DNA from: Sneathiella sp. HT1-7
GTDB taxonomy: Bacteria; Pseudomonadota; Alphaproteobacteria; Sneathiellales; Sneathiellaceae
Assembly: GCF_020731145.1 (NCBI RefSeq)
Contig: NZ_JAJFZN010000001.1
Coordinates: forward strand, 248,001-312,000
Direction: 5' to 3'
Length of the DNA: 64,000 nucleotides
The notes beneath the pieces are model-generated. The model did no database searches. It had not been told where the DNA came from and saw nothing but the letters and a program-made list of their open reading frames with translations. Both the position numbers and the translations under genes were made by a program. Of this stretch, positions 1 to 64,000 are shown one piece after another; the first letter of the stretch is position 1; every line of letters starts with the position of its first letter.

Positions 1-666
1 TGGGCCACTTAATTCAACATCCTCATCGAATTGCGGTTCTAGCTCAGCAACCTCAAGTTCCTCAAGTTCATCCTCACCGCCGAGAATATCGATCATCTTG
101 CTGATCCTCTCGTCGACAAAGCTCAAGGTAGTCACAACCTTGGAAATCCGCTGACCAGTAACATCCTGAAAGTTACAGGCTTCGTAAATCTTCATTACCG
201 CAGCACTGATTGCCTCTATGCTCTCAACCTCCTCCGGGGAGCTTGTATGCAGTTGGAGGCTCTCGTTCTTGTCTTCTATCGTTTCAACAGCTTCAAGAAT
301 GGCATTGGTTGCATTCTCCGTATCACCGACAACCGCATCAAGCTGGTCGGTAACTGAATTAATTTTCTGCCCCTTCTTTGAAGAACTGAGTGAGGCAATT
401 TCACGGCGAGTTTCGAGGATAACATCAGAAAGTTCCTGCAATTCCTGGCGTAATATTCCCAGCTCTTCTGTCGCTTTCACTTCTTCAGAATCGCTCTCCG
501 GTACGACAATCTTTTCATCTTGGCCAAGTTGAACCTTGATGTCGTTAAGAGCATCAATGATCTCATGATATTGGTTGTCCGTTATTCCCTCATTCGTAAA
601 AGCAGGATCTATTGAAACGCCCGAGCCAAATTGTTTAATTTCTGCGGAGAATAGTTTTTTCTGCAT
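1..666 (-). CDS. CheZ-like protein phosphatase, partial (C-terminus beyond window)
   Basis: Open on the minus strand from ATG at 666 to the window edge, giving the first 222 residues. The motif FQDVTGQRISKV (residues 166-177) matches the CheZ active site. D168 and Q172 fall where E. coli CheZ has D143 and Q147, the residues that dephosphorylate CheY-P. The preceding region (about residues 60-160) looks helical and heptad-rich, as expected for the CheZ four-helix bundle. The motif TENATN (116-121) recurs in the second CheZ-like protein at 52023. An acidic tail begins near residue 198. No convincing Shine-Dalgarno site precedes the ATG. The gene diverges from rnhA. Role inferred: switching off a CheY-type receiver in chemotaxis or flagellar control. 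Confidence 0.82.
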   Translation of the reverse strand, partial: MQKKLFSAEIKQFGSGVSIDPAFTNEGITDNQYHEIIDALNDIKVQLGQDEKIVVPESDSEEVKATEELGILRQELQELSDVILETRREIASLSSSKKGQKINSVTDQLDAVVGDTENATNAILEAVETIEDKNESLQLHTSSPEEVESIEAISAAVMKIYEACNFQDVTGQRISKVVTTLSFVDERISKMIDILGGEDELEELEVAELEPQFDEDVELSGP

Positions 667-855
667 CTTGCCAACTCGAATCTATTAATTTTAGTTTTCT
701 GCAAGGGTAACGGCCTCGCTTTCAATATAATTGCCAGAAATGCGCTAACATTAGGTTAAAATTACATTTTCTCGAAGTTTGCCGACTCAGGGCATACATG
801 CTAAAGCCGGGCAGTTGAGATTAGTCGCGTATCGCCACGGTTCAGGAGCTTGTTT

Positions 856-1299
856 ATGTCAGAAAATATTGTTGTAATTTACACGGACGGCGCCTGTTCC
901 GGTAATCCGGGTCCCGGGGGATGGGGTGCCCTTTTAAAGTATCAAGGCAAAACAAAAGAACTATGCGGGGGAGAAGCGGAAACAACGAACAACCGTATGG
1001 AACTGACCGCCGCTATTATGGCGATTAATTCACTAAAGCGCCGTTCTACAGTCGAGCTACATACCGACAGCACTTATGTGAAAGACGGTATTACCAAATG
1101 GATGATTGGGTGGAAAAAGAACGGCTGGAAAACGGCCGCCAGAAAACCAGTAAAAAACAAGGACCTCTGGCTCGCGTTGGATGAGGCCATATCAAATCAT
1201 CAAATCAGTTGGAAATGGGTCAAAGGCCACGCAGGTGATCCCGGCAATGAAAAAGCCGATCAGCTCGCCAATGAAGGTATGAAAAAATTTAAGCGCTAA
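856..1299 (+). CDS. rnhA: Ribonuclease HI
   Basis: Cytoplasmic RNase H type 1 that cuts RNA in RNA-DNA hybrids, 147 residues, full length. The DEDD catalytic set is present: D11 in [16 protein letters not shown]49 in NNRMEL, D71 in HTDSTY and D135 in GNEKADQLA; the mobile histidine is H125 in VKGHAGD. I start at ATG 856 rather than the in-frame TTG at 850 because an AGGAG at 844-848 lies seven bases before the ATG. In many alphaproteobacteria rnhA is followed by a peroxiredoxin gene, as here, although here the two are convergent. Confidence 0.96.
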
Positions 1300-1329
1300 C
1301 GGGCGCAACCATCACAGACAAGTCACAAT

Positions 1330-1351
1330 GGGGAAGGCAACCGCCCTCCCC
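1330..1351. terminator. Hairpin between convergent rnhA and peroxiredoxin genes
   Basis: Nine-base arms GGGGAAGGC and GCCCTCCCC (one A-C mismatch) around an AACC loop. It is GC-rich and sits between two convergent stops. Neither flank carries a clear T-run, so it may be a structural 3' end rather than a classical intrinsic terminator. Confidence 0.4.
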
Positions 1352-1365
1352 GATGAGAAAAACAA

Positions 1366-1845
1366 TCAGAGCTGACCCAGCAAGGTTTCAGCGTCGGATA
1401 CCTCGAAACCACCGGTTTCTTCAAGGTTAAGCTGTGTTACAACGCCATCGTCAACAACCATGGAATAACGACGGGAGCGAACACCAAGCCCGGCACCGGA
1501 GGCATCGAATTCAGCCCCGATAGCCTTGGTAAAGGCCGCATCCGGGTCTGCAACCATTTTAATGCTGCCCGCGTTGTGATCCTTACCCCAAGAGGCCATC
1601 ACAAAAGGGTCATTCACGGAAAGACAGACGATATCGCTCACGCCTTTTGACGTTAAATTCGCCGTATTATCTACAAAACCAGGCAGGTGCTTTGCCGAAC
1701 AAGTGGGCGTATAGGCACCGGGCACTGCGAACAAAGCAACTTTCTTGCCGCCAAAGAGATCCGCTGTCGATACTTTCGTCGGTCCTTTTTCGGTCATCAT
1801 CATTAATTCGGCATTTGGAAGTTTGTCACCAACTGATATCGTCAT
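1366..1845 (-). CDS. Peroxiredoxin, Prx5/AhpE-like redoxin
   Basis: Thiol peroxidase of the Prx5 group, 159 residues, which reduces hydroperoxides at a peroxidatic cysteine. The active-site stretch PGAYTPTCSAKHLPGF contains C49 as peroxidatic cysteine, with P42 and T46 of the PxxxTxxC motif. A second cysteine, C74 in DIVCLSV, is at a position usual in this group and may be structural. The conserved arginine lies in GVRSRRYSM. There is no signal peptide, so it is cytoplasmic. An AGGG eight bases upstream supports the ATG. Thioredoxin or glutathione could be the reductant; the window does contain gshA. Confidence 0.92.
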   Translation of the reverse strand: MTISVGDKLPNAELMMMTEKGPTKVSTADLFGGKKVALFAVPGAYTPTCSAKHLPGFVDNTANLTSKGVSDIVCLSVNDPFVMASWGKDHNAGSIKMVADPDAAFTKAIGAEFDASGAGLGVRSRRYSMVVDDGVVTQLNLEETGGFEVSDAETLLGQL

Positions 1846-1946
1846 TTCTGTTCCCTATTCTTAAATAATCGCATAATTCAGCCCCGCCACTTTAACATAA
1901 TGATGTAGGCGAAAATAAAAAGTTTCAATTACAGCTATTCTGAATT

Positions 1947-2792
1947 TTATTCGATGCGGAGATCCGCTTCACCTGCCACTGAGCCATCAAAAATTGTGAC
2001 GGTGATGTCTTGGCCGGATATCCGGTCCGACTTCGCAGGAAGATGTCCTTCAAGTTCGAAAGCCACGTGTCGACGATCTGCTGACAACGAAGCGCTGACC
2101 AGATCGAAATATGTGCCATCTTCTCCCTCAACAATGATGGATGGTTTATTTAGAGGCAATGTTGACGTCGCTGTAACGGCAAAAAGACGATCATCTTTAC
2201 GGCTCGCCATCACTTGCGTCAGGACGGCAGTTTCTGAACCGATTTTCTCGGGTACACGGCGGGAAAATGCCTCAATAATACTGGCGTCTCCAGTAGTTTC
2301 TGCACTTTTCGTATCGAGAGTGAGGGTAAATTCAAGCTCATAGGGAATGCAAACATCCTCACAAATTCCCAGTTGAAGCCGAAGCTTAAGGTCAAGCGGA
2401 TTTCCCGGTTCCTGCAACGTAATGTCTATAGGAAAGACAACCTCATCATGATACCCCCAGCTTGAAAAACCATAAGCATCAAATTCTTCGGGCAGAGGCC
2501 ATAAAACCTCCGCTGATTTCAAATTTTCAGACCCGCTCCAATCGAGTAGGGGAGGAATTCCGGCATCCCCGGGGCTGCGCCAATATGTTTTCCAGCCGGG
2601 GGCTAACTTAATCTGAAGGCCGACCCGAAGAGAATCGAGTCCCTTCACCCCTTCAACAGCAGATATCAGCCGGAGCTTCGATTGATCTGTACTGACCCAG
2701 TCGGGTGCTGTCTCAGCTCTGGGTGAAAGGCTGGCACCTAACAACAGAAAAACGAAAATACCGCAGAAATACCCAAAATTCAGTAATCTCAT
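1947..2792 (-). CDS. Exported DsbD alpha-domain-like protein (stand-alone)
   Basis: 281 residues with an N-terminal signal peptide (hydrophobic residues about 7-25, cleavage near RAE). The body resembles the N-terminal immunoglobulin-like domain of the thiol:disulfide interchange protein DsbD. GICEDVCIPYE (about residues 143-153) carries the two cysteines of that domain's CxxxC motif. The membrane beta domain and thioredoxin-like gamma domain of full DsbD are absent, so its electron donor must be encoded elsewhere. A likely role is reducing periplasmic thiols, perhaps for cytochrome or oxidase maturation. It diverges from yqgE, a pairing I recall from other alphaproteobacteria. Confidence 0.82.
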   Translation of the reverse strand: MRLLNFGYFCGIFVFLLLGASLSPRAETAPDWVSTDQSKLRLISAVEGVKGLDSLRVGLQIKLAPGWKTYWRSPGDAGIPPLLDWSGSENLKSAEVLWPLPEEFDAYGFSSWGYHDEVVFPIDITLQEPGNPLDLKLRLQLGICEDVCIPYELEFTLTLDTKSAETTGDASIIEAFSRRVPEKIGSETAVLTQVMASRKDDRLFAVTATSTLPLNKPSIIVEGEDGTYFDLVSASLSADRRHVAFELEGHLPAKSDRISGQDITVTIFDGSVAGEADLRIE

Positions 2793-2927
2793 TCAGAATT
2801 AGCCTTCTGCCTTACAATGGATTATTCACCACATATATAAAACAATATTAAGGGTTGATATGTCACAATCACGTCATGAAGACATTCGACGGCTGGGATT
2901 CTTTTAAAGCAGATACATATTTATATT

Positions 2928-3503
2928 ATGACCGCAAATACAATTGATACAGGCTATTTGGATGGAAAACTCTTGGTTGCGATGCCAAGCATGGGTGATC
3001 CGCGCTTTAAAAAAGCCGTCATTCTGCTCTGCGCTCACTCAGAATCGGGTGCCATGGGCATCCTGCTCAACCGATCTCTTGATGCGTTGAGCTTTGAGGA
3101 TTTGCTTGAACAACTCGAAATTCCGAAAGCGGAGGCCGCCCGCAATATCGAAATTCATTTCGGCGGCCCTGTCGATACAGAGCGTGGCTTCGTTGTTCAT
3201 TCCACCGACCTTCTTTACGACACCACTCTGATGATCGACGATGATATGGCACTGACTGCGACCGTAGATATGCTGAAAACCATTGCCGGCGGCAGCGGAC
3301 CAGAGAGCAGTTTTCTCGCTCTTGGATATTCCGGCTGGGGCCCGGGCCAGCTTGAACAGGAAATTCAGGAAAATGGATGGTTGGTCGTCGATCCGGACGT
3401 GGATATTGTTTTTGGACCCAAATTAGAGACGAAATGGGAGGTTGCCATACATAAGCTTGGTGTAGACCCCTCCCTCCTATCTGGCGATATGGGGCACGCC
3501 TGA
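2928..3503 (+). CDS. YqgE/AlgH family protein
   Basis: UPF0301 family protein, 191 residues, the family's usual length. Recognised by the N-terminal LLVAMPSMGDPRFKKAVI stretch, GAMGILLNRSL, HFGGPVDTERGFVVH and the later LGYSGWGPGQLEQEI and NGWLVV. The biochemical role is unknown; AlgH in Pseudomonas was linked to alginate gene expression. Cytoplasmic, with no signal peptide. Its stop lies six bases from the stop of the convergent GNAT gene. Confidence 0.93.
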   Translation: MTANTIDTGYLDGKLLVAMPSMGDPRFKKAVILLCAHSESGAMGILLNRSLDALSFEDLLEQLEIPKAEAARNIEIHFGGPVDTERGFVVHSTDLLYDTTLMIDDDMALTATVDMLKTIAGGSGPESSFLALGYSGWGPGQLEQEIQENGWLVVDPDVDIVFGPKLETKWEVAIHKLGVDPSLLSGDMGHA

Positions 3504-3509
3504 TTACGA

Positions 3510-4097
3510 TTAATATGGTGAAACCGGGTCAGTATTCAAAATGGCGTACAGCAGATGATCATGCCAAACGCCGTTGATGCAGAGATATTCCCGTGCCAAA
3601 CCTTCCCTTAAAAAGCCAACCTTTTCGAGCAGAAGTGAGCTTGGAATATTTGATGGCAGGCAAGCAGCCTCAACTCGCCTTAATCCGAATTCACTGAACA
3701 AAACCGGCATCAGGCCGCAAAGCGCCTCATACATATAGCCTTGTCGTGCATGGCGCTGGCCCGTCCAGTATCCAACTGTGCCGGTCTGTGCGACACCCCG
3801 ACGGATTTGGCCAAGCGTGATCCCGCCAATCAGGTCATGACTTTCTCTATTGAAGATGAAGAATGCCTGGCCCAAATCATCCTTCACATCCCTCGCATAA
3901 CGCCGAAGTCGCGCCTTGAAGCTTGCCTTAGTGAGAGAATCCTCTGTCCAGACTGGCTCCCAGGGCACGAGAAAGTCTCGGCTGTCTGACCTAAGTTCTG
4001 CCCAAGCACCCCAATCCGACAATTTCGGGGGACGGAGCATTAGTCGCTCAGTCACCACCCGGGGTCCACTTCCCATCAATGACAGCTTTTCCAACAC
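3510..4097 (-). CDS. GNAT N-acetyltransferase, RimJ-type
   Basis: 195-residue Gcn5-related acetyltransferase most like the RimJ/RimL group that acetylates the N-terminus of ribosomal proteins. Family marks are ERLMLRPPKLSDW near the N-terminus, LIGGITLGQIRRG, GYWTGQRHARQGYMYEAL (the acetyl-CoA-binding loop and helix) and LLEKVGFLREGLAREYL. I accept the GTG at 4097 because AAGGAGG lies about ten bases upstream; an ATG seven codons downstream is the alternative. It ends the thrC-M16-GNAT run on the minus strand, an order common in alphaproteobacteria. Confidence 0.88.
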   Translation of the reverse strand: MLEKLSLMGSGPRVVTERLMLRPPKLSDWGAWAELRSDSRDFLVPWEPVWTEDSLTKASFKARLRRYARDVKDDLGQAFFIFNRESHDLIGGITLGQIRRGVAQTGTVGYWTGQRHARQGYMYEALCGLMPVLFSEFGLRRVEAACLPSNIPSSLLLEKVGFLREGLAREYLCINGVWHDHLLYAILNTDPVSPY

Positions 4098-4126
4098 TCG
4101 ACGCGGACCTCCTTGGTGTTCCTACA

Positions 4127-5386
4127 CTACCTGAATCTTGCCGTGATCTGATCAAACGACTCAAGATTTTTTAGCGGGCCGAGCGCTGCAATACTGGGCG
4201 TCACCCCAAAAAACAGCTTTCCTGCGAGATTTTGTGTTGCCTCAACTGTTACCGCATCAATGCTTTCGGCAATTTCCGATGTTGGCAGAACCCGTCCATA
4301 AATCAGTATTTGCCGCGCATGAACTTCCGAACGGGAGGCCGGGCTCTCCATCCCCATCAGGAGAGAGGCCTTCAACTGAGCCTTGGCCCGCTCAACTTCG
4401 GCCTGCTGTATTCCATCGCTTGCCCGCAGCAGCTCGTCCGTCAACATATGGCTCAGCTCTTTTATATGCTCTTCGCCGGTTCCTGCATAAACAGAAAATG
4501 TTCCTGTATCCGCGAATGAGGAGGAGAAACTGAACACAGAATAACAAAGCCCGCGCTTCTCCCTTATTTCCTGAAAAAGGCGCGAAGACATGCCACCGCC
4601 CAGCAATCCGGAAAGAACCTGAGCCGTGTAGTAATCATCGTCAGTGTAGGAGATACCGGGAACAGACAGCGCATAATGCACCTGCTCCAACTCTCTTTCC
4701 TCGCGAAATTCACCGCCGGAATAATGGGCCGGCTCCATGCCCGTATCCCCCTTCGCGGCCAATCCGTCAAAGGCCTTTTCCGCGAGCGTCACCAACCTGT
4801 CGTGATCAACAGCACCGGAAGCACTTAAAACCATCTTGGGTGCCAGATAATGACTTTTCATATAACCCGCGATCATCGACCTATCGAAGCCACGAACTTT
4901 CCCGACAGTCCCGAGAATGGACCGTCCAATCGGCTGGTCCGGAAAGGATGCCTCCTGAAGGTGATCAAAAATAATATCGTCAGGCGTATCATATGTCTGG
5001 CCTATCTCTTGAACGATTACCTCTTTCTCTCGCGCAATTTCCGTTTGATCAAAACTTGAATGCAGCAATATATCGCCCAGAATATCCACCGCGAGCGGCA
5101 GATCGTCTTTTAACACTCTAGCGAAATAGGCTGTCTGATCCCGGCTTGTATAGGCGTTGAGATGCCCGCCGACGGATTCGATCAATTCGGCGATCTGAAG
5201 CGCACTCCGCCTGCCCGTGCCTTTAAATGCCATATGCTCCAGCACATGAGATATACCGTTTTCCTCAGCCGTCTCATGGCGAGCTCCGGTATCAACCCAA
5301 ACCCCCACAGCGGCCGTTTCCAAGCCTGGCATGGGATCTGAAATAACGCGCAACCCATTCTTGAGGGTGCTCACTTTAACGTTCAT
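4127..5386 (-). CDS. M16 family zinc peptidase (processing-peptidase beta-like)
   Basis: 419-residue cytoplasmic M16 peptidase resembling the beta subunit of mitochondrial processing peptidase. The inverted zinc motif HVLEH gives H47, E50 and H51, and E127 in EVIVQEIGQ is the third zinc ligand. The second half carries the typical GGGMSSRLFQEIREKRGLCY stretch. I start at ATG 5386, which has GGAAG six bases upstream, rather than the GTG at 5410. It begins 13 bases after the thrC stop. No signal peptide, in contrast with the two exported M16 proteins at 42-44.7 kb. Confidence 0.93.
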   Translation of the reverse strand: MNVKVSTLKNGLRVISDPMPGLETAAVGVWVDTGARHETAEENGISHVLEHMAFKGTGRRSALQIAELIESVGGHLNAYTSRDQTAYFARVLKDDLPLAVDILGDILLHSSFDQTEIAREKEVIVQEIGQTYDTPDDIIFDHLQEASFPDQPIGRSILGTVGKVRGFDRSMIAGYMKSHYLAPKMVLSASGAVDHDRLVTLAEKAFDGLAAKGDTGMEPAHYSGGEFREERELEQVHYALSVPGISYTDDDYYTAQVLSGLLGGGMSSRLFQEIREKRGLCYSVFSFSSSFADTGTFSVYAGTGEEHIKELSHMLTDELLRASDGIQQAEVERAKAQLKASLLMGMESPASRSEVHARQILIYGRVLPTSEIAESIDAVTVEATQNLAGKLFFGVTPSIAALGPLKNLESFDQITARFR

Positions 5387-5399
5387 ATATTCTTCCGAT

Positions 5400-6800
5400 C
5401 TAAGCCGCACTCAGTATGCGCGCACGTTCCTTAATAAAGGATTTTACCGTCTCTAAATCATTTGGCAAATCAACAAGCCGTTCATCGCGTCCGAACAGAT
5501 CCGCCATGTGCTTTGGTAGACTAGGACGCTCACCTGTTGCTTTTTCCACCGCATCAGGAAATTTGGCCGGATGCGCTGTAGATAAGGTTACTAACGGGAC
5601 ATCCTTGTGCTTTCGGCATTTTTCACCAACAGAGAGACCAACCGCTGTATGAGGATCGACCAGCTTCGCGCTTCTATCCAATGTCTGTCGGATGGTGGCG
5701 AGGGTTTCTTCCTCATCACAGCGATCTGCGGCAAAAATGCTTTCATTCAATTGCGACATATTCACGGAAAAACCACCGTCCCTGTCGAGCCGACTCATCA
5801 AGTCGGCGATCGCGTCACCGTCGCGACCATATAAATCCGCCAGGAAACGTTCAAAGTTACTGGATACTTGAATATCCATGCTTGGGCTGATAGTCGGGTC
5901 AACGCCTGATTTCCGGTATTCGCCGCTATTGAAAAAACGGGATAGAATATCATTGCGGTTGGTGGCGACAATCAGTTGATCGACCGGTAATCCCATCTTG
6001 CTCGCGGCATAGCCGGCGTAGACATCACCAAAGTTTCCGCTTGGAACCGAGAAGGATATCGGCCGCGACGGTGCGCCGAGGCTGACACCTACAGTAAAGT
6101 AATAGACTATCTGCGCCATGACCCGCGCCCAGTTGATCGAATTAACGGCCGAAACCGCTAAACTGTCACGAAACTCATGGTCGTTGAACATCGCCTTGAC
6201 CATGGCCTGACAATCATCAAAATCGCCTTCTATGGCGATGTTGTGAACATTTGAATCGAGCACCGTCGTCATCTGGCGCCGCTGTACCTCTGACACCCGC
6301 CCCTTGGGATGTAGGATAAAAATATCTACCGCTTCCCGCCCCCGGCAGGCTTCGATCGCCGCGGAGCCGGTATCGCCAGAGGTGGCGCCAACAATCGTCA
6401 CGCGCTTGCCTTCCCTTGCAAGGAGATGGTCATAGAGCAGGCCGAGGAGCTGCAAGGCCACATCCTTAAAGGCGAGTGTCGGCCCGTGATAAAGCTCCAT
6501 CAGGAACTCGTTGCTGCCAAGCTGGCTGACGGGTACAACGGCTTTATGAGAGAAGTTAGCGTAAGCCTTTTCCGTCATTTTGCGGAAGTCAGCCTCATCA
6601 ACGCAGTCACCCAGAAACGGTTGAAGCAGGAATGCCGCTGCCGCCGCATAAGACATACCGGCAAGGCTTTGAATGTCATTCTTTGAAAACTGCGGCCAAC
6701 TTTCCGGCAGGTAGAGCCCCCCATCCCGCGCCAGTCCAGTCAAGACCACTTCTTCAAAATTCAATACCGGCGCTTTACCGCGGGTGCTGATATATCGCAC
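5400..6800 (-). CDS. thrC: Threonine synthase
   Basis: PLP enzyme converting O-phosphohomoserine to threonine, the last step of threonine synthesis; 466 residues. The PLP lysine is K112 in HGPTLAFKDVALQLLG, and the phosphate-binding stretch is GATSGDTGSAAIE. The start is GTG 6800 (MRYISTRGKAPVLNF), because an AGGAG lies seven bases before it and ThrC proteins of this class begin with this sequence. Upstream in-frame codons give an extra tail without homology. It lies between an M32 carboxypeptidase and the M16 peptidase. Confidence 0.97.
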   Translation of the reverse strand: MRYISTRGKAPVLNFEEVVLTGLARDGGLYLPESWPQFSKNDIQSLAGMSYAAAAAFLLQPFLGDCVDEADFRKMTEKAYANFSHKAVVPVSQLGSNEFLMELYHGPTLAFKDVALQLLGLLYDHLLAREGKRVTIVGATSGDTGSAAIEACRGREAVDIFILHPKGRVSEVQRRQMTTVLDSNVHNIAIEGDFDDCQAMVKAMFNDHEFRDSLAVSAVNSINWARVMAQIVYYFTVGVSLGAPSRPISFSVPSGNFGDVYAGYAASKMGLPVDQLIVATNRNDILSRFFNSGEYRKSGVDPTISPSMDIQVSSNFERFLADLYGRDGDAIADLMSRLDRDGGFSVNMSQLNESIFAADRCDEEETLATIRQTLDRSAKLVDPHTAVGLSVGEKCRKHKDVPLVTLSTAHPAKFPDAVEKATGERPSLPKHMADLFGRDERLVDLPNDLETVKSFIKERARILSAA

Positions 6801-6903
6801 TTTCACACTCCTCAGACCAATCAGATGGCGGGTGAGAGTAACCATATGCAGGACATATGTGCAAGCCCGTATATGCCCGCTCGCCCCGCCTGCAGACTAT
6901 TGT

Positions 6904-8406
6904 TTAGGGCAGGTAGCGATTCCGCAAATGCGCTTTAAAGGCGTCGGCAGTCAAAGGAGAACCCGTCGCAGATTGCATAATGCTTTCCGTCGATAGTGAA
7001 CTGCCAAGGGAATGGATGTTACCACGCAACCATTCGAGCAAGGGCGCGAATTTCCCAGTACGGATTTTGTTGGTGAAATCCGGAATTTTTGTCGCTGCGG
7101 TGCTATAAATTTGCGCCGCCGCCATCGCCCCCAATGTATAGGTTGGGAAATAACCGATAGCTCCGCTTGGCCAGTGAATATCCTGAAGACAGCCAAGCCG
7201 GTCATTCGGCGGCGCTATTCCAAGAGTATTTCGCATGCCGCTATTCCACGCCGCGGGCAAATCCTCAACCGCAAGATCACCCGAAAGTAATGCCTTTTCC
7301 AACCGATAGCGCAGGATAACATGGAGGGGATATGTCACTTCATCCGCATCCACGCGAATGAACTCGGGTTCAACTTTTAGGTAAAGCCGTTCGATATTCT
7401 CAACTTCCCAAGCAGGGCCGCTACCGGAAAAGGCTGCTTTTATCCGAGGCAGTGCATAAGCCATGAAATCTTCACTGCGAGAAAGCTGCATTTCAATCAG
7501 CAAAGATTGGCTTTCATGAAGAGCCATTCCCCGCGCCGAGCCCACTGGCTGGCAGCGCCAATCCTTTGGAAGTCCTTGCTCATACAGCGCATGGCCGGTT
7601 TCATGTAAGGTTCCCATCAAACTTTGTGTAAAATCATCGGTCTCGTAGCGGGTCGTTAGCCTTACGTCATCGGGAATACCGCCGGTAAATGGGTGATGGC
7701 TGACATCAAGCCGCCCATGGTCGAAATCGAACCCAAGGGCAGTCATAAATTCCTGACCAAGCTGTTTCTGAACCGCTTCGTCAAACGGCCCCTCGGGCGC
7801 TAAAGCTGGCGGCGTGTTTTTTCGATTTTCCAGGACTTCACCCAGGAAGCTCGGCAGGAAAGATTCCAGATCATCAAACAAAACATCAATCGTTGCGGAT
7901 GTACAGCCTGGCTCATATTCTTCAAGTAGCGCATCATAAGGGGATACACCGAAAGCATCAGACTTGGCATCCGCTATGCGTTGGGTAAGCTGGACAACTT
8001 CGCTTAATGCCGGAACGAGAGAGGCAAAATCATTATTGAGCCGCGCATCCCGCCATTGCAATTCAGAACGGGAAGTCGCGTGGGAATGAGCTTCCACAAG
8101 ATCCGGATCAACCGCTGTCGCGTGACGCCAGCGATTTTGCATTTCGGCAAGATTCGCGCGCTGCCAGTCGTCAAGAGTAACAATCTCACTCTCTGCTTCC
8201 ATCAGCAGATCAGCAACGTCCGGGCTATTCAACATCTCATGCGACACCAGGCTGAGAACAGCAAGCTGCTCTGCTCGGGGGCCACTTCCGCCAATCGGCA
8301 TCATCGCGGCACTATCCCAATGCAACATCGCCGCCGCGCCGGAGAGGGCGGAAAGCCTCGCGAATTTCTTCTCAAGCTTTGAATAGGCTGTAGTCATTTC
8401 TGACAT
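6904..8406 (-). CDS. Carboxypeptidase M32 (thermostable carboxypeptidase 1 family)
   Basis: 500-residue zinc metallocarboxypeptidase. The HExxH motif HETGH gives H268, E269 and H272, and the third ligand is E298 in ALHESQSLLIE. The family mark DVSHHPFTGG is at residues 234-243. It probably removes C-terminal residues from cytoplasmic peptides. ATG 8406 follows the SURF1 stop by one base and has AGGAG four bases upstream, overlapping the SURF1 C-terminus, so it is translationally coupled to the oxidase operon. Many relatives have other genes here, between SURF1 and thrC. Confidence 0.95.
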   Translation of the reverse strand: MSEMTTAYSKLEKKFARLSALSGAAAMLHWDSAAMMPIGGSGPRAEQLAVLSLVSHEMLNSPDVADLLMEAESEIVTLDDWQRANLAEMQNRWRHATAVDPDLVEAHSHATSRSELQWRDARLNNDFASLVPALSEVVQLTQRIADAKSDAFGVSPYDALLEEYEPGCTSATIDVLFDDLESFLPSFLGEVLENRKNTPPALAPEGPFDEAVQKQLGQEFMTALGFDFDHGRLDVSHHPFTGGIPDDVRLTTRYETDDFTQSLMGTLHETGHALYEQGLPKDWRCQPVGSARGMALHESQSLLIEMQLSRSEDFMAYALPRIKAAFSGSGPAWEVENIERLYLKVEPEFIRVDADEVTYPLHVILRYRLEKALLSGDLAVEDLPAAWNSGMRNTLGIAPPNDRLGCLQDIHWPSGAIGYFPTYTLGAMAAAQIYSTAATKIPDFTNKIRTGKFAPLLEWLRGNIHSLGSSLSTESIMQSATGSPLTADAFKAHLRNRYLP

Positions 8407-8407
8407 A

Positions 8408-9124
8408 TCACTCCTGCTTCGATCCGCCGCGCTTTAGACCGTACAGGACATATATAACTATTAAGGCAATCGCCAACCCTAACCATGTGAAGGCATACTG
8501 AATATGGTTATTAGGGAGGGAAATGCGTGTCTGCCCACCCTTGGGGAGGCCGCCAGGCACTTCCGCCGCGTCGAGTTCAACAAAAACCGGCGCGACCGTG
8601 ATATTCAGATGTTCTGCCATCTTCGCAAGTTCACCATAAAGCCAAACATTATCTTCGGCGTTACTTCCAGGCAGAAAGGACCATGATTTACCCCAAGGCT
8701 TTCGCGCCACGCCCGTTACCGTAACTTCCCCTGAAATTTGACCTTCCGGTCTCGTTTGCGGATCTATATTAGCCTCTGGGACCCAACCTCGGTTGACGAG
8801 GATAATATCCCCTTCATTCGTACGCTTGAACGGGGTGATGACCTGAAAACCAGAACGCCCTTTCTTCGTATGGGCGAAAAGATGAAGCTCATGCTCATGG
8901 TCGAATTTACCAGTCAGGCTAACCCGTCGATAATGCCATTCTTCCGGGATAATATCTCCGGCCGGCAAGGTAACTGGTGCCGCCGCGAGCTGGTTATTTA
9001 TCTGGTCGATTAAATCTATTTTCCAGCTATATCGATTAACTTGCCAGACAGTCAAAGCCAGCAGGATTACAACGCAAGGCACTGTAATCAAAGTTGGGAT
9101 AACCCCGGGGGAGAATTTTTTCAT
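8408..9124 (-). CDS. SURF1 family cytochrome c oxidase assembly protein
   Basis: 238-residue inner-membrane protein of the SURF1/Shy1 family, which assists heme a insertion into subunit I of the aa3 oxidase. Two membrane segments, about residues 8-28 and 211-231, flank a periplasmic domain with the family marks WQVNRYSWKIDLI, EEWHYRRVSLTGKF and ILVNRGWVP. It is part of the oxidase operon, two bases after the DUF983 gene on the minus strand. Confidence 0.94.
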   Translation of the reverse strand: MKKFSPGVIPTLITVPCVVILLALTVWQVNRYSWKIDLIDQINNQLAAAPVTLPAGDIIPEEWHYRRVSLTGKFDHEHELHLFAHTKKGRSGFQVITPFKRTNEGDIILVNRGWVPEANIDPQTRPEGQISGEVTVTGVARKPWGKSWSFLPGSNAEDNVWLYGELAKMAEHLNITVAPVFVELDAAEVPGGLPKGGQTRISLPNNHIQYAFTWLGLAIALIVIYVLYGLKRGGSKQE

Positions 9125-9126
9125 GT

Positions 9127-9501
9127 TCAGTAACGCTCTATCTCGGAGCTCGCTTTATGCTTGAACTGCAGAGCAATCAAAAAAGCCTTGAAAGGACGGA
9201 GAAGCCCAATGCTCAGGATCAATATTGTTGGAAGCCAGATCACCAATTGTAGCCAATATGGCGGATGGAATATAAGCTCCATCCCGACGGCAAGACCGCA
9301 AACAATAAATCCGACGATCAAAATGATAAAAACGGCAGGGCCATCGCCACTGTTGACGGCACTGAAACTTTGTCCGCAAGTATCACAGGACTCTGCGACA
9401 TCAAGAAAGCCTTTAAAAAGTTTCCCCTTTCCGCATGCCGGGCATTTGCAGGTAAGTCCGGCGCGAAAAGGGGAAACTGGTATGCCGTATGAATAAGGCA
9501 T
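9127..9501 (-). CDS. DUF983 zinc-ribbon membrane protein
   Basis: 124 residues. An N-terminal zinc-ribbon-like segment holds C20 and C23 in CPACGKGKLF and C39 and C42 in CDTCG. Two membrane helices follow, about residues 55-76 and 83-101. DUF983 proteins are regularly encoded between ctaE and SURF1 in alphaproteobacteria. The function is not established; a role in oxidase assembly or metal handling is inferred from position alone. Confidence 0.9.
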   Translation of the reverse strand: MPYSYGIPVSPFRAGLTCKCPACGKGKLFKGFLDVAESCDTCGQSFSAVNSGDGPAVFIILIVGFIVCGLAVGMELIFHPPYWLQLVIWLPTILILSIGLLRPFKAFLIALQFKHKASSEIERY

Positions 9502-9513
9502 CAGATTATTAGG

Positions 9514-10323
9514 TCAGGTCCACTCCGGCCCTGCGCCCCACCAATAAACCGCAAAGAACAAGAACAACCAGACGACATCAACAAAATGCCAATACCAAGC
9601 CGCAGCCTCTAGGCCAAAGTGATGTGTTGGTGTGAAATGGCCTTTCGTCGCCCGGATCAGGCATACCAGCAGAAAGACTGTTCCGATAAAGACGTGCGCA
9701 CCATGGAATCCGGTCGCCATGTAGAAGGTTGAAGGATAGATCCCATCCGTGAAACCAAACGCGGCATGCGAATATTCATATATCTGCACTGCTGTAAAGC
9801 AGGCACCCAAAATAACCGTCAGCAACAAGCCCTGAGTCAGACCCTTACGGTCACCATGCTGTAACGCGTGATGCGCCCAAGTCACCGTAGTGCCAGAGAG
9901 CAGCAGAATAACAGTATTTAGAAGCGGAATATGCCAAGGATTGAAGGTCATAATTCCTTCAGGTGGCCAAACACCGCCGCCAACTTCACTCGGAAACAGG
10001 CCTGCGCCAAAGTAGGCCCAGAACCAAGCCACGAAGAACATAACCTCGGACGCGATGAACATGATCATGCCATATCGCAAGCCCAATTGAACGACTGGCG
10101 TGTGATGCCCTTCATGCTCCCCTTCCTTGACAACATCGCGCCACCAAGTGAAGGACGTGTATAAAAGGGCGACGAAACCAATCACAAAGACCGCGTAACC
10201 TTTGTCATGCATCCACAAAACAGCACCGATAGCTGATACAAATGCAGCAGCAGACGCAAGGGCCGGCCACGGGCTCGGATCTACGAGATGATAATCATGT
10301 TGTTTGGCGTGAGAATCTGCCAT
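9514..10323 (-). CDS. ctaE: Cytochrome c oxidase subunit III
   Basis: 269-residue subunit III of the aa3-type oxidase with seven membrane helices. Typical stretches are [12 protein letters not shown] at the N-terminus, [30 protein letters not shown] and [16 protein letters not shown] near the C-terminus. It stabilises subunit I and the proton-uptake path. A 65-nt spacer with a strong palindrome separates it from ctaG upstream. Confidence 0.97.
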
Positions 10324-10345
10324 TCCTAAACTCCTGCAATTTCGC

Positions 10346-10360
10346 CCGGACCAGGTCCGG
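10346..10360. repeat. Palindrome in the ctaG-ctaE spacer
   Basis: Perfect inverted repeat CCGGACC-A-GGTCCGG in the leader of ctaE. On the minus strand it sits about 22 bases before the ctaE start codon. It could be an RNA hairpin that adjusts expression between operon genes. The core GGCCGGACC also occurs in the leader of gshA (about 18695-18703, same orientation relative to the gene). Confidence 0.5.
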
Positions 10361-10388
10361 CCCTAAATGTTACCCAGTCTTTTATTGG

Positions 10389-10976
10389 TCAATTTACATC
10401 AACCGATTTTTTTTCGGATTTCGCCGAAACCTTTGTTTCTTCATCATCTTCGCTGATAAAGAAAGTGTAGGAAAGCGTTATTACCGTCACCTCTTTGGCG
10501 TTCGGATCATCATCGATTTCAGGATCGACAAAGAAAGTAACCGGCATATCGACCCGTTCACCCGGCTGCAACACCTGCTCGGTAAAGCAAAAACAATCAA
10601 TTTTGGTGAAATACTGCCCAACCTTCTGCGGTGTCACATTAAACGTCGCTGTTCCCTTGATCGCACGATTTGTCGGGTTGTAAGCTTCATAGAACGCAAG
10701 GCCCGTTTCACCCACCTTCATTGTTATCTTGTGCTTTACCGGCTTGAAGTCCCACGGCATTTCACGGCTTGTATTTGCATCAAATTCGATGGTTATGTCA
10801 CGATCAAGAATAACATCCGGGGCAATATCCGCTTGCTGCGTCGTTCCACCATATCCCGTCACCCGGCAGAAAAGATCGTAAAGCGGGACCGAAGCATAGG
10901 CTAACCCGACCATGCCAACAACAACTGATGCCAACACGAATGCAAGACGGGCTGATTTTTTGTTCTGCCCTTCCAT
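10389..10976 (-). CDS. ctaG: Cytochrome c oxidase assembly protein CtaG/Cox11
   Basis: 195-residue copper chaperone that delivers copper to the CuB site of subunit I. One N-terminal membrane helix (about residues 10-30) is followed by a periplasmic domain. The copper-binding CFCF motif is C128 and C130 in KIDCFCFTEQ, and C37 in LFCRVTGYGG is the other conserved cysteine. I take ATG 10976, which overlaps the stop of the preceding small gene in a TGATG junction; a GTG one codon earlier is possible. Confidence 0.96.
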   Translation of the reverse strand: MEGQNKKSARLAFVLASVVVGMVGLAYASVPLYDLFCRVTGYGGTTQQADIAPDVILDRDITIEFDANTSREMPWDFKPVKHKITMKVGETGLAFYEAYNPTNRAIKGTATFNVTPQKVGQYFTKIDCFCFTEQVLQPGERVDMPVTFFVDPEIDDDPNAKEVTVITLSYTFFISEDDEETKVSAKSEKKSVDVN

Positions 10977-11107
10977 CACGCAGACGCCCCGCCGGACATT
11001 TTCACAATTGTAATCAAATAAAACAGTACGACCAAAGCAATAAGGATACCCCCGACCGCGAGATTACGGATACGTTGCCGCTTGTTATGTTCTTCATCAC
11101 GGGCCAT
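10976..11107 (-). CDS. Small single-span protein of the oxidase operon (CoxF-like)
   Basis: A 43-residue reading frame: a charged N-terminus (MARDEEHNKRQRIRN), one membrane helix (about residues 16-36) and the C-terminal VKMSGGASA. Its ATG comes one base after the ctaB stop, and its own stop overlaps the ctaG start (TGATG), so coupling on both sides argues that it is translated. Alphaproteobacteria often have a small membrane ORF between ctaB and ctaG, sometimes called coxF. The role is unknown, possibly oxidase assembly. Confidence 0.75.
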   Translation of the reverse strand: MARDEEHNKRQRIRNLAVGGILIALVVLFYLITIVKMSGGASA

Positions 11108-11108
11108 T

Positions 11109-12029
11109 TCAAACCACCGTCCGGACAAGGCTCTCACCGAGTAGCATAGCGAAAAGCAGGAACAGATATAAAAGAGAATACGCAAACAGCTGCTTTGCGC
11201 TCTCCTCGTCCTTGGCACGCCATACTTTTAGCGAAAGAAGCAGAAACAGACCGCTCAACAGGGTCGCGCCAACACCATAAACAATGCCCGCATATCCAAG
11301 AAAATACGGCATGACCGCAACAGGGAAAAGGAGCGCGCTATAGAGTACAATTTGCCGCCGCGTAACATCCCGGCCGGCAACAACCGGCAGCATAGGCACA
11401 CCGGCCTTTGCATAGTCAATATCGCGCCAAAGCGACAGCGCCCAAAAATGCGGCGGGGTCCACATAAAAATAATTGCGAACAGAACAAGGGATTCCGCGC
11501 TAACATCGCCGGTTACGGCCGCCCAACCGATCATTGGCGGAAATGCACCTGCCGCACCGCCAATAACAATATTCTGCGGCGTCCGGCGTTTCAGCCACAT
11601 GGTATAGATAAAAACATAGAACCCGATGGTAAGCGCCAGCAACGCCGCCGCGACATAATTCACCGCGAGTCCCATCAGAACAACGGAAGCCACCGACAGT
11701 ACGGTGCCAAACGCAAGCGCTTCATTCGCGCTGACACGACCGGCAGGGATCGGGCGTTCTTTCGTCCGCTCCATCACCGCATCTATATCCGCATCATACC
11801 ACATGTTAATCGCCCCGGATGCCCCGGCGCCAACAGCAATACAGAGAAGCGCCGTAAAGGCCAGCACCGGATGAATGGTCCCCGGCGCAACGGCAAGCCC
11901 CACCAGCCCTGTGAAAACGACAAGCGACATCACTCGCGGTTTCAGCAGAGCGAAATAATCGCTAACCCGCGTCAGATCTGAACTGACACGGGTTTCGATC
12001 GTATCCTTTATAAGGCTTGTGTCGGACAC
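11109..12029 (-). CDS. ctaB: Protoheme IX farnesyltransferase (heme o synthase)
   Basis: 306-residue membrane prenyltransferase of the UbiA superfamily that converts heme b to heme o, the precursor of heme a for the aa3 oxidase. The prenyl-diphosphate-binding motif is [19 protein letters not shown]; the second motif region is [18 protein letters not shown] take GTG 12029, with AAGGAG six bases upstream. The TTG at 12044 would place the ribosome site inside the gene. It follows ctaD by 18 bases. Confidence 0.95.
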
Positions 12030-12047
12030 TCGTTGCTCCTTCAACCC

Positions 12048-14529
<2,482 letters not shown>

Positions 14530-15008
14530 CTTCACTTCCCGTTTGTGATCACATGTCTAACTAACTTAGCCTGAAACGAAAAACAGTATACCCTCGCTAG
14601 GCCAAATTTTGGACAGATTTTTTGATTTATATCCAGCTCATAACGGCAAATCAAAAAGCTTTCCACTCGATTGCGCGGGAAACTACACCACCGATGTGCT
14701 TTATAACAAGTCTAAGACTGCAGTAATTCAAAAATCCGCATCATTTTTTTTTGCCCGCAAAGCACAGGGGAAATAATTTTATGCATATATTACAATATAT
14801 TACATAGATTTTACCAAAGCCATTCTCATTTTCTCTTCATCCTCAAACGACACGCATATTGTGACATTTTGTCACACCGACTTGCGTCCTCAAGGGCGGA
14901 GACAATTAGAATCTTTCAAATCAGCAATTCCCCTCTCTCGACATTCGCTCTCAAAAGACACATATTCAGCTGTAGTAAACCCAGCCGCCCAACAACCGGA
15001 GCACATTT
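14530..15008. promoter_or_regulatory. Divergent ctaC / tldD intergenic region
   Basis: 479 nt without a credible gene, AT-rich, between the divergent oxidase operon and tldD. It must carry the promoters of both. Visible elements are a perfect 7-bp-arm inverted repeat at 14860-14876 and an A/T tract near 14775-14815. I could not assign a clear -35/-10 pair for either gene by eye. The length is unusual for this compact window and suggests regulation. Confidence 0.6.
14860..14876. promoter_or_regulatory. Inverted repeat TGTGACATTTTGTCACA, candidate operator
   Basis: Perfect seven-base arms TGTGACA and TGTCACA around TTT, 132 bases before the tldD start and 331 bases before ctaC. The half-site TGTGA/TCACA is that of CRP-family regulators, but the spacing is seven rather than the usual six bases. 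The DNA-binding protein is therefore unknown; an FNR/CRP relative is one possibility. Confidence 0.5.
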
Positions 15009-16439
15009 ATGACTGATATATCGACCGCCAATGACCTCTTTTTCATACCAACAGGTATGGATCGGGGAGCTGTTGAAAAGCAGGTATCAAAAGCGCTCGC
15101 AAAGGCGGATGACGGCGAACTGTTTTTGGAATACCGTCAGTCGGAAGGCTTTTCCTTCGACGATGGACGTCTAAAAAGCGCCAGTTTTGATACCACGCAA
15201 GGGTTCGGACTCAGAGCGGTTGTCGGCGAGGCGACAGGCTTCGCGCACGCCTCTGATTTGAGCGAAGAAGCCATCGTTAATGCCGCAAAAACGGTAGAGG
15301 CCGTGCAAGCCGGCAAAGGCGGCACCATGGCATTAGCGCCTGCAGGTTCCAACCGCGCCCTTTACAGCGACGACAATCCACTAAGTGAAATCCCCTTCGA
15401 TGCCAAAGTGAAGGCGCTTTCCGAAATAGACGCCTATGCGCGCGGAAAAGACAGCAAGGTTGTTCAGGTTTCTATTTCTCTCGCAGGCTCCTGGCAGGGG
15501 ATTGAAATAATCCGCAGTGGCGGCGAACGTGCAGGCGACATCCGTCCGCTGGTGCGGCTCAATGTTTCTGTCGTTGTTGAAAAAGACGGTCGGCGCGAGT
15601 CCGGTTCTCATGGAATGGGCGGACGGACTGGATACGATTTTTACCTAGAAGAAGGCACCTGGAAATCCGCAGTCGACGAAGCATACCGTCAGGCCATGGT
15701 CAACCTTGACTCCGTCGCCGCCCCGGCGGGTGAAATGGATGTTGTCCTCGGCCCCGGCTGGCCCGGTATTATCCTGCATGAGGCGATAGGTCATGGTCTT
15801 GAAGGCGACTTCAATCGCAAAAAAACCTCTGTCTTTTCCAACCTGATGGGTGAGCGAGTTGCGGCTCCGGGCGTGACCGTTGTAGACGACGGGACAATCA
15901 CTGACCGGCGGGGATCCCTCAGTATTGATGATGAAGGTACCGCAACCAGCAACACGACACTCATTGAGGACGGCATCCTCGTCGGCTATATGCAGGATCG
16001 CCAGAACGCCCGTCTTATGGGCGTTGAACCAACAGGCAATGGCCGCCGTGAGAGCTATGCCCACCTTCCAATGCCGCGCATGACCAACACATACATGCTG
16101 GGCGGCGATAAAGACCCGGGCGAAATTGTCAAATCAGTGAAGAAGGGTATTTATACGGCCAACTTTGGCGGGGGTCAGGTCGATATCACATCAGGCAAAT
16201 TCGTCTTCTCCTGCACCGAGGCCTACCTCATTGAAGACGGTAAGATTACAGCGCCGGTCAAAGGCGCGACCCTGATTGGAACCGGCAGCGAGGCACTTAA
16301 AAAGGTAAAGGCGATCGGCAATGACATGGCGCTCGATAGCGGCATCGGCACCTGCGGGAAAGCTGGCCAAAGCGTACCTGTTGGCGTTGGGCAGCCAACC
16401 ATGCTGATTGAAGGGCTGACCGTTGGTGGGACCGCTTAA
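15009..16439 (+). CDS. tldD: Metalloprotease TldD
   Basis: 476-residue subunit of the TldD/TldE protease, which degrades unfolded peptides, matures some ribosomal peptides and affects CcdA stability in E. coli. The zinc motif is HEAIGH (H257, E258, H262) followed by GLEGD. The C-terminal TCGKAGQSVPVGVGQPT stretch, with the conserved cysteine ligand, is present. A CGGAG seven bases before ATG supports the start. The partner subunit gene pmbA (tldE) lies 6.6 kb downstream, not adjacent. Confidence 0.96.
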   Translation: MTDISTANDLFFIPTGMDRGAVEKQVSKALAKADDGELFLEYRQSEGFSFDDGRLKSASFDTTQGFGLRAVVGEATGFAHASDLSEEAIVNAAKTVEAVQAGKGGTMALAPAGSNRALYSDDNPLSEIPFDAKVKALSEIDAYARGKDSKVVQVSISLAGSWQGIEIIRSGGERAGDIRPLVRLNVSVVVEKDGRRESGSHGMGGRTGYDFYLEEGTWKSAVDEAYRQAMVNLDSVAAPAGEMDVVLGPGWPGIILHEAIGHGLEGDFNRKKTSVFSNLMGERVAAPGVTVVDDGTITDRRGSLSIDDEGTATSNTTLIEDGILVGYMQDRQNARLMGVEPTGNGRRESYAHLPMPRMTNTYMLGGDKDPGEIVKSVKKGIYTANFGGGQVDITSGKFVFSCTEAYLIEDGKITAPVKGATLIGTGSEALKKVKAIGNDMALDSGIGTCGKAGQSVPVGVGQPTMLIEGLTVGGTA

Positions 16440-17286
16440 GGCACGCCGCGCTAAGGGGGTCCGCCCCCCTGTCCTGTTATATATATGCTTGCTGACGGCG
16501 TTGATGGCTGTGGCTCCGTCCGCCGCCGCCGACGACGATCGAAACTGGCTTCCGACCGGAAGTTCAACTGAGATCCAAAGTGATCCGCCGTCAGAATTGT
16601 TGAGGCTGGATACGATCCGCGATGACAAATGGCTCTATGGACGCCTGTTATTTCGAAGCCCGTCGCTGCTTGGGGAGAAGGCAGTCCGGATCGGCCTCTC
16701 CTGCAATAGCTGCCACCCCAATGGGCATGCGAATACGGATTTTTTCATTACCGGGCTTTCGGACCGCCCTGGGCGAATAGACGTGACGCATCGTTTTTGG
16801 CAGGCGGAATTTGAAGACGGAATTTCAAATCCAATAGACATTCCGTCTTTGCGCGGTGTTCGGGACACGCCTCCTTATGGCACTATCAATTTATTCGCGG
16901 ATCTACATGCCTTTACACGTCATGTCATTGTAACGGAATTTGCTGGACCACCCCCTCCCTTCGAAAAGGTGGAGGCGCTTGTCGCTTATCTTAATTCTAT
17001 TGATAACAATGAGTTAGGTAAAGATCAGAGTAATGTACAGACAGGCACAGACATGTCTTATTTATCGCTCCTCCACGCTCCGCTTGAAAACAAAGACGAA
17101 GCGAAATTGGACGAACTAACAGATTTAATCAGGAGTGAGCTAGGCCGTCAGGCTAGTAGGCCACATGCGATGATCGGCGCTATCCAGCACACCGTAAAAG
17201 GCCTAAGGAAGATAAACGAGAAAGCCGCCGAGCAAGATTACACGGCGGCGATCAAGATCCATCAAAAACTGATGTCTGATCAGTAA
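16423..17286 (+). CDS. Exported one-heme cytochrome, CCP/MauG C-terminal domain-like
   Basis: 287 residues. N-terminal signal peptide (basic KARRAKGVR, hydrophobic about 15-30, cleavage near SAAA). One c-type heme motif CNSCH (C94, C97, H98). The stretch DIPSLRGVRDTPPYGT resembles the C-terminal heme domain of di-heme cytochrome c peroxidases and MauG, but the first heme domain is missing. The last 90 residues are helical. The start is uncertain: TTG 16423 or GTG 16426, both inside the tldD 3' end (17-nt overlap), with AAGGG upstream. Its stop overlaps that of gshA by seven bases. Function unknown; periplasmic electron transfer or peroxide handling is an inference. Confidence 0.75.
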   Translation: MVGPLKARRAKGVRPPVLLYICLLTALMAVAPSAAADDDRNWLPTGSSTEIQSDPPSELLRLDTIRDDKWLYGRLLFRSPSLLGEKAVRIGLSCNSCHPNGHANTDFFITGLSDRPGRIDVTHRFWQAEFEDGISNPIDIPSLRGVRDTPPYGTINLFADLHAFTRHVIVTEFAGPPPPFEKVEALVAYLNSIDNNELGKDQSNVQTGTDMSYLSLLHAPLENKDEAKLDELTDLIRSELGRQASRPHAMIGAIQHTVKGLRKINEKAAEQDYTAAIKIHQKLMSDQ

Positions 17287-18647
17287 GCATACTCTTTGAA
17301 TACCGGATCTATATCTTCTTTCCAGTCGCCATGGAACCGCTCCAGCATCTCTTCTGCCGGTGTTTTCTTCATTTTAACAGTCGTCTTCAAAGCATTCAGG
17401 AAATGGCTTTCATCTTCACCAAAGCTATCCATCCGTTTGCGCGCCTTTAGGCCCGATGACGCAATTTCCAGCACCTCTGCTGCTAGCTCCAGCATAGTAC
17501 GCCCGTCTGGCAAATTCGTGGCGAGAGCGTGCGTAATCACATCCTCACGAATTCGCTGGCGGTCTTCCGCTGTCCATTCCTTCACCAGATCCCAGGCTGC
17601 ATCCAACGCCGTATCGTCATACAGTAGACCGACCCAAAACGCTGGCAGCGCGCATAAGCGCCGCCAAGGTCCGCCATCGGCGCCCCGCATTTCAAGGAAC
17701 CGCTTCATCCGGACTTCTGGGAATAACGTCGTTAAGTGATTATCCCAATCGACAAGGTTCGGCTTTTCGCCCGGCAACCCCGGAAGTTTACCAGCCAGAA
17801 AATCGCGAAAGGATTGCCCACTTACATCAATATAATCACCGTCTCGATAGACAAAATACATCGGAACATCAAGGGCATAATCGACATACCGCTCAAACGA
17901 GAAGCCATCCTCAAAAACAAAGGGGATCATGCCCGTCCGGTCAGGATCGGTATCGGTCCAAATATAGCTGCGATGACTGAGATGCCCGTTTGTCCGCCCC
18001 TCGGTAAAGGGAGAATTCGCAAAAAGCGCTGTTGCCAGAGGCTGTAAGGCAAGGCTTGTCCGAAATTTTTTGATCATGTCCGCTTCCGACGCGTAGTCGA
18101 GATTAACCTGCACCGTACAAGACCGAAACATCATATCCAGACCATGCTGACCCCGGGTCGGCATGTATCTTTTCATAATTTGATAGCGTCCCTTGGGCAT
18201 GATTGGCGTCTCGGCACGCGTCCATTTCGGGCTAAAACCGAGGCCAAGGAATCCAACCCCCATCTCATCCCCCACTTCACGGACTTGCGCCAAGTGAGTA
18301 TGAACTTCACTGCAGGTTTCGTGGAGATTTTCGACCGCGGCGCCGGATAGTTCCAATTGCCCGCCTGGCTCCAGACTGATCGAACATCCCTCTTTTGAGA
18401 GCGCGATAACATTGTCACCCTCATAGTCAGGCTGCCAGCCGAAACGCTGCAACCCTTCCAGCATCGCCTTTATACCCTTGGGGCCCTCATAGATTAGTGG
18501 CTCATGAGTATCGAGCGTGAAACCAAATTTTTCGTGTTCAGTGCCAATCCGCCATTTATCGCGTGGCTTACAACCACTCGCGGCAAAGTCCACCAACTGT
18601 GCCTTGTCATTAATCTCAATGGCGTCGCCTTTGGAAGGTCCGGACAT
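17280..18647 (-). CDS. gshA: Glutamate-cysteine ligase, plant/alphaproteobacterial type
   Basis: 455-residue enzyme making gamma-glutamylcysteine, the first step of glutathione synthesis. It belongs to the GCS2-like class shared by plants and alphaproteobacteria: DKWRIGTEHEKFGF near residue 30, EGCSISLEPGGQLELSGA, GRYQIMKRYMPTRGQHGLDMM and FLEMRGADGGPW. GAGGG five bases before ATG 18647 fixes the start. The leader contains an imperfect hairpin with GGCCGGACC, similar to the one before ctaE. Confidence 0.96.
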   Translation of the reverse strand: MSGPSKGDAIEINDKAQLVDFAASGCKPRDKWRIGTEHEKFGFTLDTHEPLIYEGPKGIKAMLEGLQRFGWQPDYEGDNVIALSKEGCSISLEPGGQLELSGAAVENLHETCSEVHTHLAQVREVGDEMGVGFLGLGFSPKWTRAETPIMPKGRYQIMKRYMPTRGQHGLDMMFRSCTVQVNLDYASEADMIKKFRTSLALQPLATALFANSPFTEGRTNGHLSHRSYIWTDTDPDRTGMIPFVFEDGFSFERYVDYALDVPMYFVYRDGDYIDVSGQSFRDFLAGKLPGLPGEKPNLVDWDNHLTTLFPEVRMKRFLEMRGADGGPWRRLCALPAFWVGLLYDDTALDAAWDLVKEWTAEDRQRIREDVITHALATNLPDGRTMLELAAEVLEIASSGLKARKRMDSFGEDESHFLNALKTTVKMKKTPAEEMLERFHGDWKEDIDPVFKEYAY

Positions 18648-18788
18648 ATATTCCCTCTTATTTTATGGTGGCCGGGCAATGCGCCCCTGGTCCGGCCTTT
18701 AGTTTGACTTAAAGAATTGCTCACCTCGCTTCAAGGCAAAAATACTATTTTTGTCGAATGATCACTTTCTGGCAGCAACTTGAATGGC

Positions 18789-19529
18789 TCAGGTCCAGTC
18801 ACCCTGAAATGCCTGCAACAGAGAAAGGCTTGCAAAAACAGCGGTTTCCGCCCGTAATATTCTGGGACCTAATGAAATCGCATGCGTATTGGGCCGGGCC
18901 GAGATCATTTCGATTTCTTCGTCCGTAAACCCTCCCTCTGGCCCGGTGACGATCGCCCATTTTTCCGAAGTCTCTAAATGAGATAGAACTTCTTTCGCAC
19001 TATTTCCGCTTAACCTCTCATTACAGAATATCAATATCCGATCTGGCTCCAGTGCGGTCAGCGCCTGTTCCAGCCTGATAAGGCCGTGAACAATCGGCAG
19101 GTTGAGCCGCTCACATTGTTCGGCAGCTTCCAGCGCCTGCAACGCCATCTTGTCCTCGCGCAGTCGTTCCGCATTCGTGCGTTGGGTCTGAACCGGCTGA
19201 AAACTGGCGACTCCAAGTTCTGTTGCTTTTTGCACTATGAGGTTGGTCTGAGTTTTTTTAACCGGTGCAAACAGGAGTTCAATGTCAGGCTCATCAATTT
19301 GCGGTCGAAGCCGTTCGGTAACATGAATGAGGCAGTGATTTTTATGTACTTCCTGTAATTGTCCAAGCCACTCCCCGTCCCGACCGTTAAACAAGGCAAC
19401 TTTATCGCCCTCTGCGCGCCGCATCACTGTCGCGACATAGTGGGATTGATTTTTATCCAGGATCACCCCCAGATCAGCACCCAAGTCGCTTGGAACATAA
19501 AGACGGACGGAATATGGTTTCGGGAACAT
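18789..19529 (-). CDS. rsmE: 16S rRNA m3U1498 methyltransferase
   Basis: 246-residue SPOUT methyltransferase that methylates N3 of U1498 in 16S rRNA. The knot motifs are IVTGPEGGFTDEEI and LGPRILRAETA (220-230); the N-terminal PUA-like part has HYVATVMRRAEGD. It is divergent from ubiA, with 101 bases between the start codons; the order rsmE-ubiA is common in alphaproteobacteria. The Shine-Dalgarno site before ATG 19529 is weak. Confidence 0.94.
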   Translation of the reverse strand: MFPKPYSVRLYVPSDLGADLGVILDKNQSHYVATVMRRAEGDKVALFNGRDGEWLGQLQEVHKNHCLIHVTERLRPQIDEPDIELLFAPVKKTQTNLIVQKATELGVASFQPVQTQRTNAERLREDKMALQALEAAEQCERLNLPIVHGLIRLEQALTALEPDRILIFCNERLSGNSAKEVLSHLETSEKWAIVTGPEGGFTDEEIEMISARPNTHAISLGPRILRAETAVFASLSLLQAFQGDWT

Positions 19530-19630
19530 AAGGGAACAAGCTCTTTAAATATGTTGGACGATAATTTGTTGCGATTCATAACAATTAATGCCATCTCCGT
19601 CACCTCTAGTTAGATTAGGACTGTTTTGAT

Positions 19631-20560
19631 ATGCGACGCCCCGACAAGATAATCGATGACGCCAGCAAGCAAAACTGGGTAGACCTATATGCGCCGGAAG
19701 GCCTCCAGCCCTATATGAAGCTATCCCGACTGGACCGACCGATCGGCACGTGGCTACTGCTCTTGCCTTGCCTATGGTCTATCGCTCTTGCTGCGCCTGC
19801 AGGCGATCTTCCAAACATCTGGTACTTTATCCTGTTCAGTATTGGGGCCCTTGTTATGCGCGGGGCGGGTTGCACCCTGAATGATATAGCTGACAGGGAT
19901 TTCGACGGAAAGGTGGAACGCACCAAGAAACGACCGATCCCGAGCGGGCAAGTGACTCTTTTTCAGGCAATTTTCTGGCTGGGCTTGCAATGCCTGATCG
20001 GGTTGATAATTCTGCTGCAGTTTAATCTCTTCGCAATCCTGCTGGGCGCCGCTAGCCTCGTTCTTGTGGCCATCTATCCTTTTGCCAAGCGATTCACCTA
20101 TTGGCCACAATTCTTTCTGGGCCTCGCCTTTAACTATGGCGCGCTACTTGGTTGGGCCGCGGTAAAGGGCGGTCTCGAGATCGCCCCGATTATTATGTAT
20201 CTTGGTGGCATTGCCTGGACGCTCGGCTATGACACCATATACGCCCATCAGGATAAAGAAGATGATGTTCTGATTGGCGTTAAATCGACGGCACTGAAGT
20301 TTGGCGCGGATACTTACCGCTGGATGATTGGTTTCTATATTGCAATTTTCCTTGCGCTTCTTCTCAGTGGCTATTTCACTGGCTTGACCCTTCCTTTCTA
20401 CATCTTCATGGCAGGTGCGGGTGCGCATCTTGTCTGGCAGATCCGGTCCCTCGATATCAATAATGCCGATCTCTGCCTGCTGCTTTTCAAATCTAACAAG
20501 GTCTTTGGTCTGATTGTGCTTGTCGCGATTATTACGGGGAAATTCCCTCTGCCGTGGTAG
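19631..20560 (+). CDS. ubiA: 4-hydroxybenzoate polyprenyltransferase
   Basis: 309-residue integral membrane prenyltransferase that attaches the polyprenyl chain to 4-hydroxybenzoate in ubiquinone synthesis. The first Mg-diphosphate motif is NDIADRDFD (84-92), followed by VERTKKRPIPSG; the second is YDTIYAHQDKEDD. About eight or nine hydrophobic segments are visible. ubiD follows after 77 bases, so the two ring-modification steps are neighbours. Confidence 0.96.
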   Translation: MRRPDKIIDDASKQNWVDLYAPEGLQPYMKLSRLDRPIGTWLLLLPCLWSIALAAPAGDLPNIWYFILFSIGALVMRGAGCTLNDIADRDFDGKVERTKKRPIPSGQVTLFQAIFWLGLQCLIGLIILLQFNLFAILLGAASLVLVAIYPFAKRFTYWPQFFLGLAFNYGALLGWAAVKGGLEIAPIIMYLGGIAWTLGYDTIYAHQDKEDDVLIGVKSTALKFGADTYRWMIGFYIAIFLALLLSGYFTGLTLPFYIFMAGAGAHLVWQIRSLDINNADLCLLLFKSNKVFGLIVLVAIITGKFPLPW

Positions 20561-20637
20561 AAAATGCTTTTGCTTTACGGTAGTGGATGATCTCGGGCAT
20601 AGTCGTCGGGGCGCGGGTAACAATGGAATAGGTAAAA

Positions 20638-22146
20638 ATGGCGTACGGTTCACTCCGGGAATTTATTGCGCAGCTTGAAGCAGATAAGAAACTCGTCAGG
20701 GTGCAGGAAGCGGTCTCAACCGATCTTGAAATGACTGAGATTCAAACTCGCCTTCTGGCGGAGGGCGGCCCTGCTGTTCTGTTTGAAAATCCAGTCAACG
20801 AGAAAGGCGAGAAAAGCTCGATGCCTGTCCTCGTCAACCTGTTCGGCACCATTGATCGGGTTGCCATGGGCATGAACCGCACACCTGACGAACTTCGACA
20901 AGTCGGCGAAACCCTCGCTTTTTTGCGTCAGCCTGAACCGCCAGAAGGGATTCGTGAAGCCGTTGGGATGCTGCCTGTCCTGAAAACCGTCATGAACATG
21001 CGCCCCAAAACCGTTAAGAATGCACCCTCTCAGGAAGTAGTGCTGACAGGGGCAGAGATCGATCTCGACAAGCTGCCGATCCAGACTTGCTGGCCGGGAG
21101 AACCTGCGCCGTTGATCACTTGGCCGCTGGTGGTGACGAAGGGCCCTGGCGAGGGCAAATCGGATGATTTCAATCTTGGCATCTACCGGATGCAGAAACT
21201 CGGCAAGAACAAAACCCTGATGCGCTGGCTCAAGCATCGCGGCGGCGCGCAGCATCATGCACGCTGGGGCAAGGAAAAAACCGAGCCTCTTCCAGCGGCA
21301 GTGGTCATCGGCGCGGATCCGGGCACCATTCTAGCTGCCGTAACGCCAATCCCGGACAATCTTTCTGAATATCAGTTTGCGGGACTGTTACGTGGCGAAA
21401 AGGTCGAGCTGGTCGACTGCAAAACCATTCCTCTTAAAGTCCCTGCGACGGCCGAGATTATCCTCGAAGGTCATGTCTCTCTCGATGATTATGGTGATGA
21501 AGGGCCGTATGGCGATCACACCGGATATTACAATTCGGTTGAGAGCTTTCCGGTGTTCACGATTTCCGCCATCACCATGCGTAAAAAGCCGATTTATCTC
21601 TCGACCTTTACCGGCCGGCCGCCGGATGAGCCGAGCGTACTCGGAGAAGCGCTGAATGAGCTTTTCATTCCTCTGATACAGCAGCAGTTTCCAGAAATTA
21701 CAGATTTCTGGCTCCCGCCCGAAGGGTGCAGTTACCGGATTGCGGTTATCTCCATGAAGAAAGCCTATCCCGGCCATGCAAAGCGCGTGATGATGGGGGC
21801 TTGGTCTTATCTCAGGCAATTTATGTACACAAAATTCCTCATCATCGTGGACGACGATATCGACGCCCGCGACTGGAAAGATGTGATGTGGGCCGTCTCG
21901 ACAAGAATGGACCCTGTACGCGATATCACGACAATTGAGAATACACCAATCGACTATCTGGACTTCGCATCACCTGAGCCGAGTTTAGGCGGCAAAATCG
22001 GTCTCGACGCCACAAACAAGATGCCCCCCGAGACCAAACGCGAATGGGGCACGCAAATTCGCATGGATGAGGCAGTGATCAAAAAAGTTGACCAGCTTTG
22101 GGAAAAACTTGGTCTTCCTGGTAGCGGGAAACCAATATGGAAATAA
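20638..22146 (+). CDS. ubiD: 3-octaprenyl-4-hydroxybenzoate decarboxylase
   Basis: 502-residue UbiD-family decarboxylase that removes the carboxylate of the prenylated ring and needs prenylated FMN from UbiX (not in this window). Family stretches are [37 protein letters not shown]-like [11 protein letters not shown] and [12 protein letters not shown]. The glutamate/arginine catalytic region lies around residues 170-300. Its position beside ubiA supports a ubiquinone role over other UbiD substrates. Confidence 0.95.
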
Positions 22147-22209
22147 GGGCTGCACATCCCTCTTATTGTCCTGAATAATAATAACAAACGCTGCCACAGG
22201 GAAGTTAGT

Positions 22210-22980
22210 ATGACGTTTATCACCGATCCTGTTTTTTATATTATTGCGATCCCTGTGGTCTTGCTGATTGGGATATCGAAAGGAGGATTTGCGGGCTCGC
22301 TAGGATTGTTGAGCGTCCCCCTTCTCTCGCTGATGATTTCGCCTATACAGGCAGCTGCCATCGTCCTGCCGATCCTCTGCGTGATGGATATTTTCGGCCT
22401 ATTGGCGTACCGACGTACTGCCGATTGGCGTAATCTCGGCTACCTGCTACCGGGCGCCGTGATAGGCATCCTCATCGGCTATCTACTTTTCAGCTATTTA
22501 AGCTCGGATTTCATCAAGGTCTTGCTCGGCGTCATCTGCGTCGTTTTCACACTTAACCATTATGCGCGCAGAGTTCCTGCCGATCATGTGGCTAAGGCAA
22601 ACCTTATCCGAGGTTCCTTCTGGGGATCAATTGCCGGATTTACGAGCTTCGTTGCTCATGCAGGTGGGCCACCGCTCCAGTTCTATATGCTCCCGCAAAA
22701 GCTCGACAAGACGCTTTACGTCGGCACTTCCGTCTGGTTTTTCTTCGCGATAAACTATGTGAAACTTATTCCCTATGGCCTGCTTGGACAATTCTCTGTG
22801 CAGAATATCGGAACATCTCTGGTCCTCCTGCCACTCGCGCCGCTTGGTATCTGGCTCGGGGTCAAGGCACATAAAATGGTATCGGAGGTCCTTTTCTACC
22901 GCATCGCCTATGTGCTGGTGTTGCTGACAGGCGGAAAGCTACTCTGGGACGGCCTCTCTGGAATGAATTTGCTTTTCTAA
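22210..22980 (+). CDS. TSUP family membrane permease (TauE/SafE-like)
   Basis: 256-residue membrane protein of the TSUP family, which exports or imports sulfite, sulfoacetate or other small organic anions. About eight membrane helices. Family marks are GISKGGFAGSLGLLSVPLLSLMI near the N-terminus and FTSFVAHAGGPPLQFYMLP in the second half. The substrate cannot be told from sequence. It lies between ubiD and pmbA in the same direction. Confidence 0.9.
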   Translation: MTFITDPVFYIIAIPVVLLIGISKGGFAGSLGLLSVPLLSLMISPIQAAAIVLPILCVMDIFGLLAYRRTADWRNLGYLLPGAVIGILIGYLLFSYLSSDFIKVLLGVICVVFTLNHYARRVPADHVAKANLIRGSFWGSIAGFTSFVAHAGGPPLQFYMLPQKLDKTLYVGTSVWFFFAINYVKLIPYGLLGQFSVQNIGTSLVLLPLAPLGIWLGVKAHKMVSEVLFYRIAYVLVLLTGGKLLWDGLSGMNLLF

Positions 22981-23041
22981 TTCCATTTTCAGCCCATGCC
23001 TCCTATGTATGGGGGGTTGTTATTTTTCACTTAAGGTGCCT

Positions 23042-24397
23042 ATGTCAAAACAAACAGCTGATGAGCAGAATTCGCTCAATATTCTCGATGACCTGATTGC
23101 TATTGCACAGCGCAAGGGCGCTGAGGCGGCGGATGCGGTCCGCATTCAGGGAACGTCAGTCAATGTCTCTGTCCGTCAGGGCGAAACCGAGGAGATCGAA
23201 CGGTCTGAGGCACACGATCTCGGCCTTCGGGTTTTTATTGGCAAGCAACAGGCCTTTGTCTCCTCCAATGATACAAAGCCGGAGGTATTGGAAGAACTTG
23301 TGGACCGGGCTCTCGCAATGGCCCGCAATATGCCAGAGGACGAATTTTGCGGCCTTGCCGATCCTGCCTTTCTTGCCAAGAAAATGCTGGATCTCGATCT
23401 TTATGACGACACGTCACTCTCGCCAGACGAACTTGTCGCTATTGCGAATGAGGCTGAAGAAGCTGCCCTCGGTGTCGAAGGCGTCACCAACTCGGAAGGC
23501 GGCGGTGCCTCAACAGGAAGTGCCTCGATCGCGCTGGCCACCTCCGGCGGCTTCAGGGGAGCCTATAGCTCCAGCAGCTTTTCTGTCAGCGCGTCCGTGA
23601 TCGCTGGTGAAGGACAAGGTATGGAGCGCGACTATGATTATGACAGTCGCCATTTCTATGCTGATGTGCGGTCGCCTTCGGAGATTGGTAAAATTGCCGG
23701 GGAGCGAGCGGTCAAACTCCTTAATCCACGGAAAATGCCGAGTGGGCAATTTCCTGTTGTCTATAGCAACCGAGTATCGGGGAGTATTCTCGGGCATTTT
23801 TCAGGTGCCATTTCCGGCGCCTCCGTCGCACGCGGCACCAGTTTTTTGAAAGACCAGATGGGTGAACAGATTTTCAATGAGCAGATCAATATCATTGATG
23901 ATCCCCATAGATCGAGGGGGCCAGCGTCGAAACCATTCGATGGCGAAGGGGTCTCAAATAATCGACTGGACTTGATCAAGGGCGGCACACTGCAATGCTG
24001 GATCCTCAACAGTGCATCAGCTAAGCAACTTGGCCTTGAGACCAATGGCAGAGCAACGCGCGGGACTGCCTCGCCCCCCGGTTCCGGAACGACCAACCTG
24101 TATATGGAAGCTGGATCAAACTCCCTTGAGGAAATGCTCGCTGACATCAAATCGGGTCTATATATTACCAGCTTGATTGGCTTTGGAGTCAACGGCATCA
24201 CGGGAGACTACAGCCGTGGGGCGTCGGGTTTCTGGATTGAGGACGGCAAAATTGCCTTTCCGGTTTCTGAACTTACCATTGCCGGCAATCTGAAGGATAT
24301 GTTCCTGAACCTCACGCCTGCAGATGACCTAGAATTCCGACAGGGAACCAACGCGCCAAGCCTGCGTGTCGAAGGGATGATGGTTGCAGGTACATGA
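23042..24397 (+). CDS. pmbA: Metalloprotease subunit TldE (PmbA)
   Basis: 451-residue partner of TldD. It shares the TldD fold but lacks the HExxH motif, as known for TldE. Recognised by EAADAVRIQGTSVNVSVRQGE, VRQGETEEIERSEAHDLGLRVF and the C-terminal YSRGASGFWIEDGKI. The ATG at 23042 has AAGG five bases upstream; the ORF opens 11 codons earlier without homology. The stop overlaps the next ATG by four bases (ATGA). Confidence 0.95.
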   Translation: MSKQTADEQNSLNILDDLIAIAQRKGAEAADAVRIQGTSVNVSVRQGETEEIERSEAHDLGLRVFIGKQQAFVSSNDTKPEVLEELVDRALAMARNMPEDEFCGLADPAFLAKKMLDLDLYDDTSLSPDELVAIANEAEEAALGVEGVTNSEGGGASTGSASIALATSGGFRGAYSSSSFSVSASVIAGEGQGMERDYDYDSRHFYADVRSPSEIGKIAGERAVKLLNPRKMPSGQFPVVYSNRVSGSILGHFSGAISGASVARGTSFLKDQMGEQIFNEQINIIDDPHRSRGPASKPFDGEGVSNNRLDLIKGGTLQCWILNSASAKQLGLETNGRATRGTASPPGSGTTNLYMEAGSNSLEEMLADIKSGLYITSLIGFGVNGITGDYSRGASGFWIEDGKIAFPVSELTIAGNLKDMFLNLTPADDLEFRQGTNAPSLRVEGMMVAGT

Positions 24398-25197
24398 CGA
24401 CTGAATTTGACAAAGATTTTTCCCTGCTCTCACACACCATGCAAGAAGCCGGGGATATTGCCCGCCGGTATTTCAAGAATACGCTTAAAAGCTGGGAGAA
24501 AAAACCGGGCGACCCCGTAAGCGAGGCAGATCTTGCTCTCGACACCCATTTCAAGGAAAAGCTGCTGGCCGCGCGTCCGGATTATGGCTGGCTTTCCGAA
24601 GAAACGGCAGATGACCGTACACGCCTTGAAAAATCTAGGGTCTGGATTGTTGATCCAATTGACGGCACACGTTCCTTCATCGCCGGAAAGCCAGAATTTA
24701 CGATTTGCGCTGCCCTTGTGGAAGACGGGGAACCGGTCCTTGGGATTGTATATAATCCTATATTGGAAGAACTTTACGAAGCGGTTCGCGGACAGGGTGC
24801 CAAATTAAATGGCGAGATTATAACCTGCAGTGAAAAATCCGATCTTTTGAACGCCAAACTGATCGCGAGCCGCAAATCCTTCGAATGGCATGGCTGGATT
24901 GATACGGTCAAGGGAGCGACGTTCAGCCATGTAAATTCCATTGCCTACCGGATGGTGAAAGTTGCCTCACAGGATGCACACGCCTCCCTTTCTCTAACGC
25001 AAAAAAGCGATTGGGATATTGCTGCAGCGGATATTATTCTTGCTGAAGCAGGTGGGATCACCACTACGACGCAGGGTGATAAACTTGTCTACAACAGGAA
25101 ATCCATTAATCAGCGGAATGTCATCTCTTCAGGCCTCCAATTTCACCCGGAACTCATGAAACTTCTGGAAACTTTCGGAACAGCAAAATCTCATTGA
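24394..25197 (+). CDS. Inositol-monophosphatase-family phosphatase (CysQ-like)
   Basis: 267-residue Mg-dependent phosphatase. Metal ligands are E69/E70 in LSEET, D87 and D90 in WIVDPIDGTRSF (85-95) and D208 in SDWDIAAADIILAEAGG. 3'(2'),5'-bisphosphate nucleotidase (CysQ), which clears PAP from sulfate assimilation, and inositol-1-phosphatase are both possible. Translationally coupled to pmbA by ATGA overlap, a pairing seen in other alphaproteobacteria. Confidence 0.9.
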   Translation: MTTEFDKDFSLLSHTMQEAGDIARRYFKNTLKSWEKKPGDPVSEADLALDTHFKEKLLAARPDYGWLSEETADDRTRLEKSRVWIVDPIDGTRSFIAGKPEFTICAALVEDGEPVLGIVYNPILEELYEAVRGQGAKLNGEIITCSEKSDLLNAKLIASRKSFEWHGWIDTVKGATFSHVNSIAYRMVKVASQDAHASLSLTQKSDWDIAAADIILAEAGGITTTTQGDKLVYNRKSINQRNVISSGLQFHPELMKLLETFGTAKSH

Positions 25198-25302
25198 CGC
25201 AAGCAAGCATGAAAGAGCTTTTCAGAAAACGAGAAGTGGTTGCAAATTCAGATTGCTCTAGCTAATTTACCTTTATCATTTGATTTACCGGAGTGATCCA
25301 CA

Positions 25303-25470
25303 ATGACATTCTTTTCGCGTGTACTTTTGGCAGCTATGCTGCTGTCTGCTTCTCTGATGGTCAGCGGCTGCAGCGATACCTGGCAAGGCGTCAAGGAAGA
25401 CACAAGCAAGAATATGAACAAGGCAGGTGACGTTGTCGTCAAAGCAGGCGAAAAGCTTAAATCAGAGTAA
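25303..25470 (+). CDS. Entericidin-like small lipoprotein
   Basis: 55-residue reading frame. Signal peptide with lipobox VSGC (C23), then SDTWQGVKEDTSKNMNKAGD, matching the entericidin A/B pattern of a short lipoprotein with C-terminal amphipathic helix. CCGGAGTGATCCACA precedes the ATG, giving a good ribosome site. In E. coli entericidins form a toxin/antidote-like pair linked to stationary-phase lysis. Single entericidin genes are widespread in alphaproteobacteria, with an envelope role unproven. Confidence 0.88.
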   Translation: MTFFSRVLLAAMLLSASLMVSGCSDTWQGVKEDTSKNMNKAGDVVVKAGEKLKSE

Positions 25471-25478
25471 TCTGATTT
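25459..25478 (+). terminator. Short hairpin across the entericidin stop codon
   Basis: Perfect eight-base arms AAATCAGA and TCTGATTT with the loop GTAA, which contains the stop codon's bases, followed by TC. AT-rich, so a weak intrinsic terminator or mRNA 3' end stabiliser. Confidence 0.4.
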
Positions 25479-25957
25479 TCAGCACTGTTAATTACGGCGA
25501 ATTGGATGCCCGTTCGAAATGCCGGCGCGATGGAGAACTTTCATATTTATTGAGTTGGCTGTCACTTCCACGCTGCACAGCTCTAATCTCCCGATTCGCG
25601 TAATTTTTCCCGTTCTTGCTGCGTTGCACAAAAATATAACTGAGTTCAGGTCATATTAACTATATTCATTAACCATGACTCCCGGAAAGACGCCGCATAT
25701 TCTTGACGGTTTTGTGAATATCCGCGGTCTTCCCACAAAGAGAAAACACCATAACTCATTAATATTATTATGTTTTATTCTATTTCTCCTGTAAATTTTT
25801 CGCGATAACTTTGATATCTCACCAATTGACGAAATAGGGTCCGCTCCACTACTATTTAGCCATCGCCGGTCTAGGGGCAATTTACGGGGCGATTTCTTTC
25901 ACAAAAAGTACTGATTTCACGATCCCTGAGAGATATCGGTCTCCGATAGAGGAAAAT
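25471..25957. other. 487-nt intergenic region before the VPLPA-CTERM-like gene
   Basis: AT-rich stretch with no convincing gene. A 74-codon minus-strand frame (25656-25880) has no recognisable domain. The region contains a promoter-like pair at 25826-25855 and a TATCGG-TCT-CCGATA inverted repeat at 25934-25948, directly before the ribosome site of the next gene. Both suggest that the downstream surface protein is individually regulated. Confidence 0.5.
25826..25855 (+). promoter_or_regulatory. Sigma-70-like promoter candidate
   Basis: TTGACG, an 18-base spacer, then TACTAT. The -10 box ends about 102 bases before the ATG of the exported protein at 25958. Prediction by eye only. Confidence 0.4.
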
Positions 25958-26458
25958 ATGAAATCGTTGGTTAAAACTCTTTTTTGTATAGTGAGCGTTC
26001 TTCTATACACATCAACTATAAATGCGGCTCCGCTTCATGGGGATTATGGACCAGAACCACTGCAAAGTCGTTCAGAATGGTTTTCAAAATTGCATCAACA
26101 GCAGAATTTAGAGATTTCAACTGTATTCGCAGACGAAAAATTTAGAAGCATTGCGCAAGGAAAAACGGTATCTCTTTCCTTTGGAAAAGAAGAAGGCGAC
26201 CAGTTCGGCCTGTTTTCATCCGGCCCATTTGGCACCGGCGACCAGTTCTACAAAAAATGGGTTGGTTTCCTGTTTGGCCTCCATTCCTTGGATGCTAAGG
26301 AAGAGGGCGACCCTGTGCCGATCTCTTCTCAAGCAACCTCTGCAATACCGCTGCCTGCTGGCTTCTTTCTCTTTCTAGGCGGACTTGGGGGCATAGTCCT
26401 TCTTGGTAAGCTAAAAAAGCATGCCAATGTCACCAGAAAAGACACATTTTCTGCCTAG
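25958..26458 (+). CDS. Exported protein with VPLPA-CTERM-like sorting signal
   Basis: 166 residues in three parts: an N-terminal signal peptide (1-23), a 100-residue central region without a recognised domain, and a C-terminal tripartite signal. The last consists of IPLPA (130-134), a hydrophobic helix (135-149) and a basic tail KLKKH (151-155). This matches the VPLPA-CTERM pattern, which is cut by an exosortase in alphaproteobacteria. No exosortase gene is in this window. The tail continues ten residues past the basic cluster, longer than usual. GAGG five to six bases upstream of ATG. The stop overlaps that of the convergent M23 gene by four bases. Confidence 0.72.
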   Translation: MKSLVKTLFCIVSVLLYTSTINAAPLHGDYGPEPLQSRSEWFSKLHQQQNLEISTVFADEKFRSIAQGKTVSLSFGKEEGDQFGLFSSGPFGTGDQFYKKWVGFLFGLHSLDAKEEGDPVPISSQATSAIPLPAGFFLFLGGLGGIVLLGKLKKHANVTRKDTFSA

Positions 26459-27270
26459 TTTATCGGCATCGCCCCGAGCAGCAACTCAGGATCAAGCCGC
26501 TCTGAAAACCAATTGATACGCCAATCAAGATGTGGACCCGTAGACCTGCCAGTCGAGCCGACTTCTCCAATTCTTTCGCCTTGTCGAACAAATTGTCCCG
26601 GCATCACATCGAGCTTACTAAGGTGGGAGTAAACAGATACCAACCCATAGCCATGATCAATCATAACGGTGCCACCGGTATAATATAAATCTTCCTCCGC
26701 CATCTGGATCAGCCCGTCTGTTGAGGCAACGACTGGCGTACCTTCAGGGGCCGCGATATCCACACCAAAATGAGGACGCTTCGGAATATCATTGAGGATA
26801 CGCTGACTACCGTAAACGCCGCTCACCCGGCCTACCGCAGGCCACTGCCAGCCGGAGAGGAACCATTCCTTCTGTGTTTCAACAGATCGAATGCGGGCGA
26901 TTTCGGCATTCTCTTTACGGATCCGCTTTAGAAATTCAGCGCTCGGGGTGACTTTGGACGGGGGCAGCCCGTTAACGCGCTCAACCTTATACTCCCGTTT
27001 TTCGATGTTGAGTTGCTTTTCTTCTTCGCCCCCATCTACATAGCGAATTTTGAGCAATGCTGTCGGTTTGAAATCACGTCCGAAGCCAAACAAGAAACGG
27101 CCAGAGGGAGAGACTGCCACCTGTTTCCCCTCAAAGAAAACAACTGCATCCGGCTCTGTCACCCCAATGATTAATCCACCTTGTGTGAAGTTTCCCTGCA
27201 AGCTGGTCCGATCAGCATAGGCATTTAGGGAAATAAAAAAAATGGTGAAAAATACGAACATACCCCTCAT
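26455..27270 (-). CDS. M23 family metallopeptidase (LytM domain), exported
   Basis: 271 residues: signal peptide (1-19), a beta-rich N-terminal region (25-100), a helical linker, and a C-terminal LytM/M23 domain (about 140-265). Zinc and catalytic residues are H167 and D171 in [11 protein letters not shown]216 in VYSHLS and H247 in GPHLDWR, all intact. It is predicted to cut peptidoglycan peptide bridges in the periplasm. ATG overlaps the xseA stop (ATGA), so it is coupled to xseA. Confidence 0.93.
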
Positions 27271-28706
27271 AGAAGGCTTCCCTGTTTTGGCTCGCCCGGC
27301 TTCCTCTGCGCCTTCTTGGGTGTCCGACCCGACGACGTACTCCCCGTCTCGCCAGAAATTGTCGCAGCGGCCTTGCCGTCTGAAAACTCCACCTCTACGG
27401 CCCGGCCCGGAGTGGCACCCTGAACCGAAGAAATTGGCTTGCCCGCGTCATCCCAGACGATGCTGTATCCGCGCTTCAACACCCGCCGGAAGGAAAGACT
27501 TTCGAGCAAACGAGTTGTTGCACCTAATCGCTCTTCGGCACGCTCCCGTTTTATAGACATGCTTCTCGCCATCTGACGTTCAATCAGGATCAGCTTTTCA
27601 TCATATTGCTTCATCGACCGCTCTAGGAGTTGTGGCCGTAGTTTTGCTCTCGCTCCGCTAAACTGCTGCCCTTTGAAATTGAGGTTGCTCACAACCGATT
27701 GCCGAAGTCTGCTTTCCAGATGATCAAGATGCTGGACTTTCTCAGCGATAAGCGACGCGGGATCGCGCAATCCCCTCGAGAGGCCCGCGAGCCGTTCGCG
27801 CTTGTCTGCAATTGATCGGCTCAAGCTCCGCTTGATACGACGCTCCTGGTCATCCACATAAGCGATCAGTTCTGACCGCACCGGCACAGCAATCTCCGCT
27901 GCTGCGGTTGGCGTGGGTGCACGCTTGTCCGACGCAAAATCTATCAGCGTTGTATCAGTCTCATGACCGACAGCGGAAATAAGCGGAATGACACTCTCAG
28001 CTGCCGCGCGCACCACCTCCTCCTCATTGAAGGCCCAGAGATCCTCTAGGCTTCCGCCGCCCCGCGCAACAATCAGGAGGTCTGGTCGCGGAATATGACC
28101 ATCCACTGGAAGGGCATTGAACCCGCGTATGGCGGCGGCGATCTGGCCTGCCGCCGTCTCCCCCTGAACCAGCACCGGCCAGAGCAATACATGGGTCGGG
28201 AACCTATCGCGCAGGCGATGTAGAATGTCGCGGATAACTGCCCCGGTCGGGGAGGTAACAACACCTATTACCTGCGGGAGATACGGCAGGTCCTTTTTAT
28301 TCGATGGGTCGAACAGCCCTTCAGCCGCAAGCTTTTTCTTCCGCTCCTCCAGCAGGGCCATCAAGGCACCAACGCCCGCCGGTTCCATCGCCTCTATCAC
28401 GATTTGGTATTTAGACCGTCCGGGATATGTCGTCAGCTTACCGGTACAGATTACTTCGAGACCATCTTCGGGTTGGAAGCTGAGCTTACTTGCTGTTCCC
28501 CGCCACATCACACCGTCCAGCACAGCTTTGTCATCCTTTAGTGTCAGATAGACGTGACCGGACGCCGCCCGTTTTAAACCAGATATTTCCGCGCGAACGC
28601 GGACATGGCCAAAAACATCCTCAACTGTTCGCTTGAGCGAACTGCTCAGCTCCGAAACGGTATATTCATGGATATTTGATGATCCCGGGTTCCGATTATC
28701 TGACAC
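27267..28706 (-). CDS. xseA: Exodeoxyribonuclease VII large subunit
   Basis: 479-residue large subunit of ExoVII, a single-strand-specific nuclease. N-terminal OB-fold ([29 protein letters not shown] region), catalytic core with [32 protein letters not shown] and [18 protein letters not shown], then a long coiled coil (about 290-400). GTG start at 28706 with AAGGA five bases upstream. The small subunit xseB is not nearby. Divergent from purD. Confidence 0.96.
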
Positions 28707-28792
28707 GATTTTCCTTCAAGATTGTTTGGCCTGCCGTCACAGTATGCTACAAACTCTACACTGTCGTTCAAAGGAAATTAGTTCAAAATATT

Positions 28793-30076
28793 ATGAAAGT
28801 ACTCGTTATTGGCTCCGGTGGTCGTGAGCACGCACTATGCTGGGCATTGAAAAAATCCCCTTTGGTTGAAAAGCTTTTCTGCGCCCCGGGTAATGGCGGG
28901 ATCAAAGAAGTTGCGGACTGCGTCGATATCGGGGCAGAAGATATCAAGAAAATCGTCGATTTCAGCCGAAAGGAAGCTGTCGACTTTGTTGTTGTCGGCC
29001 CCGAGGTCCCACTTGTGTTGGGCCTGGTCGACAAGCTTTCCGATGCGGGAATAAAGAGCTTTGGCCCACGCGCGGCGGCCGCCGCGCTGGAAGGCTCCAA
29101 AGGCTTTATGAAGGATCTTTGCCGCGAAAATAACATCCCGACCGCCGCCTATCAGCGATTTGATAAAGCCGATGAGGCGAAAGCTTATGTGGCGAGCAAT
29201 ACATTTCCGATTGTCATCAAGGCGGATGGTCTCGCTGCAGGTAAGGGCGTCATTATCGCAGAAACGTTGACAGAGGCCAATGAAACGATAGACGAAATTT
29301 TTGGCGGCCTTTTCGGCGGCGCGGGCGCCGAAATTGTGATTGAAGAATTTATGGAAGGTGAAGAGGCCAGCTTTTTCGTGCTGACCGACGGTGAAAATGT
29401 ACTTCCTCTTGCCACGGCGCAGGACCATAAGGCCGTTGGCGATGGCGATACAGGCCCGAATACAGGTGGCATGGGCGCCTACTCCCCCGCGCCGGTTATG
29501 ACGCCAGAGATGGTCGATGCGACTATAAAAACGATTATCATGCCAACCATTACCGCCCTGAAAAACCGTGGCACTCCCTTTACCGGCGTACTTTATGCCG
29601 GACTGATGATCACGAAAGATGGGCCAAAACTCATTGAATATAATGTTCGCTTTGGCGATCCTGAATGTCAGGCGCTATGTGCACGGATCAAAGGCGATTT
29701 ACTGCCAGCCCTGATAGCGACAGCAGATAAAGGGCTTGCCGATGTTACGCTTCAATGGCGGAATGAAACGGCTCTTGTCGTTGTTATGGCGGCCCAAGGA
29801 TATCCCGGATCCTATGAGAAGAATTCTGCCATTAAGGGCCTTGGCGCGGCCGCTGCAATTGACGACGTTCTTATCTTCCATGCGGGCACAAAACGCGACG
29901 GCGATGCTATCCTGGCAACGGGAGGCCGTGTGCTGGGAATCACTGGATTGGGAAAAACCGTTAAACAAGCACAAAAAAAGGCGTATAGTGGCGTCGATGC
30001 GATTGAATGGCCGCAAGGTTTTTGCCGATCAGATATCGGATGGCGGGCGGTTAAGCGCGAGGAACAGGGTCAATAA
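28793..30076 (+). CDS. purD: Phosphoribosylamine-glycine ligase
   Basis: 427-residue ATP-grasp enzyme of purine synthesis, joining phosphoribosylamine and glycine. Typical [19 protein letters not shown] start, ATP-grasp stretch [18 protein letters not shown], and [19 protein letters not shown], followed by [14 protein letters not shown]. The ATG at 28793 is chosen by homology; its ribosome site is poor (AAGGA is about 18 bases away). The next gene follows after only 20 bases. Confidence 0.97.
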
Positions 30077-30096
30077 AATAACAAGAAAGGGCATCA

Positions 30097-31167
30097 ATGT
30101 CCGACGATTCAGCTCAATTTTCAGGAACAATGGAAGTGCGTGAGCGCCACAAGTTCGATGTTGCACCATTGGAAGATTATCTTAAAAAGAATGTTGTTGG
30201 CTTTAAGGGACCGCTAGAGGTTTCGCAATTTAAGGGCGGACAATCCAATCCCAGTTACATGCTGGTGACGCCTGATCGCAGGTATGTACTGCGGCGTAAG
30301 CCCCCCGGCAAACTCCTTCCGTCGGCACATGCGGTAGACCGGGAATACCGGGTACTCACGGCCCTCGCCAATACAGACGTTCCAGTGCCAAAAACATATT
30401 GCCTGTGCGAAGATGAAACCATCATCGGCACCATGTTCTATGTCATGGAATTTCTCAACGGAGATATCGAATGGGATCCGTCCCTGCCCGGCTATTCGAA
30501 AGCCAATCGGGTTGCCGTTTTTGACAGCATGAACGCTGGCATGGCTGCCCTGCATCAGGTTGATTACAAAGCCGTTGGCCTTGAAACTTTCGGCAAACCT
30601 ACAGACTATCTCGCGCGGCAAATTAATCGCTGGACGAAACAGTATCGGGCATCGGAGACAGAAACCATTGAGACAATGGATAACCTTATGGCCTGGTTAC
30701 CGGATAATATTCCGCCCGGCGATGAAACGGCGATTGTTCACGGAGATTACCGCCTCGACAATACAGTGCTTGATAAGGAAACCCACCGGGTTATGGGCAT
30801 TCTCGATTGGGAGCTGGCCACGCTGGGCCACCCAATTGCCGATTTTTCATATCATTGCATGACCTGGCGGCTGGAGCCGGAATTGTTCCGGGGCCTAAAC
30901 GGTCTGGATCTTCCCGCACTCGGCATCCCTACAGAAGAGCAATATGTTGCCACCTATTGCGAAAGAACTGGCCGCGACGGGATCGAGAACTGGGATTTTT
31001 ATGCCGCCTATAACATGTTCCGCCTCGCTGCTATCCTTCAGGGCATTGTCGGCCGCGTAAAAGACGGAACGGCCGCGAACAAGAATGCAGCGGATGTCGC
31101 GGTCCGCGTGAAGCCATTGGCGGTGCGGGGATGGGAACAGGCCGAAAAAATTATTAAGGGTGCGTAG
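30097..31167 (+). CDS. APH-fold kinase, ACAD10/ACAD11 kinase-domain-like (copy 1)
   Basis: 356-residue phosphotransferase-family (APH/choline kinase fold) protein. The catalytic loop HGDYRLDN gives H215, D217 and N222, and the metal site is ILDWE (D237). The nucleotide-binding region is SQFKGGQSNPSYML. The pattern RRKPPGKLLPSAHAVDREYR is that of the kinase domain fused to ACAD10/11 in animals, which phosphorylates 4-hydroxyacyl-CoA; bacterial LvaA in levulinate use is related. AAAGGG six bases before ATG. Tandem with a close paralogue and followed by dddP. The substrate is inferred, not shown; antibiotic resistance is unlikely. Confidence 0.82.
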   Translation: MSDDSAQFSGTMEVRERHKFDVAPLEDYLKKNVVGFKGPLEVSQFKGGQSNPSYMLVTPDRRYVLRRKPPGKLLPSAHAVDREYRVLTALANTDVPVPKTYCLCEDETIIGTMFYVMEFLNGDIEWDPSLPGYSKANRVAVFDSMNAGMAALHQVDYKAVGLETFGKPTDYLARQINRWTKQYRASETETIETMDNLMAWLPDNIPPGDETAIVHGDYRLDNTVLDKETHRVMGILDWELATLGHPIADFSYHCMTWRLEPELFRGLNGLDLPALGIPTEEQYVATYCERTGRDGIENWDFYAAYNMFRLAAILQGIVGRVKDGTAANKNAADVAVRVKPLAVRGWEQAEKIIKGA

Positions 31168-31215
31168 AACGCGCGCCTTCTCCCAAAAAGAATTAATAAA
31201 GTAAAAGGGAAGTTT

Positions 31216-32265
31216 ATGAGCGACGGAGTGGAGATCATCCCGGTTCGGGAAATGCACAAGTTCAATGAAGGAGCGTTGTTTGACTATTTGACGGAGAATG
31301 TGGACGGATTTAAGGGCCCACTCCAGATCAATCAGTTTCAGGGCGGACAGTCCAATCCGACATTTTTACTGCATACGCCCGAGCGGGACTATGTAATGCG
31401 GAAAAAGCCGCCGGGAAATCTCCTTCCCTCCGCCCATGCGGTTGACCGCGAATACAAAGTTATTTCGGCGCTTCAGAATACCGATGTTCCCGTTCCCCGG
31501 ACCTTCTGCCTGTGCGAAGATGACAGCATTATTGGAACCGCCTTTTATATCATGGAAAAGGTAGAAGGCCGTATTATCCTGTCCCCTGATATTCCAGGCG
31601 CAGAGCCACATATCCGTGCCGCAATATACGATTCATTGAACGAAGCTCTGGCCAATCTCCATAAAGTCGATATTGACACGGTAGGCCTTTCGGATTTTGG
31701 CAAGAGGGGAAACTATTTCGAGCGGCAGATCGGCCGTTGGACAAAACAATACCGCGCGTCCCAAACCGACAATCTGGAGACAATGGAGAACCTGATTAAA
31801 TGGCTCCCCGAGAATTTACCGGATAGCGATGACAGCACCATTGTCCACGGGGATTACCGGCTTGGAAATGTGATTGTACATCCAACAAAGCCAGAAGTAG
31901 TCGCGGTCCTCGATTGGGAACTTTGCACCATCGGGCACCCGCTTTCTGACCTCGCCTACAACTGTATGAATTATCATTTCATACATCCGCGAAATGGCGG
32001 TCTTGTTGGAGTCGACTTCGAGGCAACGGGCATCCCAACGGAACAAGCCTATATTGACGCCTATTGCAACCGCACAGGACGTGACGGTATTGAGAACTGG
32101 GCCTTTTACATGGCCTTTTCGCTCTTCCGCACCGCCGCTATTGTTCAGGGTGTCTATAAACGTGGACTAGACGGCAATGCCAGTTCTACGGTCGGTGAAG
32201 AGTATGCGGAATTCACGAATATGCTAGCCACACTCGGCTGGCAGAAGGTCGAAAGCCAGCTATAA
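31216..32265 (+). CDS. APH-fold kinase, ACAD10/ACAD11 kinase-domain-like (copy 2)
   Basis: 349-residue paralogue of the gene just upstream. They match over nearly the whole length, with identical stretches such as LLPSAHAVDREY, NTDVPVP and RWTKQYRAS. The catalytic set is intact: H211, D213 and N218 in HGDYRLGN, and D233 in VLDWE. The copies differ mainly at residues 115-170, likely the substrate side. AGGGA about six bases before ATG. The 48-nt gap and shared direction suggest one transcript. Two kept active sites point to different substrates or a hetero-oligomer rather than a decaying duplicate. Confidence 0.82.
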   Translation: MSDGVEIIPVREMHKFNEGALFDYLTENVDGFKGPLQINQFQGGQSNPTFLLHTPERDYVMRKKPPGNLLPSAHAVDREYKVISALQNTDVPVPRTFCLCEDDSIIGTAFYIMEKVEGRIILSPDIPGAEPHIRAAIYDSLNEALANLHKVDIDTVGLSDFGKRGNYFERQIGRWTKQYRASQTDNLETMENLIKWLPENLPDSDDSTIVHGDYRLGNVIVHPTKPEVVAVLDWELCTIGHPLSDLAYNCMNYHFIHPRNGGLVGVDFEATGIPTEQAYIDAYCNRTGRDGIENWAFYMAFSLFRTAAIVQGVYKRGLDGNASSTVGEEYAEFTNMLATLGWQKVESQL

Positions 32266-32368
32266 CTAGTCGCAGCCATGTTGCTCTATATTATAATTTT
32301 CTGATATCGTGATTTCAGTGACCACTTTTTGAGCCTGCGGCGCCCGCCTGGGCTTTGGGGGCTGGCAA

Positions 32369-33697
32369 ATGAAGCGCGATATCTTTTCGGGCCGCAAAAC
32401 CACTGGCGGTCAACTTAGTCCTTTAACAAAACCAGACGGAACGCCGCTGGATAATAACCGTGTCGAGATCGGTCCGACGCAACTCGCGTTTGACGAATGG
32501 GCGGCGGCGGGGTTGGATGTTCCCGACCTCAGTGTCATGCGCGCACAGCGTCTAGACCGTCTTGTCGCGGCACTTCAGGCGCGGGACTACGGCGGTATTC
32601 TCATGTATGATCCGCTCAACATCCGGTTTGCCTCCGACACGACGAATATGCAGCTTTGGGCGGCGCATAATCCATTCCGGGCCTGCCTTGTTTTGGCGGA
32701 TGGATATATGGTTGTCTGGGATTTCGGCGACAATGATCTACTAACTGCCTTCAACCCACTGGTACGCGAGACACGATCCGGCGCCTCCTTCTTTTATTTT
32801 ACGAGCGGGGATAAGTCCGTCGAGAATGCGGAACGGTTCGCAGCCCAGATCGATGGCTTGATGCGGGAGCATGCGGGCAGTAACCGTCGGCTTGCCGTGG
32901 ATAAGATCCAGATCCATGGCTTACGCGCCCTTGAAAGAATAGGGTTACGGATTTTTGATGGAGAGGAAGTCACGGAAAAGACTCGAGCCATCAAACAGCC
33001 GGAAGAAATCAAAGCCCTGCGATGCGCCGTCCATGCAACAGAAGTTTCAATGTGTGAAATGCAGCGCATTGCCCGGCCCGGGCTAACAGAGAATGACGTC
33101 TGGGCCGTTCTGCACGCTGAAAATATCAAGCGCGGCGGAGAATGGATCGAGACCCGGATACTTGCCTCAGGCCCGCGCACCAACCCGTGGTTTCAGGAAT
33201 GCGGTCCGCGGGTAATCGGAAATAACGAATTGCTGGCTTTTGATACGGATCTGGTCGGTTGCTTCGGTATGTGCGCGGATATTTCCCGCACCTGGTTTAT
33301 CGGCGATGGAACGCCAACAGCCGAACAAAAAAAACTGTATCAGTATGCCTATGATCATATTCAACAGAACATGAAACTTCTGGCACCGGGCGTTCCATTT
33401 AAAGAGATCGTCTTCGGCGGACATCTTCTTTCAGAGGAATTTGTGAATTCCCGCTACTCCGTGAAGATGCATGGCGTTGGTCTTTGCGATGAATGGCCGC
33501 ATATTGCCTATCCGGAAGACTATCACGAAGGGGCATTCGAGTATGAGCTGGTGCCCGGTATGGCGATTTGCGTTGAGGCTTATATCGGTGCCGAAGGAGG
33601 GGAGGAAGGCGTCAAACTGGAGGAGCAAGTCGTAATCACCGAGGAGGGTTACGAAAATATGACCCACTATCCGTTTGAGGAAATCCTGCTCACTTAA
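32369..33697 (+). CDS. dddP: DddP-type DMSP lyase (M24 fold)
   Basis: 442-residue member of the M24 metallopeptidase fold that closely resembles DddP, which cleaves dimethylsulfoniopropionate to dimethyl sulfide and acrylate. Marks include RVEIGPTQLAF (31-41), HAENIKRGGEWIETR, SGPRTNPWFQECGPR and MHGVGLCDEWP (367-377). Metal ligands D292, D294, D304, H368, E403 and E418 and the proposed base D374 are all present. Each sits three residues before its counterpart in the Ruegeria lacuscaerulensis enzyme as I remember that numbering. No signal peptide. An ordinary Xaa-Pro peptidase is the alternative, but the conserved stretches favour DddP. The stop overlaps the next convergent ORF by four bases. 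Confidence 0.85.
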   Translation: MKRDIFSGRKTTGGQLSPLTKPDGTPLDNNRVEIGPTQLAFDEWAAAGLDVPDLSVMRAQRLDRLVAALQARDYGGILMYDPLNIRFASDTTNMQLWAAHNPFRACLVLADGYMVVWDFGDNDLLTAFNPLVRETRSGASFFYFTSGDKSVENAERFAAQIDGLMREHAGSNRRLAVDKIQIHGLRALERIGLRIFDGEEVTEKTRAIKQPEEIKALRCAVHATEVSMCEMQRIARPGLTENDVWAVLHAENIKRGGEWIETRILASGPRTNPWFQECGPRVIGNNELLAFDTDLVGCFGMCADISRTWFIGDGTPTAEQKKLYQYAYDHIQQNMKLLAPGVPFKEIVFGGHLLSEEFVNSRYSVKMHGVGLCDEWPHIAYPEDYHEGAFEYELVPGMAICVEAYIGAEGGEEGVKLEEQVVITEEGYENMTHYPFEEILLT

Positions 33698-33924
33698 TGT
33701 TTTTCGGCGTCTTCAATCCTCAAATTAGCCCAACGCTGGATGCACTCCGTCGGCTCCATAACCAATCCTGCGGCTTCGCCAAGCCCAGAGACAGGCTGCA
33801 ATCCTGCATGAGCCGTCAAGTCCTGGGTTAGCCATTCACAAGGATCAAGGCTTTCATACCGATATAAAAAGCCGGCAACAATCACAATGATGCCCAGCAT
33901 TATCCAACCCAAAAACTTGATCAT
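33694..33924 (-). CDS. Small membrane protein, conserved hypothetical
   Basis: 76 residues with one N-terminal hydrophobic helix (about residues 4-20) and then YESLDPCEWLTQDL and PTECIQRW, giving two cysteines. I recall similar short proteins with a 'LDPCEWL' stretch in other alphaproteobacteria but know no function. ATG 33924 has a weak AGG about nine bases upstream. It lies between dddP (convergent, 4-nt stop overlap) and the acyl-CoA dehydrogenase (same strand, but a strong terminator separates them). Confidence 0.6.
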   Translation of the reverse strand: MIKFLGWIMLGIIVIVAGFLYRYESLDPCEWLTQDLTAHAGLQPVSGLGEAAGLVMEPTECIQRWANLRIEDAEKH

Positions 33925-34019
33925 TAAAAAGGCCTAATATTACGTCGCTATAAACAGGAACATGCCTGTATATAGGAAAAGCAGAACTTCATGCTATGGA
34001 AAAATCTGCACAGAAAAAA

Positions 34020-34047
34020 GAAGAGCTTCCCAGAAAGGAAGCTCTTC
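34020..34047 (-). terminator. Rho-independent terminator of the acyl-CoA dehydrogenase gene
   Basis: Perfect 11-base arms GAAGAGCTTCC and GGAAGCTCTTC with a six-base loop. On the minus strand the stem is followed by TTTTTTC. It begins about 30 bases after the dehydrogenase stop, the clearest intrinsic terminator in the window. Confidence 0.85.
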
Positions 34048-34075
34048 CACGTCTTTAGTACCTGAAAGCCGCAAA

Positions 34076-35278
34076 TCAATCGTGCTTTTTAAGCTCCAAC
34101 CGGCCAATCTGGTTGCGATGCACTTCGTCCGGGCCATCGGCAAGTCGCAAGGTCCGTGAATGGGCATAGGCAAAGGCGAGGCCGAAGTCATCACTAACAC
34201 CGCCCGCGCCATGCGCCTGAATTGCCCAGTCAATGATCTTACCGGTGATATTTGGTGCCACCACCTTGATCATGGCAATTTCAGCTTTCGCTTCCTTATT
34301 GCCGACCGTATCCATCATATAGGCGGCCTTCAATGTGAGAAGCCGTGCCTGTTCGATCATCGCACGAGATTCCGCAATACGTTCCAGCGTGACCGTTTGC
34401 TCCGCAATGGGTTTACCAAATGCAACGCGGGATTTCACGCGTTTGCACATTTTCTCCAGTGCACGCTCGGCGACGCCAATCTGGCGCATGCAATGGTGAA
34501 TGCGGCCCGGGCCCAGGCGACCTTGCGCAATTTCAAAACCACGCCCTTCACCCAACAGAATATGATCTGCCGGAACGCGCACATCCTTAAACTCCACTTC
34601 TGCATGACCATGCGGTGCATCGTCATAGCCAAACACCGGCAGAAAACGCTTCACATTGATACCGTCGGTATCCATCGGCACAACAATCATGGACTGCTGA
34701 TTATAGCGCGATGCAGTCTTGTCCGTTTTTCCCATGAAGATCAGAACTTTGCAGCGAGGATCATAAGCACCGGAGGTCCACCATTTAGTGCCATTGATGA
34801 CATATTCATCGCCGTCACGGGTAATTTCCGATTCGATATTCGTCGCGTCTGACGAGGCAACCGCGGGTTCCGTCATGGCGAAAGCTGAGCGAATTTCGCC
34901 ATTGAGCAACGGCTTTAACCAGCGCTCTTTCAGATCGTCATTCGCATAGCGTTCGAACACTTCCATGTTACCGGTGTCCGGTGCCGAGCAGTTGAAAACT
35001 TCCGGTGCAAAACTGACCCGCCCCATGATCTCACAGAGCGGTGCATATTCTAGATTGGTAAGGCCTGCCCCACGGTCACTTTCAGGCAGGAACAAATTCC
35101 AGAGACCTTCCGCCTTGGCCTTTTCTTTCAGCTCTTCGACAATTGCTGTCGGCTGCCAGCGATCGCCCTCATCCACCTGATCATAAAATAGCTGTTCATT
35201 TGGATAGACATGCTCATCCATAAAAGCCTGCACCCTAGCTTGCAGTTCTTTTACCTTGTCCGAATATTCGAAGATCAT
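34076..35278 (-). CDS. Acyl-CoA dehydrogenase, ACAD10/ACAD11 subfamily
   Basis: 400-residue FAD-dependent dehydrogenase. The stretches [14 protein letters not shown] and [19 protein letters not shown] are diagnostic for the ACAD10/11 group. At the position of the usual catalytic glutamate it has D381 in [10 protein letters not shown], which I recall as the pattern of that group. In animals this domain is fused to an APH kinase and removes the 4-phosphate from 4-phosphoacyl-CoA, enabling 4-hydroxy-acid breakdown. Here two kinase genes of the matching type lie 1.8 kb away on the other strand. AGGGAA seven bases before ATG. General beta-oxidation is the alternative role. Confidence 0.9.
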
Positions 35279-35343
35279 TCGCTGTTCCCTTTTTTGTTAT
35301 TCAGGTTTTTGTTATGATTAATTCTGACACCATCTTTCTATAT

Positions 35344-35802
35344 TTAGCGTCTTGTTTCAAAGAAATTCTTTAAAAGCGCCGCCGATTTGCTTTCCTGCAG
35401 GCCGCCGTATATTTCCGGTCGATGATGACAACTGGTCTGATCAAAGATGCGTGCACCGTATTCGACACCGCCCCCCTTCGGATCATAAGCACCAAAATAG
35501 AGCCGCCTTATTCTTGCGAGAGAAATTGCCGCTGCGCACATCGGGCAGGGCTCAAGTGTCACGTAGATATCGCAGTTCACAAGCCTTTGACTACCGATCA
35601 TATTGCCCGCCGCGCGAAGCGCCAGCATTTCCGCATGCGCGGTGGGGTCGCTTCTACCTACCATCTGGTTTCCGCAGTTCGCGATGACGCGCCCTGACGC
35701 GGTATCCACAATGATTGCCCCAACTGGCACTTCGTTGCGATGCCCGGCAATCTCGGCGGTGCTGAGCGCCATTTCCATATAATCGACAATTTCATGATCC
35801 AT
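35344..35802 (-). CDS. tadA: tRNA(adenine34) deaminase
   Basis: 152-residue zinc deaminase that converts A34 to inosine in tRNA-Arg(ACG). Zinc and catalytic residues are H56 and E58 in THAEM, and C86 and C89 in LEPCPMCAAAI. I take ATG 35802, with GCGAG nine bases upstream; the ORF extends 13 codons to a TTG. Located upstream of the rluB-rsmD pair, divergent, as is common in alphaproteobacteria. Confidence 0.95.
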   Translation of the reverse strand: MDHEIVDYMEMALSTAEIAGHRNEVPVGAIIVDTASGRVIANCGNQMVGRSDPTAHAEMLALRAAGNMIGSQRLVNCDIYVTLEPCPMCAAAISLARIRRLYFGAYDPKGGGVEYGARIFDQTSCHHRPEIYGGLQESKSAALLKNFFETRR

Positions 35803-35918
35803 GTTCGGAGACTCGCAATTCGTTCCATCGCCGTCAAGCAATAGAAATTTAGATATTTTATGGGAAGATAGTCAAAGAGGCGAGTTGAGTTGTCGGCAAG
35901 AGAGGACTAAAAGAAAGC

Positions 35919-36632
35919 ATGAGTATTCCTGTAATTGGCATAACCCTCGATTCAGAGGATCCGGGCGGCTATTCGAATATGCCCTGGTACGCGCTTCGGC
36001 AGAACTATGCTGATGTCATTGTGGCTGGTGGCGGACTTCCGCTGGCATTGCCGCACGAACCTGACCATGTGGAAGACTATGTCAAAACGCTCGACGGGCT
36101 TGTTGTGACTGGCGGCGCTTTCGACGTTGACCCCGGCATGTTTGGCGCGACAACCCGGCATGATACAGTCGTGACCAAGGATCGGCGCACCCTGTTCGAG
36201 AAAAATATCACAGAGGCGATGCTGGCCGCGAACAAGCCAGTGCTCGGCATCTGCGGAGGGCAACAGCTTCTGCATGTAATATTGGGTGGCACATTGATCC
36301 AGCATATCCCGGATGAAGTGGAAAATCCCCTCGCCCATGAACAACCCAACCCACGGACAGAGGCCGGACATACTGTCAAGGTTACCTCCGGCACCCTGCT
36401 GCACCGGATTGTCGGCACCGACACTCTCGCGGTCAACAGCGCCCACCATCAGGCGGCGAAGGACATTAGCGAGAATATCATCGTCAATGCAGTTGCCGAG
36501 GACGGCGTGATCGAAGGGATCGAGGATAGCCGTTATCGCTTCTGTCTGGGTGTTCAATGGCATCCGGAATACCTGATTTCAAACGGCGATCGACAGATTA
36601 TCGACGCCTTTGTCACTGCGTCTGCTGCCTGA
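35919..36632 (+). CDS. C26 gamma-glutamyl hydrolase family protein (PuuD-like)
   Basis: 237-residue class I glutamine-amidotransferase-like hydrolase. The catalytic triad is C112 in LGICGGQQ, H215 and E217 in VQWHPEYL. The family includes PuuD, which hydrolyses gamma-glutamyl-GABA in putrescine breakdown, but no other put/puu genes are nearby, so the substrate is open. It precedes rluB by three bases and shares its transcript. Confidence 0.9.
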   Translation: MSIPVIGITLDSEDPGGYSNMPWYALRQNYADVIVAGGGLPLALPHEPDHVEDYVKTLDGLVVTGGAFDVDPGMFGATTRHDTVVTKDRRTLFEKNITEAMLAANKPVLGICGGQQLLHVILGGTLIQHIPDEVENPLAHEQPNPRTEAGHTVKVTSGTLLHRIVGTDTLAVNSAHHQAAKDISENIIVNAVAEDGVIEGIEDSRYRFCLGVQWHPEYLISNGDRQIIDAFVTASAA

Positions 36633-36635
36633 CCG

Positions 36636-37526
36636 ATGACAACAGAATCCCCTCAAAAAGAACGGATCGCAAAGCGCATGGCACGCGCCGGTCTCTGCTC
36701 CCGCCGCGAAGCAGAACGCTGGATCGAAGCCGGCCGTGTTACCGTCAACGGGACGCTTCTGGAAAGTGCCGCCTTTACGGTCGCGCCAGAGGACAACATA
36801 ACGGTGGATGGCAAGGCGATCCCCGCACTGGAGCGTCCACGCCTTTGGCGCTACCACAAGCCGCCGGGTCTTGTGACGAGTCACAAGGATGAAAAAGGCC
36901 GCGACACCGTCTTTGACAAACTGCCCGAAGATTTACCGCGCGTGATATCCGTCGGCCGTCTTGACCTGAATTCAGAAGGACTGCTGCTGCTCACCAACGA
37001 CGGGGAACTTGCCCGCAAGCTGGAACTGCCGGCCACTGGATGGAAGCGGAAGTATCGCGTCCGTGTCCATGGGCACCCTAGAGACTCCGACATGCAAAAA
37101 CTTGCAAAAGGCATTACCGTAGAGGGTGTACGCTATGGGTCGATTGAAGGCACCATCGACAGCACCAAGGGTGCCAATAGCTGGTTGACCATTGCTCTTC
37201 GGGAAGGAAAGAATCGGGAAATCCGTAAAGTGATGGAATATCTTGGCTATTCCGTATCTCGGCTGATCCGGACATCCTACGGCCCCATGTCGCTAGGCGA
37301 TCTGCCCGCCGGTGCCGTAGATGAAGTGAGATCCAAAATCCTGCGGGAACAGATGGGTGTCGAAAAATTCGAGGACCCAGCCGCTGAAGCGAATACGGGC
37401 CAGCGCCCCCCGCGTGGCAAACGACAGGGATCCCTAAAGCCCAAGACCGCCCCCTCGCGCCCATCGACTGCGCCGCGCAAGCAAGGAACCTTAAAAGCCC
37501 GCACTTCCCCAAAAAAATCAAGCTGA
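36636..37526 (+). CDS. rluB: rRNA pseudouridine synthase, RluB/RsuA family
   Basis: 296 residues: an S4 RNA-binding domain (about 9-60), then the pseudouridine synthase domain with catalytic D110 in SVGRLDLNSEGLLLLTNDG. It is predicted to modify U2605 of 23S rRNA. The C-terminal 45 residues are rich in K, R, P, S and T, with repeated QGSLK/QGTLK elements, and look disordered and basic, probably for RNA contact. The stop overlaps the rsmD start (TGATG). Confidence 0.93.
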   Translation: MTTESPQKERIAKRMARAGLCSRREAERWIEAGRVTVNGTLLESAAFTVAPEDNITVDGKAIPALERPRLWRYHKPPGLVTSHKDEKGRDTVFDKLPEDLPRVISVGRLDLNSEGLLLLTNDGELARKLELPATGWKRKYRVRVHGHPRDSDMQKLAKGITVEGVRYGSIEGTIDSTKGANSWLTIALREGKNREIRKVMEYLGYSVSRLIRTSYGPMSLGDLPAGAVDEVRSKILREQMGVEKFEDPAAEANTGQRPPRGKRQGSLKPKTAPSRPSTAPRKQGTLKARTSPKKSS

Positions 37527-38131
37527 TGCGCATCGTTGGTGGGAAATTTAGAGGCAAGAAACTCGTCCTGCCGGAAGACAAGCGGGTGCGCCCCACCTCT
37601 GATCGCGCGCGGGAGGCTCTTTTCAATATACTCGGCCATGATTCAGAAATGCGCGGTGAAAATGGCCTGCTTCCCAACGACGCCATCGTGCTGGATGTTT
37701 TTGCGGGAACTGGCGCGCTTGGGCTGGAGGCGCTTTCGCGAGGGGCTGTCCATGTCACCTTTCTCGACAACCATTCGGAAAGCCTGAAGCTTGTCGAACA
37801 GAATGTGAAAAACATGAGCGCCCGCAATTGTACGGATATTCTCCGGCGAGATGCCGCTAATCCGGGAAAACCGGGAATGCCATGCGATCTTATCCTCATG
37901 GATCCGCCATACGGTGAGAATCTCGCCGCGCCGACTCTTGTTGCGCTCAAGAAAAATGGCTGGATTAAACCTGACGCCATCATCGTGATTGAAATAGCGG
38001 CGAAAGAAAATGTCGATATCCCGCCAGAATTCAGGCTGTTGAAAGATCGTAAATACGGCGCGGCGCGGCTTATTTTCCTGCGCCGAGATTCGGATCAATA
38101 TGGCGATACTTCGCAAACTGATCCTGAATAA
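37526..38131 (+). CDS. rsmD: 16S rRNA m2G966 methyltransferase
   Basis: 201-residue Rossmann methyltransferase that methylates G966 of 16S rRNA. SAM-binding motif DVFAGTGALGLEALSRGA (57-74) and catalytic DPPYG (126-130). The N-terminal MRIVGGKFRGKKL is typical. Coupled to rluB. Its last 62 bases overlap the 3' end of the convergent dioxygenase gene, so both C-termini are coded on opposite strands of the same DNA. Confidence 0.96.
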   Translation: MRIVGGKFRGKKLVLPEDKRVRPTSDRAREALFNILGHDSEMRGENGLLPNDAIVLDVFAGTGALGLEALSRGAVHVTFLDNHSESLKLVEQNVKNMSARNCTDILRRDAANPGKPGMPCDLILMDPPYGENLAAPTLVALKKNGWIKPDAIIVIEIAAKENVDIPPEFRLLKDRKYGAARLIFLRRDSDQYGDTSQTDPE

Positions 38132-38879
38132 GGCTGCGTCGTATCTCAAACGGCGGAAGTTTACCCATATCCATTAAAGGGTCGGCAAGCGGATCGAAGG
38201 CTCTGTTTTGAAATTCAAGCGAAAGGCTAACCCGCGGGTTCTTCGCCGCCGACGTATATGATCCGCCCCAATGATAAACATCTTGTGGCCACCCGAGAAC
38301 AGATCCCGCCTTTGCCGGAAGCGATCGTGCGTCCATAAGATCGGCTTTTTGCGACGCGCTGTTTGCCTCATACCTCGATTGAGGTACTATGTACATGCAG
38401 CCGTTACTCTCATCCGCATCCGTCAGTGGAAGCCAGAGTGACAGGCTCATCAGAACCGCATCCTCTCCTTCTCCGAAGACGGTCATGGCATCACAATCGC
38501 GATGCGGTGGCCAGCCCCGCGCGCCTTCACGGTTCAGATGCCAAGCCCAAAGATTAGGAAGAACCCCAAAATTCTCACCGACAAAATGGCGAAGCAAGGG
38601 GCCTAAACGCGCAAACAACCACCAGGGCTGATCAAAAAGATATATATAAACTGGCGGGATATCCTGTTCGAATAGAGCGAATATCGCATCCCTTACCGAC
38701 GCCAATTCACTCGGATCAAATAAGGGAGGTAGGGAGAGATATCCGTCCTCCCAAAGAGAAGTGGATATGTCGGATAGCATGGAACTGGAAAAAGTCAGTT
38801 CCTCAATGGAGGCTTCTCCCCCAATGCTAAGGTCTGGCGCTAATGCCAGCCAATCGTCTCGCTTCCGGGGTTCAGGCAT
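38070..38879 (-). CDS. Phytanoyl-CoA dioxygenase-like Fe(II)/2-oxoglutarate oxygenase
   Basis: 269 residues with the double-stranded beta-helix pattern of the PhyH family. Iron ligands would be H126 and D128 in WPPHRDCDAM and H203 in QDVYHWGGSY; R216 in NPRVSLSLEF would bind 2-oxoglutarate. The substrate is unknown. I choose ATG 38879, seven bases inside the upstream flavoprotein's end; an ORF start at 38930 is possible. The 62-nt antisense overlap with rsmD at the 3' end is unusual. Confidence 0.8.
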   Translation of the reverse strand: MPEPRKRDDWLALAPDLSIGGEASIEELTFSSSMLSDISTSLWEDGYLSLPPLFDPSELASVRDAIFALFEQDIPPVYIYLFDQPWWLFARLGPLLRHFVGENFGVLPNLWAWHLNREGARGWPPHRDCDAMTVFGEGEDAVLMSLSLWLPLTDADESNGCMYIVPQSRYEANSASQKADLMDARSLPAKAGSVLGWPQDVYHWGGSYTSAAKNPRVSLSLEFQNRAFDPLADPLMDMGKLPPFEIRRSLIQDQFAKYRHIDPNLGAGK

Positions 38880-40065
38880 ATTGTCCCGCGACGAACCCGG
38901 ATGACCAAGCCCATTGGAAATTATATCCACCGAGAAATCCGGTAACGTCTACGGCCTCCCCGATGAAGAAAAGTCCGGGAACTGATTTTACCTCCATGGA
39001 TTTTGAGTTCAGCGCCCCCGTACTGACACCGCCAACGGTCACTTCCGCCTTGGCATATCCTTCTGTTCCATTTGGATATATTTTAACCAGTTTAATATTA
39101 TTTACTATCTCTAAAACTCTCTTGTCCGATAGATTGCCAAGTTCGGGAAGGTCACTGGCATCCTGCAAGAGAGTCCCTATCAATCGATTTGCAAGATACT
39201 CCTTTAATAGATGTCCAACCTTGAGCTTTGGTTGACTTTGCCGCTTCTCTTTCAGAAGGCTGGCAAGATCAACATTGGGGAGGAAATCGATCTGAATGGC
39301 CTCACCGGGCTGCCAAAAGGACGATATCTGCAAAATTGCAGGACCGCTTAAACCCTTATGGGTAAAAAGGAGGTTTTCCCGGAACTGAACTTTTCCAATA
39401 TGGATGACAACATCGGCGGAAACCCCCGTTAGTCCCGCGAAGCGGTCCTTATCCTTAGTCTCAAACGTAAAGGGCACCAAGCCTGGACGCGGCAGGGCAA
39501 GCGGTAGTTCGAAAGTCTTAGCCATTCGATAAGCAAAATCATTCGCTCCGAGTTTCGGGATAGACAAGCCTCCCGTAGCGACGACAAGGCTTTCAGCCTT
39601 AATAGATTGTCCACCCGCATGGATCAGAAATGAGCCTTCTTTCTGATCGATGCGTTCTGCTCCGGTGCCACGCCAAATCATGACATCGGCCGCATCGCAT
39701 TCCGCCTCCAGCATTGCGACGATCTTCTTGGCGCTTTCATCACAAAAAAGCTGCCCCAGTTTCTTCTCGTGATAGGCGATGCCGTGTTTTTCGACTAGGG
39801 CGATAAAATCGGACTGCGTATATTGACGAAGCGCAGATTTGCAGAAATGCGGATTGTCGGAGATGAATTTTTCGGGCGCTGCAAGAAGGTTGGTGAAATT
39901 ACAGCGACCGCCGCCTGAGATCAGTATTTTCTGTCCACATTTCTCAGCTTTTTCAAGGAGGAGAACTTTACGACCGCGTTTTCCCGCCTCGATCGCGCAC
40001 ATCATCCCAGCAGCACCTGCGCCGACGACGACCACATCAAATTTCAGCCCGTGCGCAGAGTCCAT
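38872..40065 (-). CDS. HI0933/BaiN-type FAD-dependent oxidoreductase
   Basis: 397-residue flavoprotein. N-terminal FAD site VVVVGAGAAGMM and LLLEKAEKCGQKILISGGG, then RCNFTN; the C-terminal GEAVDVTGFLGGYNFQWAW is the family mark. The group is usually annotated as NAD(P)/FAD oxidoreductase or BaiN-like; the physiological role is not settled. Its stop overlaps the start of the dioxygenase-like gene by eight bases, so the two are probably co-translated. Confidence 0.92.
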   Translation of the reverse strand: MDSAHGLKFDVVVVGAGAAGMMCAIEAGKRGRKVLLLEKAEKCGQKILISGGGRCNFTNLLAAPEKFISDNPHFCKSALRQYTQSDFIALVEKHGIAYHEKKLGQLFCDESAKKIVAMLEAECDAADVMIWRGTGAERIDQKEGSFLIHAGGQSIKAESLVVATGGLSIPKLGANDFAYRMAKTFELPLALPRPGLVPFTFETKDKDRFAGLTGVSADVVIHIGKVQFRENLLFTHKGLSGPAILQISSFWQPGEAIQIDFLPNVDLASLLKEKRQSQPKLKVGHLLKEYLANRLIGTLLQDASDLPELGNLSDKRVLEIVNNIKLVKIYPNGTEGYAKAEVTVGGVSTGALNSKSMEVKSVPGLFFIGEAVDVTGFLGGYNFQWAWSSGFVAGQYA

Positions 40066-40103
40066 TTACGTCAACTTGTTCAGGTTATTATCAGCAAAAG
40101 GTT

Positions 40104-41939
40104 TTACCGGCGTCCGAATAATTTTTCAATGTCACCAAGTTGCAATTCCACATAGGTAGGCCTTCCGTGGTTGCACTGGCCACTATGGGGCGTAACTTCC
40201 ATTTCTCGCAGCAGGGCATTCATCTCATCGATGGAGAGCCGCCGGCCGGCCCGCACAGAGCCGTGACAGGCCATTGTCGCGCAGACATCGTCCATCCGGT
40301 CCTTCAGCGACAGTGCTGTATCGAGTTCCGCCAAATCATCGGCCAAGTCCTGCACCAACCCCTTGATGTTACACTCACCTAGCATGGCAGGCGTTTCCCG
40401 CACCACAATGGCCCCAACACCGAAAGGTTCCAACATCAATCCCATCTCCGCCAGTTCCTCCGCCCGTTCCGCGACACGATTTGCCGACACTTCATCAAGT
40501 TCAACGACTTCCGGCAAGAGGAGCATCTGTCGCGCGACGGTTTTCTCCGCCAACTGCTTCTTCATCCGCTCCATCACTAACCGTTCATGCGCCGCATGTT
40601 GATCGACAAGAATAAGGCCAGTCGTAGTCTGGGCGACGATATAGGTTTCATGAAGCTGGCTACGCGCGGCACCCAGAGGATATTGTTCCAGCGCATGTAC
40701 CTTCTCCTGTTGCAGGGGCGTTTCGTCAATGCTCCGCGCGACCGGAGGGCTCTCAGCCGTGAGAGGGGCATGGTATTCTGCGCCTGCCTCCGCCATCCCT
40801 GATGACAGTGTGGCCGATTGGTTCTCGTTCCAACGCCCCCAGCTCGCTGCCGGACGGTTAGATGGCTGCATAGGAACCAAGGTATTATTCGGCCTGAACG
40901 CGCCCAACGCCTGACCGGAAATGGTGGAGGAGGCGCGATGACCATGTTCCGCCAGTGCGTGGCGTAACGATCCCACGATCAGTCCGCGAACACCACCCGA
41001 ATCACGAAACCGTACTTCGGCTTTGGCGGGATGCACGTTAACATCTACCTGATCCGCAGGAACCTCCAGAAACAGTGCAAGCAAGGGATGGCGATTGCGT
41101 GCCAGCAAATCCATATAGGCACCGCGAACAGCTCCAGTAAAAAGCTTGTCCCTCACCGGACGGCCATTGACGAACATGAACTGCATGGTAGCGTTACCCC
41201 GGTTAAAGGTCGGCACACCTGCATAACCCGCCAGCTTAACGCCATCACGCTCCGCGTCGATCCGAATGGCGTTATCCGCAAATTCCCGTCCCATAACAGC
41301 GCCAAGCCTATCCAGCCAAGCATCAAAGAGGTCGCCGTCTGATCCTGCGACACGAAGGGCCGTCCGGTTTTCATCCGTCAAGGAAAAGGAAATTGCAGGG
41401 AAAGCCATAGCGAGTCGCCGAACAACATCAAGCGCCGCGCCGAACTCCGACCGCTCCGTTTTCAAAAATTTGAGCCTTGCCGGTGTTGCGAAGAATATAT
41501 CCCGAACCTCGACCCGCGTTCCTTTCTGTCCGCCACCGGGTACCGGCGCAATCTTCTTCCCGCCTTCAACCGTCATTTTCCAGGCGGTATCCGCTCCCTC
41601 CCGTCGGGTCGTAATGGACATACGGCTCACCGAGGCAATGGAGGGGATGGCTTCCCCGCGGAATCCCAAATTCTGTATGAAGACAAGATCATCATCGGGA
41701 AGCTTGGACGTTGCGTGCCGCTCGAAACAAAGCTCAAGCTCTTCCGCGCTCATCCCGCTACCATTATCCGTGACCGTAATCAGTGAACGCCCGCCATCGC
41801 GCATTACAACGTCAATTTGAGTTGCGCCAGCGTCGATTGCATTTTCCACCAGTTCCTTGACAGCGGAAGCAGGCCGCTCCACCACTTCGCCTGCGGCGAT
41901 CTGGTTTACAATATTGTCGGGCAAGCGTCTTAAAGGCAT
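40104..41939 (-). CDS. mutL: DNA mismatch repair protein MutL (endonuclease type)
   Basis: 611 residues. N-terminal GHKL ATPase with [13 protein letters not shown] (27-39), DNGSGM (58-63) and [14 protein letters not shown]; flexible proline-rich linker about 330-420; C-terminal dimer domain. The endonuclease motif DQHAxxExxxxE is intact (D446, H448, E452, E457), followed by CNHGRP near the C-terminus. Organisms with this type usually lack MutH. It closes the ileS-lspA-DUF3035-M16-M16-mutL series. Confidence 0.97.
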
Positions 41940-42006
41940 GGTCGATCCATCAGGAATTTTCAGAAATACCTTAGCAAAATTGGGCGGGTCAGCCTAGGGG
42001 ATCGGC

Positions 42007-43356
42007 CTAATTCTTTTCGGCGCCCACACCCTTCGCCTCAAGATTTTCCGGCTTTCCTGCGACGACAACAATCAGCTTTTCCGGATCAAGCAGCTTTTGT
42101 GCGACGCGCTTGATATCCTCCTCACTAACCGCATTGATCAGGGCGGGCCGATCATTCAGATAGTCAATCGGAAGATTGCTGAACTGCATAGCGACCAGAA
42201 TATCTGCGATGCTGTCATTGGACGACAAGCTGAGCGGAAAAGAACCATTCAGATAGGTTTTTGCCGCAGCAAGTTCCTCTTTCGTTACGCCCTGTTCACG
42301 AATACGCAGAAGCTCGACTTCAACCAGATCAAGTGCATCTTTTACCGAGGCATTACTTGTCCCGAAGCCTCCCATTTGCAGGCCAGCCGCCTTCATTGGA
42401 TAGAGGTAGCTGTAGACGGAGTAAACCAGGCCCCGTTTCTCGCGTATTTCCTCAGTCAATCGGGATTGAAAACTCCCCCCACCCAAAATATAGTTCAATA
42501 CATAGGCCGCGTAATAATCTGGATCATCGCGTTTTACGCCCTGCCCCCCGAAAATGACCACGCTTTGCGGAATATCCTGCGGGATGATCCTAATTGCTGC
42601 TTCAGGAAGAGGTTCTGTCTGCGGGATTGCGGAAATGCCTGCTTGTTCCGGCAATGCGCCGAATGTCTTATCAAGAAGGACACCAAGTTCCTTTGCTGAA
42701 ATATCCCCGACAACGCCGATCTGCATATTGTCCTTACCCAGCCGAGTCTTCGCAAATGCGGCGAGGTCATCGCGGGTAATCGCAGCCATCGTGTCGATCG
42801 TTCCTTCGGATGGCTGGGCGTATGGATGGTCTCCGAAAGCCAGTTCAAACCAGGCACGTCCGGCAAGACTGTTCGGATCAGAAAGTTTTCGATTAAGAGA
42901 GGCAAGAATCTGGCCGCGAATACGTTCCACGGGCTCATCATCAAAACGCGGGCCCGTTATGGCCAGGCCGAAAAGGCGAAATGCCTCCTCGGTATTTTCG
43001 CTTAATGTCTTAAGGCTGCCCGAAAAACTGTCCTTGTTGGCATCGAAGCTGAGCTGAATGGCGAGGTCAGACAATCTTTCCTGAAAGTTTTTACTGTCAA
43101 GCTCTCCGGCCCCCTCATCCATGGTAGAGGAAGCAAGATAGGCGAGGCCCGCCTTGTCAGCAGGGTCGAGACTAGCGCCGCCCCGCCAGGCAACTTTCAT
43201 GCTGACAATCGGAATGGAGGCCTCTTCAACCAGCCAAGCCTTGATACCGCCGGGACTGGTCACTTCGGTCACTTCAACCGCCCGAGCGGGCAAGCTAATT
43301 AAGAGAAAGAAGGCAACGACAAGCCCAGCCGCGATTCGGCAATAAATCTGCAACAT
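42007..43356 (-). CDS. Exported M16 family protein without zinc site (inactive subunit)
   Basis: 449 residues with a signal peptide (about 1-26). It has the M16 fold (LGGGSFQSRLTEEIREKRGLVY in the second half), but the HxxEH motif is replaced by YLASSTMDEG, so it cannot bind zinc there. It lies ten bases after the active M16 gene and probably forms a heterodimer with it, as alpha and beta subunits of processing peptidases do. Confidence 0.92.
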   Translation of the reverse strand: MLQIYCRIAAGLVVAFFLLISLPARAVEVTEVTSPGGIKAWLVEEASIPIVSMKVAWRGGASLDPADKAGLAYLASSTMDEGAGELDSKNFQERLSDLAIQLSFDANKDSFSGSLKTLSENTEEAFRLFGLAITGPRFDDEPVERIRGQILASLNRKLSDPNSLAGRAWFELAFGDHPYAQPSEGTIDTMAAITRDDLAAFAKTRLGKDNMQIGVVGDISAKELGVLLDKTFGALPEQAGISAIPQTEPLPEAAIRIIPQDIPQSVVIFGGQGVKRDDPDYYAAYVLNYILGGGSFQSRLTEEIREKRGLVYSVYSYLYPMKAAGLQMGGFGTSNASVKDALDLVEVELLRIREQGVTKEELAAAKTYLNGSFPLSLSSNDSIADILVAMQFSNLPIDYLNDRPALINAVSEEDIKRVAQKLLDPEKLIVVVAGKPENLEAKGVGAEKN

Positions 43357-43366
43357 GATTTTTCCC

Positions 43367-44734
43367 TTAACTCTTCACTTGTTCCGGAAGAAGACGTCCG
43401 ACAACGGATTGCCGTTCATCAAACACCGATTTTGCAGCATTTCGGATGTCCTCTGCGGTCACCTTTGAAATATTCTTCGGCCAATTAACAACCTGATCAA
43501 TACTCTCTCCGCTGGCGAGCGAAGACCCAAGAATGTTTGCCGCGTCGCGAATACTATCCCGTGCGTAAATCGCATCGGCGAGAAGCTTGTTCTTGGCCCG
43601 GGCTATTTCTGTTTCTGTCACGCCATTTTGGACAATATCCTCGATAATGGCATGTATGGCCGTCTCTACATCGTCTAAATTACTATCCGGTGTCGGGCTG
43701 CCATAAAGAACGAAAGTTGATTTGTCATAGGAGCCTGAACGATAGTACGCGCCTGCGCTGGTTGCGATTTTCTTGTCGACAACCAGATTATCATAGAGGC
43801 GACTGGTCACCCCACCGCCCAGAATCTGGCTCAACACTTCAAGTGCCCGGACATTCATCTGGTCCTCACTCCGTGCCGACGGGGCAAGATAGCTTTGGCG
43901 CCATGAGGGCTGACGCACCCGTTTGTCGCTCATCTCAAGTACGCGTTTGGCTAGCTGCGGTGGCTCCTGAACACGTTCGCGTTTTGGAATTTCCTTTTCT
44001 GCAATAGGCCCGTAGTATTTTTCCGCCAATTTGAACACGTCATCCGCATCGACGTCACCTGCAACAATCAGAATAGCATTATTCGGCGCATAGTGAGTGT
44101 TGTACCATTCCAGCGCATCTTCCGTCGTCAAATTCTCAATCTCATGACGCCATCCGATAACCGGTGTACCGTAAGGATGCGCCAGAAACTGCGCCGCATC
44201 AAACTGCTCGCCGAAAAGTGCCGCCGGGTTATTGTCTGTGCGCTGAGAGCGCTCCTCCAACACGACCTTAAGCTCAGGTGCGACCACTTCATCAGTCAGC
44301 ACCAGATTGGCCATCCGATCCGCTTCCATCTCCATAAAAAGTGGTAGCTTATCGACACTGACATTCTGGAAATAGGCGGTGTAATCCTGCGAGGTGAAGG
44401 CATTCTCCTGCCCGCCATTTTTGGCGACAATCTCGGAAAACTCTCCGGGCTGCAGGGTCTTGGTTCCCTTAAACATCAAATGTTCGAGAAAATGCGCGAT
44501 CCCGGATTTAAGCGGCTTTTCATCCGCCGCCCCCGCCCTATACCACACCATATGTGTCACGACGGGCGCACGATGATCTTCCAACACGACAACCTGCAGG
44601 CCATTATCAAGGGTCGTCACTTTCGGATCGAACAAGGTTGGGATATTTTCTTCGGCAAAGAGCTTTTCCGGATTACCACCGAAAATCAGGCCAAAAATCA
44701 AGACAAAAACAAATAGCGGTCGCATCGGGCTCAT
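43367..44734 (-). CDS. Exported M16 family zinc peptidase (active subunit)
   Basis: 455 residues with a hydrophobic N-terminal signal (about 5-27). The zinc motif HFLEH gives H81, E84 and H85; the downstream LKVVLEERSQRTDNNP holds the third ligand. Predicted periplasmic peptidase acting with the inactive M16 partner encoded next. Substrates are unknown; small peptides or misfolded exported proteins are plausible. A third, cytoplasmic M16 peptidase is at 4127-5386. Confidence 0.94.
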   Translation of the reverse strand: MSPMRPLFVFVLIFGLIFGGNPEKLFAEENIPTLFDPKVTTLDNGLQVVVLEDHRAPVVTHMVWYRAGAADEKPLKSGIAHFLEHLMFKGTKTLQPGEFSEIVAKNGGQENAFTSQDYTAYFQNVSVDKLPLFMEMEADRMANLVLTDEVVAPELKVVLEERSQRTDNNPAALFGEQFDAAQFLAHPYGTPVIGWRHEIENLTTEDALEWYNTHYAPNNAILIVAGDVDADDVFKLAEKYYGPIAEKEIPKRERVQEPPQLAKRVLEMSDKRVRQPSWRQSYLAPSARSEDQMNVRALEVLSQILGGGVTSRLYDNLVVDKKIATSAGAYYRSGSYDKSTFVLYGSPTPDSNLDDVETAIHAIIEDIVQNGVTETEIARAKNKLLADAIYARDSIRDAANILGSSLASGESIDQVVNWPKNISKVTAEDIRNAAKSVFDERQSVVGRLLPEQVKS

Positions 44735-44867
44735 GGATAGCCTCCGGTCGCATAAAATACTGTTATCCTAAAATAATGGGTTAGGCACAGGGATTTACAA
44801 GACTATGCCGCCATTATTTGTCATGATTTCGTCAAAGATGCTGCTGTCGTCAGTGAAACGGAGCGGT

Positions 44868-45452
44868 CTAGTTAAACAGCCCTTCCAAAAGCGCGCGCTT
44901 GCGCCGCTCGATAATCGGTGTTTCCGGGCCGGCCGCGGGACTCTCTCCAAGTGCGGCATTTTCCTGAAGACGCTTTTTCTCTTTAACCGGATCTACAACA
45001 GTTCCAAACGGTGGCTGTTCCTGCCAGAACATGATCTTTTCCATGAAGGTTTCATCATTTTCGGCTAGGACGGCAGTCTCTGTGTCGACCACCTCGCGGA
45101 TATTAGGATCAACATTTTCCGCACCCGCCTGACGCAGTAGAGCGAGTTCCCCGGTGGAGACGCCAGCTGCAACCGCATCGCTGTGGGTCACCGGTGCCGT
45201 ATTGGGCTGATTACCAAGCAATGCAGCTTTCGCGCTATTCTCGGCGAGAATGTCTTGCGGCCCTTTCTGTCCGGGTGCCGGCGGACGAAGCGAGAAATCC
45301 GGCGGGATGATCAGGGGCGCCTTGGTAATGACCGTAAACTCATCCGGCCCTTCCTTTTTCCCGATGCCAAGCGCCTGCTTTGTGCCCTCGCAGCCCGTCA
45401 ACAGGACAGCAGACAACAGGACCAAGCTGGTCAGAAATCTCCCACTACGCAT
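44868..45452 (-). CDS. DUF3035 lipoprotein (possible BamF-like envelope protein)
   Basis: 194-residue predicted lipoprotein with lipobox LLTGC (C21). The mature part has DEFTVITKAPLIIPPDFSL, a conserved 'APL.IPPDF.LRPP' segment typical of DUF3035, then a low-complexity acidic/alanine region. I recall that an alphaproteobacterial BAM-complex lipoprotein (BamF) has a similar segment, so an outer-membrane assembly role is possible but uncertain. ATG 45452 has AAGGG nine bases upstream; an ATG at 45473 overlapping the lspA stop is the alternative. Confidence 0.85.
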   Translation of the reverse strand: MRSGRFLTSLVLLSAVLLTGCEGTKQALGIGKKEGPDEFTVITKAPLIIPPDFSLRPPAPGQKGPQDILAENSAKAALLGNQPNTAPVTHSDAVAAGVSTGELALLRQAGAENVDPNIREVVDTETAVLAENDETFMEKIMFWQEQPPFGTVVDPVKEKKRLQENAALGESPAAGPETPIIERRKRALLEGLFN

Positions 45453-45469
45453 GATATCGAACCCTTCCC

Positions 45470-45943
45470 TCATGCCGATAATTTATCGGAATTATGTCCC
45501 TGAAACAAGTTTTCAAACAAAATCACGATCACACCGACAACAATAGCCATATCCGCAACATTAAAGGCGGGCCAGCGCATGAAGATCAAATCAAAATCGA
45601 AGAAATCCGCGACAGCCCCGAATCTGATACGGTCAATGATATTTCCGATCGCGCCCCCCAATACCAGCCCCAAACCAATAGATAACATCCGATTTGTGGC
45701 TTTTCTGAGCCAGAAGAAAACGACAATGGAAATTACAACGGCAACAGCAACCAGGATCCAGCGCATATTGTCGCCAGCGAACATGCCAAAACTCACGCCT
45801 CTGTTCCAGACCATGACGAGATTGAAGAAGCTCGTCACTTCAATTCCGTGCGGATAGCGCGCCATCAGGTCGATCAGATACATCTTGCTGACCTGATCGA
45901 CCGCAATGATCATCGCGGCAACGATAAGCCCGAGACGGAGCAT
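45470..45943 (-). CDS. lspA: Lipoprotein signal peptidase
   Basis: 157-residue four-helix inner-membrane aspartyl protease (SPase II) that cleaves prolipoproteins before the lipidated cysteine. Catalytic aspartates are D104 in GNIIDRIRFG and D131 in FNVADMAIVVG. I take ATG 45943; a GTG at 45952 overlapping the ileS stop is possible. The lipoprotein genes in this window (DUF3035 next door, entericidin at 25303) are plausible substrates. Confidence 0.96.
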   Translation of the reverse strand: MLRLGLIVAAMIIAVDQVSKMYLIDLMARYPHGIEVTSFFNLVMVWNRGVSFGMFAGDNMRWILVAVAVVISIVVFFWLRKATNRMLSIGLGLVLGGAIGNIIDRIRFGAVADFFDFDLIFMRWPAFNVADMAIVVGVIVILFENLFQGHNSDKLSA

Positions 45944-45948
45944 ATTGC

Positions 45949-48768
45949 TCACGCCTCGACTTCCATAGGTAAGGAACCCACAACAGCGGCGCAACGATGG
46001 CAGAGGTCATCATAGACATCATGCGTTCCCACCTCATCGAGAATTTTCCAGCAGCGCTGGCATTTCTCGCCTTCGGCAAGGCCCGGAACTACGGCAACAT
46101 CGGATACTTCTTCGAGGGTGAAGGCATCCTCCGGCGCAGGATCGGTTGAGAGCGTGACTCCAGAAGTGATGCAGATATCCGCAAGATCGAACTGGTCAAG
46201 CAGCGCTTTATATTCCTCGCTCACATAGACAGTGGGGGAGGCCTGTAGGCTAGAGCCGATCCGCTTCTCCCGCCGTTCGATTTCCAGCGCGCCCGTTACC
46301 ACACGACGGAAAGCTCGCACACTGAACCAGCGATCCATAAGTGCGCCATTCTCCCACTCTGCCGGAATATCCGGGAATTGACGCAGGTGAACGCTGCTGT
46401 TTTCGCCGGGATAACGGGTGAGCCAGGTTTCCTCGGCCGTAAAGACAAGCATCGGCGCAAGCCATGCCGTCAGACAATGGAACAGATGATCAAGGACCGT
46501 CCGGGCGGCGCGGCGACGTGTGTCGTTCGCCCCATCGCAATAAAGCGTGTCTTTGCGTATATCGAAGTAAAAGGCCGACAATTCCAATGTGCAGAAATTG
46601 TGGATGGCCGTGAAGACACGGCTGAACTCATATACATTGCAGTTCGTACGGATCATCTTATCCAGCTCAAAAAGCCGATGCAGCACCCATTGCTCAAGCT
46701 CCGGCATTTCGTTAACTTCCAGCCGCTCATTCTCATCCCAACCCTCTAGGTTTCCGAGGATGAAACGCAAAGTATTTCGGAGACGGCGATAGCTGTCGAC
46801 CTGCCCCTTCACAATTTCATTACCGATACGCATATCTTCGGAATAGTCCGACGCTACCACCCAGAGCCGCAGGATATCGGCGCCATTCTGCTCGATTATC
46901 TTCTGCGGAGCGACGACATTGCCAAGGGATTTCGACATCTTGCGCCCCTGTCCATCCATCACAAACCCATGAGTCAACACAGCATCATACGGCGCGCGCC
47001 CGCGGGTGCCGCATGATTCTAAGAGTGACGAATGAAACCAACCGCGATGCTGGTCCGTTCCTTCAAGATAAAGCGAAGCCGGCCATTGCAGTTCCGGCCG
47101 CGCCTCCAGCGTGAAAGCATGGGTACAACCGGAATCAAACCAGACATCGAGAATGTCTTGCGCCATGTCATAATCATCAGCGTTATAGTCGTTGCCAAGG
47201 AAGCGTTGCGCCGGCGAATCAAACCAGGCGTCTGATCCTTCCGCTTCCGTGATTTCCTCAATGCGCGCATTGACCTTGGCGTCACGCAAAAGTTCACCTG
47301 TTTCCTTGTGGGTGAAGACCGTGATCGGCACACCCCAAGCCCGCTGCCGCGAGAGAACCCAGTCTGGACGGCCCGAGATCATTGCATGAATGCGGTTTCG
47401 ACCAGAGGCCGGGAACCATTTCGTTTCGTCGATGGCCTTAAGTGCTTTCGCGCGAAGGTCATTCGTCTCCATCGAAATGAACCACTGGCTGGTATTGCGG
47501 AAGATCAGCGGCGCCTTCGACCGCCAGGAATGCGGATAGGAATGGACGAGCTTACCGCGCTTCAACAAGGCGCCAACGTTTTCTAGCTCATCTGCCACAC
47601 CGTCATTACATTTGTAGACATGCTGACCTGCGAACATCGGTACGTGATCGTAAAAGGTACCATCTTCGTCCACCGTGTGCGGCACTTCAATGCCGTGTAT
47701 CATACCGACTTCATAGTCTTCCTGACCGTGGCCCGGGGCCGTATGGACGAAGCCAGTGCCGGCATCCACCGTAACATGATCACCATCAATCAGCGGCACA
47801 TCGAAATCATATCCTTTGCCATGGAAGGGGTGGAGACAGATAACGCCCTTGAAGGCATCTCCCTTGCCGCGCCAGATTACTTCGGCAGCGGCAATTCCTG
47901 CTTCCTTTTGGACCTCTTCCAGAAGTTCTGTCGCAACGAATAGCTTCTCACCAACGACAGCGAGCGATCCTTCGGCAACCTCTTTTACTTCTATCCCGAC
48001 ATATTCCATATCTGGACCATAGGAGATTGCGCGGTTGCCCGGCATCGTCCAGGGGGTTGTCGTCCAGATAACGATGGACGCGCCCATAAATTCTTCCGGG
48101 CCAGACTTTACGGGAAAGCGTACGTGGATCGTTGTCGACGTATGATCGTGATATTCAAGCTCAGCTTCAGCGAGCGCCGTTTTTTCAACCGGCGACCACA
48201 TGACCGGCTTCGATCCACGATAAAGGCCGCCATTCATCAGGAATTTGTGCAGTTCGCGAACGATCTGTGCTTCGGCATCAAAGCTCATAGTCGTGTAGGG
48301 CCGCTCCCAATCGCCGATCACGCCAAGGCGCTTAAACTCTTCCTTCTGGACACCGACCCAGTGGGTCGCGAAGTCGCGGCACTCTTTACGGAACTCAACA
48401 ACCGGCACCTGATCCTTGTCTTTACCGGCCTTGCGGTATTTTTCTTCGATCTTCCATTCGATCGGAAGGCCGTGGCAGTCCCAGCCGGGAACATAATGCG
48501 CGTTCTTGCCCATCATCTGCTGTGACCGGCTGATCACGTCTTTCAGGATCTTGTTCATCGCATGGCCAATATGCAAATTGCCGTTTGCATAGGGCGGGCC
48601 ATCGTGAAGAATGAATTTTTCGCGGTCCATTGACTGTTCCCGCTGACGGCCGAAAAGATCCATTTCTTCCCAGCGGTCCAGCAATCCGGGCTCTTTCGCG
48701 GGCAGGCCAGCCTTCATGGGGAAATCGGTACGAGGTAAAAATAGCGTCGATTTATAGTCAGTGCTCAT
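45949..48768 (-). CDS. ileS: Isoleucyl-tRNA synthetase
   Basis: 939-residue class I synthetase charging tRNA-Ile. HIGH at 66-69 in GNLHIGHAMNK, KMSKS in GRKMSKSLGN, and an editing domain with the TTTPWTMPGNRA stretch. The C-terminal zinc-binding CQRCWK and CHRCAAV cysteine pairs are present, the bacterial IleRS type sensitive to mupirocin. No strong Shine-Dalgarno site is visible before ATG 48768. Confidence 0.98.
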   Translation of the reverse strand: MSTDYKSTLFLPRTDFPMKAGLPAKEPGLLDRWEEMDLFGRQREQSMDREKFILHDGPPYANGNLHIGHAMNKILKDVISRSQQMMGKNAHYVPGWDCHGLPIEWKIEEKYRKAGKDKDQVPVVEFRKECRDFATHWVGVQKEEFKRLGVIGDWERPYTTMSFDAEAQIVRELHKFLMNGGLYRGSKPVMWSPVEKTALAEAELEYHDHTSTTIHVRFPVKSGPEEFMGASIVIWTTTPWTMPGNRAISYGPDMEYVGIEVKEVAEGSLAVVGEKLFVATELLEEVQKEAGIAAAEVIWRGKGDAFKGVICLHPFHGKGYDFDVPLIDGDHVTVDAGTGFVHTAPGHGQEDYEVGMIHGIEVPHTVDEDGTFYDHVPMFAGQHVYKCNDGVADELENVGALLKRGKLVHSYPHSWRSKAPLIFRNTSQWFISMETNDLRAKALKAIDETKWFPASGRNRIHAMISGRPDWVLSRQRAWGVPITVFTHKETGELLRDAKVNARIEEITEAEGSDAWFDSPAQRFLGNDYNADDYDMAQDILDVWFDSGCTHAFTLEARPELQWPASLYLEGTDQHRGWFHSSLLESCGTRGRAPYDAVLTHGFVMDGQGRKMSKSLGNVVAPQKIIEQNGADILRLWVVASDYSEDMRIGNEIVKGQVDSYRRLRNTLRFILGNLEGWDENERLEVNEMPELEQWVLHRLFELDKMIRTNCNVYEFSRVFTAIHNFCTLELSAFYFDIRKDTLYCDGANDTRRRAARTVLDHLFHCLTAWLAPMLVFTAEETWLTRYPGENSSVHLRQFPDIPAEWENGALMDRWFSVRAFRRVVTGALEIERREKRIGSSLQASPTVYVSEEYKALLDQFDLADICITSGVTLSTDPAPEDAFTLEEVSDVAVVPGLAEGEKCQRCWKILDEVGTHDVYDDLCHRCAAVVGSLPMEVEA

Positions 48769-48876
48769 CGGGGCAAACTGATCCTAACAGTATCTCAATT
48801 TATCGGTAAATCATGCGCGGCGGTTAGCCGCATCTTTTCTGGTTTTAGCCTGATCATCAGGTGTGAACCTTTATTA

Positions 48877-48902
48877 CCCGGCCCTATACAGCAAAGGCCG
48901 GG
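48877..48902. terminator. GC-rich hairpin between ileS and the DLH-like gene
   Basis: Seven-base arms CCCGGCC and GGCCGGG around a 12-base loop in the 294-nt gap between two minus-strand genes. The flank on the minus strand is AT-rich (TAATAAAGG) but lacks a T-run, so termination of the upstream unit is only possible. The rest of the gap shows no gene. Confidence 0.35.
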
Positions 48903-49062
48903 CTTATAATTCGGTCATAGGCGACACTCTGCCCAAGGAAACCAGCTATATGTATCCGTAATTCTGTCATGGCAGGTGTTTTATCAACTCCGTGCTCTGC
49001 TGTCGAGAAATCATAGCCGGAAAGGAGCAAAAATTAGCGGTTTTATGCGCCATCCCATTCCC

Positions 49063-49974
49063 TTAATCCCCTTTTTCCGGCGAAAGATACTGTTTGAGAA
49101 ATTCAGGCAACCTTTTACGGGCATCCGCACGCGCCACCGGATTGGGTCCGACAATCGGGATAACACCCAATGTGGTCGTATATTGCGGCAATTTCCTTAT
49201 CCTGCTGCCAGGGGCATCAAATCCGTGATAAGCCTCAGGATAGAGTTTGATAGAGACTGGATTTCCCCGTACTTTCACCTCGCCAATAAATTGCGCACAT
49301 GGTTCGGGGCGCGTCCAGTTATCGGCCTCACCTTGCAAGACAAATAACGGAATATTGGTAGACCAGCTTTGCGGCGCCACCTTCGTAAAAGGTTTGGATT
49401 GCAGCCTGTCATTACAAAGCGCCGGATAAAACGCCGCTGCGGCAGCAAAATCATAGCGTGGAGCTGGGTTTGGTCGCGCGATACTCTCGTTCACTATAGT
49501 CAGGAGGACAGTGCCGCCGCCCTGGGACCAGCCGACAAGGCCAATTTTGTCCGGCATTATAAAGTTCTGAGATTGCAAGTACTCAAGCGCGCCATAGGCA
49601 TCGAAGGGGCGCTCCCGATACATTCGTCCACGTTTTTCCCTGTTCCCACAGGAAACGCCCATGTTTCTTGGACCCGCACTGTCAACAGTCAGCGTCGCAA
49701 ACCCGTGATCATTGAACAACTTCGCCCAGCTTGCGTAAAGCGGAGAGACATTCCCAGAATAATGCATACCCCCACAACCATGCATGAGAACAACTGCTGG
49801 AAACGGCCCTGCGCCCTCCGGTTTCGCTATATACGCCGTTAGCTGGGTCTTGCCATCAAGGCTGGGGAAGTAAACACGGTCATAGGCCTGCGCTGGCAAT
49901 GCCACAGCCAGAAAAAGGGCAAAGCTGCAAACCAGAAAAGAAGAGTAGCTAGCTATTAACTTTTTTGTCCGCAT
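49063..49974 (-). CDS. Exported dienelactone-hydrolase-family protein
   Basis: 303 residues: signal peptide (1-30, ending AQA), then an alpha/beta hydrolase. The likely triad is S150 in LVGWSQGG, D218 in QGEADNW and H250 in EAYHGFD. The nucleophile is serine, whereas classical dienelactone hydrolase uses cysteine, so an esterase role in the periplasm is more likely. The N-terminus (ATG 49974) overlaps the ribF 3' end by 26 bases; a longer ORF start lies at 50037. Confidence 0.82.
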   Translation of the reverse strand: MRTKKLIASYSSFLVCSFALFLAVALPAQAYDRVYFPSLDGKTQLTAYIAKPEGAGPFPAVVLMHGCGGMHYSGNVSPLYASWAKLFNDHGFATLTVDSAGPRNMGVSCGNREKRGRMYRERPFDAYGALEYLQSQNFIMPDKIGLVGWSQGGGTVLLTIVNESIARPNPAPRYDFAAAAAFYPALCNDRLQSKPFTKVAPQSWSTNIPLFVLQGEADNWTRPEPCAQFIGEVKVRGNPVSIKLYPEAYHGFDAPGSRIRKLPQYTTTLGVIPIVGPNPVARADARKRLPEFLKQYLSPEKGD

Positions 49975-50929
49975 ATTTGGTTTGCCGATTACTATGATTG
50001 GCGAGAATTTTTCGGGCAGCTTTCGCATCCTCAGCAATTTGCGCGGTTAGCTCGTCAATCCCGGCGAACTTCATTTCCGGACGAATAAAGTCGACAAAGG
50101 CAACGCGGAGGCTTTGATCATAGAGATCACCCTCCCAGTCCATAAGATGAACCTCCAGAAGGACATCTTTTTTATCGAAGGTCGGCCGCATGCCAAAATT
50201 CGCCACGCCATCTATCCAGTCGACATGCGTTCCCCGGTGCAGCCCAACCCGGACTGCATATACGCCCAATTTAGGGTGATGATAACCGACAAGCGGAATA
50301 TTCGCAGTCGGAAATCCAATCGTACGTCCACGCTTATCTCCTTCGATAACCGGCCCCTCGATTTCCCACCAATGTCCGAGAAGCAAGGCAGCCTTGCCGG
50401 GATCGCCCGCTTTCAGGCATTCGCGGATCGCAGTGGAAGAAAAAATAACAGTGCCTTCTCCGACCGGCTCCACCACCGTCACGTTGAAACCGTATTTCTT
50501 ACCAAGTTCCGCAAGGACTACCGTCGTTCCTTGACGTTTGTGACCAAAAATAAAATCATAGCCAACAACTACATGCGCAACGTTATATCCATCGACAAGC
50601 ACATCGCGGACGAAATCTTCTGCTGTTTTCTGAGAGAAAGCCAGATTGAACTCAAGGGCCACCATGACATCAAGGCCGAGCCACTTCAGATGTGCTGCCT
50701 TCGTATCAAGGGTTGAGAGACGAAACGGCGGTGCATCAGGCGCAAAGAACTCCCGCGAGTGAGGTTCAAACGTCAATACACCTGCGGCCAGTCCAAGCCT
50801 GTCCGCTATTTCCTGGGCTTCCGCGATGACAGCCTGATGCCCCCGATGAACACCATCGAAATTTCCTATGGCCAATACAAGCCCGCGGCACTCTTCAGGA
50901 ACATTTTGGTAATCGCGTAAAATGCGCAT
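49949..50929 (-). CDS. ribF: Bifunctional riboflavin kinase / FAD synthetase
   Basis: 326 residues. The N-terminal FMN adenylyltransferase has GNFDGVHRGHQ (22-32) and the C-terminal riboflavin kinase has GDKRGRTIGFPTANI. It makes FMN and FAD. The last 30 residues (KAARKILANHSNRQTKYAD onward) are a basic extension beyond the kinase core. It follows the MaoC gene by 29 bases and sits in a ribF-ileS-lspA order common in alphaproteobacteria. Confidence 0.96.
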   Translation of the reverse strand: MRILRDYQNVPEECRGLVLAIGNFDGVHRGHQAVIAEAQEIADRLGLAAGVLTFEPHSREFFAPDAPPFRLSTLDTKAAHLKWLGLDVMVALEFNLAFSQKTAEDFVRDVLVDGYNVAHVVVGYDFIFGHKRQGTTVVLAELGKKYGFNVTVVEPVGEGTVIFSSTAIRECLKAGDPGKAALLLGHWWEIEGPVIEGDKRGRTIGFPTANIPLVGYHHPKLGVYAVRVGLHRGTHVDWIDGVANFGMRPTFDKKDVLLEVHLMDWEGDLYDQSLRVAFVDFIRPEMKFAGIDELTAQIAEDAKAARKILANHSNRQTKYADKKVNS

Positions 50930-50958
50930 TGACTGTAATCCGTACTCTCTCGTTTATC

Positions 50959-51390
50959 CTATTTTCGCCGTGATACCATCAAGGTTGCCTCGCCATCCAG
51001 CACAACAGTCTCGCCGATCGTACAGCTGCAGTCAAAAGTGACTCGTTTGCCATTGATTTCCCGCAGCGTCACGCGCGCCACTACTGTATCACCAATACAA
51101 ACCGGGGCCTTGAAATTCAGGTTCTGGTTCATGTAAATCGCCCCGGGCCCCGGCAACTTGGTTCCGAATACCGTTGAAAGAAGACCCGCGGATAACATGC
51201 CATGCGCTATGCGTTCCTTGAAAATCGTCTTTTCAGCGAATTCAGCATTGAGATGAACCGGATTTGTGTCTCCCGAAATACCCGCATACATGACAATGTC
51301 AGCTTCGGTAATCGTTTTGGCGTAAATTTCCGTCATGCCGACTTCCAGATCTTCCAGGAAATAGCCGTGCAATTCTTCATAAACTGACAT
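50959..51390 (-). CDS. MaoC family (R)-enoyl-CoA hydratase
   Basis: 143-residue single hot-dog protein. The hydratase 2 motif has D41 and H46 in ISGDTNPVHLN, as in PhaJ-type (R)-specific enoyl-CoA hydratases, which link fatty-acid oxidation with PHA or other CoA pathways. ATG 51390 has AGGA five bases upstream; an ATG five codons earlier is the ORF start. Related to mesaconyl-CoA hydratase in fold, but shorter. Confidence 0.9.
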   Translation of the reverse strand: MSVYEELHGYFLEDLEVGMTEIYAKTITEADIVMYAGISGDTNPVHLNAEFAEKTIFKERIAHGMLSAGLLSTVFGTKLPGPGAIYMNQNLNFKAPVCIGDTVVARVTLREINGKRVTFDCSCTIGETVVLDGEATLMVSRRK

Positions 51391-51636
51391 CGTGTTCCTA
51401 CTCATTCTTGTCCGCGATACGTCGAGCTATATAGAAGGAAATAATGCGTTGCCGCAAGCATTGTAACGAGATCGACCATCCTGACGCGATCAATTAAGCC
51501 AGTTTTTATAAAACTATATCCAAATTAACCATTTTTTTAAGGTTCCGAATTTAATCTCCACTGGAATGGTTAAGGCGGAGTCTCGATTTACACCCTGACT
51601 GAAACGAATTTTTAGGAAAGTTAAGAGGGCATTTCA

Positions 51637-52023
51637 ATGGCAGTCGATATGAACATGTCGATCCTCATCGTAGATGATTACAAGACTATGTTGCGCATTA
51701 TCCGCAACCTTCTCAAACAGCTCGGCTTTAACGCAGTCGATGAAGCAGCAGACGGATCCGCCGCGCTCGCGAAGATGCGGGCAAAGAACTATGGCCTGGT
51801 CATTTCAGACTGGAACATGGAACCTATGACCGGCTACCAGCTCTTGAAGGAAGTCCGGGCAGACGAAACCCTGAAAAGCACGCCTTTCATTATGATTACG
51901 GCAGAATCCAAGACCGATAATGTGGTCGCCGCGAAAAAAGCCGGTGTTAATAACTACATCGTCAAGCCTTTTAATGCAGCAACCCTAAAGACAAAAATTT
52001 CATCGGTTCTTGGTGACTTCTAA
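51637..52023 (+). CDS. CheY-like single-domain response regulator
   Basis: 128-residue receiver domain with no output domain. The acidic pocket is D13/D14 (LIVDDYKTM), phospho-acceptor D58 in LVISDWNMEPMTG, T88 region (MITAES) and K110 in IVKPFN. SDWNM at the phosphorylation site is the CheY pattern. AGAGGG seven bases before ATG gives strong translation. The stop overlaps the ATG of the CheZ-like gene (TAATG), so kinase target and phosphatase are made together. No histidine kinase lies nearby. Confidence 0.94.
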   Translation: MAVDMNMSILIVDDYKTMLRIIRNLLKQLGFNAVDEAADGSAALAKMRAKNYGLVISDWNMEPMTGYQLLKEVRADETLKSTPFIMITAESKTDNVVAAKKAGVNNYIVKPFNAATLKTKISSVLGDF

Positions 52024-52640
52024 TGTCCGATACGGAAGAGGTCATTCAGCTGAGGAAGGCGATTGCCTTACTGCACCAGGATTGCCAGGATCTTGCAAAT
52101 TTTATCACTGCCGCCAGATCGGAAATTGCCGAAATTCGGCCAAACGATCTAAAGCAAGACAAGCTCCCCCGGGCGGGCAAGGAGTTGGATGCGATCGTGG
52201 AGGCCACGGAAAACGCAACCAACCAGATCATGAGCGCGACCGAAAAGATTATGTCTGCGAAAGTAACGGACGCTGACGTCGTAAATGACGCCTGCATGGA
52301 GATTTTCGAAGCCTGTTCTTTTCAGGATATTACCGGCCAACGGATCAGCAAGGTTGTCTCCACCCTCAACTATATCGAGGAATATCTCGCACGCCTCACC
52401 AAAGCGTGGGGGCATCACATGGATAATGTCGCCGAAGCAGAGGCAGATTTGGGCGCGGGCGATGACAGTGATCTCTTGAATGGCCCGGCTCTGGCGGGAG
52501 AGGGTGTCAATCAGGACGACGTTGACTCTTTTTTTGCTGCAGATGACGACAGCTCACAAAAGAAAGACAAAAACTCCGGCGATACGGGAGAGAGTTCGGG
52601 CAATAAAGCGCAGGACGAAATTGACGCACTCTTTGACTAA
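52023..52640 (+). CDS. CheZ-like phosphatase with FliM-like CheY-docking tail
   Basis: 205 residues. Helical bundle with active site CSFQDITGQRISKV, where D102 and Q106 match CheZ D143 and Q147. The flexible acidic C-terminus holds two related short motifs: NQDDVDSFF (163-171) and QDEIDALFD at the very end (197-205). The latter is nearly the SQxEIDALL peptide by which FliM binds CheY-P; E. coli CheZ also binds CheY through its C-terminal end. Coupled to the CheY-like gene. Homologous to the partial protein at 1-666 (shared TENATN and active site). Confidence 0.88.
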   Translation: MSDTEEVIQLRKAIALLHQDCQDLANFITAARSEIAEIRPNDLKQDKLPRAGKELDAIVEATENATNQIMSATEKIMSAKVTDADVVNDACMEIFEACSFQDITGQRISKVVSTLNYIEEYLARLTKAWGHHMDNVAEAEADLGAGDDSDLLNGPALAGEGVNQDDVDSFFAADDDSSQKKDKNSGDTGESSGNKAQDEIDALFD

Positions 52641-52657
52641 AGAGAAATTTGCCGTAC

Positions 52658-53533
52658 CTACCAAACCATATGTCCCATCACATAAGTCGGTGAGAATTGA
52701 TGAACTTGTGCGACCTCATCTATCTGCGCCGCTGTCGGCAACTGACCATCCTGCAGGCCCCAGTCATCGGCATGTATCCCGCCGCTCACTAAGACGCTAT
52801 CGATCCCACTGGCGTCGGCACCCTTGATATCGGTTCTCATACTATCGCCAATCGCGAGAATCCCTGACGGCCCCAATAACTGTAATTTTTTCATCGCCTG
52901 CCGATATACTTCCGGATACGGCTTTCCGAAAAGCTCTACCCGCCCGCCGAGTTCCTCATAAAGGGCGGCAATCGCGCCTGCGCAATAGTGAGAGGTCGTC
53001 CCACGCATCACGGTCAGGTCTGGATTGGCGCAGAGCATCGGTAGATCCTCTTTTAGCGCTTCGTGCAATAATTCCCGGTAATCCTCTGGCGTCTCGATTT
53101 GATCGTCCACGAGACCCGTGCAAATCAAGAAATCTGCCTCTCTAACGGACGAAACCCGTTGATAGCCAAGACCATCCTCCAACCCTTTATCGCGAACTGC
53201 ACCAATCTGGTAAAAAGCCCCACCACTGTTTTGTAAGAAAGGATGATCCCGACGCACCAGCACCTCGCGCGTTATATCGCCAGAAGTCAGAATATGGTCA
53301 TATCGTTCCCTCGCCACGCCAATATTTTCCAAAAATTCGATCACATAGCCGTTTGTACGCGGGGCGTTAGAAAGAAGGAGTATCGGTTTACCCTCACCCC
53401 GCAACCTGTCCATGCAATCCAGTACGCCGGGATAGGGATGATGGCCATTATGCACCACACCCCATAGGTCGAGAATGAAAGCTTCATAGCTCGGCGCAAC
53501 TCCGGCAAGGCCGGAAATAATCTTGAAAGACAT
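52658..53533 (-). CDS. HAD-superfamily hydrolase, subclass IIA (TIGR01459 type)
   Basis: 291 residues. Motif I is ILDLWGVVHNG (D22 as nucleophile; the second aspartate of DxD is W24, which I believe is usual for this group). Motif II is LLLSNAPRT, the lysine motif LFGKPYPEVY, and motif IV AIGDSMRTDIKGA. Related to NagD and phosphoglycolate-type phosphatases; substrate unknown. In alphaproteobacteria it commonly lies beside ribF-ileS, so the cheY-cheZ pair looks inserted into that neighbourhood. Confidence 0.92.
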   Translation of the reverse strand: MSFKIISGLAGVAPSYEAFILDLWGVVHNGHHPYPGVLDCMDRLRGEGKPILLLSNAPRTNGYVIEFLENIGVARERYDHILTSGDITREVLVRRDHPFLQNSGGAFYQIGAVRDKGLEDGLGYQRVSSVREADFLICTGLVDDQIETPEDYRELLHEALKEDLPMLCANPDLTVMRGTTSHYCAGAIAALYEELGGRVELFGKPYPEVYRQAMKKLQLLGPSGILAIGDSMRTDIKGADASGIDSVLVSGGIHADDWGLQDGQLPTAAQIDEVAQVHQFSPTYVMGHMVW

Positions 53534-53546
53534 AAAATATAACCTG

Positions 53547-54770
53547 TTAATTTACGGATTGAGGTGGGCGCGGCACACCGAAAAGATACCCCTGCCCAAA
53601 TCCAACCTCTACATCCAAAAGGCCAATCACGGTGTCTTCATCTTCAACCATGCTGGCGATGAGTTCGATATTCTCACGCAGCAGGGCCTCCCGTAAATCA
53701 TCGGGATGAATATCCATTGGCAGACCGGGGCGACCGGGAAGAAGCTCCTCTGCGGCAACTTTGAGATACCGGAAATGCCGCTTCCCAAGCTCGCTGAAAT
53801 CGAAATCAAGCCGCTGCACATGATCAAGGGAAAATGAAAAACCCATTTTCGCTAGGGTGGATAGCCCCTTCTGAACGGGATCAGAAGCATTATCGACATC
53901 ATCCTGTGCGAACTCAAGGATCAGGCTATTGCTCAAATCCTTGTTCTGGTCCAGGAATTCGACAAACTGACGAAAAAAGGACGTATCGTTCAATGTCCGG
54001 GCGGATACATTTACGAAAAAGCCGATATCCGAATTGCGCTGACGGACCCGGCGGATCAATTGTACGCACCGAATGAGCAGCAGATTATCAATGGTTCCAA
54101 TCAAACCTGCATTCTCGGCAACTGAAAGATACTGGCCTGGCGTGATAACTTCCCCCTGAGGTCCGCGAATACGTGAAAACGCCTCGTAGAAAAGCGTGCG
54201 GCGCTGAGGTAGTCGAACGATCGGTTGCAGATAAAGATCAACCTTGTTTTCCTGCAAGCCGGAACGTACGATTTCCAGTATGGACTCATCCTGAGGCATG
54301 ATTTCCTCGTCCGGACCATCACTATTACGGAGTGGTTCAGGTTGTTCTTCCGGTGCCTCCACCAATTCCTCATCTGCGGAAAGGATGATTTCTTCTTCAT
54401 CCTCTTTTGTCTTTGTTGTCTGATCCGTTGAAAGTTGCTTCAGCAATTTGCGCAATATTTGCATTTCGCCAGCAAAGCTATCCATATTTCCGTCTTTGCC
54501 CGCAAGGCGACCGAGAATGTTGTCAAAGCGATCAAGACCAGTTTCCGCCATATCGAGATCGCTGCGCATTTTTAGCAAGTCACGCTGAAATCGCGATCGC
54601 TCCACATGCCGCATGATAAAATCATGGATCAAGGCACAAACAAGGAAAAATACGCCCCCGCCCCAATAGCCAATGACCGGGTCAATCCCTTGGACATAAA
54701 CTGGCGTTTGCACAGCGATAACCACGGCCGTTAAGGCATAGGCAATAATAATTACGCCATGGTAGAGCAC
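53547..54770 (-). CDS. Membrane-bound degenerate EAL-domain protein (TipF-like)
   Basis: 407 residues: two membrane helices (about 4-21 and 34-52), a coiled coil (55-115), an acidic linker (116-161) and an EAL domain (165-398). The EAL signature is FYEAFSRI (194-201), but DDFG is replaced by SLDHVQ (314-319) and the IAEGVE glutamate by serine (IASMVEDE), so it should not cleave c-di-GMP. The layout matches Caulobacter TipF, a c-di-GMP-binding flagellar placement factor. GTG start at 54770 with AAGGGGG about 11 bases upstream. c-di-GMP receptor function is inferred. Confidence 0.78.
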   Translation of the reverse strand: MLYHGVIIIAYALTAVVIAVQTPVYVQGIDPVIGYWGGGVFFLVCALIHDFIMRHVERSRFQRDLLKMRSDLDMAETGLDRFDNILGRLAGKDGNMDSFAGEMQILRKLLKQLSTDQTTKTKEDEEEIILSADEELVEAPEEQPEPLRNSDGPDEEIMPQDESILEIVRSGLQENKVDLYLQPIVRLPQRRTLFYEAFSRIRGPQGEVITPGQYLSVAENAGLIGTIDNLLLIRCVQLIRRVRQRNSDIGFFVNVSARTLNDTSFFRQFVEFLDQNKDLSNSLILEFAQDDVDNASDPVQKGLSTLAKMGFSFSLDHVQRLDFDFSELGKRHFRYLKVAAEELLPGRPGLPMDIHPDDLREALLRENIELIASMVEDEDTVIGLLDVEVGFGQGYLFGVPRPPQSVN

Positions 54771-54933
54771 GCGACGATAATCCCCCTTAAGTTACAAGGC
54801 GCCAGTTTAGTCAAAAATTACAAATTGGAAAGTCATCTCTGCCGGAATGGCGAAAAACATCTATTCCTAGCACGCCGTGTATTGATATAGTCTTATACTC
54901 CCAATTCAAAAGCTCAAACAAAGAAGAACGAAA

Positions 54934-55767
54934 ATGAACCGATTACAGGATAAGGTAGCCATTATAACAGGCGGAACTAGCGGGATAGGCCTGCGCACCG
55001 TAGAAGTCTTCGCTGAAGAAGGCGCGACCGTTGTTTTTTCCGGCCGCCGCGAAGCGGAAGGCAAAGCAATAGCCGATAAACTAGGCGACAGCGTACATTT
55101 CTTCCGCGCTGATGCCAGCATTGAGGCGGATATGCAGTCCCTCATCCAGGGAGCGGCTGAAAAATTCGGCAAGCTCGACTGCATTTTCAATAACGCAGGC
55201 GGCCCGGCCCCCGTTGGCAGCATAGAAACTGTCGACTTTGATAAGTCGATGGAAGCGATGACGCTCCTTTTCGGCGGCGTTCTCCTTGGAATAAAACATG
55301 CAGCGCCCATTATGAAGAAGCAGGGTTTCGGCAGTATTATCAACAACGGCAGTATCGCAGGCCATCTCGCGGGCTACTCAACCTCAATGGTTTACAGCAG
55401 TGCGAAAGCAGCCGTCTTACAATTGACGCGCAGCGCTGCCATGGAACTGGGCGAGAGCAATGTCCGGGTCAACTCTATCTCCCCTGGCGCCATCGCTACC
55501 GGCATCTTCGGCAAGGCCCTGGGTCTTAAAGGTCAGGCTGCGGAAGATACGGCGCAGGTAGCCGGAGAAGTGCTATCCCACGCGCAGCCCATTCGTCGGG
55601 CAGGTCTTCCCGATGACATTGCCAAGGCGGCCCTTTTCCTCGCGTCGGACGATTCCACCTTCGTCAACGCCGCCGACTTCCTTGTGGACGGCGGCATGAT
55701 TGGTGGGCGTCACTGGTCTGCCCACCAGGAAAGTGTTCGCAGTCTCGGGAAAGCCTTTACAGGCTAA
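54934..55767 (+). CDS. SDR family oxidoreductase
   Basis: 277-residue classical short-chain dehydrogenase. TGGTSGIG (12-19), NNAG (86-89) and the catalytic S140, Y154 and K158 (YSSAK). R38/R39 after the second strand suggests NADP preference. The substrate is unknown. It stops three bases before the convergent accA stop. The C-terminal 20 residues after the usual VDGG end form a short extension. Confidence 0.93.
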   Translation: MNRLQDKVAIITGGTSGIGLRTVEVFAEEGATVVFSGRREAEGKAIADKLGDSVHFFRADASIEADMQSLIQGAAEKFGKLDCIFNNAGGPAPVGSIETVDFDKSMEAMTLLFGGVLLGIKHAAPIMKKQGFGSIINNGSIAGHLAGYSTSMVYSSAKAAVLQLTRSAAMELGESNVRVNSISPGAIATGIFGKALGLKGQAAEDTAQVAGEVLSHAQPIRRAGLPDDIAKAALFLASDDSTFVNAADFLVDGGMIGGRHWSAHQESVRSLGKAFTG

Positions 55768-55770
55768 TGA

Positions 55771-56727
55771 TCAGCCTTCTTCGAGGCGACCAATCGCAAG
55801 GAATTTACGGCGGCGCTCCTCACGGAGCTCGCCCGGTTCCTTGCCCACAAGGGAAGTAAGTTCTTCTTCAATTGCATCCCCGAGCGCATTAATTGCAGCC
55901 GGAACGTCCCGCTGTGCACCGCCAACAGGCTCATCAACAATTCGGTCGATAACCTTGAGCTTCAAGAGGTCCTGCGCAGTAACCTTCATTGCGGTCGCCG
56001 CTTCCTGCGCCTTGTCACGCGTTTTCCATAAAATTGCCGCACAGCCTTCCGGTGAAATCACGGAATAGATGGCATTCGCAAACATCAGGACACGGTTCGC
56101 GCTCGCCAAGGCCACCGCCCCACCACTGCCCCCTTCACCGACGATTGAAGCAATCATGGGCACGCGTACATCAAGGCTCACTTCGATAGAGCGGGCAATC
56201 GCCTCTGCCTGCCCGCGTTCTTCTGCACCTATCCCGGGATAGGCACCGGATGTATCAATGAAAGTCAGTATGGGAAGGGAAAAATGATCGGCCATTCGCA
56301 TCAGACGTTGCGCCTTGCGATATCCTTCGGGCCGCGCCATGCCAAAATTATGACGTAGGCGGGATTCTGTATCCTTGCCTTTTTCCGTGCCAATCACGAC
56401 AACACTACGGCCACGAAAGCGGCCCATGCCACCGACAATCGCCTTATCATCAGCAAAGGCCCGGTCTCCAGCAAGAGGCGTGAATTCTTCAATCAACTGC
56501 GCCGTGATATCGCTTAGTTTTGGTCGATCCACATGGCGGGCAACTTGCGTTTTTTGCCAGGGAGTGAGCTTTGCATAGGTTTGCTCAAGCTGGTGGAGAG
56601 CCTTCTGGCGGAGTTTGGCAATATCCTCTTTGATCTCGATATCACTGCCGTCTTCCAACCCCTCCAGCTCGCGGATTTTGCCTTCCAGGTCAGCAATCGG
56701 CTTCTCAAAATCAAGAAAATTATTCAT
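55771..56727 (-). CDS. accA: Acetyl-CoA carboxylase carboxyltransferase subunit alpha
   Basis: 318-residue alpha subunit of the carboxyltransferase making malonyl-CoA for fatty-acid synthesis. N-terminal NNFLDFEKPIADLEGKI, then GRFRGRSVVVIG, FIDTSGAYPGIGAEERGQ and IGEGGSGGA-type VGEGGSGGAVALA. ATG 56727 is chosen by homology; the ORF opens nine codons earlier. The beta subunit accD is not in the window. Confidence 0.97.
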   Translation of the reverse strand: MNNFLDFEKPIADLEGKIRELEGLEDGSDIEIKEDIAKLRQKALHQLEQTYAKLTPWQKTQVARHVDRPKLSDITAQLIEEFTPLAGDRAFADDKAIVGGMGRFRGRSVVVIGTEKGKDTESRLRHNFGMARPEGYRKAQRLMRMADHFSLPILTFIDTSGAYPGIGAEERGQAEAIARSIEVSLDVRVPMIASIVGEGGSGGAVALASANRVLMFANAIYSVISPEGCAAILWKTRDKAQEAATAMKVTAQDLLKLKVIDRIVDEPVGGAQRDVPAAINALGDAIEEELTSLVGKEPGELREERRRKFLAIGRLEEG

Positions 56728-56771
56728 TAAATGTCCAAACCCCATAGTGATCAACGGTCTGATTAATAAAT

Positions 56772-56806
56772 TGGCGGAACGGTTACGTCAATCAACCGTT
56801 CCGCCA
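56772..56806 (-). terminator. Strong hairpin, terminator of mcl1
   Basis: Perfect 13-base arms (TGGCGGAACGGTT and its complement) around a nine-base loop, 36 bases after the mcl1 stop. On the minus strand it is followed by ATTTATTAAT, an interrupted T-run, so it should end mcl1 transcription before accA. Confidence 0.75.
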
Positions 56807-56842
56807 GTATTAAAAATAGTGACAGCTATGTGATGCGAAAAA

Positions 56843-57823
56843 TTATCCGCGTGCGGCGATGATGTCCGCCTGATTAACCAGGGCTTCTGCCTGCTTGATC
56901 GAGGCAATATCGATCAACCTACCATCAAGAGCAACCGCGCCCGCGCCATCTGCCTGTGCCTTTTCCATCGCTTCCAGAATGCGGCGCGCCTTGGCCACTT
57001 CTTCCTCAGCGGGGGTGAAAATGTCATTGGCAAGAGGGATTTGCTTCGGATGGATGGCCCATTTCCCTTCGCAGCCAAGGATGGCCGCGCGGTTACCATG
57101 GGCAATATACCCATCAGGATCGGAGAAATCACCGAACGGACCGTCAATCGGACGAAGACCATTGGCTCGGGCCGCCACAACCATGCGGGCGATGGCATAG
57201 TGCCACATATCACCCCAATGAAAATCGCGGCTTCCGTCTTCCGCCGGGTCCGTCAGCACACCATAAAGTGGGTTCGGTCCGCCAATGGAGGTTGTCCGAG
57301 CCTTTGTCGATGCCGCATAATCCGCCACACCAAAATGCAGGCTTTCGTTGCGCTTACTTGCCGCCGCGATTTCATGGATATTCTGCATCCCGAGAGCGGT
57401 TTCGATAATATGCTCAAACCCGATCTTCTTTTTGCGTCCTGTTGCCGCCTCGATCTGTGTCACCATCATATCAACGGCATATACGTCGGAGGCCGTGCCT
57501 ACTTTCGGGATCATGATCAGGTCGAGGCGTTCCCCGCCTTGCTCAACCACGTCCACAATGTCGCGATACATGTAATGCGTATCAAGGCCGTTGATCCGGA
57601 CAGACATCACCTTATCGCCCCAATCGATATCATGCAGGGCTTCAATGATATTCTTACGTGCCTGCACCTTGTCATTCGGTGCAACTGCATCTTCCAGATC
57701 TAGGAAAATGGCGTCTGCGTCTGACTTGGCCGCTTTTTCAAACATATGAGGGCTGGAGCCGGGAACGGCTAGTTCACAACGGTTCAGGCGCGAAACGCAA
57801 GGTTCCGGAACAGTAAAGCTCAT
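56843..57823 (-). CDS. mcl1: L-malyl-CoA / beta-methylmalyl-CoA lyase
   Basis: 326-residue HpcH/HpaI-citrate lyase family enzyme. It is very like Rhodobacter Mcl1, including FLDLEDAVAP, DWGDKVMSVRINGLDTHYM, LIMIPKVGTASDVYAVDM, FGVADYAASTKART and EGKWAIHPKQI. It cleaves beta-methylmalyl-CoA to glyoxylate and propionyl-CoA and handles malyl-CoA, a step of the ethylmalonyl-CoA pathway for C2 assimilation. Other pathway genes (ccr, ecm, mch) are not in the window. Own terminator downstream and 96 bases upstream to xerD, so probably monocistronic. Confidence 0.94.
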   Translation of the reverse strand: MSFTVPEPCVSRLNRCELAVPGSSPHMFEKAAKSDADAIFLDLEDAVAPNDKVQARKNIIEALHDIDWGDKVMSVRINGLDTHYMYRDIVDVVEQGGERLDLIMIPKVGTASDVYAVDMMVTQIEAATGRKKKIGFEHIIETALGMQNIHEIAAASKRNESLHFGVADYAASTKARTTSIGGPNPLYGVLTDPAEDGSRDFHWGDMWHYAIARMVVAARANGLRPIDGPFGDFSDPDGYIAHGNRAAILGCEGKWAIHPKQIPLANDIFTPAEEEVAKARRILEAMEKAQADGAGAVALDGRLIDIASIKQAEALVNQADIIAARG

Positions 57824-57919
57824 GAGTTCTACACTTTCTTCGGTTTAGTTTGTGAATTTATTGCGAGGAAATTGCGTTAGCCGCGTGGCAGAGTCAAGTT
57901 TTCAGCGAATAAATTTGCG

Positions 57920-58813
57920 TCACGCCAGCGGATGGTGGGTTGCGACTATTTCTTTAAGCCGCTCCTGCAGGACATGGGTGTAAATCTGCGTTGTCGAAAT
58001 ATCCGAATGCCCCAGCATTTTCTGAAGACTTCGAAGGTCAGCGCCATTGGCCAGCAAATGACTGGCGAAGGCATGCCGCAGGACATGCGGGGATACTTTC
58101 GCGGGATCGATATTCGCCTCAATCGCGAGTTCCTTCAGGAGTTGACCAAGGCGCTGACGGGTAAGATAGCCCTGCCCTCCCCGCGACGGGTAAAGCCATT
58201 TCGAATGACCTCCGTCGGGGCAAAATTTTTCTCGCACATCAAGGTAATCATCCAGTGCCTGTTTGGACGACTGATTCACCGGAACGAGGCGTTCCTTGTT
58301 GCCTTTGCCACGCACAATAAGGAAACGATCCTGATCACGCAGCGCCGGAAATGGCAGAGATACAAGCTCCGATACCCGAAGGCCGGTCGCATAAAGCAGA
58401 TGCAATAGCGACAGAAGACGTTTCTTCTCCGGCGTATCCCCGTCCGCCGCGGCCAGAAGGCTATCCACCTCGGCTTCTGTCAGATATTTCGGTAACCGTC
58501 GTCCGGCGCGCGGGCTATCAATGTTCAGTGCGGGATCATCATGACGAATATCCTCCCCCAACAAATAGGAGAAAAGCTGCCGTATGGCGCTTAAACGCCG
58601 CGCCTGCGTGCTTGCCTTTAGGCCGCAATCATCCAGCAATTTGAGATAAGCCTGAATATCCTTCGCAGATACGCTTGAAAGGTCTTTTCCGCACCGGAGG
58701 GCGAAACTCTCAAAGTCATTTAGATCCCGGCGATATCCGGACAACGTATTTTCCGCAGCGCCCCGCTCTGTCAAGAGCATCTCAAGAAAGCCCTCAATAT
58801 AGTAACGGGACAT
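57920..58813 (-). CDS. xerD: Tyrosine recombinase XerD
   Basis: 297-residue site-specific recombinase for chromosome dimer resolution. SAM-like N-terminal domain (1-90). Catalytic residues are R146 in ATGLRVSEL, K170 in RGKGNKE, H243 and R246 in SPHVLRHAFASH, H269 in LGHSDISTTQIYTH, and Y278. The start follows the upstream gene's stop by one base. Placement beside aroK-aroB is usual in alphaproteobacteria, so this is the housekeeping XerD, not an integrase. Confidence 0.95.
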   Translation of the reverse strand: MSRYYIEGFLEMLLTERGAAENTLSGYRRDLNDFESFALRCGKDLSSVSAKDIQAYLKLLDDCGLKASTQARRLSAIRQLFSYLLGEDIRHDDPALNIDSPRAGRRLPKYLTEAEVDSLLAAADGDTPEKKRLLSLLHLLYATGLRVSELVSLPFPALRDQDRFLIVRGKGNKERLVPVNQSSKQALDDYLDVREKFCPDGGHSKWLYPSRGGQGYLTRQRLGQLLKELAIEANIDPAKVSPHVLRHAFASHLLANGADLRSLQKMLGHSDISTTQIYTHVLQERLKEIVATHHPLA

Positions 58814-58814
58814 C

Positions 58815-60623
58815 TTAAAGATTCCGCAATACGGCGGCCTCTAGCGCAAGTTGTCGTGCTTCTGTTTCAAGCCCGATAGTCTTGAGCGCGTCAAGTACCG
58901 CGATCAACGTCTCGGTTGAGGTCTTGCCGGGCCCTTCGACCCCAATTGCGGCTAGTGATAGCGCAACAGTCTCGCCCACCAAACCAGCGTCCGCCGCAAT
59001 CTGCAGGTTTTTCTTAATTACAAAATTTGAAAAACCCGACCTAGGTGTTTGGCCTGCGCCAAGCGCAGCCGCCCAAAGATCACTTGATACCGGCTCGTCG
59101 AAGACATCAAGAATAGCGAGATACAGTCCCGTATTGTCTCCAGTTGCTGTTGCACCGCTATGGCCAAAGTCCGTCGCGTCAAAATTGGCCGCATTCCAGC
59201 GCGCAATGCCGGTCGTACCGGAGATGAGTACGTAGGCATCCGCGCGGGCGATAAATTTCCGCGCGATCTCACGTGCCGAAAAGTCCCCCCTTAGCGCTCC
59301 ACGGCGAACTGCACGTTCCCATAGTGAAGCGGTTGCCTCTTCCTTCCCGACCAACGAAAGACGCAAGGCGTCCAGCTCAAACACATCTCCATATTCAGCC
59401 GCTGTCATTCCCGACAGCAGCGGCATGGACAGGTCGGCGGCGGCTAGATACGAGCCGTCCTGCCCCCCGACGGCCCAAAGCTCACCGAGCAAGCGGGCCT
59501 TTTCAGCATCCGCATCGGCCCCTAAGGTTTCGCGATAAAGCGCCGCAATCTGCCCAAGGATGGGGCTTTCTTCTGCCCCTTCGAGAAAAGCGCCTTCGCT
59601 TATAAGGCGGCGCGGGAGGATCGCGGGAATGCTACCGACGGCCAGCGATTCATAAGCGGCGGCAAATCTGGAATTGATCCCCGCAGTTTTATCCATTGCG
59701 AGCGCCCAAAGGATTGCATTTCCAGCGTTCTTCATTGAGGCAATGGGAAGTGACGTTTTCGATAAGCTCATCATCGCAAAATGCAAGGGCGTTAGAGGCT
59801 GGCCGTTCTCAGGAAGCGCTGCACTGCCTCCCGCCAGGCGGTCGTAGAGCGCAAAAAAAAGTGCATCCTCCCCTGCTGTCTCGTCGAGAAGGCTAAGGCC
59901 AATTTCCGCCCGTGCCATATTGCCCGCGACCATATTGCAAAAGACATCTGCCTTTGTCCAAAAATTGTCGGCAGTTGCCGCCTTGGTCCGGCCCACAATT
60001 TTGCAGGCTTGATCGTTCTCGCCTTTAAGCAACATAATTTCGGTTGCAATGCGGTTAAGCTCTGGCGTCATACTAGACGCAGGCACCCGGTTCACCAGGT
60101 CCGATGCATCCGTCACTCGTCCGGCGGCCATCAGTTTCTCAAGACGAAGCTCGATCAGATCCGATGATTGGCCCTGCGCTTGACTTTGCGGAATTGTGGC
60201 CGCTGTCAGCAGCAACCGCCGATAAAGCGTCTGCATCTCGGGAGATGCCTTCGGAACGGGGAGGTATTTAAGCAATGTCACAACACGCTCTAGCGGCGTT
60301 CCCTGCCACATGTCCGTCCCCAACCCACCATTTGTCGCGCTCAAAATGCCAATGGAGGCAGGGTTCAAGCCGCCCAGAGACTGGACAACGACGGCCCCCT
60401 TGATGCGGCTCCCTTCCAGCACGTTTTTTTGTGGCGCGGATGTCGTCTGCGATGCATTCGCTGGAGCTTTCTCAGGTTGCGTCGCGGGGGCCGATTTACC
60501 AAGTAGCGGCACCAGATTAAGAGGCTTTTCCTGTGCTGCGGCTATTGGTGCCATAGTCGTCAGGCCCGCAATCAACAGGCCAGCGCCGAACAAACACCTG
60601 AATTTATTTGGGGAATTGGTCAT
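58815..60623 (-). CDS. Large exported protein of unknown function
   Basis: 602 residues. Signal peptide (about 1-29, ending AAA), a proline/alanine/glutamine-rich segment (35-65), a conserved-looking ASIGILSATNGGLGTDMW stretch, then a long alpha-helical repeat-like region to the end. I recognise no catalytic domain; the helical part resembles TPR/Sel1-like scaffolds. Relatives sit between xerD and aroK in other alphaproteobacteria. AAAGG nine bases before ATG 60623, which overlaps the preceding small gene by 20 bases. Envelope role inferred only from export. Confidence 0.7.
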   Translation of the reverse strand: MTNSPNKFRCLFGAGLLIAGLTTMAPIAAAQEKPLNLVPLLGKSAPATQPEKAPANASQTTSAPQKNVLEGSRIKGAVVVQSLGGLNPASIGILSATNGGLGTDMWQGTPLERVVTLLKYLPVPKASPEMQTLYRRLLLTAATIPQSQAQGQSSDLIELRLEKLMAAGRVTDASDLVNRVPASSMTPELNRIATEIMLLKGENDQACKIVGRTKAATADNFWTKADVFCNMVAGNMARAEIGLSLLDETAGEDALFFALYDRLAGGSAALPENGQPLTPLHFAMMSLSKTSLPIASMKNAGNAILWALAMDKTAGINSRFAAAYESLAVGSIPAILPRRLISEGAFLEGAEESPILGQIAALYRETLGADADAEKARLLGELWAVGGQDGSYLAAADLSMPLLSGMTAAEYGDVFELDALRLSLVGKEEATASLWERAVRRGALRGDFSAREIARKFIARADAYVLISGTTGIARWNAANFDATDFGHSGATATGDNTGLYLAILDVFDEPVSSDLWAAALGAGQTPRSGFSNFVIKKNLQIAADAGLVGETVALSLAAIGVEGPGKTSTETLIAVLDALKTIGLETEARQLALEAAVLRNL

Positions 60624-60744
60624 TCGGAATAACCTTTTCAACTTTTACCGTCGGTGCAGGAATATCCCAGGCGGAGAGAAAAACACCGCCGCCAATAACT
60701 GCTGCGGCTACCAAAAAAAGCAGAAAAAGGGAAAACTTAGACAT
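60604..60744 (-). CDS. Conserved 46-residue membrane protein
   Basis: A short frame: one hydrophobic helix (about residues 5-24) then WDIPAPTVKVEKVIPNDQFP. The 'WDIPAP...VEKVIP' tail is one I recall as conserved in short alphaproteobacterial proteins at this locus. The 3' end overlaps the start of the large exported protein by 20 bases, so the two are probably coupled. Function unknown. Confidence 0.7.
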   Translation of the reverse strand: MSKFSLFLLFLVAAAVIGGGVFLSAWDIPAPTVKVEKVIPNDQFPK

Positions 60745-60952
60745 ATTCGATCACTATTTCCGAAATCAGAGCACCAAAAATGAGTGCATGTTAGGCAAAA
60801 CTGTTGCTATTTAAAGCACTAAGCTGCGATTATGGTAAAAATTGGCTTTATTGATTAGCACGGTTCGGCGAATTACATCAATAACCTTAACAAAGATATT
60901 GTGCCGCTGGGTCTAGCGGATTGATCGCCTGACCGCTGAAAAAAGTGATAGG

Positions 60953-61546
60953 ATGAACAAGATACAAGTTGCCGAAGCTGGCAAAGCCACTCCGGCTGAT
61001 GATTTCGAAACCAGACCCGTCGTGCTGGTTGGGCTGATGGGTGCCGGGAAGAGTTCTGTCGGGCGACGTCTCGCGACCCAGCTCGGCTTACCATTTAAGG
61101 ACGCGGATACGGAAATAGAGGCCGCATCCAATCTGTCTGTATCGGAATTTTTCGAAAAACACGGGGAAGCGTCTTTTCGGGAAGGCGAACGGAAAGTTAT
61201 TGCTCGCCTGCTGGAAGAGCCACGACATGTTTTGGCAACCGGCGGCGGGGCATTCATGGACCCAAAGACACGCGCCCTTATTGCCCAAAAAGGCTGTTCA
61301 ATCTGGTTGCGTGCGGAGCTTGATGTCATTTATAAGCGCTGCATGAAACGCAATAATCGTCCGCTTTTAAAAACAGGTAACCCGAAAGCCATTTTAAAGG
61401 ATCTGATGGACACGCGGTATCCGGTCTATGCAGAGGCGGATATTACGGTCGACAGCGGCGATGGCCCGCATGAAATTGTGGTCGACAAGATTATTGCCGC
61501 GCTGGAAAACCTGCCAACGGCCCAAGACACCTCAGGTAGCAAATGA
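60953..61546 (+). CDS. aroK: Shikimate kinase
   Basis: 197-residue kinase of the shikimate pathway. Walker A GLMGAGKS (27-34), the substrate-binding DADTEIE and FREGERKVI regions, and ATGGGAF. A 20-residue N-terminal extension precedes the core, as in many alphaproteobacterial forms. The stop overlaps the aroB ATG (ATGA). Divergent from the 46-residue protein across a 208-nt spacer. Confidence 0.96.
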   Translation: MNKIQVAEAGKATPADDFETRPVVLVGLMGAGKSSVGRRLATQLGLPFKDADTEIEAASNLSVSEFFEKHGEASFREGERKVIARLLEEPRHVLATGGGAFMDPKTRALIAQKGCSIWLRAELDVIYKRCMKRNNRPLLKTGNPKAILKDLMDTRYPVYAEADITVDSGDGPHEIVVDKIIAALENLPTAQDTSGSK

Positions 61547-62682
61547 CATCCTTACCGGTAGACCCCGCTCCGACATTAGAAAAAGTACAGGTTTCCCTGG
61601 GCGAGCGTTCCTATGACATTCTCATCGGCACCAATCTAATTGATGGCGCCGGCGCAACATTGCGAAATGTCCTGAAAAACCCTCGTGTCGCTATTATCAC
61701 CGATGAAAACGTCGCTGCACTTCACTTGGAAAGCTTGCAAACGTCCCTGACTGAAGCGGGGATTGAGCATAGCGCTCTCATCTTTCCTCCGGGTGAAAGC
61801 AGCAAGAGTATCGCGACCTACGGGGATTTAATGAGCCGCCTGCTGGATAACCGCATTCAAAGGGACGAAGCTTTGATCGCCCTTGGTGGCGGAGTGATAG
61901 GCGACCTCACCGGTTTTGCTGCTTCCACATTGCGTCGAGGCGTAGATTTTATTCAGATACCAACCACCCTGCTGTCGCAGGTTGACAGTTCCGTTGGTGG
62001 CAAGACCGGCATCAATGCACCGCAGGGTAAAAACCTCATCGGGGCCTTTTATCAACCACGTATAGTACTCGCGGATATTTCCACTCTGGACACCCTGCCG
62101 CGTCGCGAGGTTCTGGCGGGTTACGCCGAAGTTGTGAAATACGGACTGCTCGGCGACTACGCATTTTTCGAATGGCTCGAAGCGAATGGTCAAAAGGTGA
62201 TTGAAGGCGATACCGGCGCGCGCATATATGCGGTGGAGCAAAGCGTGAAGGCCAAAGCAGATATTGTCGCTCAGGATGAGAGAGAGTGTGGCGTCCGGGC
62301 CCTTCTCAATCTTGGACACACATTCGGCCATGCGCTTGAGGCAGAGACCGGTTACGGCGCGCATCTCAATCATGGTGAAGCCGTTGCCATTGGTATGATG
62401 ATGGCGGCGGAGCTTTCCGCCCAACTCGGCTTTCTCGATCGTCAGGATTGCGGGCGAATTCGCGCACATTTCAAATCTGTCGGACTGCCTGTTGCTGTCC
62501 CCCAAATTGATGGCATTCTCTGGACTGCGGAAAAACTTCTCGCTCACATGCGGCAAGATAAGAAAATCAGTGGCGGCAAGATCACTCTTATTCTTATGAA
62601 CGCCATTGGCGACGCTTTCAGCACAAAAACAATCGATGAATCGGATATCCTGTCACTTCTTCGACAGGAACTACAGGAATAG
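61543..62682 (+). CDS. aroB: 3-dehydroquinate synthase
   Basis: 379-residue NAD- and metal-dependent enzyme converting DAHP to 3-dehydroquinate, the second shikimate step. ALGGGVIGDLTGFAAST, PTTLLSQVDSSVGGKTGIN, and metal ligands in AEVVKYGLLGD (E), LLNLGHTFGHALE (H) and HLNHGEAVAIGM (H). Coupled to aroK and followed by the CNNM gene after nine bases. Confidence 0.97.
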   Translation: MTSLPVDPAPTLEKVQVSLGERSYDILIGTNLIDGAGATLRNVLKNPRVAIITDENVAALHLESLQTSLTEAGIEHSALIFPPGESSKSIATYGDLMSRLLDNRIQRDEALIALGGGVIGDLTGFAASTLRRGVDFIQIPTTLLSQVDSSVGGKTGINAPQGKNLIGAFYQPRIVLADISTLDTLPRREVLAGYAEVVKYGLLGDYAFFEWLEANGQKVIEGDTGARIYAVEQSVKAKADIVAQDERECGVRALLNLGHTFGHALEAETGYGAHLNHGEAVAIGMMMAAELSAQLGFLDRQDCGRIRAHFKSVGLPVAVPQIDGILWTAEKLLAHMRQDKKISGGKITLILMNAIGDAFSTKTIDESDILSLLRQELQE

Positions 62683-62691
62683 AATAAGGAA

Positions 62692-63984
62692 ATGGACACG
62701 GGTGAAATAAATTTGGAATTGATCCTTCTGCCGCTCGCAATTTTTTTGCTGTTAGTGCTTTCTGCTTTCTTTTCAGGTTCGGAAACCGCACTAACCGGTG
62801 CCTCCCGCGCCCGTCTGCATCAGATGGAACAATCCGGCGACCATCGGGCCGGACTTGTAAACAGGCTACGCGACAAGCATACGAAACTTATCAGTGCCAT
62901 TCTGCTCGGCAATAATCTGGTCAATATTCTAGCTTCTGCCCTGGCGACAAGTATTTTCATTTCGCTGTTCGGAGATATTGGCGTTGCCTATGCGACCCTT
63001 GTCATGACCGTTCTTGTGCTGGTCTTTGCGGAGGTTTTACCAAAAACGATTGCACTCCGGCGGACAATCCCCGTCGCACTTTTTGTTGCGCCCGTGCTGC
63101 GGCCCGCGATCTTCCTCCTCTCTCCCGTGGTCTTGGGTATCAACTATATTGTCGAGGTTACCCTGAGTCTTATGGGCATTAAGGGAGGTGACGGCGACTC
63201 TGATACCTTAACGGACGCCGCGCAGGATGAGCTGCGCGGGGCAATCGAACTCCATTCCGAAGATGCCGGCGTTATCATGCATGAGCGTTACATGCTGGAT
63301 ACAATCCTCGATATGGATGAGGTGGACCTTGAAGAGATCATGGTTCATCGCAAGAATGTGGAAATGGTCGATGCAGAGAAACCAGTCCGCGAAATTATCG
63401 ATCAGGTTCTCGGGAGCCCCTTTACAAGACTGCCCCTATGGAAGAAAAATCCTGAGAATATTATCGGCATCATCCATGCGAAGGATATGCTTCGTGCCCT
63501 GATCCCTCTGGGCGGGGATTACGAGAAACTGGATATCGAATCAATCGCACTCGAAGCTTGGTTCGTGCCGGAAACCACAACCCTGCGCAGCCAGCTCAAC
63601 GCGTTTCTGGAAAGAAAAAGCCATTTCGCCCTTGTCGTCGATGAATATGGCGCGCTTATGGGGCTGGTCACGCTTGAAGATATTCTTGAGGAAATCGTTG
63701 GCGATATAGCGGACGAGCATGATCTTGCTGTAAGCGATGTCCGACTGATGAAGGACGGCAGCATCATCACAAAAGGCGATGTCACCATCCGTGACCTGAA
63801 CAGGCAGCTCAACTGGGCACTTCCCGATGAAGAGGCCGCGACGGTTGCCGGATTGGTCATCCACGAAGCACAGATTATCCCGGAAATTGGTCAAGCTTTT
63901 ATATTTCATGGGTATAAGTTTGAAATTCTCAAAAAAGATCTTAACCAGATTACCGAACTTCGAGTCACCTCTCTTGAGTTATAG
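62692..63984 (+). CDS. CNNM/CorC (TlyC) family membrane protein
   Basis: 430 residues: a DUF21/CNNM membrane domain (about 1-150, with FSGSETALTGASRARL and FAEVLPKTIALRRT), a CBS-domain pair (about 205-330), and a C-terminal CorC_HlyC domain (about 345-428). The family is called hemolysin-like but is linked to Mg or Co efflux. The ribosome site AAGGA is only two to three bases from ATG 62692, closer than usual. The gene ends 16 bases before the window edge. Confidence 0.92.
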   Translation: MDTGEINLELILLPLAIFLLLVLSAFFSGSETALTGASRARLHQMEQSGDHRAGLVNRLRDKHTKLISAILLGNNLVNILASALATSIFISLFGDIGVAYATLVMTVLVLVFAEVLPKTIALRRTIPVALFVAPVLRPAIFLLSPVVLGINYIVEVTLSLMGIKGGDGDSDTLTDAAQDELRGAIELHSEDAGVIMHERYMLDTILDMDEVDLEEIMVHRKNVEMVDAEKPVREIIDQVLGSPFTRLPLWKKNPENIIGIIHAKDMLRALIPLGGDYEKLDIESIALEAWFVPETTTLRSQLNAFLERKSHFALVVDEYGALMGLVTLEDILEEIVGDIADEHDLAVSDVRLMKDGSIITKGDVTIRDLNRQLNWALPDEEAATVAGLVIHEAQIIPEIGQAFIFHGYKFEILKKDLNQITELRVTSLEL

Positions 63985-64000
63985 AATTTCTACCGGGCAG

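Follow-up and report, generated by a model that had tools for sequence, protein, structure and literature searches.

A predicted DMSP lyase gene, probably a lineage-specific insertion, in a conserved ACAD10/11-type kinase–dehydrogenase block of Sneathiella

The lva operon of P. putida encodes a separate APH-fold kinase, LvaA, and a separate ACAD10/11-type dehydrogenase, LvaC, which act sequentially on 4-hydroxyacyl-CoA, as given in excerpts of PMC12440821 and PMC11342911. In the same excerpts, the kinases of the ACAD10/11 type phosphorylate the 4-hydroxyl of acyl-CoA. The LvaA / ACAD10-11 kinase features a catalytic Asp (D220), an Asn (N225), and a CoA-binding Arg (R176), and the homologues of ACAD10/11 and LvaC carry an HCMR motif, an upstream Arg (R626), and a catalytic Asp (D753), again as excerpted from PMC12440821. 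DddP is a lyase of the marine sulphur compound DMSP; its metal ligands are three Asp, one His, and a pair of Glu, each of them required for activity according to an excerpt of PMC5395565.

The window—the whole stretch of 64,000 nucleotides of Sneathiella sp. HT1-7 that was analysed—contains the kinase genes K1 and K2, dddP, and a dehydrogenase gene, ACAD (Table 1). All four are intact ORFs at the coordinates of the preliminary description. ACAD lies on the opposite strand and is convergent to K1–K2–dddP; the neighbours of the locus are purD, a GATase, and a tadA-like gene that stays below the profile cut-off (125 bits against 150). Sneathiella genomes keep the 76-aa ORF in this interval whether or not they hold dddP.

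Table 1. Features of the locus, with positions counted from the first letter of the window
Feature	Position	Strand	Evidence
purD, context gene, 20 nt upstream of K1	28793..30076	+	start from TIGR00877 match
K1, APH-fold kinase of LvaA / ACAD10-11 kinase-domain type	30097..31167	+	Pfam APH, PDB matches, residues
K2, second APH-fold kinase, old K1 paralogue	31216..32265	+	Pfam APH, PDB matches, residues, tree
dddP, predicted DMSP lyase gene inserted between K2 and ACAD, lineage-specific	32369..33697	+	NF043017, residues, presence/absence
76-aa ORF, marks dddP insertion boundary	33694..33924	-	same interval in relatives
Terminator-like hairpin, 13 pairs and T run, just downstream of ACAD	34019..34048	-	consensus match only
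ACAD10/11 (LvaC)-type acyl-CoA dehydrogenase homologue	34076..35278	-	PDB matches, ACAD11 residue correspondence
tadA-like deaminase, context gene, upstream of ACAD, same strand	35344..35841	-	125 bits

Kinase and dehydrogenase are separate polypeptides in the window as in LvaA/LvaC, a likeness drawn by description. The preliminary description was right about this split, which is also known from P. putida. Compared with the lva operon, the locus features three differences: two paralogous kinases; an ACAD that is convergent and shares no operon with the kinases; and purD, the tadA-like gene, and the GATase in place of the other lva genes. Judged by these flanking genes and the strand of ACAD, a single operon with the lvaA–E set is not present at the locus. 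Animal ACAD10 and ACAD11 share the conserved kinase and dehydrogenase residues with the window proteins but fuse both domains, whereas the window has separate genes and two kinases.

K1 and K2 each match Pfam APH with 181 bits. Their nearest solved structures are 3dxp (454 bits for K1, 396 for K2) and ACAD11, 8v3u/8v3v (278 and 295 bits), and nearly the whole kinase is covered. In the alignment, ACAD11 D220, N225, and R176 correspond to Asp217, Asn222, and Arg174 of K1 and to Asp213, Asn218, and Arg170 of K2, with the index of the ACAD11 PDB chain taken from the motif as the PMC12440821 residue number minus one. R86 of that paper, beside the alpha-C Glu, is not found at this number in the index used; both K1 and K2 carry an Arg-Glu (DRE) in the stretch aligned near the alpha-C Glu. 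An apparent stop inside K2 of one relative (G009) was rejected as a defect, as the reading frame simply ends two residues early. K1 and K2 are 54% identical, and in the tree the K2 group is separate from the K1 group across families with a support of 100. The kinase had been called duplicated: two kinases there are, and a local duplication is rejected because each group spans several families. As judged by the tree, the two are old paralogues, which probably differ in substrate.

Among solved structures, ACAD matches three ACAD11 chains best (468–473 bits), closely followed by 4hr3 with 467 bits; the fifth match drops to 136 bits. R254, H262-C-M-R265, and D381 align with R626, the HCMR motif, and D753 of ACAD11, and both motifs occur in 22 of 22 ACADs (21 from Sneathiella and one from the sister-genus genome G001). 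Paralogous ACADs were considered as a pointer to a DMSP link and rejected by the neighbours of three HCMR-bearing paralogues: among nine neighbour proteins chosen, one of them without a match, were LysR, tetrapyrrole methylase, nitronate monooxygenase, thioesterase, flavin oxidoreductase, SnoaL, and hydrolases.

DddP exceeds the cut-off of the NCBIfam equivalog NF043017 by 92 bits (692.3 against 600). It is identical to PDB chain 4rzy, a Roseobacter DddP like 4b28, in 252 of 421 aligned residues (60%). Positions 295, 297, 307, 366, 371, 377, 406, and 421 of 4rzy, which we take to be those of the active site, are D, D, D, Y, H, D, E, and E, and the same residues are aligned in the window DddP; chains 4s00 and 4s01 carry substitutions at 366, the Tyr, and 377, the Asp base. 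The corresponding D292, D294, D304, H368, E403, and E418 together with Y363 and D374 are conserved in all nine Sneathiella DddPs. Compared with Roseobacter DddP, the window protein is five residues shorter near residue 237 and lies in another genomic place; otherwise it is an ordinary DddP member. The gene is under purifying selection, with dN/dS of 0.045–0.067 in the three of five pairs that have a finite dS. Membership in Pfam Peptidase_M24 would also suit a peptidase-like relative that is not a DMSP lyase, a reading that the equivalog score and the complete set of six metal ligands plus the Y366/D377 equivalents make highly improbable. The protein is thus predicted to be a genuine DMSP lyase, cleaving DMSP to DMS and acrylate. 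On gene identities, the preliminary description—two APH-fold kinases of the ACAD10/11 pattern, a DddP-type lyase between kinases and dehydrogenase, and a dehydrogenase of ACAD10/11 type—is borne out throughout.

The order of the block is xseA, then purD–K1–K2 facing ACAD–tadA, then rluB–rsmD–mutL. Of 24 Sneathiella genomes, 21 share it (one has a contig that starts within K2), and so does the sister genus (G001). Across 385 genomes sampled from the class, 133 contain both kinase and ACAD, with 52 expected. By this comparison of gene orders, the kinase pair facing ACAD is part of an old alphaproteobacterial block. The gap between K2 and ACAD is short at three loci (L173, L175, L177), and at seven loci of other families it carries PAS histidine kinases, GST, DUF2817, sigma-70, and PhoX. 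No common metabolic theme was seen among the ten cargo proteins scanned, one of them from Sneathiella G011, although certain types turn up repeatedly (PAS histidine kinase at three loci, GST and DUF2817 at two each).

dddP fills this gap in nine of the 21 Sneathiella genomes with the block order, identical in place and orientation in all nine. A tenth genome (G020) bears a 46-residue C-terminal relic of dddP in the same gap, 76% identical; a search confined to the 683 bases of this gap detected it with an E-value of 1e-12. DddP as an ancestral part of the module was rejected because intact dddP is missing from the gap in 12 of the 21 Sneathiella intervals and because 20 block loci fetched from other families contain no DddP match. 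Relocation of dddP in the empty-gap genomes was likewise rejected, as there is no DddP match at 1e-100 in them, four being only 66–86% complete. Unordered parsimony on the species tree requires two changes for extant dddP (two gains) and three with the G020 relic as past presence; one gain and three losses amount to four changes by our own count. A single gain is nevertheless preferred, as the copies share place and strand and form a monophyletic group in the gene tree; two separate gains into this slot are a less favoured alternative. This pattern suggests that dddP entered the slot in one Sneathiella branch and was sometimes lost, a direction that we infer from the distribution of gene and relic.

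The preliminary description had proposed that all parts could form one catabolic cluster. In such a unit, acrylate or 3-hydroxypropionate derived from DMSP would become a hydroxyacyl-CoA, be phosphorylated by K1/K2, and undergo elimination by ACAD. The constant strand and slot of dddP in nine of nine holders and the intact active site of DddP speak for it. However, genomes that lack dddP or retain only its relic still carry the kinases and ACAD, and ACAD, which has a terminator-like site of its own, is read from the other strand. Moreover, kinases of this type act on the 4-hydroxyl of acyl-CoA; DMSP yields a C3 acid, which has no C4. The association is also not seen outside Sneathiella: a DddP match occurs in 62 of the 385 class genomes, and among these 25 have ACAD (23 expected, p 0.57) and 27 the kinase (23 expected, p 0.25). 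In the 23 genomes with DddP at ≥50% identity, ACAD is found in eight (8.5 expected, p 1.0) and the kinase in ten (8.5 expected, p 0.51), so that no significant excess of DddP with either gene exists in this sample. Kinase or ACAD neighbours occur at five of 75 named DddP loci checked—all five in Sneathiella—and at none of the class-sample places listed outside this genus. The catabolic unit is consequently judged very unlikely, and a DMSP-linked kinase/ACAD unit is not supported by these genomic comparisons. Lack of conservation of the neighbourhood, which the preliminary description named as a refutation, does not apply to the kinase/ACAD part, which residues, co-occurrence, and synteny uphold; it does apply to DddP, whose place in the module is not supported and for which no co-location beyond one lineage was seen.

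Strand and spacing bear on transcription. Ten terminator-like sites occur in the scanned region against nine in shuffles, the hairpin beyond ACAD having the longest stem. ACAD is convergent and on the opposite strand with this hairpin, so that a transcript shared with dddP is excluded. The gaps on the same strand are 20 nt (purD–K1), 48 nt (K1–K2), and 103 nt (K2–dddP), and the last holds only a weak site of five pairs (32272–32284); by strand and gap, co-transcription of K1–K2–dddP is therefore possible. Selection for co-expression could likewise account for the constant placement of dddP, and both points weigh against the best explanation given below. dddP might be expressed by read-through from purD–K1–K2 or from an intergenic promoter and stay in place because such expression suits it, in the absence of metabolic coupling, in line with the short upstream gaps and the constant placement. 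Against this read-through, the K2–dddP gap is alignable only with G007, G022, and G004 of five dddP-holders compared, and promoter-like sites show no excess (8 against 7.6 in shuffles). We consider such read-through conceivable, with the balance somewhat against it; it does not conflict with the best explanation, to which it would simply add a reason for where dddP lies. The adjacency is most likely positional, with at most read-through from the purD–K1–K2 direction.

The best explanation, which we hold to be very likely, is a 4-hydroxyacyl-CoA kinase/phosphate-elimination pathway of known kind and a separate, lineage-specific dddP, side by side. K1/K2 would phosphorylate the 4-hydroxyl of 4-hydroxyacyl-CoA, and the ACAD-fold enzyme would eliminate the phosphate, the resulting 2-enoyl-CoA re-entering beta-oxidation; the genes probably serve the breakdown of 4-hydroxy fatty acids. 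A single Sneathiella lineage would have gained dddP, which settled where K2 and ACAD converge and later disappeared from some descendants. DddP would split DMSP into DMS and acrylate, the latter being handled by general routes: a YhdH/AcuI-type gene (TIGR02823) lies elsewhere in the genome, and all 24 Sneathiella genomes carry one irrespective of dddP. Since dddP is confined to one branch and sometimes lost, we infer that the neighbours most likely do not cooperate. That the kinase pair of the dddP-holding clade has been recruited to DMSP use, with K2 phosphorylating 3-hydroxypropionyl-CoA and ACAD or a relative eliminating the phosphate to acryloyl-CoA, seems highly improbable; if true, a phosphate-activated dehydration route would serve DMSP carbon, with 3-hydroxypropionyl-CoA arising from acrylate hydration.

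These results weaken an attractive connection of DMSP cleavage with the catabolism of 4-hydroxyacyl-CoA. Some Sneathiella species gain a predicted DMSP lyase, with S. chungangensis and S. sedimenti among the names of dddP-holding records, and bacterial genes for kinase and dehydrogenase of the ACAD10/11 type are common in Alphaproteobacteria, often together with purD and tadA. The two-kinase form is old, which raises the question of which substrate each paralogue serves.

The window (G000:C1:248001-312000 in the organism's own 3.83 Mb genome) features two APH-fold kinases (K1 and K2), the DMSP lyase gene dddP, and an ACAD10/11-type acyl-CoA dehydrogenase gene (ACAD) in its central 5.2 kb. K1 is preceded by purD at a distance of 20 nt, and ACAD by a tadA-like gene on its own strand. 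ACAD is oriented convergently to K1-K2-dddP and has a terminator-like hairpin behind it; terminator-like sites in the region show no excess over shuffles, this hairpin having the longest stem. The last 4 nt of dddP are shared with a small ORF (76 aa) that has a hydrophobic N-terminal part and no Pfam match. Within Sneathiella, each of the 21 further stretches searched contains a match to it (50–97% identity), whether or not dddP is there; it was not found in the sister-genus stretch or the five other-family loci searched.

Coordinates of features in the window
Feature	Position	Strand	Description
K1	30097-31167	+	kinase
K2	31216-32265	+	kinase
dddP	32369-33697	+	DMSP lyase gene
76-aa ORF	33694-33924	-	
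ACAD gene	34076-35278	-	ACAD10/11 kind

DddP scores 692 bits against a curated equivalog cut-off of 600. Aligned with PDB chain 4rzy over 421 positions, it shares 252 identical residues, and all the catalytic residues checked are in place. The solved chains closest to ACAD are three ACAD11 chains and 4hr3 (467–473 bits; next chain, 136), and the Arg, HCMR motif, and Asp given for the ACAD10/11 group in PMC12440821 are present. K1 and K2 match the ACAD11 kinase domain across nearly the full kinase length and retain its catalytic Asp and Asn and its CoA-binding Arg. The preliminary description of two ACAD10/11-type kinases, a DddP-type DMSP lyase, and an ACAD10/11-type dehydrogenase is thus confirmed. 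K1 and K2 are the only such kinases of the genome at E ≤ 1e-10; four ACADs carry HCMR and a fifth (43%) lacks it. Three of the four HCMR-bearing ACAD10/11-type enzymes (L012 on C7, L013 on C9, and L014 on C4) are encoded away from the kinases.

As predicted from sequence, K1 and/or K2 would phosphorylate 4-hydroxyacyl-CoA, and ACAD would turn 4-phosphoacyl-CoA into 2-enoyl-CoA. This order of reactions has been reported for ACAD10/11 and LvaA/LvaC (PMC12440821 and PMC11342911), and Burkholderia orthologues are reported to be able to substitute for the animal domains (PMC11342911). In P. putida, the kinase and ACAD genes are separate as well. DddP would split DMSP into DMS and acrylate, followed in the pathway outlined in PMC5395565 by PrpE and AcuI. 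R. pomeroyi acuI resembles the YhdH family (PMC3338564), and a YhdH-type gene above the cut-off occurs in 24 of 24 Sneathiella genomes—with or without dddP—one copy being interrupted by a stop. No link between the DMSP and kinase/ACAD pathways was found in the genomes, loci, and literature examined. Open-licence papers yielded none on Sneathiella together with dddP, no title on this subject among those with Sneathiella and DMSP, and, among those listed, no treatment of a DddP-kinase-ACAD unit.

Among 385 genomes sampled from the class, 142 encode the kinase, 142 encode ACAD, and 133 encode both, against an expectation of 52 (Fisher p 7e-80, inflated by shared ancestry). Among 150 listed places, the two are at most 6 kb apart in 45 of the 104 genomes with both, convergently in 35 of these. 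Twenty other-family loci were chosen for kinase/ACAD proximity, tandem kinases, or a high-scoring kinase: purD is found within about 2 kb upstream of the kinase in 13 and tadA behind ACAD in 10. Since these neighbors are kept in other families, the purD-kinase/ACAD-tadA block is judged to be old. Ten of the 20 have two kinases, in each case one grouping with K1 and the other with K2 (K2 group support 100, midpoint-rooted tree). The recurrence of both groups marks K1/K2 as an old pair. The second kinase is divergent in two of the ten loci: in L166 and L172, from two genera of one family, it is only 38–39% identical to K2 and forms a long branch, a sign that its substrate or role may have changed.

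DddP shows no comparable association. It is matched in 62 of the 385 genomes, with no significant excess of ACAD (25 genomes; 23 expected; p 0.57) or kinase (27; 23 expected; p 0.25), nor at 50% identity or more (23 genomes: ACAD in eight, p 1.0; kinase in 10, p 0.51). Co-occurrence, suggested earlier as a check on the four families, is thus in clear excess for kinase and ACAD, with no significant excess for DddP with either. Thirty DddP-holding genomes have kinase or ACAD. In the listed places, which were made complete for 16 of them and do not include three lower-scoring kinase or ACAD matches (in G025, G110, and G386), DddP is no more than 10 kb from either only in the two Sneathiella genomes, the next-nearest being 18.5 kb away. 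A scan of named genomes with six peptides of the window DddP, biased to close relatives, gave 79 loci with flanks of up to 8 kb, less on small contigs. Leaving out four (25–26% identity), 75 (52–93%) were checked for the window's genes: kinase and ACAD are neighbors in five, all Sneathiella, and an unspecific ACAD match (25–26% identity) lies 4–5 kb away in each of two SAR116 loci.

The family sample comprises 24 Sneathiella genomes, including the window's own, and one sister genus. Kinases are present in 23 of the 25 (E ≤ 1e-60); the misses are a 56% complete genome and one whose dddP contig starts inside K2. The order purD-K1-K2/ACAD-tadA is found in 20 Sneathiella genomes and, save for a truncated start, in a 21st. 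Outside these, the contig of G019 ends after K2, no kinase was found in G018, and G016 has the kinase pair (C1:416148-418249) and ACAD (C5:65445-66641) on different contigs, so the block is not always intact in this genus. In G005, one of the 21, a frameshift interrupts K2 (C12:1185978-1186694, L072) some 240 residues in, with K1 and ACAD looking intact; this K2 may be dispensable, or the frameshift an assembly error.

DddP is matched in 10 of the 25 genomes (E ≤ 1e-100), including the sister genus, where it (48% identity) sits elsewhere in the genome. The K2/ACAD gap is filled by dddP in nine of the 21 and has no intact dddP in the other 12, so that, with the counts beyond the genus, DddP does not appear to be part of the kinase/ACAD module as had been proposed. 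In the G020 gap, a sequence corresponding to the final 46 aligned DddP residues (76% identity) remains, and that of G011 (L061:2683-5564) features a MOSC-domain gene and other ORFs instead, which by eye resemble AraC-type regulator, YHS-type, and glyoxalase-type proteins. The dddP copies form a single clade (support 0.999 and 98 in two trees) of two groups in accord with the species tree, several nodes being weak (38–45). This favors one acquisition with several losses, although parsimony alone disagrees: repeated gains require two to three changes and one gain with losses four, the latter by our own count. The gap is likewise occupied in seven other-family loci—by genes for PAS histidine kinases, GST, DUF2817, sigma-70, or PhoX—six of them in the purD block and the PhoX locus outside it. 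The gap is variable in content, and dddP appears to be another gene lodged in it.
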